NCBI GenBank assembly: GCA_028822535.1
Contig: JAPKDO010000002.1
Coordinates: forward strand, 1 to 41,378
Length of the DNA stretch: 41,378 bases
Direction of reading: 5' to 3'
Origin: Acidimicrobiales bacterium
GTDB taxonomy: Bacteria > Actinomycetota > Acidimicrobiia > Acidimicrobiales > Salinilacustritrichaceae
Shown: positions 1-41,378 of the stretch, piece after piece
How the letters are laid out: every line of letters begins with the position of its first letter
Numbering within the stretch: the stretch's first letter is position 1
Program-made: the position numbers and the translations under genes
The notes under the pieces: generated by a model
Databases searched by the model: none
What the model was told of the DNA's origin: nothing
What the model saw: the letters and a program-made list of their open reading frames with translations, nothing else

Positions 1-2
1 CG

Positions 3-215
3 CTGTCGAAGAACGTGACCGGACGCGTGTTCCAGGTCCACGGCAGCGAGATCGCCATCGCCGAGTCGTGGCACAAGGGCCCGACCGCGCAGAACCCCGA
101 TGACCCGACGGCGATGACCGACGTGGTCGCGTCACTCATGGCCGATGCTCGCGCCAACGCCGACATGGCCGGCAACGACGCCCACGGCCCGGGTCGCCCC
201 GGGCCGACCATCTAG
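3..215 (+). CDS. C-terminal fragment of a short-chain dehydrogenase-like protein (5' truncated by window)
   Basis: Open from the window edge; [27 protein letters not shown] resembles C-termini of actinobacterial SDR proteins; stop TAG at 213-215. Confidence 0.6.
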
Positions 216-1207
216 GAAGCCGCTGCCTCGGCGACGAGTTCGATCGACCGCACGCGGTCGTCGACGTCGGCGGAGGCGAACGTCAGCATGATCTCGTCGG
301 CGTCGGCCTGCACCGCGAAATCGCGGAGTTGGTCGGCCACCTGCGAGCCCGTGCCGGCGAACGTGTAGCGCATCATCCCGACGACCTGCTGACCTTGCGG
401 GCTGGCGACGAGTTGGTCGATCTGCTCGTCGCTCAGCTCGCGGTCCTTCACGAGGAAGCGGGCAACACGCGAACGGACGACCCGCTCGAGCTCGGCCTGC
501 GCGTCGTCCTCGCTCTCGGCGGCGACGGCGTTCGCGCCGGCGATGACGTAGGGCTCGGCGAGCTGATCGGACGGTTTGAACTCGTGTCGGTAGCGCGCCA
601 CGGCCTCGCGCAGCGCCTGCGGCGCGAAGTGGCTGGCGAACGCGTAGGGAAGGCCGAGATGAGCGGCGAGCTGGGCGCCGAACAAGGACGAGCCGAGGAT
701 GTACAGCGGCACGTCGGTCCCCGCACCCGGGTGTGCCTTCACCTTCGGGACGAGGCTCTCGCCGCGTAGGAAACCCTGCAGCTCCTGCACGTCCTGCGGG
801 AACCGTTCGGCGGCCGCCGGATCGCGACGCAACGCCCGCCACGTGACCTGGTCGGTGCCGGGCGCGCGACCGAGGCCGAGATCGATGCGACCAGGGTGCA
901 GCTCGGCGAGGGTGCCGAACTGTTCGGCGATCACCAGCGGCGAGTGGTTGGGCAACATGACGCCACCCGACCCGAGCCGGATCGTCGAGGTGTGGGCGGC
1001 GACGTGGGCGATCAGCACCGCCGGCGCCGCCGACGCGATCGACCCCATGTTGTGGTGCTCGGCGTACCAGATCCGTTCGTAGCCGTTGGCCTCTGCGGCC
1101 CGGGCCATCGTGACCGACGCCTCGAAGGCGTCGCGTGGGCGTTGGCCTCGGCGCACCAATGCCAGATCGAGCATCGACAGTCGCAGCGGCGTGGTCCGGG
1201 AAGGCAC
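212..1207 (-). CDS. LLM-class flavin-dependent oxidoreductase (luciferase-like monooxygenase)
   Basis: 331 aa; [58 protein letters not shown] is typical of the family; GTG start preceded by TAGCGT-N6. Confidence 0.93.
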
Positions 1208-1749
1208 GGACCGACGCTATCCACGTGATCCTGATCTCGGACTCCGATGCCGCTGAGTTCGGCAGCAAGGTGTGACAGGTGGGTGGCCGAAAGGGCACAC
1301 CGATCGCCCGGCCGTGTCGATCAGTGAGGACTGACAGCGAGATCTGCCAACTCCGCTACACCAGAGAACGGCACCTCGGGACGGGCCCGTCGACCTGCCG
1401 TGTCTGAACTCGACGTGTGAGGCGTCGGGGGCCGACGCCCACGACGTCGAGAATGGAGCTGAAGGTTGCCGCACCAAGAAGTGCCGGTTCTTCGACGGCC
1501 TCGCAACCGTTCGTAGACAGCCCCGGCCACGACCTCTCGCTCATGCACGGATTCTCGCCACCCGTCCATCACACCTCGCGGCCGAACACGGAGCCACGGA
1601 GTTCGACCGCTTGAATGAACTCGTGGCTGGAGAGCCGCAGCTACCGCTGGACGGCGGCGATCTGTGCGGCGGCCGACGTATGCCCCACCGGCGCGATCAG
1701 GCAGATTGGGACGCCGACCAGCCGGGACAAATCCGAGCCCAGGGAGCCG

Positions 1750-2169
1750 TCAGCTCCAGGGGTTGAGAACTCCTAGGCCGTCGAATCGCTCGAAGTCCTT
1801 GAGATCGCGCGTCGCCACGGTCATTCCACGACTCAAGGCAGTGCCGCCGATGAGCGCATCGCGGAATGGCGCGGGGTCAGGAACATGCAGCGCAGCGGCG
1901 CGACCCGCCGCGTCCTCGTCAACGGGCAGCACTCGGTCGACGAACGCTGCGGCCACGCTTTCGTCCAGCCAAGCTCGCAACATGGCGCCTTGGTCTGGGT
2001 CTGATCGCTCCATGAGCAGAACGCTGTGTTCGAGCTCGTGCATCGTGATGACGGAGACGAACATCTCGGCGGAGTGCACTCGGGTTGCCCACTCGGCCAC
2101 GCCAGCGTTGGCCTTCCCGGACCGAACCTTTCTCAGTTCCGAGACGACATTCGTGTCGAGAACGAACAT
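1750..2169 (-). CDS. vapC: Type II toxin, PIN-domain ribonuclease (VapC family)
   Basis: 139 aa; MFVLDTNVVSELRK start plus later conserved acidic residues (TMHELEHS, FRDALIGGTA, TRDLKDFERF); start overlaps antitoxin stop (TGATG). Confidence 0.9.
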   Translation of the reverse strand: MFVLDTNVVSELRKVRSGKANAGVAEWATRVHSAEMFVSVITMHELEHSVLLMERSDPDQGAMLRAWLDESVAAAFVDRVLPVDEDAAGRAAALHVPDPAPFRDALIGGTALSRGMTVATRDLKDFERFDGLGVLNPWS

Positions 2170-2420
2170 CAGTCGAGACGGGCTGGCACGGCGACGTCGC
2201 GACTACGTGGCGAAGAGAAGTCGATGTCTTCGACGCCGACTGGCTCGGCGAGCAGTTCGAGAACGCGGTGCTTGCCGATCAGCGTCTCGTACGCATCGAA
2301 GGTGAGGAGCACGTGAGCGGGCCGCCCTCGGTCGGTGATGTACACCGGCCCGGCGTCCGCGGCCTTCTTCGCTCCACTGGTGTCCTGGTTGAACTCCCTG
2401 CTGCTGATCTGCGTTGCCAT
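2169..2420 (-). CDS. Type II antitoxin, Phd/YefM family
   Basis: MATQISSREFNQDTSGAKKAADAGPVYITDRGRPAHVLLTFDAYETL; start moved to ATG at 2420 from the longer ORF. Confidence 0.88.
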   Translation of the reverse strand: MATQISSREFNQDTSGAKKAADAGPVYITDRGRPAHVLLTFDAYETLIGKHRVLELLAEPVGVEDIDFSSPRSRDVAVPARLD

Positions 2421-2430
2421 CGAGCCTCCA

Positions 2431-2448
2431 TGTAGATACATCTCTACA
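2431..2448. promoter_or_regulatory. Inverted repeat TGTAGA-N6-TCTACA, probable TA autoregulatory operator
   Basis: Perfect 6-bp arms (tgtaga tacatc tctaca) starting 11 bp upstream of the antitoxin ATG. Confidence 0.6.
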
Positions 2449-2501
2449 TTAGTGTCGCGGCCGCAATCTCGCAACGACCTTCCGCAAACGTGCTGCCGGA
2501 C

Positions 2502-3980
2502 TCAGGTGCCGCAGAAGGTGATGTAGTCCTCGGCGAAGTCGTCGGGTGCGGGGGCGGCCATCGCTTCGCTGCCGGGGCGTTCCTCGAAGGGATGGGTGAC
2601 GTGTTCGAGCAGCGTCTGGAACACGGTCAGGTCGCCGTCGACTGCGGCGGCGTCGAGGGCCGCTTCGACCAGGTGGTTGCGGGGGACGTAGACCGGGTTG
2701 ACGGCGTCCATGGCGTCCGCCGCCGTCGAGAGATCGGCGTCGCCCAGCGCGGCGTGCCACGCCGCCAGCCAGTCGTCGAGTTCGACGACGTGGTCGGGAA
2801 AAGACGCTCGCAGCGGAGCATCCTGGCCCCGCAGCGAGGCGGCCAGGATGCGGAACGTCGACGTGTAGTCGGCGCGAGCCGCGGCGAGCAGCGTCAGGAG
2901 ACCGTCGAAGAGATCGCCGTGGGAATCGGCGGTGACCGACGAGAGCCCGAGCTTGGCGGCCATGCCCGCAGCCCACGACGCCTGGTAGCGGAGGACGAAC
3001 CCCTCGAGCACCTCGGTCGCCAGCGCGACCGCCGTGTCGCGGTCGTCGTCGAGGACCGGAAGGAGCGCCTCGGCCATGCGGGTGAGGTTCCACTGGGCGA
3101 TGGCGGGCTGATTGCCGTAGGCGTAGCGGCCGGCGTGGTCGATCGAACTGAAGACGGTCTTCGGGTCGAAGCGATCCATGTAGGCGCACGGCCCGAAGTC
3201 GATGGTCTCGCCCGACAGCGTCGTGTTGTCGGTGTTCATCACGCCGTGGATGAAGCCGACGTTCATCCACTGGGCGATGAGGTCGGCCTGCACCTCGACG
3301 GTGTGCGCGAGCAGCGCGAGCGCCGGACGCTCGGCGTCGGCGGCATCGGGGCAGTGGCGGGCGATGGCGTGTTCGACCAACGCGGCGAGGTGTTCGCCAT
3401 CGTCGAGCCAGCGGGCGTACTCGACGGTGCCGACCCGCAGGTGCGACGCCGCGACCCGCGCCAGTACCGCTCCGGGTTCGACCCGACTGCGCTGCACCGC
3501 TTCGCCTGTCGTGACCACGGCCAACGCGCGAGTCGTCGGGATGCCGAGCGCATGCATCGCCTCGCAGTGGACGAACTCACGCAGCATCGACGAGAGCATC
3601 GCCCGTCCGTCGCCACCGCGGGCGTACGGCGTGCGGCCGGTGCCCTTCAAGTGGAGATCGCGGATCGATCCGTCGGGTCCGACGAGCTCGCCGAGCAGGA
3701 GCGCCCGGCCGTCGCCGAGGCGGGGCGAGTAGTTGCCGAACTGGTGGCCGGCATACGCCATGGCCACGGGACGGGCCGACTCCGGCACCTCGTTGCCGGC
3801 GAGGACGGCGGCGCCTTCGTCGGACAGGAGCCACTCGGGGTCCATCCCGAGCTCGGACGCGAGCGGCGAGTTGGCGACGACGATCGCCGGCGCCGGGACA
3901 GGCGTCGCCTTCCAGTCGAGGGCGAGCTCGGGGAGCTCGTCGGCGAGGCGGTGCCCGAGTTCGATCGCAGCGATGGCCAT
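2502..3980 (-). CDS. selO: Protein adenylyltransferase SelO (YdiU/UPF0061)
   Basis: 492 aa; YAGHQFGNYSPRLGDGRALLLGE, LHLKGTGRTPYARGGDGRA, NTDNTTLSGETIDFGPCAYMDRFDP; C-terminal Cys (FCGT). Confidence 0.95.
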   Translation of the reverse strand: MAIAAIELGHRLADELPELALDWKATPVPAPAIVVANSPLASELGMDPEWLLSDEGAAVLAGNEVPESARPVAMAYAGHQFGNYSPRLGDGRALLLGELVGPDGSIRDLHLKGTGRTPYARGGDGRAMLSSMLREFVHCEAMHALGIPTTRALAVVTTGEAVQRSRVEPGAVLARVAASHLRVGTVEYARWLDDGEHLAALVEHAIARHCPDAADAERPALALLAHTVEVQADLIAQWMNVGFIHGVMNTDNTTLSGETIDFGPCAYMDRFDPKTVFSSIDHAGRYAYGNQPAIAQWNLTRMAEALLPVLDDDRDTAVALATEVLEGFVLRYQASWAAGMAAKLGLSSVTADSHGDLFDGLLTLLAAARADYTSTFRILAASLRGQDAPLRASFPDHVVELDDWLAAWHAALGDADLSTAADAMDAVNPVYVPRNHLVEAALDAAAVDGDLTVFQTLLEHVTHPFEERPGSEAMAAPAPDDFAEDYITFCGT

Positions 3981-4044
3981 GATCCGACGCTACGGGGTCA
4001 TCGACGGGTTGCGTCGGTCGTCGCGCGACGGTCCACAGCACCGG

Positions 4045-5019
4045 TCAGGGTTCGACGACGACCTTTCCGAGCGCCGTCCGGTCCATCAGCGACCGCAACG
4101 CTTCGCCGGCACGATCGAGCGGGTAGCGCTCGGACACGTGCGGATTGATCGCTCCCGACGCCACCAACTCGATCAGTTCGTCGCTGACGGAACGAGCCAG
4201 GTCCGGCTGCTTGGCGACCATGGCGCCGTAGAACACGCCGACGACCTGGCAGCTCTTCAACAGGGTGAGGTTGAGCGGCAGCGACGGGATCCCGGCGGTG
4301 AACCCGATGACCAGGAAGCGGCCCTCCCACGCGATCGCCCGGAGCGCTGGCTCTGCGTACTCGCCACCGACGCAGTCGTAGACCACGTCGACGCCCGCGC
4401 CACCGGTCAGTTCCTTGGCGCGCGCCTTGAGATCCTCGGTCGAGTATTCGATCGTCTCGTCGGCGCCCCGGTCGCGACAGAGGTCGAGCTTGTCCTGACT
4501 CGACGCCGCAGCGATCACGCGGGCACCCATGTGTTTGCCGAGCTCGACGGCCGACAGACCCACCTGGCCGCCGGCGCCGAGCACCAACAGCGTCTCGCCG
4601 GCCTGCAGGTCGCCCCGGTACTTCAGGCCGTAGAGGCTGGTGCCGTACGCGTAGTTGAGCCCGGTCGACTCGGCGAAGCCCACCGAGTCGGGGAGTTCGC
4701 GGGCACCGGCGGCGGGCAACACGACCTTCTCGGCGAACCCGCCCGTGACTCCCACCCCGCCGACGATCCGGTCGCCGACGGCGAGCGAGTCGACGCCCTC
4801 GCCCAACGCAGCCACCACGCCCGCAACCTCGCCACCGGGGACGTAGGGGAGGTCGGCTTTGAACTGATACTTGTCCTCGAGCATCAACGTGTCGGGAAAC
4901 GTGACCGCGGCCGCCTTCACGTCGACGAGCACCTGGCCCGGGCCCGGCGAGGGCTCCGGACGCTCCTCGACGACGAGGTCTTCGGGCGGACCGAACTGCT
5001 GACAGACGACGACTCTCAT
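4045..5019 (-). CDS. NADPH:quinone oxidoreductase / zinc-type alcohol dehydrogenase-like (MDR superfamily)
   Basis: PYVPGGEVAGVV, LLVLGAGGQVGLSAVELGKHMGARVIAAASSQDKLDLCRDRGADETI; start set to MRVVVCQQFG; ATGA overlap with the next gene upstream. Confidence 0.92.
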   Translation of the reverse strand: MRVVVCQQFGPPEDLVVEERPEPSPGPGQVLVDVKAAAVTFPDTLMLEDKYQFKADLPYVPGGEVAGVVAALGEGVDSLAVGDRIVGGVGVTGGFAEKVVLPAAGARELPDSVGFAESTGLNYAYGTSLYGLKYRGDLQAGETLLVLGAGGQVGLSAVELGKHMGARVIAAASSQDKLDLCRDRGADETIEYSTEDLKARAKELTGGAGVDVVYDCVGGEYAEPALRAIAWEGRFLVIGFTAGIPSLPLNLTLLKSCQVVGVFYGAMVAKQPDLARSVSDELIELVASGAINPHVSERYPLDRAGEALRSLMDRTALGKVVVEP

Positions 5020-6434
5020 CCGCCGAAGGCTCCCCGGGCCCACGGCCCCCAGATGGCGACCGAGTAGCCCGAGCCCGACTGGATGTTCACGAACAGGGTC
5101 TTGCCGTCGGGGCTGAACGTCGCGCCGGCGAACTCCTGTCCGACCTGGTCGGGGTCGGCGTTGCGGGCGAACGTGAACAAGTCGCCGGCGGGCGTCAGCC
5201 CCCGCAGGAAGTTGTCGCCCGACCCGTCCTCACACAGCACCAGCGAACCGGATCCGCTGGCGACCACGTTGTCGGGGAGGTCGAGCATCTCGGATCCCGG
5301 CGACTCGTAGACACACGTCAGCGTCGAGGCCTGCGGGTCGTATGCCCACACCTGACCACGACCGTCTCCGAACCCGGACGGCGCCGAATCGCCCGGCGGT
5401 GTCGCACCGCCCTGGGTGGAGACGAAGTAGACGATCCCGCCGTGCTCGGTGGCACCCTCGAGTCGAGAGAACGTCGCAGCGCCCTTCGCACGGCCCTGGT
5501 CGCCGACCGCGACGATCGCTTCGTTGTTGGTCGTGCCCGGAGCGAACGTCGGATCGGGGTCGTCGATGACGACCCACGTCACGCCGTAGCTGTTCCCCGA
5601 CTCGGCATCGGACAGATCCTCGCCCGGAGCACCGTCGACCGCGAGCATCTCGAGCACACCGCCGTCGGCGAGGTGGCCGTCTGCCATGGGATCGTTCGGC
5701 GGGGTGTAGCGGTAGAAGCCGGACGGGAACCCGAAGTTGTCCTCGGTCAGGTACGCCGCTCCGGTCGACGGGTCGATGGCGACGGCCTCGTGGGCGAAAC
5801 GGCCGGCTGCGGTGATGGGCCCACTGGCGGCACCGCCGCCGGCCGGGACCTCGAAGAGGTAGCCGTGCTTGCGGAGCCCGTCGTTGGGCGCACCCGTGAA
5901 GTCGGATCCGACGTCGTCGCCGTTCACCGTCTCCTCGCCCGAGATCCACGAACCCCACGGGGTGCGGCCACCAGAGCAGTTCATCTGCGTTCCGTTGAGG
6001 CTCACCTGATCGTTCACGACGTTGCCGTGGCGGTCGACCTCGACGGTGATCGTGCCACCGCCGGTGAGCGGGTCGTACGCGGTCGCCGGGTCACCGAACG
6101 CGCCGACCGGCCCGTTGACCTCGTGGTTCCGGACCAACACGTACCGATTGCGGCGAGAGCCGGCGAAGGCGGCCATCCCGTCGTGACGACCCGGGATCGC
6201 CCCACCCGAGGTGAGCGCTCCACCCGTGTGGTGGAAGCTGCGGTAGTTGAAGCCCGCGGGCAGGTCGAGACGGAACGCGCCGTCGAGATGATCGGCCACG
6301 GGTCGTAGCGAGCCGTACCCGGCACGCTTCGGCGCCGCACCGACCGCGCGGGCCACGAACCCCTGGAACGGGCCGGCGATCATGCCGCCACCGATCAGCG
6401 CGCCGCTTCCCTGCAGGAACGTTCGTCGGTCCAT
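5016..6434 (-). CDS. Secreted PhoX/DUF839-family protein with Tat-type signal
   Basis: MDRRTFLQGSGALIGGG Tat signal; NHEVNGPVGAFG, NCSGGRTPWGSWISGEETV typical of DUF839/PhoX; start shortened to ATG at 6434. Confidence 0.9.
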   Translation of the reverse strand: MDRRTFLQGSGALIGGGMIAGPFQGFVARAVGAAPKRAGYGSLRPVADHLDGAFRLDLPAGFNYRSFHHTGGALTSGGAIPGRHDGMAAFAGSRRNRYVLVRNHEVNGPVGAFGDPATAYDPLTGGGTITVEVDRHGNVVNDQVSLNGTQMNCSGGRTPWGSWISGEETVNGDDVGSDFTGAPNDGLRKHGYLFEVPAGGGAASGPITAAGRFAHEAVAIDPSTGAAYLTEDNFGFPSGFYRYTPPNDPMADGHLADGGVLEMLAVDGAPGEDLSDAESGNSYGVTWVVIDDPDPTFAPGTTNNEAIVAVGDQGRAKGAATFSRLEGATEHGGIVYFVSTQGGATPPGDSAPSGFGDGRGQVWAYDPQASTLTCVYESPGSEMLDLPDNVVASGSGSLVLCEDGSGDNFLRGLTPAGDLFTFARNADPDQVGQEFAGATFSPDGKTLFVNIQSGSGYSVAIWGPWARGAFGG

Positions 6435-6548
6435 CGTCTTCTCCTCGAATCGCGGGTGCCCCCTCGGTGGACCGTAGTCACAAGATGGCAACGCTGCTGC
6501 CACATCGCGATCCACCACCCGCACCTCCGGAGCCACGACGATGGAGCC

Positions 6549-7910
6549 GTGGCGCACTCGCACGACCATTCACACGACGACCTCCGCGCCGCGCCGTCGG
6601 TCGCACGCGTACTACGGATCGTGGTGGCGATCGTGGCCGTGTTCACGGTCGCCGGCCTCGCGGCCTGGTGGCCCGACGATGGTGTCTCGCTACCCGAGGG
6701 CCAGAGCGCCCAGGGCCAACGGGTGAACGCCACCATCGTCGGCCTCGAGGAGAACGACTGCGCCGGCGTCGACTTCGGTGCGGCCGCTGCGGTGTGCCTC
6801 GATGTGGTGATCGAGGTCACCAGCGGACCGAACGACGGCGCCACCGGCAGTTTCCAGAGCTTCCCCGGGACCCAAGCGGCAACCCCGGACTTCGCTGCCG
6901 GTGACGAGATCGTGGTCATCGAGTTCGAACTCGGCGACACGGGCGAACTGGCGTACTCGTTCGCCGACTACCAACGCTCCCGACCGCTGATCCTGTTGGC
7001 CGTGCTGTTCGTCGGCGCGGTGCTGCTTCTCGGGCGGTTCCAGGGACTCCGGGCGCTGGCCGGTCTCGCGGTGTCGGCCGTCGTGCTGCTCGCCTACGCG
7101 TTCCCAGCCCTGCTCGACGGGAAACCCCCGTTGGCGGTCGCGCTCGTCGCCGCATCGATCATCGCGTTCGCGGCGCTCTACCTCGCCCACGGGGTGAACG
7201 ACACCACGACCGTCGCCCTTCTCGGGACCATGGCCGCGCTCGGCGTCACCGGCGCGCTCGGCGCACTCTTCACGGCTGCAGCGAACATCTCGGGCGTCGC
7301 CGAGGAGGACCAGATCTTCCTCCTCGTCTCCGCCGAGGGCATCGACCTGCGAGGCCTGGTGCTCGCCGGGATCATCATCGGCAGCCTCGGCGTGCTCGAC
7401 GATGTGACCGTCACCCAGGTCTCGGCGGTGGCTCGACTGCGAAAGGCGAACCCCGACTACACGATCCGCGACCTGTACCGCGAGGGCGTGCACATCGGTC
7501 GCGATCACATCGCGTCGACCGTCAACACGCTCGTCCTCGCGTACGCCGGTGCGTCGTTGCCCCTCCTCCTCTACTACTCGAACGTCGGCATCGGTCTGTC
7601 GGAGTCGGTCACCTCCGAGATCGTCGCCGTCGAGGTCATCCGGACGCTCGTCGGCAGCATCGGCCTCATCTCGGCCGTCCCGCTGACGACGCTGCTCGCC
7701 GCCGCGGTCGTCACCGGCCGACTCGTTCCCCGCCTCCGGCCCACCGGGAAACACGAAGCAGGCAACACGGGCGCAGCCGCTCCCGCTCCGGAGCCCGCAG
7801 GCGCACCCGCACCCGCACCCGCACCCGAGGTGTCGTCGAGCGACAGGCCAGACGGCTCGGGCGACGGCCCCGACTGGGACGAGTTCACCCCGAAGCCGAC
7901 CGATTTCTGA
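6549..7910 (+). CDS. YibE/F-like multipass membrane protein
   Basis: GTG start VAHSHDHSHD; multiple TM helices; LRGLVLAGIIIGSLGVLDDVTVTQVSAV and YREGVHIGRDHIASTVNTLVLAYAGASLPLLL are characteristic. Confidence 0.88.
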   Translation: MAHSHDHSHDDLRAAPSVARVLRIVVAIVAVFTVAGLAAWWPDDGVSLPEGQSAQGQRVNATIVGLEENDCAGVDFGAAAAVCLDVVIEVTSGPNDGATGSFQSFPGTQAATPDFAAGDEIVVIEFELGDTGELAYSFADYQRSRPLILLAVLFVGAVLLLGRFQGLRALAGLAVSAVVLLAYAFPALLDGKPPLAVALVAASIIAFAALYLAHGVNDTTTVALLGTMAALGVTGALGALFTAAANISGVAEEDQIFLLVSAEGIDLRGLVLAGIIIGSLGVLDDVTVTQVSAVARLRKANPDYTIRDLYREGVHIGRDHIASTVNTLVLAYAGASLPLLLYYSNVGIGLSESVTSEIVAVEVIRTLVGSIGLISAVPLTTLLAAAVVTGRLVPRLRPTGKHEAGNTGAAAPAPEPAGAPAPAPAPEVSSSDRPDGSGDGPDWDEFTPKPTDF

Positions 7911-7930
7911 CTCGGGCTAGCGTCGCGCCC

Positions 7931-8152
7931 ATGTGCGTGACCTGTGTGGCCGAGGGATCGATGTACGTCGGCGGCGCCGTCGTGTCGCTGCGGGTCATGG
8001 CGGCTCGTGCCGGGGCTCGCCGATCGCGGGGATTGATGCCAGCCATCCCCGGCATCGACGACGTCAGTCCAGACGGATCCACGCGCCCTTCAGGTACGGA
8101 GGATCCCCCGGCCCCGAACGGTGGTCGAGCGGCAACGTCCTCGGTTCGATGA
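7931..8152 (+). CDS. Small hypothetical protein (73 aa) with N-terminal CVTC motif
   Basis: ATG preceded by TAGCGT-N7, as at several confident genes here; 3' end overlaps the convergent CDS by about 90 bp, so the true extent is uncertain. Confidence 0.4.
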   Translation: MCVTCVAEGSMYVGGAVVSLRVMAARAGARRSRGLMPAIPGIDDVSPDGSTRPSGTEDPPAPNGGRAATSSVR

Positions 8153-9632
8153 CGCCGATGCGGCCGGCGGAGTGCAGACCGCGCTCGACCTGCCCGACGA
8201 AACGCTCCCACGTCATCTTCCGCGAGTTCGTCGACACGTAGACGCTTCCGCCGGGAGAGCAGAGTTCGGCGGCGAGTGACACGAGCTGGTCGAGGTCCTT
8301 GGTGACGACCCACCGCTTCGACCCCTTGCGTGCGGTGCTCGACGTGGGTGGGTCGACGAGCACCCGGTCGAACGTCCGCCCCCTCTTCGCGAAGCGAGCC
8401 ATCCAATCGAGCGCGTCGCCGTACACGAAGTCGTGATCCTCGGGGTCGAGATCGTTGGCACGCAGGTTGTCGCGCGCCCAGTCGAGGTAGTGCTTCGACA
8501 GGTCGAGGGTGAGCGTCTCGGCGCCGGCCAGGGCGGCCGCCACCGACAGGGCACCGGTGTGGGCGAACGTGTTGAGGACGGTCTTCCCGTCGAGGTCGGA
8601 CGAGAGCAGGTCGCGGCGCGTCTCGCGCTGGTCGAGGAAGAGACCGCTCGAGGTCGGACTCGCCTCGAGGTCGATCCGGTACTGCACGCCGAGTTCGCGC
8701 ACCCCGAATCGGGGGCCGCCCGTTCCCGACACGCGTCTGGCAACGCCGCCTCCCCCGCCGCGCGGCTTGGGGAGATGGTGGACGGCGTCGAGATCCAGCG
8801 TCTCGTGCAGTGCGTCCACCCAACCAGACGGGAGTTCCGCGTCACCGTCGCGGTAGTCGAGGATCAGCGCGGTGCGACCCAGACGCTCGATACGAAGGTC
8901 CGGGAATCCGTCGTGGTGTCGGTCGACCCACTGGTAGGCGTCGGTGTCGTTCGGGTCGAAGAGCGCTACCCGAGCCTCGTGTGCAGCCAACAATCGTGCG
9001 GCCGGACCACGGGCGCTGACGGCGCCCGCAGCGGTTGCGTCGAAACTCGGCGGTACGTCGGCGACGAACGTCGTCCGCTCGCCGTTCGGGTGATCGAACT
9101 CGATCGAGCGAGCATGCAGGAAGACGCGAGCGGCCTCGCGTCCGCCATGGTCGAGGTCACCGGCGATCGGTAGCCCCAGCGCTTCCGCGTGGAGGCGAAC
9201 CTGATGGGTGCGGCCCGAGTGCGGCGACGCGACGTGGCGGTCGAACGCCTTCCCCGACCGGACTCGCTCGAAGTCCGTCGACGCCGCCGCTCCGTCGATC
9301 GGCTCATCGCTCCGCGCCGTGGAGGACCCGCCGCTCGTCGCGGTGAGGAGTTCGTAGTGTTTGGCGACCGTCCGGTCCTCGAACTGTTTCGTCAGCGCAC
9401 GATTGGCATCGGCGGTCTTGCCGAACACGAGAACGCCAGAGGTGACCTTGTCGAGACGATGGAGAATCGACAGTGACCCGTCGGGGCGCTGGCGCTGCAC
9501 CCACTCGTACATGCCGTCCTGGGCGTGGACGTCGGCACGATGCGTGTTGACCCCGGCGGGCTTGGCCACCACCAACAGGTCGTCGTCCTCGTGCACGACC
9601 CACGGCTCGGACCAACGCCGTGCGGCGGTCAT
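8064..9632 (-). CDS. Fusion of RluA-type pseudouridine synthase (N-term) with a class I SAM-dependent methyltransferase (C-term)
   Basis: 522 aa; N-term LLVVAKPAGVNTH...SILHRLDKVTSGVLVFGKT (RluA motif); C-term VLNTFAHTGALSVAAALAGAETLTLDLSKHYLDWARDNL...VLVDPPTSS (RlmI-like methyltransferase). Confidence 0.88.
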   Translation of the reverse strand: MTAARRWSEPWVVHEDDDLLVVAKPAGVNTHRADVHAQDGMYEWVQRQRPDGSLSILHRLDKVTSGVLVFGKTADANRALTKQFEDRTVAKHYELLTATSGGSSTARSDEPIDGAAASTDFERVRSGKAFDRHVASPHSGRTHQVRLHAEALGLPIAGDLDHGGREAARVFLHARSIEFDHPNGERTTFVADVPPSFDATAAGAVSARGPAARLLAAHEARVALFDPNDTDAYQWVDRHHDGFPDLRIERLGRTALILDYRDGDAELPSGWVDALHETLDLDAVHHLPKPRGGGGGVARRVSGTGGPRFGVRELGVQYRIDLEASPTSSGLFLDQRETRRDLLSSDLDGKTVLNTFAHTGALSVAAALAGAETLTLDLSKHYLDWARDNLRANDLDPEDHDFVYGDALDWMARFAKRGRTFDRVLVDPPTSSTARKGSKRWVVTKDLDQLVSLAAELCSPGGSVYVSTNSRKMTWERFVGQVERGLHSAGRIGVIEPRTLPLDHRSGPGDPPYLKGAWIRLD

Positions 9633-11293
9633 TCGACGAAGCGGCGGACCTTGATGGGCTTGCCGCGCACCTGGGCCTTCTTCATCGCCCGCAACACGTC
9701 GTCGACATCGCCCTCGGGCACGCCGACGACCGAGTGGTTGTCCGCGATGCGGATCGGTCCGATCTCGCGACCGGTCAGACCGCTCTCGTTGGCGAACGCG
9801 CCGACGAGGTCCTTGGGCCGGACGCCGGCGTTGCGACCGAGGCTCACGTAGACGAAGCCCGTCGGTCCCGACGCGGGCTTGTCCTTGCCCTTGGGGCCGG
9901 CGCCCTTGCCGGCCTTGCCCTTGGCGTGGCGTTCTGCCTTGTCGGCGGCGTCGGGGATCTCTCGCTCGTCGAGGGTCGCCCCGCGCGCCTCGTGGACGAG
10001 CTTGATGGCCGCCAACGTCAGCTTGCGCTGGTCCTCGCCGGCGAGCGCGTGGAGCACGGCGTTGTAGTCCTCGAGGTCGTCGCCGGCGAGCGACTCGTTC
10101 AGCGCTTCGACCGTCAACTCGACCTGCTTGGTGCGCAGATCGGCCACCGTCGGGACCTTCCCCACCGTGATCGACTGCTTCATCAGCCGTTCGATGTTCC
10201 CGATCTGGCGCTTTTCGCGCGGCTCGGCGAGAGTGATGGCGACGCCTTCACGGCCCGCCCGACCAACTCGACCGATGCGGTGCACGTAGCTCTCGGCTGC
10301 GGCCGGGACATCGAAGTTCACGACATGGGTGAGCGTGTCGACGTCGAGCCCACGGGCGGCGACGTCGGTGGCCACGAGCAGTTCGGCCGTTCCGTCGCGC
10401 AGCCGACTCATCACCCGGTCGCGTTGGGGTTGGTCCATGCCCCCGTGCAGCGGTTCGGCTCGATAGCCCCGGCCCGTCATGGTCGCGCTGAGCTCGTCGA
10501 CCTCGTGACGGGTGCGGCAGAACACGATGGCGGCGTCGGGCTGTTCGATGTCGAGCACGCGACCCAGCGCGGAGGATTTGTCGGAGCGGCGGACGTAGTA
10601 CACGGTCTGGCGAACCAACGCCTCGCCCGACTCGGTCTTGGGCTTGCCGATCTCGATACGGACCGGATCGCGCTGGTACTGCTGGGCGAGTTTGGCGATC
10701 CGCCGCGGCATCGTCGCCGAGAACAACACGGTCTGGCGGTCCGCAGGCGTGGCGTCGAGGATGGCCTCGATGTCTTCGGTGAACCCCATGTCGAGCATCT
10801 CGTCGGCCTCGTCGAGCACGACGGTGCGGATCGACTCGAGATCGAGGGACCGGCGTTTGATGTGGTCGATCGCACGTCCGGGCGTCGCGACGACGACGTG
10901 CACGCCGCGCTTGAGTTCCTTGAGCTGACGGACGATCGGCTGGCCCCCGAACACCGGCAACACCTTGATGCCGAACCCCTGGCCGTACTTGAACATCGCT
11001 TCGCTCACCTGGACCGCGAGTTCGCGTGTCGGCACGATCACGAGCGCGGTGGGGACGGCGTGGGCGCCGGCGCCGATCGACTGGAGGATCGGGAGCGCGA
11101 AGGCCGCCGTCTTGCCGGTCCCCGTCGCGGCCTGCCCGAGCACGTCGCGGCCCGACAAGAGCACCGGGATCGACTCGCGTTGGACGGGCGTCGGCTCCTC
11201 GTAGCCCAGGCGCGTCAGCGAACCGAGCAGCTCGCCGTCGAGGCCGAGCGCGGCGAAGCCCTCACGTTCTTCATCCAGTTCGGTGCTGCTCAC
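9629..11293 (-). CDS. DEAD-box ATP-dependent RNA helicase (DeaD/CsdA-like, with DbpA-type RNA-binding C-terminus)
   Basis: GQAATGTGKTAAFALPIL, VLDEADEMLDMGF, SATMP, HRIGRVGRAGREG; ATGA overlap with downstream CDS. Confidence 0.95.
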   Translation of the reverse strand: MSSTELDEEREGFAALGLDGELLGSLTRLGYEEPTPVQRESIPVLLSGRDVLGQAATGTGKTAAFALPILQSIGAGAHAVPTALVIVPTRELAVQVSEAMFKYGQGFGIKVLPVFGGQPIVRQLKELKRGVHVVVATPGRAIDHIKRRSLDLESIRTVVLDEADEMLDMGFTEDIEAILDATPADRQTVLFSATMPRRIAKLAQQYQRDPVRIEIGKPKTESGEALVRQTVYYVRRSDKSSALGRVLDIEQPDAAIVFCRTRHEVDELSATMTGRGYRAEPLHGGMDQPQRDRVMSRLRDGTAELLVATDVAARGLDVDTLTHVVNFDVPAAAESYVHRIGRVGRAGREGVAITLAEPREKRQIGNIERLMKQSITVGKVPTVADLRTKQVELTVEALNESLAGDDLEDYNAVLHALAGEDQRKLTLAAIKLVHEARGATLDEREIPDAADKAERHAKGKAGKGAGPKGKDKPASGPTGFVYVSLGRNAGVRPKDLVGAFANESGLTGREIGPIRIADNHSVVGVPEGDVDDVLRAMKKAQVRGKPIKVRRFVE

Positions 11294-11335
11294 CGCTCCA
11301 TTGTCCCGTGTCGCGGCACCGGCGGACGAAGTCTC

Positions 11336-11824
11336 CTACGCCAAGTCCTCGACGGCCGGGCAACGGGCGGCGATCTCGAGGGGCACGGTCTGCCCGTCGG
11401 AGCCTCCCAGGACCCGTGCGTCCGCCTCGACGTCGATGCGGTCACCGCGGATCGCTGCGCGGGTGATCTGTCCCGGTTCGTCCGCCGGCACGCCGAGAAG
11501 GTCGGCGTCGCCCGCGCCGAGAACGCCGGCGTCGACCTCTGCCGTCACCGCCGATCGGTCGGTGTCGATCTCGCGTTCCTCGGCATCGGGCTCGTCGACC
11601 ACGAGCAACAACTGCACGAACCCGCTCGCCGACTCGGCAGCGAGCACGAAGGCGGCATCGTCGAGCCCGCAGCTGATCACGTCCAACTCGGCCCGACGAT
11701 CGGACCACTGGACGCGTGCGGTGTCGGCCTTGAGGTCCTGGCGCTCCGTGCAAGCGCCGACGCTCGACACGAACAGTGCGACAAGCGCGCCGCGCGCCAG
11801 TCCGTGTAGAAAGCGGTCAGGCAC
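11336..11824 (-). CDS. Putative lipoprotein of unknown function
   Basis: MPDRFLHGLARGALVALFVSSVGAC lipobox-like signal; GTG start preceded by TAGGGT-N6; no recognisable domain. Confidence 0.6.
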   Translation of the reverse strand: MPDRFLHGLARGALVALFVSSVGACTERQDLKADTARVQWSDRRAELDVISCGLDDAAFVLAAESASGFVQLLLVVDEPDAEEREIDTDRSAVTAEVDAGVLGAGDADLLGVPADEPGQITRAAIRGDRIDVEADARVLGGSDGQTVPLEIAARCPAVEDLA

Positions 11825-11867
11825 GGCGGGACCCTACCGATCGATCGATTCGCAACCACGAGGACCC

Positions 11868-14828
11868 GTGACAGCAATGGAGAAGCTCTGGAGGAACGCC
11901 GGCGTCCAGCTCGGCAAGTACTGGTACGCCGTGGTCGCCTTGGCGGTCGTCATCACCGGTCTGTTGAGCTTCGGGCTCACGCAGCTCGAGTTCGCAACCG
12001 GCCAGGACAGCTACCTGAATCCGGATTCGCAGGTCGCCATCGACAACGTCGAGTTCCAGGACGACTTCGGCGGCGAAGCCGTCATCCTCCTGCTCCGGGG
12101 TGAGGACGGCAGCGACATCGCCGACCTCTTCGCCGGCGACAACCTCGCCGAACTCGAGCGGCTCGAAGCCGAACTGCGCGAGATCCCCGAGGTGTACTCG
12201 GTGGTCGCGCCACGCACCTCGCTCGGCTACTCCGAGACCATCGTCAAGGAGAACGTCGGCACCAACGCGCTGCTGTCCGCCGTCGAGCGCGAACCCGACG
12301 AAGCGGCGAAGGCCATCCGTCAAGCTGACATCCAGCTCCAGCTTGCTCGGCTGTCCGCCATCCCCACGGAGGAACGCGAGCTGACGAACCCTGCGTGGGT
12401 CGAGTTCTTGTTGTTCGACAACACCGGCTTCGTCGACGGCGACGACGGCCTCGCTGCCCCCGCCGACGACGACCGTTCGATCCGGGCATCGCTCCGTTCC
12501 ACATTCCCCAACCAACAGACCGCCGTCGGGGGCGTGCTGCTCACCGGAAACGCGGACCTGGACACGTTGTCCGCCGGGACCGACGCCGTGCTCGAGATCA
12601 TGGACACCGCCGATCTCGACGGCTTCGAGGTCGTCACCACCGGCTCGCCGGTCTTCCTCGCCGAGATCAACGACTACCTCCAGGGCGGCATGCTGACCCT
12701 CGGCGCCGCCGCGCTCGCGGTCATGGCCGTCGTGTTGCTCCTGCTCTTCCGCGTCCGCTGGCGGCTCTTGCCGCTGCTGTCGGTCCTCGTCGGGGTCGCG
12801 TGGTCGTTCGCTCTGCTCGGCTTCATCGACGTCGACCTGTCGTTGGTGACGATCTCCGGTCTGCCGATCCTCATCGGCCTGGGAATCGACTTCGCCATCC
12901 AGATCCACAACCGCGTCGAGGAGGAGGTCGTCCTCGACCGCGACGCGCATCCGATGTCGCAGACGCTCGCGAACCTCGGGCCAGCGCTGCTCGTGGCGAC
13001 CGTCAGCGGCGTGGTCGCATTCCTCGCCCTGCAGGTCTCGCAGGTGCCGATGATCCGCGACTTCGGCGTGATGCTCGCCATCGGCATCGTGGTCCTGGTC
13101 TTCGTCGGCATCGTCGTGCCCACCTCGTTGCTCGGCGTCCGGGAGTACAAGGTCCCCACCACCGAGCGCGGTGCATCGCTCGTCGAACGCACCGTCGTGA
13201 AGCTGGGTTCGCTCCCCGCCTCGTCGGCCATCCCTCTCGTGATCGCGTCGATCGCGCTGTTCATCGGCGGTATCGCGCTGGAGGGCAGCTTCAAGATCGA
13301 GTCCGACCCCCTCCGCTGGATCGATCAGGACAGCCAGACGGTCGCCGACGTCGACACCCTCGAGGAGGACACGGGCTTCTCGTCGACACTGGGCATCCTC
13401 GTGCAGTCGAACAACGTGCTCGCCGACGACGTGGCCGAGGTCGTCAACGACTTCACGATCGAGGCCGAGTCGAGCGACGAGGTCGTGTCGTCGTCGAGCC
13501 TCGTCAACACGATCGCGAAGATCATCGCTGTCCCCGGCGCCACCCCGCTGGCCCCGACGTCGACCGACCTCCAAGCCGCCGCCGACGTGCTCCCGCCGGA
13601 CCTCGAGCGGGTCCTGCTCAGCCCCGACGGCACCTCGACGCAGGTCAACCTGCGCCTGGCACCCGGGTCCCTCGACGACCGCGCCGAACTGGTCGAGCGA
13701 CTCGAGACCGATCTCGAGTCACGCATCGCGGCGCTCGACCTACCCGACGACTCGGTGCTCCGCGAGGGCCTCGACGCGGACGATCCGGCCATCCGCGCCG
13801 TGCCCGCCGGTCTCGCCGTGGTCGGCGTCGGGCTTCTCGAGAACCTGTCGGCCAACCGTGCCGTGCTCACCTACCTCGGCCTCGCGTTGGTCGCCCTGTG
13901 GTTGCTGATCCGCTTCCGTAGCCTCGCCCGGGCGTTGCTCGCTCTCGTCCCGATCGGCCTCGCCGTCGGCACCTCATCGGTCGTGGTCGGCGCGGTCGGC
14001 CTCACGCTCTCGCCGGTGACGACGGTGTCCGGCCCGTTGGTGGTCGCGAGCTGCACCGAGTTCTCCGTCCTGATCCTCGCCCGCTACCTCGAGGAACGAC
14101 AGTCCGGCCTCGGCGCCCGCGAAGCGAGCGACCAGGCCGCCGCACGAACAGGGCGAGCGTTCTTCACCTCGGCGGTGACGACGATCGGCGGCTTCGCCGT
14201 ACTGATCGGATCGGCGCTGCCGCTGCTCCGCGACTTCGGCATCATCGTCACGCTCAACGTCGCCGTGGCCCTGTTGGCTGCGCTCGTCGTCATGCCGCCA
14301 CTGCTCGTGTGGGCCGACGACAGGGGCTTCCTCACCACCGGCGACGTCGACATCGAACGATCCGTCGTGCTCGGTGCGAAGCCGGTCGGCGCACGTGCCA
14401 TCGCGTGGGTCGGCGCCATCATCGTCGTCGGCGCTGCGGCCACACTGCTGTACACGACGTCGGAGAAGACGTCGGGCGAGGTCGCCGAACTCGCCTACGC
14501 AGCGACCCCGTTGCCGACCACGACCACCACGACCACCACGCCCGTCGACACCGGCGCCATCGACGTCGATTCGTTCGGCACCGTGCCCGAAGATGGCCTG
14601 ATCCAGAGCACCCTGTTCGGGTTGCTCGTCGCGCAGGGCGCAACGGAACAGCAGGCGGTCTGCGCGGGAACCACGGTCGTCGAGCGCGTGGGCGAGTCGG
14701 AGTTGCTCGCACTCGGGCTGGCCGAGTTCGCGCCCGAAGCGCTCGCTCCCGTCATCCAGGCAGGACTCGACTGCGGGATCGACCAGCCGATCATCGACGC
14801 CACCATCGACGCCGGCCTGGGCGGCTGA
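11868..14828 (+). CDS. MMPL/RND-superfamily exporter with Thr-rich linker and extra C-terminal domain
   Basis: Two RND-like repeats with TM clusters (GIDFAIQIHNRVEEEV, ASCTEFSVLILARYLEERQ); upstream part of the long ORF excluded; GAGGAC Shine-Dalgarno before GTG at 11868 (alternative ATG 11877). Confidence 0.9.
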   Translation: MTAMEKLWRNAGVQLGKYWYAVVALAVVITGLLSFGLTQLEFATGQDSYLNPDSQVAIDNVEFQDDFGGEAVILLLRGEDGSDIADLFAGDNLAELERLEAELREIPEVYSVVAPRTSLGYSETIVKENVGTNALLSAVEREPDEAAKAIRQADIQLQLARLSAIPTEERELTNPAWVEFLLFDNTGFVDGDDGLAAPADDDRSIRASLRSTFPNQQTAVGGVLLTGNADLDTLSAGTDAVLEIMDTADLDGFEVVTTGSPVFLAEINDYLQGGMLTLGAAALAVMAVVLLLLFRVRWRLLPLLSVLVGVAWSFALLGFIDVDLSLVTISGLPILIGLGIDFAIQIHNRVEEEVVLDRDAHPMSQTLANLGPALLVATVSGVVAFLALQVSQVPMIRDFGVMLAIGIVVLVFVGIVVPTSLLGVREYKVPTTERGASLVERTVVKLGSLPASSAIPLVIASIALFIGGIALEGSFKIESDPLRWIDQDSQTVADVDTLEEDTGFSSTLGILVQSNNVLADDVAEVVNDFTIEAESSDEVVSSSSLVNTIAKIIAVPGATPLAPTSTDLQAAADVLPPDLERVLLSPDGTSTQVNLRLAPGSLDDRAELVERLETDLESRIAALDLPDDSVLREGLDADDPAIRAVPAGLAVVGVGLLENLSANRAVLTYLGLALVALWLLIRFRSLARALLALVPIGLAVGTSSVVVGAVGLTLSPVTTVSGPLVVASCTEFSVLILARYLEERQSGLGAREASDQAAARTGRAFFTSAVTTIGGFAVLIGSALPLLRDFGIIVTLNVAVALLAALVVMPPLLVWADDRGFLTTGDVDIERSVVLGAKPVGARAIAWVGAIIVVGAAATLLYTTSEKTSGEVAELAYAATPLPTTTTTTTTPVDTGAIDVDSFGTVPEDGLIQSTLFGLLVAQGATEQQAVCAGTTVVERVGESELLALGLAEFAPEALAPVIQAGLDCGIDQPIIDATIDAGLGG

Positions 14829-14876
14829 CGCCGTTCACCGACGGACTCCGTCCGCCGGCTCCACTCATCGACTTGC
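14826..14876. repeat. 51-bp direct repeat, copy 1 (begins with the MMPL gene's TGA stop)
   Basis: tgacgccgttcaccgacggactccgtccgccggctccactcatcgacttgc, identical to 14914-14964. Confidence 0.97.
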
Positions 14877-14913
14877 TCACCCCCCGTCCTTCGGCCGGGC
14901 GGCTCGTCAACTC

Positions 14914-14964
14914 TGACGCCGTTCACCGACGGACTCCGTCCGCCGGCTCCACTCATCGACTTGC
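14914..14964. repeat. 51-bp direct repeat, copy 2
   Basis: Identical 51 bp, 88-bp period; contains gacgga-c-tccgtc palindrome. Confidence 0.97.
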
Positions 14965-14971
14965 CCTGCCG

Positions 14972-16852
14972 TTACGAGGGTGGCCCGATCGCCTCGACGA
15001 GGAACGCTGCATAGACCTGGATTCCCGGCTTCGTGAGGTGGACCTCGTCGAAGAGCGGGTCGCGGTCGGCGGCCACCACCGCCTGCCAGTCGAGGATCTC
15101 GACCTGGTCGTGCTTGTTGGCGAAGTTGATCAGCCGAGCGTTCACCTGCTGCTCCCAGCGGCGGGGGACGCTCACCGTGGTGACGATCAGTCGGCGGTCG
15201 CCGACGGCGGCGAGAAGTCGACCGAGCTCGCCGTCGGGAACGGCGCCGTTGTTGCCGATGTGCACGAGGACGGTCGGGTGGAGCAACCGTTCGCTCGCCA
15301 GGAGTTCGACCACGTCGACGCTGTCGGCGAAGTCCCGACTGATCTCGGCGTTGACCGTGCTCACCGGGAGCCGGCGCTTGAGTTCCGCACGGGCGCCGAG
15401 CGTGACGGACTCGCCGACGATCGTGACCGGCGCGCCGGTCGGTGTCCCGTCCGCGAGCTGCGCCGGGAGTGGGGTCGTCGTGGTCGTCGTGGCGGGCACC
15501 GACACCGGCGTGGCCGGATCGGGCGTCGGTGTCGGGGGTCCCGGCGTGGTCGATGGCAGGGCGTCCTCCGTCGCGATCAGCGCGTCGGCATCCTCGCCCT
15601 GGGCCTCGACGGCCTCGCGGAACTGCGCTTCCAAATCGTCGCCGGTCGACCCGCCCTGCACGGCGACCGCAATGACGAGGAGCACGACCGACGCGGCGAC
15701 ACCACCGACGCCGAGACCCAGCCGACCGGCCGCGGTGAGGCGAGCCACGATCCCCCGCAGCCATTCTGTTGCTCGCCCGTCACGGAAGGGCTGTTCCACC
15801 TTCCGGAACGAGATCTCGGCCAAGACCAACGCGATCCCGATCCGCACCACGTCGGCGACGGCACCGTCGAGCGGCAACTCCTGGCCCGGCCGAAGGAAGA
15901 CGAAGACCGGCCAGTGCCACAGATAGATCGAGTACGACCGGATCCCGACCGCGGCCAGCACGGGCGTACCGAGCGCTCGGCCGACCACCGAGCCGGCGGT
16001 CGACGCGCTGACGATGAGGACCACGGTCAACACGTCGACCCACACGAAGCCCCACGGGAACGTGAACGAATCGAACTCGCTCCGGAACTGGAACTGCCAT
16101 ACCAGCGCGACGAGGGCGAGCGCCGCCGCGATGTCGAGGGCAACCGTCGGGACGGCGATCCCGCGTTCGACGAGCGACGGCCCCGGGCGCCAGACCATCG
16201 CGAGCACGGCGCCGATCAACAGACCGAACGCTCGGGTGTCGGTGCCGTAGTAGGCCCGGTCCAGCGCGGTGACGTCGACGAGCGAACCCATCGCGAACAC
16301 CGACGCGACGATCACGACCACGCTGATCCCGAGCAGGGCGCGACGGCCGCCGAGGCGGTGGAGCACCACGGCGACGACGATCGGCCAGAACACGTAGAAC
16401 TGTTCCTCGATCGCCAGCGACCAGAGGTGGCGGAGCGGCGACGGTCGCCCGAATCCCGCGAAGTAGGACTCGGCGCTGATGATCGCCCACCAGTTCTGCA
16501 CGTAGAAGAGCGACGACAACGCGTCGCCCCGGAACGTCGCGACGTCTCCACGTGCGAACAGCAGCGCCCAGACACACACTGCGACCAGCAGTGCCAGGAC
16601 GGCAGGCAACAGGCGCCGGGCTCGGCGCGACCAGAAGCGTCGTAGGTCGACGTGGCCGCGTCCATCACGTTCGGCCAAGACGATGGTGGTGATGAGGTAG
16701 CCCGAGACCACGAAGAACACCTCGACACCGAGGTACCCGCCGATCACGATGGCGCCCCCGAGGTGGTACAGGACCACGGCGACGACGGAGACCGCTCGGA
16801 GCCCGTCCAGTGCAGGGAGATAGGGCAACCGTGCGGCGGCTCGGGTCGACAT
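14972..16852 (-). CDS. Acyltransferase family 3 (OafA/YrhL-like) with C-terminal SGNH-like domain
   Basis: LPYLPALDGLRAVSVVAVVLYHL, FFVVSGYLITTIVL, HLWSLAIEEQFYVFWP; C-term VGESVTLGA, GNNG, DEVHLTKPG; start set to MSTRAAARLP. Confidence 0.93.
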   Translation of the reverse strand: MSTRAAARLPYLPALDGLRAVSVVAVVLYHLGGAIVIGGYLGVEVFFVVSGYLITTIVLAERDGRGHVDLRRFWSRRARRLLPAVLALLVAVCVWALLFARGDVATFRGDALSSLFYVQNWWAIISAESYFAGFGRPSPLRHLWSLAIEEQFYVFWPIVVAVVLHRLGGRRALLGISVVVIVASVFAMGSLVDVTALDRAYYGTDTRAFGLLIGAVLAMVWRPGPSLVERGIAVPTVALDIAAALALVALVWQFQFRSEFDSFTFPWGFVWVDVLTVVLIVSASTAGSVVGRALGTPVLAAVGIRSYSIYLWHWPVFVFLRPGQELPLDGAVADVVRIGIALVLAEISFRKVEQPFRDGRATEWLRGIVARLTAAGRLGLGVGGVAASVVLLVIAVAVQGGSTGDDLEAQFREAVEAQGEDADALIATEDALPSTTPGPPTPTPDPATPVSVPATTTTTTPLPAQLADGTPTGAPVTIVGESVTLGARAELKRRLPVSTVNAEISRDFADSVDVVELLASERLLHPTVLVHIGNNGAVPDGELGRLLAAVGDRRLIVTTVSVPRRWEQQVNARLINFANKHDQVEILDWQAVVAADRDPLFDEVHLTKPGIQVYAAFLVEAIGPPS

Positions 16853-16994
16853 CGGATCGCGATTGTGCCGACCCGCGCACCGCGAGTTCGTGGATGGGGT
16901 CCAGCTCGCGGCCGCCAGTGGCCACCACGACCGGCCCGTGACGATGTCGGTGCAGGTTCCGACCAGCTCGCCGAACGGATGGCATCCTGCAGGG

Positions 16995-17636
16995 ATGACT
17001 GCCGAGCCGGTGAAGTCGACCAAGCGGCGGGGGCGCCCTCCACGGTCGGCCGACGAACGCGCCGAACAACGCCGCCGTCTGGTCGAGGGAACGATGCAGG
17101 GGATCCGCGACGTCGGCGCCGACATCTCGATCGACGACCTCGCTCGTTCGGCCGGAGTCTCCAAGCCGGTGCTGTACGACGAGTTCGGCGGAAAGCTCGG
17201 CATCGCCGATGCCATCGCACTCGTGTTGGCCGAGGATCTCGAGTTCTCCGTGCTCGACGAGATCGCCACGGCCGGCGTGTTCGACGTCGACTCCACCATC
17301 GGCGCGGTCATCGACAGCCTGGTCGGCATCATCGTCCGCGAACCCGAGCTGTACGCATTCATCGTGCGGTCGATTCGGGTCAACGACCGCGGCTTCCTCG
17401 ACAACGCGCTGGTGCGGGTCGTGCGCGACCGAGCGACGATGATCGTCGGCCACGTCGCTCCGGACGCTCCCGCCGACCGGGTCGCCGTGTTGACCGACGG
17501 TTTGTTCGGGTTCGTCTTCGCCGCCGTCGAATCGTGGCAGGAGACACGCCAACCCGATCGCGCAGAACTGGTGCGTGCGATCTCGACCATCATCCGTCGC
17601 GGCGTGCAAGCCGTGGCCGAAGACCTGAGCGACTGA
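16995..17636 (+). CDS. TetR-family transcriptional regulator
   Basis: RRGRPPRSADERAEQRRRLVEGTMQGIRDVGADISIDDLARSAGVSKPVLYDEFGGK HTH; start MTAEPVKSTK. Confidence 0.92.
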   Translation: MTAEPVKSTKRRGRPPRSADERAEQRRRLVEGTMQGIRDVGADISIDDLARSAGVSKPVLYDEFGGKLGIADAIALVLAEDLEFSVLDEIATAGVFDVDSTIGAVIDSLVGIIVREPELYAFIVRSIRVNDRGFLDNALVRVVRDRATMIVGHVAPDAPADRVAVLTDGLFGFVFAAVESWQETRQPDRAELVRAISTIIRRGVQAVAEDLSD

Positions 17637-17641
17637 CTCGG

Positions 17642-18115
17642 ATGCAGGTCGAACTGCAGGTGGTCGACCCGTCGGGCGACGACGCCGTCTGGGCGATGTC
17701 GAAGTACTTCGCCGAGATCGACGACCGGTTCGAGCAGGGCTTCGACCCCGGCGACGCCCTCACCTCCGGCCTGGCGACGATGGCCGCCCCGACCGGGGCG
17801 TTCGTCATCGCGTTGTCCTACGACCGCGACGTCGTTGGATGTGGCGGGCTGCAGACCATCGCCCCCGGCGTCGGCGAGGTCAAGCGCATGTGGGTCTCGC
17901 GTTCGGTCCGCGGCCACGGGGTCGGCCGACGGCTCCTCGACCGTCTCGAGGACGAAGCGCTCGCGCTGGGCCACCACACCGTCCGCCTCGACACCAACAG
18001 CCAACTCCCCGAGGCCGTGACCCTGTACCGCAACGCCGGCTACGTCGAGATCGATCGCTACAACGACAACCCGTACCCCGACCACTTCTTCGAGAAGGTG
18101 CTGCGCGATGACTGA
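17642..18115 (+). CDS. GNAT-family N-acetyltransferase
   Basis: VKRMWVSRSVRGHGVGRRLLDRLEDEALALGHHTVRLDTNSQLPEAVTLYRNAGY. Confidence 0.92.
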   Translation: MQVELQVVDPSGDDAVWAMSKYFAEIDDRFEQGFDPGDALTSGLATMAAPTGAFVIALSYDRDVVGCGGLQTIAPGVGEVKRMWVSRSVRGHGVGRRLLDRLEDEALALGHHTVRLDTNSQLPEAVTLYRNAGYVEIDRYNDNPYPDHFFEKVLRDD

Positions 18116-18149
18116 GCCCCCCGCGGCGGGCAGGCCGTAGATTCCCGCG

Positions 18150-18893
18150 ATGGACCTCAACGACAGGACGGTCATCATCACCGGTGCCGGATCAGGAATC
18201 GGGTGGGTGGCGTGCGAGGTCTTCGCCGCTGCCGGCGCAACCGTCGTCGCCGCCGACATCCGCCAGGAACCCGCGCAGGCCGCGGCCGACGCGGTGGACG
18301 GCATCGCGGTGGCGGGCGATGTGTCGGACCCGAACACGTGGGACGAGCTCGTGGACGCCGCCGGCGATCGGCTCGGTGCGGTCTACCTGAACGCGGGGCT
18401 GTACGGACACAACGGTCCGATCGAAGACCTCGACATCGACACCTATCAGCGCACGGTTGCGGCCAACATCGGTGGCGTCGTGCTCGGCACGCGAGCGTGC
18501 GTCCCGGCGCTGCGGGCGAATGGCGGCGGCGCCATCGTCGTCACCGCCTCGGTCGCCGGGATCGTCGCGTTCGACGGCAACCCGCTCTACACGCTGACCA
18601 AGCAAGCGGTCGCCGGTTTCGTACGCGCCATCGCCCCGAGCCTGCACAGCGACGGCATCACGATCGACGCCGTGTGTCCCGGCATCGTCGACACGCCCAT
18701 GACGACCGAGGCGCTCGGCGGCGCATCGGCCGACGATCTCGGCATCGGGCTGATCGATCCGGCCGAGATCGCTCGCACTGCACTCGACCTCGCGACGACC
18801 GACGGCACGGGCCGCTGTCGCGCGGTTCGAGGAACCGGCGGACCACCGGTCGACTGGGAGTTCCCGACCTGGGTCGATCTGGCCAAGGCGTGA
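18150..18893 (+). CDS. Short-chain dehydrogenase/reductase
   Basis: VIITGAGSGIG, NAGLYGHNG, YTLTKQAVAGFVRAIAP; TAGATT-N6-ATG. Confidence 0.93.
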   Translation: MDLNDRTVIITGAGSGIGWVACEVFAAAGATVVAADIRQEPAQAAADAVDGIAVAGDVSDPNTWDELVDAAGDRLGAVYLNAGLYGHNGPIEDLDIDTYQRTVAANIGGVVLGTRACVPALRANGGGAIVVTASVAGIVAFDGNPLYTLTKQAVAGFVRAIAPSLHSDGITIDAVCPGIVDTPMTTEALGGASADDLGIGLIDPAEIARTALDLATTDGTGRCRAVRGTGGPPVDWEFPTWVDLAKA

Positions 18894-18907
18894 CCGAGCG
18901 GCGTTGT

Positions 18908-20533
18908 TCAGCCTTCGCGGAGTTCTCGCTTCAGCACCTTGCCGGTGGCATTGCGAGGGAGCTCGTCGAGGAACGTGACCGATCGGGGGACCTTGAAGTT
19001 GGCCAGGTTCGCCTTGACGTGTGCCTTGATGTCGTCGCCCGAGAGGTCTGAGCCGGCGTCGAGGACCACGAACGCGGCGAGGCGCTTGCCGAAGACGTCG
19101 TCGTCGACGCCGACGATCGCCACCTCGTTCACACCCTCGATGTCGGCGACGAGATCCTCGACCTCACGGGGGTACAGGTTCTCGCCACCCGACACGATCA
19201 TGTCGTCGTCGCGGCCGCCCACGTAGAGCCGACCGTCGGAATCCCACGAACCGAGGTCACCGGTGGAGATGAGACCGTCGATCATCGGCTTGGTCTGCCC
19301 ACCGGTGTAGCCGTCGAAACGCAACGCACTGCCGACGAAGATCCGGCCGTCGACGCCGGCATCGGTGATGACCTGATCGCTGTCGTCGTAGAGGCGAACT
19401 GCGATCCCGGGGAGCGGCCTGCCCGCCGTTCCCGGTGCCGCCCGCATGTCCTGTGGCGTGGCGACGGTGGCCGCTGCCACCTCGGTCGAGCCGTACATGT
19501 TGTGGAGGTTGTCGCCGAACGCGTCCATCCACCGGATGGCGAGCGACCCGGGAAGCGCCGAACCGGAGCACATGACCGCCTCGAGGGACGAGGTGTCGAC
19601 CCCGGCGCGCTCGTCCTCGGACAGGTCGACCATGCGCGACAGCATCACCGGCACTGCGGTCATCGCGCGGGCTCGGTGCTCGGTGACGAGTTGCAGGACC
19701 TTCAGCGGGTCGAACTTCCGGGTCATCACCGCTGTCTGTGAGAGCTGGGAGGCCATCAACAACGCCGCGTTGCCGAGCGAGTGGAACGCCGGAGCGGGAA
19801 TCACGTGGACGTCGCCCACACGGAACGGCACCCGCTGGAAGAGCGCGCTGGCGGCCACGAGGTCCGTGACGCCCTCGTTGCTGCGAGCCGCACCCTTGGG
19901 GACGCCGGTGGTCCCAGAGGTCAGGATGACCTGCTTGCCCTGCTTGGCGGGCGGCTCGGGCTGGAGGTTCGTCGCCGTCGCGATCAGCTCGGGGACCGAA
20001 TCGACCTCGCCCCGCCCGTCGGGACCGTCGGCCACGATGCGTGTGAGGTCGGGCGCATGCTCGACCACGGCGTCGGTGAACTCGTCGTCGTGGAGCAACA
20101 GCGCGCCGCCCTCACGCTGCATCACGTCGGCGAGCTGCGGGCCAGCGAACCCCGTGTTCATGTACAGGACCGTGGCACCGAGCTTGTTGAGCGCTGCCGC
20201 ACAGATCGAGAACCAGCGGCTGTTTCGGACGAGGACTCCCACCGGGGTGCCCGGTGCGACGCCGCGGCCGGCCAGGACGATGGCGAGGCGGTTGGTCAGG
20301 TCGTCGATCTCGGAGAAGGTCAGTGCTCCCTCGTCGTCGATGATCCCAACGGCGTGGGGAGCACGCTGCGCACTCGCGACGTACCCGGCGGCGAGCGTGG
20401 GCCCCCACGTTCGCAACGATCGAGCCGCGGTGACCGCGACCCGCGGCTTCAGGAGTCCGGCCTCCCCCATCGTGCGGAGTGCGTCGACGTTGAGCTTCAC
20501 ACGTTCGAGGACGCGTAGCGGCGAGAGATCCAT
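18908..20533 (-). CDS. Acyl-CoA synthetase / AMP-dependent ligase (FadD-like)
   Basis: VILTSGTTGVPKGAARS, YGSTEVAAATVA, STGDLGSWDSDGRLYVGGRDDDMIVSGGENLYPREVED, PRNATGKVLKREL. Confidence 0.95.
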   Translation of the reverse strand: MDLSPLRVLERVKLNVDALRTMGEAGLLKPRVAVTAARSLRTWGPTLAAGYVASAQRAPHAVGIIDDEGALTFSEIDDLTNRLAIVLAGRGVAPGTPVGVLVRNSRWFSICAAALNKLGATVLYMNTGFAGPQLADVMQREGGALLLHDDEFTDAVVEHAPDLTRIVADGPDGRGEVDSVPELIATATNLQPEPPAKQGKQVILTSGTTGVPKGAARSNEGVTDLVAASALFQRVPFRVGDVHVIPAPAFHSLGNAALLMASQLSQTAVMTRKFDPLKVLQLVTEHRARAMTAVPVMLSRMVDLSEDERAGVDTSSLEAVMCSGSALPGSLAIRWMDAFGDNLHNMYGSTEVAAATVATPQDMRAAPGTAGRPLPGIAVRLYDDSDQVITDAGVDGRIFVGSALRFDGYTGGQTKPMIDGLISTGDLGSWDSDGRLYVGGRDDDMIVSGGENLYPREVEDLVADIEGVNEVAIVGVDDDVFGKRLAAFVVLDAGSDLSGDDIKAHVKANLANFKVPRSVTFLDELPRNATGKVLKRELREG

Positions 20534-20593
20534 CGGGCGGATCGTATGTGAACGGCCGATGTGACAGAGCGGCCGGAGTCGACCAGCCAGGGG

Positions 20594-22024
20594 CTAGGCC
20601 ATCGCGAGGAGCGCGAGGAACGCCTTGGCCCATGCAGCGAGATCGTTGCTCTCGATCTGCGTGCGCATCGCTGCCATGCGCCGCTGCTCCTCGTCTTCTT
20701 CCATCGCGACTGCCGCCTCGATCTGGTCCTTGAGCCCCTCGGTGTCGTACGGGTTGACGAGGAACGAGTCGGTCAGTTCCTCGGCGGCACCGGCGAACTC
20801 CGACAACACGAGGGCACCGCGCTCGTCGACGCGGGATGCGGCGTACTCCTTCGCCACGAGGTTCATGCCGTCCTGGAACGGCGTCACCAACAACACGTCG
20901 GCGGCGCGGTAGAGCACCAGCAGCTCGGAGAACGGCAGGCTCTTGTGGATGTACTGCACGACGGGCCGACCGAGCTCGCCGAAGTCACCGTTGATCGTGC
21001 CGACGAGCTGCTCGACCCGGTTGCGGACCTCGTCGTAGCCCAGCACGTCTTCACGGCTGGGCACGGCGACCTGCACGACCGCTGTCTTGCGAGGGTCGAG
21101 GCGACGTTCGATCAACAACTCACGGATCGCCTTGAGCCGGAGGTCGATGCCTTTGGTGTAGTCGAGCCGGTCGACGCCGAGCAGCACGACCTCGGGGTCG
21201 CCGAGTTCGTTCCGCAGGCGCTTCACGCCGAGATCGACATCGTCGGTGGCCGACTCCGCGGCGATGGCGGCGTAGTCGACCGAGATGGGGAAGGCCTTGA
21301 CGACCGACGTGGTCTGGGCCGACCGCACGATGCCGCCGTCGGCGGCGAACGTGACGTCGTCGCGCTTGCAGAACCGACGCACACCCGAGAGGACGTTCCG
21401 GGCGTCGGCCTGGGTCTGCACGCCCACGACGTCGGCGCCCAGCAGCCCGTCGAGGACCTGTTGGCGCCACGGGAGCCGAGCCAACAGTTCGAGCGGCGGG
21501 AACGGGATGTGGAGGTAGTACCCGATCTTGGCGTCGGGGCGCTGCTCGCGGATCATCTGGGGTACCAGCTGCAGCTGGTAGTCGTGGACCCAGACGGTGC
21601 CGCCCTCGGCCACTTCGGCGCAGGCGGCGTCGGCGAAGCGCCGGTTCACGTCGCGGTATGCCGCCCACGTCTCACGGTGGAACTGCGCCGCCTCGATCGA
21701 CCCGTGGTAGAGCGGCCAGATCGTCTCGTTGCAGGCTCCCGAGTAGTAGTCGTCGTGTTCCTGTTGAGAGATCGCGACGGTCGAGAGCCGGATTCCCTCG
21801 AACTCGAATCGGTCGTCGTTTCCTCCTGCGGAACCGTCCCATCCCACCCACGCGCCCGTTCGTTCGCGCATCACGGGCAACATCGCCGAGACGAGCCCTC
21901 CGGGGCTGAGCGACCACGATCCGTCGTCGGCGAGCTTCACCGGCAACCGGTTGGCGACAACCACGAACTGGGATCTTCCCGGATCTTCGGTCCGTTCGAC
22001 GTTCGAGGTGTGGGACTCGGTCAC
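20594..22024 (-). CDS. otsA: Alpha,alpha-trehalose-phosphate synthase (UDP/GDP-forming)
   Basis: VVVANRLPVK, VWVHDYQLQLVPQMIREQRPDAKIGYYLHIPFPP, LLGVDRLDYTKGIDLRLKA, LVTPFQDGMNLVAKEYAA. Confidence 0.95.
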   Translation of the reverse strand: MTESHTSNVERTEDPGRSQFVVVANRLPVKLADDGSWSLSPGGLVSAMLPVMRERTGAWVGWDGSAGGNDDRFEFEGIRLSTVAISQQEHDDYYSGACNETIWPLYHGSIEAAQFHRETWAAYRDVNRRFADAACAEVAEGGTVWVHDYQLQLVPQMIREQRPDAKIGYYLHIPFPPLELLARLPWRQQVLDGLLGADVVGVQTQADARNVLSGVRRFCKRDDVTFAADGGIVRSAQTTSVVKAFPISVDYAAIAAESATDDVDLGVKRLRNELGDPEVVLLGVDRLDYTKGIDLRLKAIRELLIERRLDPRKTAVVQVAVPSREDVLGYDEVRNRVEQLVGTINGDFGELGRPVVQYIHKSLPFSELLVLYRAADVLLVTPFQDGMNLVAKEYAASRVDERGALVLSEFAGAAEELTDSFLVNPYDTEGLKDQIEAAVAMEEDEEQRRMAAMRTQIESNDLAAWAKAFLALLAMA

Positions 22025-22079
22025 TGGTGCGCTCCTGTCGACTACTCGCTCTCACAGTAGGTCGCTACGGTCCTCGGGC

Positions 22080-22289
22080 GTGGTCGCATCCGAGGCGGTT
22101 CGAAACGCACACATCTGGTTCGAATCCAACAGCGGCTGGGCACCACCCGACGTCGACACGCTCGACGAATGGACCGCCGACGGCGTCTGCCGCGCACCGG
22201 ACGAGTGTCTGACCTCCCCCACCGGTTGGTGCGACCACGGCCTCGCGTCGTGGTGGCTCATCCTCGATGCCCTCGAGGACCGTCGATGA
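22080..22289 (+). CDS. Small hypothetical protein (69 aa, Trp/Cys-rich)
   Basis: GTG start with TACGGT-N8 upstream; stop overlaps the next small ORF (ATGA); no known domain. Confidence 0.5.
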   Translation: MVASEAVRNAHIWFESNSGWAPPDVDTLDEWTADGVCRAPDECLTSPTGWCDHGLASWWLILDALEDRR

Positions 22290-22531
22290 CCGACCCGGGA
22301 GTCGACTGCTGGGGCTGCGGCGCCGAACCATCGGTCGACGGCACACTCGGTGCGTCGTGTCGGGTGCAGCTGTCCGTCCGACGCCACGATCCGGCCACCC
22401 CGCGCCTCAACGAGATGATCGCCAGGCTCGAATCAGACGTCTACTCCAGACTCTGTTGGAGCTGCGAGGTGGAGCTGTCGACGGCGATCTCTGGGTTGTG
22501 TCCCGTCTGCGAGGCCGAGCTGCGTCGGTAG
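22286..22531 (+). CDS. Small Cys-rich (zinc-ribbon-like) hypothetical protein (81 aa)
   Basis: CWGCG...C and CWSCEVEL...CPVCEAEL motifs; 4-nt overlap with upstream ORF. Confidence 0.55.
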   Translation: MTDPGVDCWGCGAEPSVDGTLGASCRVQLSVRRHDPATPRLNEMIARLESDVYSRLCWSCEVELSTAISGLCPVCEAELRR

Positions 22532-22541
22532 CGTCTACGGG

Positions 22542-22967
22542 ATGAGCGACTCTCCCATGGACGACTTCAACAACCAGATCATCGAGGAGTTCCGCGCCAA
22601 CGCCGGCGTGGTCGGCGGCCCCTTCGAGGGCGCTCCCATGGTCTTGGTCCATCACACCGGCGCCAAGTCCGGCACGGAGCGCGTGGCTCCGCTGATGTAC
22701 CAGCCCGAGTCCGACGAGCGGATGTACATCTTCGCCTCGAAGGCCGGCGCGCCGACCAACCCGGACTGGTTCCACAACCTCGTCGCCAACCCCGACACCA
22801 CCATCGAGGTCGGAGCCGAGACGCGCGCCGTCCGCGCACGCGTTCTCGAGGGTGACGAGCGCTCGAAGGTGTGGGAAGCGCAGAAGGCCGGCGTCCCGCA
22901 GTTCGCCGAATACGAGAAGACGGCCGAGGGCCGCGAGATCCCGGTCCTCGCGCTCGAGCGCAGGTAG
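22542..22967 (+). CDS. Deazaflavin-dependent nitroreductase-family protein (DDN-like)
   Basis: IIEEFRANAGVVGGPFEGAPMVLVHHTGAKSGTERVAPLMYQ...NPDWFHNLVANPDTTIEVG. Confidence 0.93.
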   Translation: MSDSPMDDFNNQIIEEFRANAGVVGGPFEGAPMVLVHHTGAKSGTERVAPLMYQPESDERMYIFASKAGAPTNPDWFHNLVANPDTTIEVGAETRAVRARVLEGDERSKVWEAQKAGVPQFAEYEKTAEGREIPVLALERR

Positions 22968-22993
22968 GACCCCGCCCGCGCGACGATGCGGGC

Positions 22994-23902
22994 ATGTTCT
23001 TCGCGACCGACACGGCCAACAACGCCTCACGCGGCTTCGACCACATCTCGGTCACGCCGCTGACCGGCGCGCTCGGCGCGGAGATCGCCGGACCCGACGG
23101 AGCGCCGCTCGACGTCCGCGACCTCGATGACGACGGGTTCGCCGAGATCCGTCAGGCGTCTGTCGACCACCTCGTCGTGTTCTTCCGCGACCAGTCGTTC
23201 GACCTCGACTCCTTCGTGGAGTTCGGCGAACGCTGGGGCAGCTTCGGCGACGATCCGTTCGTGGCCGGCCTGGACTCGCACCCCAACGTCGTCAAGGTCT
23301 GCAAGGAGGCCGACGAGAAGCACCCCTTGGTGTTCGGTGGAGCGTGGCACTCGGACTGGTCGTTCCAGGAACAGCCGCCGGCGTTCACGATCCTCTACGG
23401 CCACGACGTCCCGGATCACGGCGGCGACACCCTGTGGTCGAACCAGTACCTCGCGGCCGACCACGTCTCCCCCGGGCTCCGCGCCACGCTCGCCGGCTTG
23501 CGGGCCGTGCACTCGCCCCAGAAGGCCTACGGCGCCCAGGCCACGCACAACGAACTCGTCGAGAACATGGACATCCTCTACGGCGAGGCGGCGAACCAGC
23601 GGCGGGCACAACCGATCCTGCGCGAACACCCCGACTCGGGACGGACCGCGCTGTTCGTGAACTGGGGTTACACCGAGTCGATCGACGGGTGGTGGCCCGG
23701 CGAGAGCCAGGCGTTGCTCGACCACCTCCACGAGGTCTCGACCAACCCCGTCTACACCTGCCGGTTCCGTTGGCGTCCGGGGTCGATCGCCGTGTGGGAC
23801 AACCGTTGCACGCTCCACAACCCGATCAGCGACTACGCCGGCACCCGGCGCGAGATGTGGCGCCTCACCATCGAGGGAGAGGAACCGATCCCCGGCCGTT
23901 GA
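22994..23902 (+). CDS. TauD/TfdA-family Fe(II)/2-oxoglutarate dioxygenase
   Basis: WHSDWSFQEQPP (HxD), GDTLWSNQYLA, WDNRCTLHNPISDYAGTRREMWR; start MFFATDTANN. Confidence 0.92.
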   Translation: MFFATDTANNASRGFDHISVTPLTGALGAEIAGPDGAPLDVRDLDDDGFAEIRQASVDHLVVFFRDQSFDLDSFVEFGERWGSFGDDPFVAGLDSHPNVVKVCKEADEKHPLVFGGAWHSDWSFQEQPPAFTILYGHDVPDHGGDTLWSNQYLAADHVSPGLRATLAGLRAVHSPQKAYGAQATHNELVENMDILYGEAANQRRAQPILREHPDSGRTALFVNWGYTESIDGWWPGESQALLDHLHEVSTNPVYTCRFRWRPGSIAVWDNRCTLHNPISDYAGTRREMWRLTIEGEEPIPGR

Positions 23903-23924
23903 CCGGCGGGCCGAGCGGGTGGTG

Positions 23925-24746
23925 TCAGCCGCCGAGGAGGCCGCCGAGATGTTTCTCGAGAGGCGCCATGTCGGTACGGGTCTCCGGGAGGAACCGGCTG
24001 AGGTAGGTGACCGCGACGGCGCCGTCCTCGACCGTGCCGCCGTCGCTCTCGGGCTCGAGGTCGCCGCCGTCCCCCCAGGCCATCTCGACCTGGAACGAGT
24101 TCCGGTAGCCCTCGCGAGGAACGAGGCTGGCCGACGCGATCGTGCGGGGAGGCACGGTGCCCACCTGCGCGTGTCGCCACCCGGTGATCTCGTCGATCGG
24201 ACAGTTGGGCACGTTGATGTTGACGACGACCGGCTCGTCGGGCAGGTCGGTCATCAACCCCTCTGCCGCAGACGCGGCGACCGCTGCTGCGGTGTCCCAC
24301 TCCTGGCCGATGAGCATCTCGTCCCAGCCCTGGCCCTCGACGCCGCCGCCGATGACCGACTGGCTGACAGCGATTCCCGACATGCCGCCGTTGCGCGCGG
24401 TGAGGGCGGCGCCGACGGTTCCGGAGTGGTAGATCGCCCGGCCGACGTTGATGCCCGGGTTGATCCCGGACACGACCAGGTCGACCGGGCCGAACACCCC
24501 GAGACGGGCGAAGAAGACGCACATGGCCGGAGGCGCGCTGACCGACCACGCCTCGGGGACTCCTTCGACGGTCTCGCGCTGCACCGACGGCTCCATCGTG
24601 TGGAGGGTGCCGAGCGCGGCACCGAAGCCCGAGTACTCACGGTCGGGGGCAACGATCACGACATCACCCAGCGGGACCAGGTGCCGAGCGAGCACGTGGA
24701 GGCCGGTCGAGTCGATGCCGTCGTCGTTCGTCACGAGGATGCGCAT
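23925..24746 (-). CDS. surE: 5'/3'-nucleotidase SurE
   Basis: MRILVTNDDGIDSTGLHVLARHL...VVAPDREYSG...DLVVSGINPGINVG. Confidence 0.93.
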   Translation of the reverse strand: MRILVTNDDGIDSTGLHVLARHLVPLGDVVIVAPDREYSGFGAALGTLHTMEPSVQRETVEGVPEAWSVSAPPAMCVFFARLGVFGPVDLVVSGINPGINVGRAIYHSGTVGAALTARNGGMSGIAVSQSVIGGGVEGQGWDEMLIGQEWDTAAAVAASAAEGLMTDLPDEPVVVNINVPNCPIDEITGWRHAQVGTVPPRTIASASLVPREGYRNSFQVEMAWGDGGDLEPESDGGTVEDGAVAVTYLSRFLPETRTDMAPLEKHLGGLLGG

Positions 24747-24837
24747 GGGTCCGGTCTATCCGACTCGGATGGGATCGCACCGCCGGTGGGGAAGCCGCTC
24801 GATGGCACGGACCTGACCGCGGAGCGAACGGCCCGCT

Positions 24838-26337
24838 TCAGCAGGGCACGACCTCGATGGTGACCTCGTGTGTGTCGACGGCCGATCCACCGACCGCATC
24901 GAGCGTGCTGGCGGTGACCACGATGGTCTGCGAGATCGGGCCCGAGGCTTCGCGCTCGAACGGTCCGACCTCGATCTCGTGGTCGCCGGCTCCTGCGACC
25001 TCCACCGAGCCGGGCGACCCACCGTCCCACGAGACCGTCGTCGTCTCGCTGCCTGCACCGGCGCCGACCACCACCGTCGCCGTCGTCGGCCGCGTGCTGC
25101 TCCCGCACGAGGTGAGCGTGTCCGGATCGACGGTGACGGAGACCGTCGGGGAGGGAAACGACGGCGGCGTCGGCGGCGGTACGGGCGGCGGGGCGGGCGG
25201 CGGCGTGACGATCGTCGGCGTGGGTGCCGTGGTCCCGTCCGTCGGCTGGTCCACCGGCTCGACCAACGCCGGATCCTGCGGCTCGGTCGTGGTGGTCAGG
25301 GTCGACGACGTGGTGGGAGCGATGCTGGTGAGATCCGGGGCGGCGATCGCGGCGACTTCCGTGCCGTCTCCACCCCACAGCGCGATCCCAGCGACCACGG
25401 CACCCATGACGAGGACCACAGCGGCGGCGACCGCGAGTGCGGGACGCCGCCGAGTCGGAGTCGGCCAGCGCTCTGCGGCGGGGAACCCGTCGTCGTCCAT
25501 CGACTCGGTGGCGGCACTCGCGCTCGGACCCGCCGACCCCGAAGCGGCCGCCTCGACCGTCGAGAGCACCCGCTCGCGTAGACCGTGGGGCGCCGGGGCC
25601 AACAGCAGCGGCGATGCGAAGGCGGCAACTGCGCCCCGACGTCGTTCATCGCAGGTGTCGCATCCCTCGACGTGGCGGGCGATCCGCTTGCGCCACAGCG
25701 GATCGAATGCACCATCCCAACTGGCGAGCACATCGTCGAGCACGTCGCAGTCGCGTCGATGGTGGCGGGCCACGAGCAACGCCCCGGCGGCTCGGGCGAC
25801 CGTGTCCTTGAGACGCGTGACTCGGACGGACACCGCCGACTGCTTCTGACCGGTGATGCGTGCGACCTCGGCGGTGTCGAGGTCGGCCCCGAGCGTCAGC
25901 GCCAGGAGCTCCCGGTCCTCGACCGAGAGTCCGGCCGAAGCGGCATCGACCAATTCGCCGGCGTCGGACGCACCGACCGACGACAGTTCGTCGACCGAGG
26001 TGTCGGTCGCGTGGCTCATGACGGCCGCCCCGTGCGGATCGACCGGGACGGTACGGGAGCGGGCGCGCCACCGGCGCTGCACGGAGCGACGACTGATCGA
26101 GAACAACCACGCCCGCAGCGCATCCGGGTCGCGCAGTTGATCGAGCCGCTGCGATGCGACGAGGAAGACGTCTGCGACCACGTCATCCGCATCGGCCGAG
26201 TCGTCGAGCAGACGTCGGCAGTAGCCGTGGAGCGCCGCCCCGTGTGTGTCCCAGATCGCTGCCCAGCCGACTGCAGGGTCTCGCCGGACGAGCTCGACCA
26301 GGGCCGCATCGCTCGTGTCCCGCGTTCGCCCCGCCAT
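24838..26337 (-). CDS. ECF-like sigma-70 factor fused to a zinc-finger anti-sigma-like segment, TM helix and extracytoplasmic domain
   Basis: sigma2-like (YCRRLLDDSADADDVVADVFLVASQRL), sigma4-like (ALTLGADLDTAEVARITGQKQSAVSVRVTRLKDTV), HVEGCDTC (HxxxCxxC), TM ALAVAAAVVLVMGAVVAGIALW, Thr/Pro linker, beta-rich tail; GGAGGG Shine-Dalgarno before ATG 26337. Confidence 0.88.
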   Translation of the reverse strand: MAGRTRDTSDAALVELVRRDPAVGWAAIWDTHGAALHGYCRRLLDDSADADDVVADVFLVASQRLDQLRDPDALRAWLFSISRRSVQRRWRARSRTVPVDPHGAAVMSHATDTSVDELSSVGASDAGELVDAASAGLSVEDRELLALTLGADLDTAEVARITGQKQSAVSVRVTRLKDTVARAAGALLVARHHRRDCDVLDDVLASWDGAFDPLWRKRIARHVEGCDTCDERRRGAVAAFASPLLLAPAPHGLRERVLSTVEAAASGSAGPSASAATESMDDDGFPAAERWPTPTRRRPALAVAAAVVLVMGAVVAGIALWGGDGTEVAAIAAPDLTSIAPTTSSTLTTTTEPQDPALVEPVDQPTDGTTAPTPTIVTPPPAPPPVPPPTPPSFPSPTVSVTVDPDTLTSCGSSTRPTTATVVVGAGAGSETTTVSWDGGSPGSVEVAGAGDHEIEVGPFEREASGPISQTIVVTASTLDAVGGSAVDTHEVTIEVVPC

Positions 26338-26422
26338 TCGTGCCCCCTCCCGATCGTCTGCATGTCGGTTCCTCTCCATTGTTCCCTGCGCGGGGGGTCC
26401 GGTGTTCGGTCGGCGCGACCGT

Positions 26423-26455
26423 GCCTGCTCCCCGATCTCGCTTCGGGGAGCAGGC
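26423..26455. terminator. Strong stem-loop, likely intrinsic terminator of the LPxTG-like gene
   Basis: Perfect 12-bp arms gcctgctccccg / cggggagcaggc, 9-nt loop, 58 bp downstream of the stop of the minus-strand CDS at 26513. Confidence 0.65.
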
Positions 26456-26512
26456 AGGTTCCCGCCGGGGTCACGGTCGGTCGTCATCGATCGGTGGATC
26501 GGGGCCGAGGTC

Positions 26513-27169
26513 TCAGCGGATCGCCCAGCGACGGATGGCCAGGCCGAGACCCGTCATCGAGCCGCCGATCGCCGTCAGGAGGGCGATGCCGCCACCGGTG
26601 TGCGGGAGCCGGCCGGAGGGAGTGGGCTCGTCGTCGTCCTCGGGGGTGTCCTCGGGCGTGTCCTCGGGCGTGTCCTCCGGGGTGTCGTCCGGTTCGCAGA
26701 TCTCGCCGAACTCGGAGTCGACGATCTCCCCGTCACACTCGGGCTCGCCGGCCGTCAGATCGCAGCTCGCCGCCGGCTCGGGGCAATCCGGCTCACAACC
26801 GTGGGTGGCGTTGCAGCCGCCGTCGACCAGGTCATCGGGCCCGTCGACCGGCGCCGGGCCGGGATCGCCGGAGGGCGTGGCGAGCGTGTCGCCGGGATCG
26901 GGCTGCGGGTCGGGATCGGGCGTCGGCGCCACGAAGTCACCGTCGTCTTCGGGGACCGGGTCGGGGCCGGGGTCGACCGGCGTGTCGGAGAGATCGCCGA
27001 TCGGCTGGGGCTGCGGGTCGGTGTCCGGCTCGGCGATCTCGAAGTCCGGTCCCGGTGCGGGGGTCTCGGCAGAAGCAGCTCCGGCTCCGAAGCCGAGGGC
27101 GGTGACGCCGACGGCGATGGCGAGTGCCGACCGGCCGAAGAAGTTGCGGGAGGTGGGGGTGGTGCGCAT
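26513..27169 (-). CDS. Secreted cell-surface protein with C-terminal LPxTG-like sorting signal and EDTP repeats
   Basis: Signal peptide SALAIAVGVTALGFGAGAASA; DDTPEDTPEDTPEDTPED; LPHTGGGIALLTAIGGSMTGLGLAIRRWAIR. Confidence 0.85.
   Translation of the reverse strand: MRTTPTSRNFFGRSALAIAVGVTALGFGAGAASAETPAPGPDFEIAEPDTDPQPQPIGDLSDTPVDPGPDPVPEDDGDFVAPTPDPDPQPDPGDTLATPSGDPGPAPVDGPDDLVDGGCNATHGCEPDCPEPAASCDLTAGEPECDGEIVDSEFGEICEPDDTPEDTPEDTPEDTPEDDDEPTPSGRLPHTGGGIALLTAIGGSMTGLGLAIRRWAIR
26641..26690. repeat. 12-bp tandem repeat (about 4 units, gggcgtgtcctc-type) encoding EDTP
   Basis: cgggggtgtcctcgggcgtgtcctcgggcgtgtcctccggggtgtcgtcc. Confidence 0.85.
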
Positions 27170-27188
27170 GTCGTGCTCCTGTCGTGCG

Positions 27189-27207
27189 GCGGAGCCCGTT
27201 GCCCCGC
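27189..27207 (-). other. 5'-leader hairpin upstream of the LPxTG-like gene
   Basis: Minus strand GCGGGGC-AACGG-GCTCCGC (7-bp stem with one G-U), 19-37 nt upstream of the ATG. Confidence 0.35.
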
Positions 27208-27290
27208 TTCACTGATGGAGAGCGCGCTCGCCCGCCCCGATTGCACTTTTCTGCAGATTTTCCTCGCAACGACGCGTCGATCCCGACGGA

Positions 27291-28118
27291 TCAGCAGCCG
27301 CCACCGCCGGTGGTGTTCGGGCGATCGGGGATGCTGGGGTCCACGACCTCGATGTGGACGTGAGGCGAGGACGGTTCGGCCGTGAACTCGTCGACCTGCG
27401 ATTCGAACGGCAGGACACGCGAGCGGAGTGCGACAGGCGTGACCCCGGCTTCGACCCGTTGGCCCGAGCTCACCTGGAGGCCGACGATGTGGAAGAGCTT
27501 GACCTCCCATCCGAGCCGGTCGTCGGGTTCGATCACGAGGTACTCGTCGATGTGATCGCAATAGAGCGTGTAGGTGCCGGCACGGATGACCGTTCCGGTC
27601 ACCGGGGAGCGAATCTGGGTGTCGGGCACGACGACGATGTCGGCGGCGGTCCGGTCGGCCGTTCCGCGAGAGCGGGTCGCGAGCGTGAGGGGCCGGGCGG
27701 CCGTGGACGCGGCGTCTTGCTGGCGGGCGCCGTCGTGTCCCGACTCGTGGAACCCGATTCGTTCGACCCCCGCAGCGGGATGGAGCAGGACCAGTTGCTC
27801 GACGACCGCGAACGGGGAGAAGGCGGTGTCGACGACGACGCGCTCGACGAAGGCACGGGTCGTCGTCGGGGCTTCCGTGGTCGTGGGCGCGGCGGTGGTC
27901 GTCGTCGTCGGGGCTTCCGTGGTCGTCGCGGGCGCGGTCGTCGTCGATGTCTCGGCCGTGGCGGACGGCGCAGCGGTCGTCTCCGCCGCCGTGGTCGTGG
28001 GCGCGTCCGAACTCCGTCCGACAGGCACGCTCGCATCGGCGCCGGCGCACGCTGCGGCGAGACAGGCCACGGCGACACCGGCCAGCACGCGACGTCCCCT
28101 TCCCAAGCGCTCCGGCAC
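27291..28118 (-). CDS. Putative lipoprotein with Thr-rich linker and M23-like (LytM/lipoyl-fold) domain, probably catalytically degenerate
   Basis: VLAGVAVACLAAACAG lipobox; TTTEAPTTTTTAAPTTTEAPTTT; IRSPVTGTVIRAG...SSPHVHIEVVDP; GTG 28118 preceded by TACGGT-N7 (alternative GTG 28124). Confidence 0.72.
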   Translation of the reverse strand: MPERLGRGRRVLAGVAVACLAAACAGADASVPVGRSSDAPTTTAAETTAAPSATAETSTTTAPATTTEAPTTTTTAAPTTTEAPTTTRAFVERVVVDTAFSPFAVVEQLVLLHPAAGVERIGFHESGHDGARQQDAASTAARPLTLATRSRGTADRTAADIVVVPDTQIRSPVTGTVIRAGTYTLYCDHIDEYLVIEPDDRLGWEVKLFHIVGLQVSSGQRVEAGVTPVALRSRVLPFESQVDEFTAEPSSPHVHIEVVDPSIPDRPNTTGGGGC

Positions 28119-28158
28119 GCCCACAACCGTACCGGCGCGCACGTCATAGGTTCGGGCC

Positions 28159-30324
28159 GTGCGAGCACTCACCACCACCGACGTCGCGCGCCGGCCGCTT
28201 CCGGGGACCGTCGTGCCGACGGCGATCCGGTTCTCGCCGGACGGCGCCACCCTCACGTTCCTCTCGGCCCCGTCCGGGAGCCTGCACCAGGAGTTGGTCG
28301 CGGTCGACGTCACGTCCGGCGAACGGCGCACGGTTCCCACCCCGGGCGCCGTGGTCGTCGAGGCCGAACTGCCGCTCGAGGAGAAGCTGCGGCGTGAGCG
28401 AGCGCGCGAGCTCGCCGTCGGCGTCACCCGCTACCAGTGGGCGTCGTCGGGCACACGGGTCCTCGTGCCGATGACCGATGGCCTGTGGGTGTTCGACGAC
28501 CTCGGCGGCGATGCCCGGTTGGTCGTCGCCGCCGGATCGTCCGGGCCACTCCTCGACGCTCGCCTGGACGACGACGGTTCGCACATCGGCTTCGTCCGTG
28601 ACGACGAGGTGCACGTGGCCGACGTCGTCGACGGAACCGTCGTGCCGGTCACCGCTGGCGCGCGTGGAACGGGTCGCACGAACGGCCTGGCCGAGTTCAT
28701 GGCGCAGGAAGAGATGGGCCGGCCCTACGGCTTCTGGTTCTCGCCGGACGCCGCGCTGATCGCGTTCTGCGAGGTCGACGAGACACACATCCCGACCTAC
28801 CGGATCATGCACCAAGGCAGCGACACCGTCGGTGTCGAGGCGCAGGAAGACCACGCCTACCCGTTCGCCGGAGCGGCCAACGCCGTCGTGCGGGTGGGGG
28901 TCGTGGCGTCGGACGGTTCGACCGCTTCGTCGCCGGTGTGGCTCGACCTCGACGCGACCGACATCGGCGAGGACCGCTACGTGGGTCGAGTCGATTGGTC
29001 GCCCGACGGACGCGTGGTGGTCCAACTCGAGAACCGCGAACAGACGCGACTCGATGTGGTCGCGTTCGATCCCGCCTCCGGTGCGGGCACGCTGGTCCTG
29101 CGCGAGACCTCGGAGCTGTGGATCAACCTCCACGACCATCTCCGATTCTTGGCCGACGGGACGTTCGCGTGGGCGACCGAGCGGGATGGGTTCCGGAACC
29201 TCGAACTCCGCGCCCCCGACGGCTCGCTGATCCGGCCGCTGACGACGGGCGCCGATGTCGTGACGGCGGTCGTGGCGGTCGACGAGGAGTCCGTCTGGTT
29301 CACCAGCACCGGCCCCACCGCGCTCGAACGCCACCTCCACCGAGTGCCCCTCGACGGGTCGGCGCCGCCGGTACGGATCACCGAGACCGTCGGTGTCCAC
29401 GCCTCCGTGGTGCACACGGGAACCGGGCACCGGATCGACACGTGTTCATCACCCGACGCGCCCCCGACCGTCACGCTCGTTCGCGACGACGGCACGACGA
29501 TCCTCGTGCACGACGCCTCCGACGACGAGCGTGTCGCCGAACTGGGGCTCGTTCCTCCCACCGAGCGGACCGTCACCGCCGACGACGGCACTGTCCTCCA
29601 CGCCGCCGTCCACCTCCCCGACGGGCCGGGTCCTCACCCGACGATCGTGTCCGTCTACGGCGGACCGCACGCCCAGGTGCTGACGCGATCGTGGGCGCCG
29701 ACCGTCGCCCTCCGCGCCCAGTTCCTCCGTCAGCAGGGGTTCTGCGTCGCCGTGGTCGACAACCGTGGCTCGACGGACCGCGGGCTGGCCTTCGAGGGTG
29801 CCCTCCACCCTCGGATGGGCACGGTGGAGGTCGACGATCAGGTCGCGCTCGTGCGATCGCTCGTCGCCGACGGCATCGCCGACCCGGACCGGGTCGGGAT
29901 CTACGGCTGGAGCTACGGCGGCTACATGAGCGCCATGTGCCTCGCCCGCCGTCCCGACGTGTTCGCCGCAGCCTGCGCCGGCGCGCCCGTCACCGACTGG
30001 GACGGCTACGACACGCACTACACCGAGCGCTACATGGGTACGCCGTCCTCCAACCCCGACGGCTATCGGGACGCATCGGTGATGACCCACGTGGCCGGCC
30101 TGCGCGACCGACGCCTGCTGTTGATCCACGGCCTCATCGACGAGAACGTGCACTTCCGCCACACGGCTCGCCTCCTCAACGCGTTGATCGCCGAGGGCAT
30201 CGACCACGAACTCTTCCTCTTCCCCGACGAGCGTCACGTTCCGCGGTCGGAGACCGACCGGGCGTTCATGGAGGACCGCATCGTCGCCTTCTTCCGCGAC
30301 GCGCTCGACCACCCTCCGGGCTGA
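28159..30324 (+). CDS. S9-family prolyl oligopeptidase / dipeptidyl-peptidase IV-like
   Basis: N-terminal DPP4-like propeller; C-term GIYGWSYGGYMSAMCLARRPDVFAAACAGAPVTDW, LIHGLIDENVHFRHT; TAGGTT-N6-GTG. Confidence 0.94.
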   Translation: MRALTTTDVARRPLPGTVVPTAIRFSPDGATLTFLSAPSGSLHQELVAVDVTSGERRTVPTPGAVVVEAELPLEEKLRRERARELAVGVTRYQWASSGTRVLVPMTDGLWVFDDLGGDARLVVAAGSSGPLLDARLDDDGSHIGFVRDDEVHVADVVDGTVVPVTAGARGTGRTNGLAEFMAQEEMGRPYGFWFSPDAALIAFCEVDETHIPTYRIMHQGSDTVGVEAQEDHAYPFAGAANAVVRVGVVASDGSTASSPVWLDLDATDIGEDRYVGRVDWSPDGRVVVQLENREQTRLDVVAFDPASGAGTLVLRETSELWINLHDHLRFLADGTFAWATERDGFRNLELRAPDGSLIRPLTTGADVVTAVVAVDEESVWFTSTGPTALERHLHRVPLDGSAPPVRITETVGVHASVVHTGTGHRIDTCSSPDAPPTVTLVRDDGTTILVHDASDDERVAELGLVPPTERTVTADDGTVLHAAVHLPDGPGPHPTIVSVYGGPHAQVLTRSWAPTVALRAQFLRQQGFCVAVVDNRGSTDRGLAFEGALHPRMGTVEVDDQVALVRSLVADGIADPDRVGIYGWSYGGYMSAMCLARRPDVFAAACAGAPVTDWDGYDTHYTERYMGTPSSNPDGYRDASVMTHVAGLRDRRLLLIHGLIDENVHFRHTARLLNALIAEGIDHELFLFPDERHVPRSETDRAFMEDRIVAFFRDALDHPPG

Positions 30325-30352
30325 CCCCGACCCCCTCCCCCGAGGAACCGGC

Positions 30353-31222
30353 TCAGGTGAAGAGATCGAGCTGCGGGTCGATGGGGAGCGGTTCCGGCAA
30401 CGGATCGAGATCCGGGACGCGAGCCCGGACCTCGGCGTGGAAACGCCGGGCGAGCAGGGGTGCGTCGAGGTTGTCGGGTGTGTGCAGGAAGACGATCGGC
30501 TCGAGACCGTCGTCGAGCCAGCGCACGACGTGGTCGATCCAGGGCGCCCAGAACTCGGGGTTCGCGGCCAGGTCGGTCTGTCCGATGAACCGCACGACCG
30601 GTTGCGTTGCCGTCGCCACCGGCCGGATCTTCAGACGGGGCTTTCGTTCGAATGCCTCGATCTCGGCCGGCGTCTCGCGCGGCCCGGCGAACACGGCGCG
30701 GGTGTCGATGATGATGCGGTCGAAGCCCAGGTCGCGCAGCAGGCCGTCGAGCGCGGGTTCGCCCACGCCCTCGGCGGCGAAGCCGGGATGTCGGGGTTCG
30801 ACGCCCCACGCGAAGTCGCTCGGAAGCGCCCGGAGAAACGACTCGAGGACCTCGAACTCATCGGGCCCGAACGAAGGCGGGAGCTGGACCGAGATGGGTC
30901 CCAGTCGATCGCCGAGCGGCGCCATGCGATCGCAGAACTCGCGCACCGATGGACCGACGTCCCGCAATCGACGATCGTGGGTGACGGCTCGCGGCAGCTT
31001 GCACACGAAGCGGAAGTCGGCCGGCGCCTGGTCGGCCCAGCGCTCGACCGACGATGCCGGCGGAACGGCGTAGAACGTCGTGTTTCCCTCGACCGCGGTG
31101 CAGAGTCGGGCGTAGGCCGTCAGCTCTTCGCCGGTCGGAAGTGACGTGGGCAACGTCCGGCCGATCCAGTCGCGATTCGCCCACATGGCGCATCCCACGC
31201 GAAGCACCCGTCCCGCAGCCAC
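30353..31222 (-). CDS. DUF72-family protein (YecE-like)
   Basis: VGCAMWANRDWIG, YARLCTAVEGNTTFYAVPPASSVERWADQAPADFRFVCKLPRAVTHD. Confidence 0.9.
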   Translation of the reverse strand: MAAGRVLRVGCAMWANRDWIGRTLPTSLPTGEELTAYARLCTAVEGNTTFYAVPPASSVERWADQAPADFRFVCKLPRAVTHDRRLRDVGPSVREFCDRMAPLGDRLGPISVQLPPSFGPDEFEVLESFLRALPSDFAWGVEPRHPGFAAEGVGEPALDGLLRDLGFDRIIIDTRAVFAGPRETPAEIEAFERKPRLKIRPVATATQPVVRFIGQTDLAANPEFWAPWIDHVVRWLDDGLEPIVFLHTPDNLDAPLLARRFHAEVRARVPDLDPLPEPLPIDPQLDLFT

Positions 31223-31238
31223 GGGGAGAATTCTTGCT

Positions 31239-31254
31239 GATAACGTTCGTTATC
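31239..31254. promoter_or_regulatory. Palindromic putative operator GATAACG-TT-CGTTATC upstream of the P450 gene
   Basis: Perfect 7-bp arms, ends 2 bp before the P450 ATG, lies in the divergent gap with the DUF72 gene. Confidence 0.6.
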
Positions 31255-31256
31255 TC

Positions 31257-32537
31257 ATGACCGACACCGTTGACGCCACGTCGTCGGATGCCGCCCCCGA
31301 GACGGGACGACCTCCCGTCGAGGACTGGGCCACCGACTTCGATCACACCCATCCCGACTACGCCGCCGCCGCTCCCGAGATCTGGGACGACCTGCGCGAG
31401 CGCTGCCCGGTCGCCCACTCCGACCGCTTCGGCGGCACCTGGCTCCCCACGCGCCACGAGGACGTCGCGGCCATCGCCAACGACACCGAGCACTTCTCGA
31501 GCCAGGGCGTCATCGTCACCGATTGGCGGCCCTTCATCCCGAAGCCGCAGGGGTACGCCCCGCCGATCACGTCGGATCCGCCGTTCCACGGCAAGGCACG
31601 GCGACTGCTCCTACCCCCGTTCGCCCCGAAGGCGATCACGGCCTACGAGCCCCGCACCCGAGCGCACTGTCGCTCGTTGCTCGACGAGATCGAGGCGGGT
31701 CTCGACGCTGGCGACGACGTCGTCGACGCGGCCATCGCCTACACGCAGCACATCCCGGTCCACGCCATCGCGGCGATGCTCGGACTGCCAGAGACCGACG
31801 GCGACAAGTTCCGCGGCTTCATCCATCGCATCATCGAGGCGCCCGGGCAGTCGCCACCCGTCGACCCCAGTGAGACCCTCGAGCACTACCTCACCACGGC
31901 GATCGAATCCCGCCGCGCCGCCAAGGCGGCCGGCGAGTCGGGAGACGACCTGATCTCGTTCCTCCTCGACGAGGAGATGGACGACGAACCGCTGTCGACC
32001 GAGCACATCCGCGGGACGATCGCGCTGCTCATCATCGCCGGCATCGACACCACCTGGTCGGCGATCGGCGCCTCGATCTGGCTCCTCGCCCAGCATCCCG
32101 ACGACCGTGCGCGCTGGCGGGACGATCCGTCGGTGCGCACGTTCGCGATCGAGGAGTTCCTCCGGTTCTACGGGCCGGTCACGATGGCTCGTCTCGTCGC
32201 CGAGGACACCGAGATCGGCGGCTGTCCGGTCAAGACCGACGACTGGGTGCTGCTCCCCTTCCCGTCGGCGAACCGCGACCCGGAGATGTTCGACCGCGCC
32301 GACGAGTTCGTGATCGACCGGGCCCGCAACCGCCACTCCGCCTTCGGCCTCGGCATCCATCGCTGCCTCGGTTCCAACCTCGCCCGCATGGAACTGACGG
32401 TCGCCGTCGAGGAGTGGATGGATCGCTTCGGCGACTTCGAACTGGCCGACGCCGACGCGGTGCGCTGGTCGACCGGCCAGGTCCGGGGACCCCGCAACCT
32501 GCCGATCCGCATCAACCGCGGGGACGTCCGAGGCTGA
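31257..32537 (+). CDS. Cytochrome P450
   Basis: IAGIDTTWSAIGASIWLLAQHPDDRARW; EEFLRFYGP; heme motif FGLGIHRCLGSNLAR; start MTDTVDATSSD. Confidence 0.95.
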   Translation: MTDTVDATSSDAAPETGRPPVEDWATDFDHTHPDYAAAAPEIWDDLRERCPVAHSDRFGGTWLPTRHEDVAAIANDTEHFSSQGVIVTDWRPFIPKPQGYAPPITSDPPFHGKARRLLLPPFAPKAITAYEPRTRAHCRSLLDEIEAGLDAGDDVVDAAIAYTQHIPVHAIAAMLGLPETDGDKFRGFIHRIIEAPGQSPPVDPSETLEHYLTTAIESRRAAKAAGESGDDLISFLLDEEMDDEPLSTEHIRGTIALLIIAGIDTTWSAIGASIWLLAQHPDDRARWRDDPSVRTFAIEEFLRFYGPVTMARLVAEDTEIGGCPVKTDDWVLLPFPSANRDPEMFDRADEFVIDRARNRHSAFGLGIHRCLGSNLARMELTVAVEEWMDRFGDFELADADAVRWSTGQVRGPRNLPIRINRGDVRG

Positions 32538-32561
32538 TCCTCGACGCCGACGACGGGATCT

Positions 32562-32601
32562 GTCGTGGATCCGTGCCCTACGTCGGGCGCTGATCCACGA
32601 C
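32562..32601. terminator. Bidirectional stem-loop terminator between convergent genes
   Basis: gtcgtggatc / gatccacgac 10-bp perfect arms with inner gccc/gggc stem, between the P450 stop and the AHSA1-like stop. Confidence 0.6.
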
Positions 32602-32617
32602 GTTTCGGCCTGTTGGG

Positions 32618-33100
32618 TCAGGCTGCGAGGCGCTTCTCCAACGAGTCGAAGGCCATGTTCCACCCCTGAGCGCCGGGCGAATCGGCAGGGATGCCGACGT
32701 GACGCATCACCATGTGCGTCCGGCCGTCGACGTCGGCGAGGTCGACGTGCACCTCGGTCGTCGTCGGGTGTCCGTCGGGCATGCCTGCCTCGGCAGCCGA
32801 CAGGATCCGTCCGTCGGCGTCGGCCATCGACTCGGTGTAGACGAGATGGTGCGGTGCCTCGATCTCGACGAACTCGCCCGCGAACCACATCTGCATCGTC
32901 CCGTCGGGCGTCGACATCTCCATGCAGACCAACCGGCCACCACCGACCCGGAGGTCCATCGTCGAGACCGGGATGGACGCGCCGGCCGGGCCGTACCACT
33001 GGGCGAACGCATCGGGATCGGTCCACATCCGCCAGACCACGTCGACGGGTGCATCGAACGTCCGCTCGATCTCCACTGCCTGTGTCGTGTCGTCGCTCAT
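32618..33100 (-). CDS. SRPBCC/AHSA1 (START-like) domain protein
   Basis: VEIERTFDAPVDVVWRMWTDPDAFAQWYGPAGASIPVSTMDLRVGGGRLVCME; ATGA overlap with the ArsR gene. Confidence 0.92.
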   Translation of the reverse strand: MSDDTTQAVEIERTFDAPVDVVWRMWTDPDAFAQWYGPAGASIPVSTMDLRVGGGRLVCMEMSTPDGTMQMWFAGEFVEIEAPHHLVYTESMADADGRILSAAEAGMPDGHPTTTEVHVDLADVDGRTHMVMRHVGIPADSPGAQGWNMAFDSLEKRLAA

Positions 33101-33477
33101 CGGTCGTCTCCTGGGTCCCGGTGCGGGGCGTCGTCTTCGGTTGGTGCGAGTTGGTCGAGGGCCGAGTCCATGCGGTCGAAACGCTCGTCCCAGATCTCGC
33201 GGTACTGGTCGGCCCACGACGCCACCGCACGGAGCGGTCCGACGTCGAGCGCGCACGGACGGAACTGCTGGCGTCGACCCCGCGTGACGAGGCCGGCGCG
33301 TTCGAGCACCTTGAGATGCTTCGAGATCGACGGCAGGGCAACGTCGAACGGCTCGGCCAACTCGTTGACCGTGGCCTCCCCCTCGGCGAGACGGGAGAGC
33401 ATGCGGCGACGGGTCGAGTTGGCGAGCGCAGCGAAGACCTCGTCCAGTCGTTCGTCCTCGGCGATCGCCGTGGCCAT
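33097..33477 (-). CDS. ArsR-family transcriptional regulator
   Basis: VFAALANSTRRRMLSRLAEGEATVNELAEPFDVALPSISKHLKVLERAGLVTRGRRQQFRPC; alternative GTG at 33486. Confidence 0.92.
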   Translation of the reverse strand: MATAIAEDERLDEVFAALANSTRRRMLSRLAEGEATVNELAEPFDVALPSISKHLKVLERAGLVTRGRRQQFRPCALDVGPLRAVASWADQYREIWDERFDRMDSALDQLAPTEDDAPHRDPGDDR

Positions 33478-33584
33478 TGCTCGCACTTTCCGTCGCGGTT
33501 AATTACCCACTTCGGAAACTACGACAGGATGCGCCACTCGTCAACCGAGCCGAACTCCACAGACGTCGCGTCGGAGTCGTCGGC

Positions 33585-33848
33585 TCAGACGACGGAGCCG
33601 GCGAAGTCGGTGCTGTCGATCTCGATGAAGATGCACTCGCCCGGACAGAGATCGGCCGATGCGACAACCTCGTTCTGGAAGTCGGGCGCCACCGGGACCA
33701 TCGACCGAGCCCCACCGGGGTCGTTGCCGATGTCCATGCCGTCGCGCACATAGGCGATCCCGTCCTCGAGGATCACGAAGATCTCGGGGCAGTGATCGGT
33801 GCACAGGCCATCGCCCGTGCACAGGTCCTGGTCGATCCAGACGTGCAC
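33585..33848 (-). CDS. Small ferredoxin (P450-type, Fe-S)
   Basis: VWIDQDLCTGDGLCTDHCPEIFVI...ADLCPGECIFIE; GTG start. Confidence 0.9.
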   Translation of the reverse strand: MHVWIDQDLCTGDGLCTDHCPEIFVILEDGIAYVRDGMDIGNDPGGARSMVPVAPDFQNEVVASADLCPGECIFIEIDSTDFAGSVV

Positions 33849-33922
33849 GCCCCCAGCCTGGCTGCCGTGAGGGTGCCTTGTGAAGTCACGCGGACGTACG
33901 CTCGGGACATGCGGGGCGTCCG

Positions 33923-34591
33923 GTGATCCATCCCAAGGAGATGGCAACCGTCTGGGTGATCCGCGGCGGTGAGCGGAACCGCCTCGTCCCGACGTTCCTG
34001 CGCGATGGGAGCATCGGTGTCGGGTATCCGACGATCGGGGACGGTCGATCGGTCGACCGTGCCAAGGCGCTACGCCTCCTCACGACCGACGACGAGGCAG
34101 CGGCACCCGAGGCCGCCGCCGCCATGTTCTTGAGCTTCGTCCGCCGGGTCGAGATCGGCGACATCGTCCTCATGCCCGACCCGCAGGAGTCTGGGATGGC
34201 GTGCGGGGTCGTGACCGGTGACTACGAGTATCGGGATCAGGTCCCGCTCGACCAGTACCGGCACCGACGTGCGGTCGACTGGCGACGACGCCTGCCGTAC
34301 CACCTCCTCCCCGAACGGCTGGAGAACGTCCCGCGGCAACGACAGACGTTGAACGACGTGGCCGACGGAAAGCTCCGCGACCTCGCCAAGCAGTGCTGCG
34401 CCGGCGACGTCGGCGACGACCCCTTCGTGCGGAAGTCGCCACCCGTGCGCTCGTCGTCGGGCCCGCGCGCGCGGCGACCACCCAAGCCGCCGAAGGCCAC
34501 CGTGCCGGAGCGCCGTTGCATGAGTTGCTTCGTGTCCAAGCCCGAAGAACTCTTCGAGGACGGCGGCGACTGGTGTCGAGACTGCCGATGA
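33923..34591 (+). CDS. PUA/EVE-like (Mrr N-terminal-like) domain protein with C-terminal CxxC zinc ribbon
   Basis: VWVIRGGERNRLVPTFLRDGSIGVGYPTIGD...VEIGDIVLMPDPQESGMACGVVTGDYEYRDQVPLDQYRHRRAVDW; tail RRCMSCFVSKPEELFEDGGDWCRDCR. Confidence 0.65.
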   Translation: MIHPKEMATVWVIRGGERNRLVPTFLRDGSIGVGYPTIGDGRSVDRAKALRLLTTDDEAAAPEAAAAMFLSFVRRVEIGDIVLMPDPQESGMACGVVTGDYEYRDQVPLDQYRHRRAVDWRRRLPYHLLPERLENVPRQRQTLNDVADGKLRDLAKQCCAGDVGDDPFVRKSPPVRSSSGPRARRPPKPPKATVPERRCMSCFVSKPEELFEDGGDWCRDCR

Positions 34592-35085
34592 ACGAGATGC
34601 GGAGCCGCTCGGTCGCAACGCTCATCGGCACGATCTTCGCCGTCTGCGTGGCGCTCACGATCCCGACCAACACGGCGACGGCCCAGGAGGACCCCCCACC
34701 CACGGACGAGCCGACGACGGCGCCCAGCAGCACCGACCCGCCGCCCGACCCGACCACGACGGCACCGTCGACCACCGTCGCCGAGACCACGACCACGGCG
34801 GAATCCACCACGACCACGGCGGCGCCCACCTCCGCTCCAGCGCCGACCGTGATCACGAGTTCGACGACCCAGCCCCCCTCCACCACGACGACGCGGCGGC
34901 CGACGACCACCACGGCGCCACCGACGGTGCCCCCGCTGCCCTCGACCACGACGATCGACGTGCGCGCCGGGGCATTGCTCGACCAGGACACACCGGACCT
35001 CGGCGGTGTGGTCACCGTGTGGATCCTGGGGATCGTCGGGACGCTCGGGATCCTGGGCTACTCGTGGTGGACGAGCCGGCCGTGA
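34588..35085 (+). CDS. Secreted/membrane Thr-Pro-rich protein with N-terminal signal and C-terminal TM helix
   Basis: Signal TLIGTIFAVCVALTIPTNTATA; TTTTAESTTTTAAPT...TTTTRRPTTTTAPPT; VVTVWILGIVGTLGILGYSWW; ATGA overlap with upstream gene. Confidence 0.75.
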   Translation: MNEMRSRSVATLIGTIFAVCVALTIPTNTATAQEDPPPTDEPTTAPSSTDPPPDPTTTAPSTTVAETTTTAESTTTTAAPTSAPAPTVITSSTTQPPSTTTTRRPTTTTAPPTVPPLPSTTTIDVRAGALLDQDTPDLGGVVTVWILGIVGTLGILGYSWWTSRP

Positions 35086-35092
35086 CCGGGCG

Positions 35093-35857
35093 CTACTGCT
35101 CCTCGAGGAGGTGGCGGAGCTTGGCTCGCAGTCGCTGCACCGTGTTGTCGACGAACTTGTCGGTCTTTCCCATCTGATCGGCGATCTCGCGGTACTTCTT
35201 CCCGCTCAACAACCCGACCAGCACGTGCGCCTCGTTCTCCGACAGGCGGTCCGGCTCGTCCTTCTTTCGACGTGTTCCCTTGCCCTCGAAGTGCGTCCGG
35301 AGGATCTCGTGTACGGCTTCGTGGCCATAGGCCTCGAGCAGACCCTCGATCTCGGACAGCCCGAACGGCATGCCACCGCTGTCATCCATGTGCATGCGAT
35401 CGATGGCCGACTCCTCGTGACTCACCGCCGGCAGCTGGGTGATCGAACCGCGCTCCTCGTCGTGTTCGGCGTCGTGATGGGCGATCCGATCCGATTCGGT
35501 GAGCGGCGCGTGCTTCATCCGGTTGGCCGCCTTGACCGCAGTGATCACCTGCCGCTGCATACATGTCCGGGCGAAACTCGGAAACGCGGCGCCAGCCGAA
35601 TCGGAGTAGTCGCGGACGGCTTTCCAGAAGCCGATCATCGCTTGTTGGCGAACGTCTTCGTGGTCGCCACCGGGGACGAAGTACCTGCGGGCGACCGACA
35701 GGACCAGCCCCTCGTGCCGGGCGAGCAGTTCGTTGACGGCATCGCGGTCACGGACCGCTTGGAACGCGGCCACCAGCGCATCGTCCGACCGCTGTGCGGT
35801 GAGCTGCGTCCCGCGCCTGCGGCGAGTGGTCCGCGTCGTCTCCCCCGGGTCCCCCAT
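35093..35857 (-). CDS. Sigma-70 family sigma factor resembling SigH/Spo0H
   Basis: EGLVLSVARRYFVPGGDHEDVRQQAMIGFWKAVRDYSDSAGAAFPSFARTCMQRQVITAVKAANRMKHAPL; region 4 LSENEAHVLVGLLSGKKYREIADQMGKTDKFVDNTVQRLRAKLRHLLEE. Confidence 0.9.
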   Translation of the reverse strand: MGDPGETTRTTRRRRGTQLTAQRSDDALVAAFQAVRDRDAVNELLARHEGLVLSVARRYFVPGGDHEDVRQQAMIGFWKAVRDYSDSAGAAFPSFARTCMQRQVITAVKAANRMKHAPLTESDRIAHHDAEHDEERGSITQLPAVSHEESAIDRMHMDDSGGMPFGLSEIEGLLEAYGHEAVHEILRTHFEGKGTRRKKDEPDRLSENEAHVLVGLLSGKKYREIADQMGKTDKFVDNTVQRLRAKLRHLLEEQ

Positions 35858-35859
35858 CG

Positions 35860-36351
35860 TCAGTACAGCAGGTGCTCGTGCACCGCGCCCGGGTCGTCGG
35901 CATCGACGAGCTCCCAGCCGGTGGCCTCACACCACCGGTCGACGCGATCGGAGAGGTCGTCGACGTCGAAGGGTTTGGTGATGTAGTCGTCGGCACCGGA
36001 GATGACACCACGCATGACGTCATCGGGGCCGCCCAACGCCGTGAGCATGACGAAGACCGTGCCGTCCTCGGGGCCATGGCCCCGTCGCCGGGCCGACTCC
36101 ATCGCCTCGACGCCGTCCTTGCCCGGCATCATCACGTCGAGCAGGCACAGCACCGGGTTGTACTCGTCGAGCAGGTCCGCCACGTTCGAGCCGGTGTCGG
36201 TCGCGTGGACCTCCCACCCGTCGATCGTCAGCAGGGACACGATCAGCGATCGGATGCCAGGCTCGTCCTCGGCCACCACCGCGAGACGGCGAGCGGTCCC
36301 CCGGGAGGGGTTGTCGAGGCCGACCTGGCCGGTTCCCTCGTCGGTACTCAC
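35860..36351 (-). CDS. Response regulator receiver-domain protein
   Basis: LAVVAEDEPGIRSLIVSLLTIDGWEV...LCLLDVMMPGKDGVEAM...VMLTALG...GADDYITKPFDVDDL; TACGAT-N7-GTG. Confidence 0.92.
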   Translation of the reverse strand: MSTDEGTGQVGLDNPSRGTARRLAVVAEDEPGIRSLIVSLLTIDGWEVHATDTGSNVADLLDEYNPVLCLLDVMMPGKDGVEAMESARRRGHGPEDGTVFVMLTALGGPDDVMRGVISGADDYITKPFDVDDLSDRVDRWCEATGWELVDADDPGAVHEHLLY

Positions 36352-36431
36352 GAGCGAGATCGTACCGGCGCATCACCGGTTACGTGGCTCGCGCCCGGAG
36401 TGTCCGAAACGTCGGAATCGGCCGGGAGCGC

Positions 36432-36854
36432 CTACACCACGACCTCGGCGGGGAAGCCAGCGCGGTCGACCAACCACGCCACCAGCGCCAGTGACGGCCA
36501 GACCTCGTCGACCGGCAGGTCGCCCACCTCTTCGATCCCGTGACACCAGCGGGCGAGGAGTTCGTGCACTCCGCGGTCCGCAGCTTCGATCGTGGACGCG
36601 ATCACCTCTGGTTCGAGGTCGATCTCGTCGGGAACCGTGGCTTCGGTCATCCCGGCATCGGTGGTGAGTGCCCGGCCCACGACATCGAGGCGGTGCGCGA
36701 CGGCGGGCCATCCGACGAGATCGGCAGCGTCGATCAGCGCCATCCGGGCGGTGATCATGTCGCCACCCAGGATCGCGTCGATCGACTTGACGACGTAGGC
36801 CGACTCCGGGCCGTTCGCCAGACCCTCGCCGCTCGATTCGGACATACCAGACAC
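36432..36854 (-). CDS. Hypothetical protein (Hpt-like size, no recognised motif)
   Basis: 140 aa acidic helical protein on the same strand as, and 80 bp upstream of, the response regulator. Confidence 0.6.
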   Translation of the reverse strand: MSGMSESSGEGLANGPESAYVVKSIDAILGGDMITARMALIDAADLVGWPAVAHRLDVVGRALTTDAGMTEATVPDEIDLEPEVIASTIEAADRGVHELLARWCHGIEEVGDLPVDEVWPSLALVAWLVDRAGFPAEVVV

Positions 36855-37005
36855 AGGACAAGGATTCGACAGCGCGACGACCTCCTCCTACCGACGAGCA
36901 GCGGAGATCTGGTGTGTCGTTCGCCACGCAAGCGGGGACCAGGATACGTTCGTTTCCAGTTTCCACCCGTCGCCCGAGCGAGGGCATCGCACTCCCGGAG
37001 CAGTC

Positions 37006-38526
37006 GTGCCACAGATCGCCATCATCGGATCAGGTTTCGCCGGCCTCGGCTTGGGCATCCAGCTCAAGCGGCAGGGCATCGACACCTTCACCATCTTCGA
37101 GAAGGCCGACGAGGTGGGCGGCACCTGGCGAGCCAACACCTACCCGGGCGCCGAGTGCGACATCCCGTCTGCGCTCTACTCGTACTCGTTCGAGAACTTC
37201 GACTGGCCGAACAAGTGGTCGCATCAGCCGGTGATCAAGGCCTATCTCGAGCACTGCGCGGACACCTACCACCTACGCCCCCACCTCCGATTCGGGTCCA
37301 CGGTCACCGCCGCGCGCTTCGACGAGGACGCCGGTGCATGGGATGTCGACGTCGGGGGCGGCGACGTCGACGGCGGCGAGACCCATCGCTTCGACATCGT
37401 CGTGTCGGCAACCGGGCAGTTGAGTCGTCCGCGCTGGCCCGACATCGACGGGCTCGACAGCTTCGACGGGCCCGTCTTCCACTCGGCCGAGTGGGACCAC
37501 GACGTCGACCTCACCGGCAAGCACGTCGCATCGATCGGCTGCGGCGCCAGCGCCATCCAGTACGTCCCGCAGATCGCGAAGGACGCAGCGAAGGTCACGG
37601 TCTTCCAGCGCACCCCCAACTGGGTCATCCCCAAGAACGACCGGGACTACTCGGACTTCGAGAATGGGCTCATCCGTCGCAGCCGGATGGCCCGCAACCT
37701 GCGGCGCTTCGGGCTGTGGTTCCGCTCCGACGTCGTCGCCTACGACCTGATGCGCAAGGAGTCGAGGATCCGCCCACTGGCACAGAAGTTGTCGAAGAAG
37801 CACCTCCACGACACGATCTCCGACCCGGCCACACGCGCCGCGCTGACGCCCGAGTACCCGATGGGCGCCAAGCGAGTCCTCTTCTCGGACGACTTCTACG
37901 AGTCGATCGAGGAGTTCGACGTCACGATCCAGTCCGATCCGATCTCGAAGGTCACCGGCGATGCCATCGTCACCACGACCCGCTCGGAATCAGGCGACGG
38001 GAACTCGACCGACCACGACGTCGACGTCATCGTCGTGGGGACCGGATTCCACACCCAGGACTTCCTCACCCCGATGCAGGTGACGGGCGTCGACGGCCGC
38101 GACCTGAACGACGAGTGGGCTGCGACCGACGGGCAGGGCGGCCCCCAGGCGCACCTCGGTATCAGCGTGAACGGCTTCCCGAACCTGTTCTTCATGTACG
38201 GGCCCAACACGAACCTCGGCCACTCGTCGATCGTGTTGATGATCGAATCGCAGGCCCGCTACCTGCTGTCGCTCTTCCATCAGATGGCACGCGACTCGAT
38301 CCAGGCCGTCGAGGTCCGCGCCGAGGTGCAACAGGCCTACAACGACGAACTGGCCGATCGCCTCGCCGACTCGGCCTGGGTGCTCATCGAGGACAGCTGG
38401 TATCTGCAGGGCGGCAAGGTCACCAACAACTGGGTGGGGCGCACGACCGAGTACCGACGACGCACGAACCACGCCGACCTCGCCGACTTCCACGTCACCC
38501 CGAGGGCGCTGCCGACCGCGGGGTGA
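37006..38526 (+). CDS. Flavin-containing / Baeyer-Villiger-type monooxygenase
   Basis: IAIIGSGFAGLGLGIQLKRQGIDTFTIFEKADEVGGTWRANTYPGAECDIPSALYSYSF; FHSAEWDHDVDLTGKHVASIGCGASAIQ. Confidence 0.95.
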   Translation: MPQIAIIGSGFAGLGLGIQLKRQGIDTFTIFEKADEVGGTWRANTYPGAECDIPSALYSYSFENFDWPNKWSHQPVIKAYLEHCADTYHLRPHLRFGSTVTAARFDEDAGAWDVDVGGGDVDGGETHRFDIVVSATGQLSRPRWPDIDGLDSFDGPVFHSAEWDHDVDLTGKHVASIGCGASAIQYVPQIAKDAAKVTVFQRTPNWVIPKNDRDYSDFENGLIRRSRMARNLRRFGLWFRSDVVAYDLMRKESRIRPLAQKLSKKHLHDTISDPATRAALTPEYPMGAKRVLFSDDFYESIEEFDVTIQSDPISKVTGDAIVTTTRSESGDGNSTDHDVDVIVVGTGFHTQDFLTPMQVTGVDGRDLNDEWAATDGQGGPQAHLGISVNGFPNLFFMYGPNTNLGHSSIVLMIESQARYLLSLFHQMARDSIQAVEVRAEVQQAYNDELADRLADSAWVLIEDSWYLQGGKVTNNWVGRTTEYRRRTNHADLADFHVTPRALPTAG

Positions 38527-39142
38527 CCTGCGGGTCTTCGCGCGGCCGCGTGAGGACGAGCCAGAGCACGCCGAGGACCCACCCGGCGACGACGTCGCTC
38601 GCGAAGTGCACGCCGAGGACCGGGCGCGTCACGCCGACCGCCAGCGCCACGGTCGCGGCAGCGACGGGGACCGCGAGCGACCGACGAGACGTCGCCGCCC
38701 AGGCGACCGCGATGGTGATCGCTCCGAACACGACCGTCGTGTTCAATGCGTGGCCGGAGGGGAAGCTCTTGCTCAACGGCGTGAGGAAGACGGAGTCGAA
38801 GTCCGGGCGGGAACGGGCGACCACGACCTTCAGGGACGAGTTGACGATCGACGCCAGCAGCGTCGTCACGATCAGCCAGAGCCCGATCCGCCCGTGTCCT
38901 CGGAAGAACAACCATCCCGCGGTGATCGCGACGAGCGCCGTGAGCGTGATCGGGTCGCCGACCGTCGTCACGTCGAGGGCCACCTCGCGCAGGGCATCGC
39001 TCTGCACGGCTCGCTCGTGAAGCCGTCGCGTGATGTCTCGGTCGGCCGTTGCGACGGCGTCGAACCGGACGACGAGGGAACCGAGGAATCCCAGTGCGAA
39101 CGCGGCGGTCACCGCGACCACGAGGCGTCGGACCGAGGTCAC
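38495..39142 (-). CDS. PAP2-superfamily phosphatase
   Basis: KVVVARSRPDFD...KSFPSGHALNTTVVFG...GVTRPVLGVHFASDVVAGWVLG. Confidence 0.93.
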   Translation of the reverse strand: MTSVRRLVVAVTAAFALGFLGSLVVRFDAVATADRDITRRLHERAVQSDALREVALDVTTVGDPITLTALVAITAGWLFFRGHGRIGLWLIVTTLLASIVNSSLKVVVARSRPDFDSVFLTPLSKSFPSGHALNTTVVFGAITIAVAWAATSRRSLAVPVAAATVALAVGVTRPVLGVHFASDVVAGWVLGVLWLVLTRPREDPQVTPRSAAPSG

Positions 39143-39972
39143 CGGACGAGGACCCGCCAGCGTGCCTCGACGAAGCTGAACGCGGCATAGGCGACCATGC
39201 CGGCCGCCAACACCATCAGCGCCGAGGTGCCGTAGGAAGTCTCGGCCAGGGCCCGGACGGCCTGGTCGAGGCTCTCGGGCTCGTCGGGGTCGTACTCGAC
39301 GGCAGCGCGGGTGAGGAAGAAGCCGACGAGGCCGAAGATGGCCATGTGCCCGACCAGACCGGCCTCGGAGACGACGATCGCCCACCGACGTTCGGTCTGC
39401 GACATCTCGCCGTCCCACTTCTGGCGGTACGTTCCCGAGACGGCTCGATAGCCGTTGTACACCGCGGCGGCGAGTACCCCGAGACCGATCGCGAGCACGA
39501 TCCAACGCCCCGCCGGCAGGTCGAAGACCCGCTCGATGTCCTGGCCGCTCTCGCCGCCGGAGGACTGTTCCGAGCCCGTGTCACCGTCGAAGACGAGCGA
39601 GACCGCCGTGACGAAGGCGCCGACGTAGACCAGACCACGACCGATGTAAGCGATTCGCTTGCGCCACACCTGCCACGCCTCGTCGTCGTGATCGCCCTCG
39701 TACTTCCATGCCGCGATGAAGCGCCACACCGCATAGCCGGCGAGGCCGACGGCGAACACGACCAGAGCGACTCGGCCGAACGGTTGCTGCGCAACCGTCT
39801 CGAGCGCGCCGGTCTTGCCCGGACCCTCCTCGTCCGGTGGAGACCCGAACGCGATACGCACCGTCAACAGCGCGCTGACCAGGTACATGACCCCACGCAC
39901 GGCGAGGCCGGCCTGCCCCGCCCGTTCGGCGACGTCTTCCTCGTCGGTGTCGACTGACTGATCCGCGGCCAT
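39139..39972 (-). CDS. DUF1206-family membrane protein
   Basis: RAGQAGLAVRGVMYLVSALLTVRIAFG; six-TM layout with three internal repeats; GTGA overlap with the PAP2 gene. Confidence 0.85.
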   Translation of the reverse strand: MAADQSVDTDEEDVAERAGQAGLAVRGVMYLVSALLTVRIAFGSPPDEEGPGKTGALETVAQQPFGRVALVVFAVGLAGYAVWRFIAAWKYEGDHDDEAWQVWRKRIAYIGRGLVYVGAFVTAVSLVFDGDTGSEQSSGGESGQDIERVFDLPAGRWIVLAIGLGVLAAAVYNGYRAVSGTYRQKWDGEMSQTERRWAIVVSEAGLVGHMAIFGLVGFFLTRAAVEYDPDEPESLDQAVRALAETSYGTSALMVLAAGMVAYAAFSFVEARWRVLVR

Positions 39973-40067
39973 CGGTGGCGCCTCCCGTTCCGGACGTCTG
40001 TACCCCGGCAGGGCGACGGGCAGTTGTCGTCGCTTCGTCGTCCGGCGGACACGCTTGAATGCAGCGC

Positions 40068-41021
40068 ATGACTTCGATCGCACTCGGCGCGCACGTCGGC
40101 CAGCAGAACATGTCCATGGACGAGCTCCGGGCCACCTGGCGTCGACTCGACGACGCACGGGTCGATTGGATCTCGGTGTGGGACCACCTCTACGAGGCCC
40201 CGCCCGAGGGCGGGACCGTGGATCATTTCGAGGCGATCGCCACGCTCGGCGCACTGTGCGCCGAGACGACGCACGCCCGCATCGGGTGCCTCGTGTTCTA
40301 CGTCGGCTACCGGAACCCCGGCATCATCGCGAAGGCGGCCACGACGCTCGACCACATCTCGGGCGGCCGCTTCGAGCTCGGGCTCGGCGCCGGCTGGCAC
40401 GCACCGGAGGCCAAGGCGTTCGGCTACGACTTCCCGCGCGACGGGAAACGCCTCGACATGCTCGAGGAAGCCGCGCCGCTCATCCGACGGCTGCTCGACC
40501 CGAACGAGGACCGGACGACACACCGAGGCGAGTGGTTCGAGACCGTCGACGCATCATGCCTGCCGGCACCGGTGCAGGATCGTCTGCCGATCTGGATCGG
40601 CGGTGTCGGCGAGAAGCGGACCCTGCCGATCGTCGCCGCGCATGCCGACGGCTGGAATGCTGCCTACGTCGCACCCGACGAGTTCCAGCGACTCAACGGA
40701 GTGCTCGACTCGGCGTGCGAGAAGATCGGCCGCGACCCCCGCGAGATCAAACGGGTGATCAATCTCACCTTCAACCTCGGTGCCGACGAGGCGGCGGCGA
40801 CGGCGGCTCGTGACCGGCTCGAGGAGCAGTGGGGGTCCAAGGGCCTCGCACGCGTGCTCGGCGGGGGGCTCAACGGCACGCCCGATCAAGCCATCGAGCG
40901 CATCCACGAGTACCAGGCCGCGGGCGCCACGGGTGTCAACGTCGCGCTCCGCGCCCCGTGGGATGCCGAGGCCCTCGATGCCTACCTCGACCACGTCATC
41001 CCCGCCGTCCGCGCCACCTGA
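40068..41021 (+). CDS. LLM-class F420-dependent oxidoreductase
   Basis: VDWISVWDHLYEAPPEGGTVDHFEAIATLGALCAETTHARIGCLVFYVGYRNPGIIAKAATTLDHISGGRFELGLGAGWH; alternative ATG at 40059. Confidence 0.94.
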   Translation: MTSIALGAHVGQQNMSMDELRATWRRLDDARVDWISVWDHLYEAPPEGGTVDHFEAIATLGALCAETTHARIGCLVFYVGYRNPGIIAKAATTLDHISGGRFELGLGAGWHAPEAKAFGYDFPRDGKRLDMLEEAAPLIRRLLDPNEDRTTHRGEWFETVDASCLPAPVQDRLPIWIGGVGEKRTLPIVAAHADGWNAAYVAPDEFQRLNGVLDSACEKIGRDPREIKRVINLTFNLGADEAAATAARDRLEEQWGSKGLARVLGGGLNGTPDQAIERIHEYQAAGATGVNVALRAPWDAEALDAYLDHVIPAVRAT

Positions 41022-41026
41022 CACTG

Positions 41027-41075
41027 GATCTTGCGTCAATCGTGGCGACCCCTCCGCAACGATTGACGCAAGATC
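41027..41075. terminator. Perfect 17-bp inverted repeat, probable bidirectional terminator between convergent genes
   Basis: gatcttgcgtcaatcgt - ggcgacccctccgca - acgattgacgcaagatc; lies between stops at 41021 (+) and 41076 (-). Confidence 0.75.
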
Positions 41076-41378
41076 TCATGTGGAGAGGAGGGCTTCGATG
41101 GCGGAGGCGATGTCGTCGACCTGGGGAAGGACGGCGGCCTCGAGCGTCGGCTCGTACGGCACGTGGGTGTCGAGCGCGGCGACGCGCCGGACCGGCGCAT
41201 CGAGCGACCAGAAACACTCGCTACCGATCCACGCAGCGATCTCGGCGCCGAACCCCGCGGTCATGACGTCCTCGTGGACCACGAGCGCCCGACTGGTCTT
41301 CGCGACCGACTCGGCGACGAGGTCCTGATCCCACGGGATGATGGTCCGGAGGTCGATGACCTCGATCGTCTTCCCGGT
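41076..41378 (-). CDS. C-terminal part of 2-oxoacid (pyruvate-type) dehydrogenase E1 beta subunit (5' truncated by window)
   Basis: TGKTIEVIDLRTIIPWDQDLVAESVAKTSRALVVHEDVMTAGFGAEIAAWIGSECFWSLDAPVRRVAALDTHVPYEPTLE. Confidence 0.9.
   Translation of the reverse strand, partial: TGKTIEVIDLRTIIPWDQDLVAESVAKTSRALVVHEDVMTAGFGAEIAAWIGSECFWSLDAPVRRVAALDTHVPYEPTLEAAVLPQVDDIASAIEALLST

Follow-up and report, generated by a model that had tools for sequence, protein, structure and literature searches.

Sigma factors of the groups ECF48, ECF52 and ECF53 carry a C-terminal zinc finger and a membrane extension, and their release by proteolysis is expected; in ECF48 and ECF53 the zinc finger is likely of the ZAS type, with one to two membrane helices and extensions of no more than 400 aa (PMC8999054). 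The sole worked example of such a fusion is IutY (ECF243) of Pseudomonas putida, a sigma-membrane anti-sigma protein that is released by Prc and RseP (PMC8999054). For SCO4117 of Streptomyces coelicolor, a member of ECF52, a knockout and the expression of a truncated form have been reported; the sigma-only form of this protein influences development and switches on its own gene (PMC5826349). In class I anti-sigma domains, sigma4 is contacted by helix 1, and the face of sigma2 that meets the RNA polymerase (RNAP) clamp by helix 4; about 48% of membrane-bound anti-sigma factors contain a zinc motif, and the role proposed for these motifs is structural (PMC7406223). The zinc set of RsiW from Bacillus subtilis is composed of C3, H30, C34 and C37, and SigW is bound by RsiW whether zinc is present or not (PMC5358783).

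In this study, we report a 499-aa protein of an Acidimicrobiales bacterium in which sigma domains, an anti-sigma domain, a membrane helix and an ectodomain are encoded by a single gene, and show that it is a real, well-conserved fused sigma factor of a known kind. The window, i.e. the whole stretch of DNA that was analysed, comprises 41,378 nucleotides. The gene and the features immediately upstream of it are:

24838..26337, minus strand: fused sigma / anti-sigma / membrane / ectodomain gene, 499 aa (open frame, family matches, stop-free homologues)
26343..26351, minus strand: purine-rich, ribosome-binding-like GGGAGGGGG, just 5' of the ATG (sequence)
26423..26455, minus strand: strong RNA hairpin in the stretch that separates the sigma gene from the LPxTG gene; it resembles a terminator but has no U tract (folding)
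26513..27169, minus strand: sortase-substrate-type (LPxTG) gene, a possible functional neighbour (LPHTGGG, hydrophobic helix and RRWAIR; weak Gram_pos_anchor match)

The frame is open over 499 codons without a break from the ATG at 26337, its GC3 is 0.83, and internal stops are absent from homologous fused proteins in many genomes. A frameshift between the domains, the weak point foreseen by the sequence-only reading, was looked for, and both a frameshift and a chance fusion are ruled out by a single open frame whose unbroken layout is common to 44 relatives. An alternative in-frame start at 26487, giving a longer product, is less likely because the strong hairpin lies within the extra stretch. 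The 191-nt stretch holding this hairpin has a folding energy of -91.6 kcal/mol (z -4.57), and the hairpin is absent from the list given by a simple terminator scan.

Within the protein, the following parts were delimited, in order from the N-terminus:

26050..26250, minus strand: sigma region 2, aa 30-96 (PF04542, E=5e-12)
25813..25953, minus strand: sigma region 4, aa 129-175 (PF08281, weak; TIGR02937)
25540..25761, minus strand: predicted class I anti-sigma domain, aa 193-266 (invariant residues, predicted helices, RsiW CHCC pattern)
25651..25674, minus strand: HVEGCDTC, aa 222-229, an HxxxCxxC motif (sequence)
25480..25491, minus strand: DGFP motif next to the membrane on its cytoplasmic side, aa 283-286 (conservation)
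25378..25434, minus strand: single transmembrane helix, aa 302-320, or 295-321 in the model (hydrophobicity, charge, model)
25147..25377, minus strand: Thr/Pro/Ser-rich stalk, aa 321-397 (composition; low model confidence)
24841..25146, minus strand: predicted Ig-like beta ectodomain, aa 398-499 (predicted strands, Pfam matches of relatives, fold search, alignment)

The sequence-only reading had already named most of these parts, namely sigma2 and sigma4 regions, an anti-sigma-like segment with HxxxCxxC, one membrane helix, a Thr/Pro-rich stalk and a beta-rich ectodomain with two Cys; all were recovered here, and the anti-sigma-like segment was sharpened to a full class I domain by the addition of C197 and helix 4. 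In the sigma half, the PF08281 match to region 4 fell below the curated cut-off (E=0.0035), and the general ECF model TIGR02937 matched above its cut-off over aa 27-181 (E=3.8e-17). Sigma2 and sigma4 are the only sigma regions present and are joined by a short linker, as in ECF sigma factors, and the key sigma positions are invariant among 40 aligned family members. The closest PDB sequence is the ECF sigma factor SigL of M. tuberculosis, and a scan of the genome contigs returned general sigma matches only. A second sigma factor is encoded in the window at 35093-35857 (minus strand), with SigH/spore-type matches (E=4e-35) and about 90 residues separating its regions 2 and 4.

In the anti-sigma part, C197, H222, C226, C229 and R254 are invariant among the 40 aligned sequences, and P250 is nearly so. 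Since C197 is invariant alongside the three residues of HxxxCxxC, a CHCC zinc set as in RsiW is predicted. Helices were predicted at aa 198-206, 213-225, 227-240 and 253-266; the fourth contains LRERVL and, together with its approach, makes up the conserved APxxLRxRVL stretch. As expected of ZAS-type domains, the segment combines a predicted three-helix bundle with a helix 4 and contains C(n)HxxxCxxC; the zf-HC2 model matched just one of the 40 members. The CHCC set and the four-helix layout including helix 4 thus indicate more than a motif, and sequence and structure prediction together mark the segment as a class I anti-sigma domain with all its parts. The occurrence of HxxxCxxC in all relatives is partly the result of selection, because the motif belonged to the search profile. 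The protein resembles RsiW in its C...HxxxCxxC pattern, its four-helix layout and its one membrane helix, but SigW and RsiW are two separate proteins, and the passages of PMC5358783 examined describe no Ig-like ectodomain for RsiW.

The segment at aa 302-320 is the sole strong hydrophobic helix of the protein (Kyte-Doolittle mean 2.68). Net charge is +4 on its N-terminal side and -2 on its C-terminal side, which by the positive-inside rule gives an N-in/C-out orientation with the sigma part inside. Weak hydrophobic stretches past the zinc motif in some relatives were considered as a second membrane helix and rejected, as they correspond to the segment leading to helix 4. Ahead of the helix, the GFP tripeptide is present in 35 of 45 close relatives (mean 0.9 and maximum 4 in shuffled sequences), at a distance of 11-18 aa in most members; some rows of the search alignment ended in GFP, which contributed a small share of scores of 113-163 bits, and the motif was also found in a Nonomuraea homologue that had been retrieved by a query without GFP.

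Past the helix, the residues are 18% Thr and 15% Pro. The ectodomain is predicted to be all-beta, with eight strands between aa 398 and 498; its only two Cys are C411 and C499, the second of which is the final residue of the protein. Ig-like Pfam models (HYDIN/VesB, BACON and Big_13) match the ectodomains of relatives, and a fold search gave Ig and FN3 domains, though with low significance. The positions of the two Cys would fit a disulphide linking the two ends of the domain.

The layout is kept in the 44 close relatives that could be analysed among matches with E below 1e-30; these belong to more than 10 families and include a paralogue from the organism's own genome (C205), which is 35% identical across the matched part. 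An N-in orientation is given by charge in 42 of the 44, the clamp lies 60-102 aa from the helix (median 75), the ectodomain has exactly two Cys in 32, and 31 have a Cys no more than five residues from the C-terminus. With a profile of the clamp region, matches were obtained in 90 of the 395 class genomes and in 64 of the 397 genomes sampled from the phylum, the weaker matches including unfused zinc anti-sigma proteins. The layout also extends beyond Actinomycetota, to WP_012642865.1 of Thermomicrobium roseum, whose annotation reads simply 'RNA polymerase sigma factor'; this protein and the homologue of Nonomuraea gerenzanensis have the same order of parts as the 499-aa protein but different ectodomains. 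The 499-aa protein had no match in plasmid and phage collections. In one relative (L110:5506-6933), the fused protein ends in a sequence similar to the end of a secreted lipoprotein encoded just upstream (LESFIENSCGVG versus LESYIETACGVTA), which suggests an exchange of ectodomains.

Among the known groups, ECF52 was compared by profile and tree. SCO4117 likewise contains sigma domains, a zinc finger, a membrane helix, a Pro-rich stretch and an extracytoplasmic domain in one chain (PMC5826349), but its group carries an NPCBM carbohydrate-binding module as ectodomain where the 499-aa protein has the predicted Ig-like domain with two Cys, and a domain search of the 499-aa protein gave no match to NPCBM. 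With ECF52-type proteins recovered via the NPCBM module, the sigma and clamp parts of the 499-aa protein scored 233 bits against the profile of its own family (self excluded), 165 against that of a wider set of fused proteins, and 12 against the ECF52-type profile. In the tree, the protein grouped with other fused proteins, apart from ECF52, on a longish branch; the AU test left a joint clade with ECF52 unrejected (p=0.66), the branches being long. Membership of ECF52 is therefore ruled out by the profile score and the ectodomain, the tree by itself not being decisive.

The description of ECF48 and ECF53, a zinc finger and membrane helix fused C-terminally, is matched by the protein in a comparison made by description only (PMC8999054). 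Four fused sigma factors (L134, L135, L139 and L144) were seen to carry a CAP (cysteine-rich secretory protein) ectodomain (PF00188, E down to 2e-27). The wider clade takes in this CAP-domain group, whose genomes also carry ECF52-type proteins, and a further group (family f112); from their architecture and guessed taxa, these two could be ECF53 and ECF48. IutY shares the fusion of sigma to a membrane anti-sigma (PMC8999054), but it serves iron cell-surface signalling with an outer membrane receptor, and is set apart by this description and not by sequence. The general design is thus already known from other actinobacteria. The novelty is smaller than the sequence-only reading suggested: the domain order has been published (PMC5826349, PMC8999054). 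The protein differs from ECF52 in its sigma sequence and its ectodomain. The new details are the GFP before the helix, the C-terminal Cys and the sortase-substrate gene directly upstream; in the literature examined, no description was found of this Ig-like type of ectodomain or of the GFP motif.

The gene at 26513-27169, which immediately precedes the fused sigma gene, encodes a secreted, acidic, Asp/Pro-rich protein, and the genome contains five sortase matches. Genes for anchored surface proteins adjoin fused sigma genes in L045 and L107 (gap 4 bp) and in L051, and in L044 both an anchored surface gene and a probable sortase gene lie beside the fused sigma gene; the strict LPxTG rule used overlooked even 26513-27169 itself. 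In family f7, the neighbour is a glycosyltransferase-like gene. As an LPxTG neighbour recurs in few lineages only, it was ruled out as a general rule; the link of the fused sigma factors to surface proteins is suggestive and not general, because the neighbours differ widely in other lineages. The minus-strand gene 27291-28427, which lies upstream of the LPxTG gene, encodes a probable lipoprotein with a Thr-rich stretch and a weak match to an M23 peptidase (PF01551, E=3.6e-4). At 1750-2474 (minus strand), two small adjoining genes have, judged by eye, the look of a PIN-domain toxin and its antitoxin.

The protein probably works as a one-protein pair of ECF sigma and membrane anti-sigma factors, inhibited in cis and then released by intramembrane proteolysis, a reading favoured because of the domain layout and the precedents of IutY and of ECF48, ECF52 and ECF53. 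In the resting state, the protein would be seated in the membrane; its zinc anti-sigma domain would clamp both sigma regions in cis, and its Ig-like, Cys-bearing end would project into the cell wall space. Perception by the ectodomain of a signal from the envelope or the surface would lead to a cut in the exposed stalk, followed by a site-2 (M50) cut within the membrane helix, after which cytosolic proteolysis or unfolding of the anti-sigma remnant may free the sigma factor for core RNA polymerase. M50 proteases are present in the organism's own genome, but as they were also found in 14 of 14 controls and are near-universal, their presence says little. In the AlphaFold model of the full-length protein, the sigma part, whose nearest solved fold is SigW, fitted SigW from the RsiW complex (TMt 0.75) better than RNAP-bound SigL and SigH (0.33-0.40). 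The sigma part modelled without the anti-sigma part took the same compact, SigW/RsiW-like shape (TMt 0.75-0.77), so the model is no evidence for cis inhibition and was dropped as support for it. GGAAC-type autoregulatory ECF promoter motifs were not enriched upstream of 47 relatives.

Alternatively, the sigma factor might be active while tethered, with a signal at the ectodomain changing the shape of the helix and loosening the clamp, so that transcription would take place at the membrane with no cleavage. A fusion holding sigma and clamp together permanently would suit such a device, and the GFP motif 11-18 aa ahead of the helix could be its coupling element and not a cleavage site. Against tethered activity, no sigma factor is known to function from the membrane. 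The characterised fused sigma factor, IutY, also undergoes cleavage (PMC8999054), and we consider activity without release unlikely.

The signal could also be cytosolic, the zinc anti-sigma domain sensing redox or zinc and the membrane part only positioning the protein at the wall. A full CHCC motif, invariant in the family, agrees with this, and the anti-sigma domain of RsrA reportedly senses redox or zinc and would be a precedent. Against it, the conserved ectodomain and its conserved Cys pair point to sensing from outside, the zinc motifs found in some 48% of membrane-bound anti-sigma factors have a proposed structural role (PMC7406223), and RsiW binds SigW independently of zinc (PMC5358783); we therefore hold a cytosolic signal to be quite unlikely. 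That the protein is mainly a surface or wall protein, with a degenerate sigma half or one without a transcriptional role, would accord with the weak Pfam sigma4 score and the longish branch, but is highly improbable in view of the strong sigma2 match, the invariant sigma positions in 40 members and the TIGR02937 match above cut-off.

Beyond cis inhibition and intramembrane release of this one protein, we tentatively suggest that a large, as yet unnamed ECF group centred on the organism's own class may exist, whose members would combine an Ig-like ectodomain ending in a C-terminal Cys with a cytoplasmic juxtamembrane GFP and would thereby form a distinct one-protein cell-surface sensor, possibly tied in some lineages to sortase-anchored surface proteins. 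Fused sigma/anti-sigma proteins place a 1:1 switch within one gene and are poorly studied, with IutY alone reported to have been resolved in mechanism by experiment, and SCO4117 studied by genetics. The many members of this family, with their single helix, juxtamembrane motif and compact ectodomain, would make the question of whether such sigma factors are cleaved or act while tethered directly testable.
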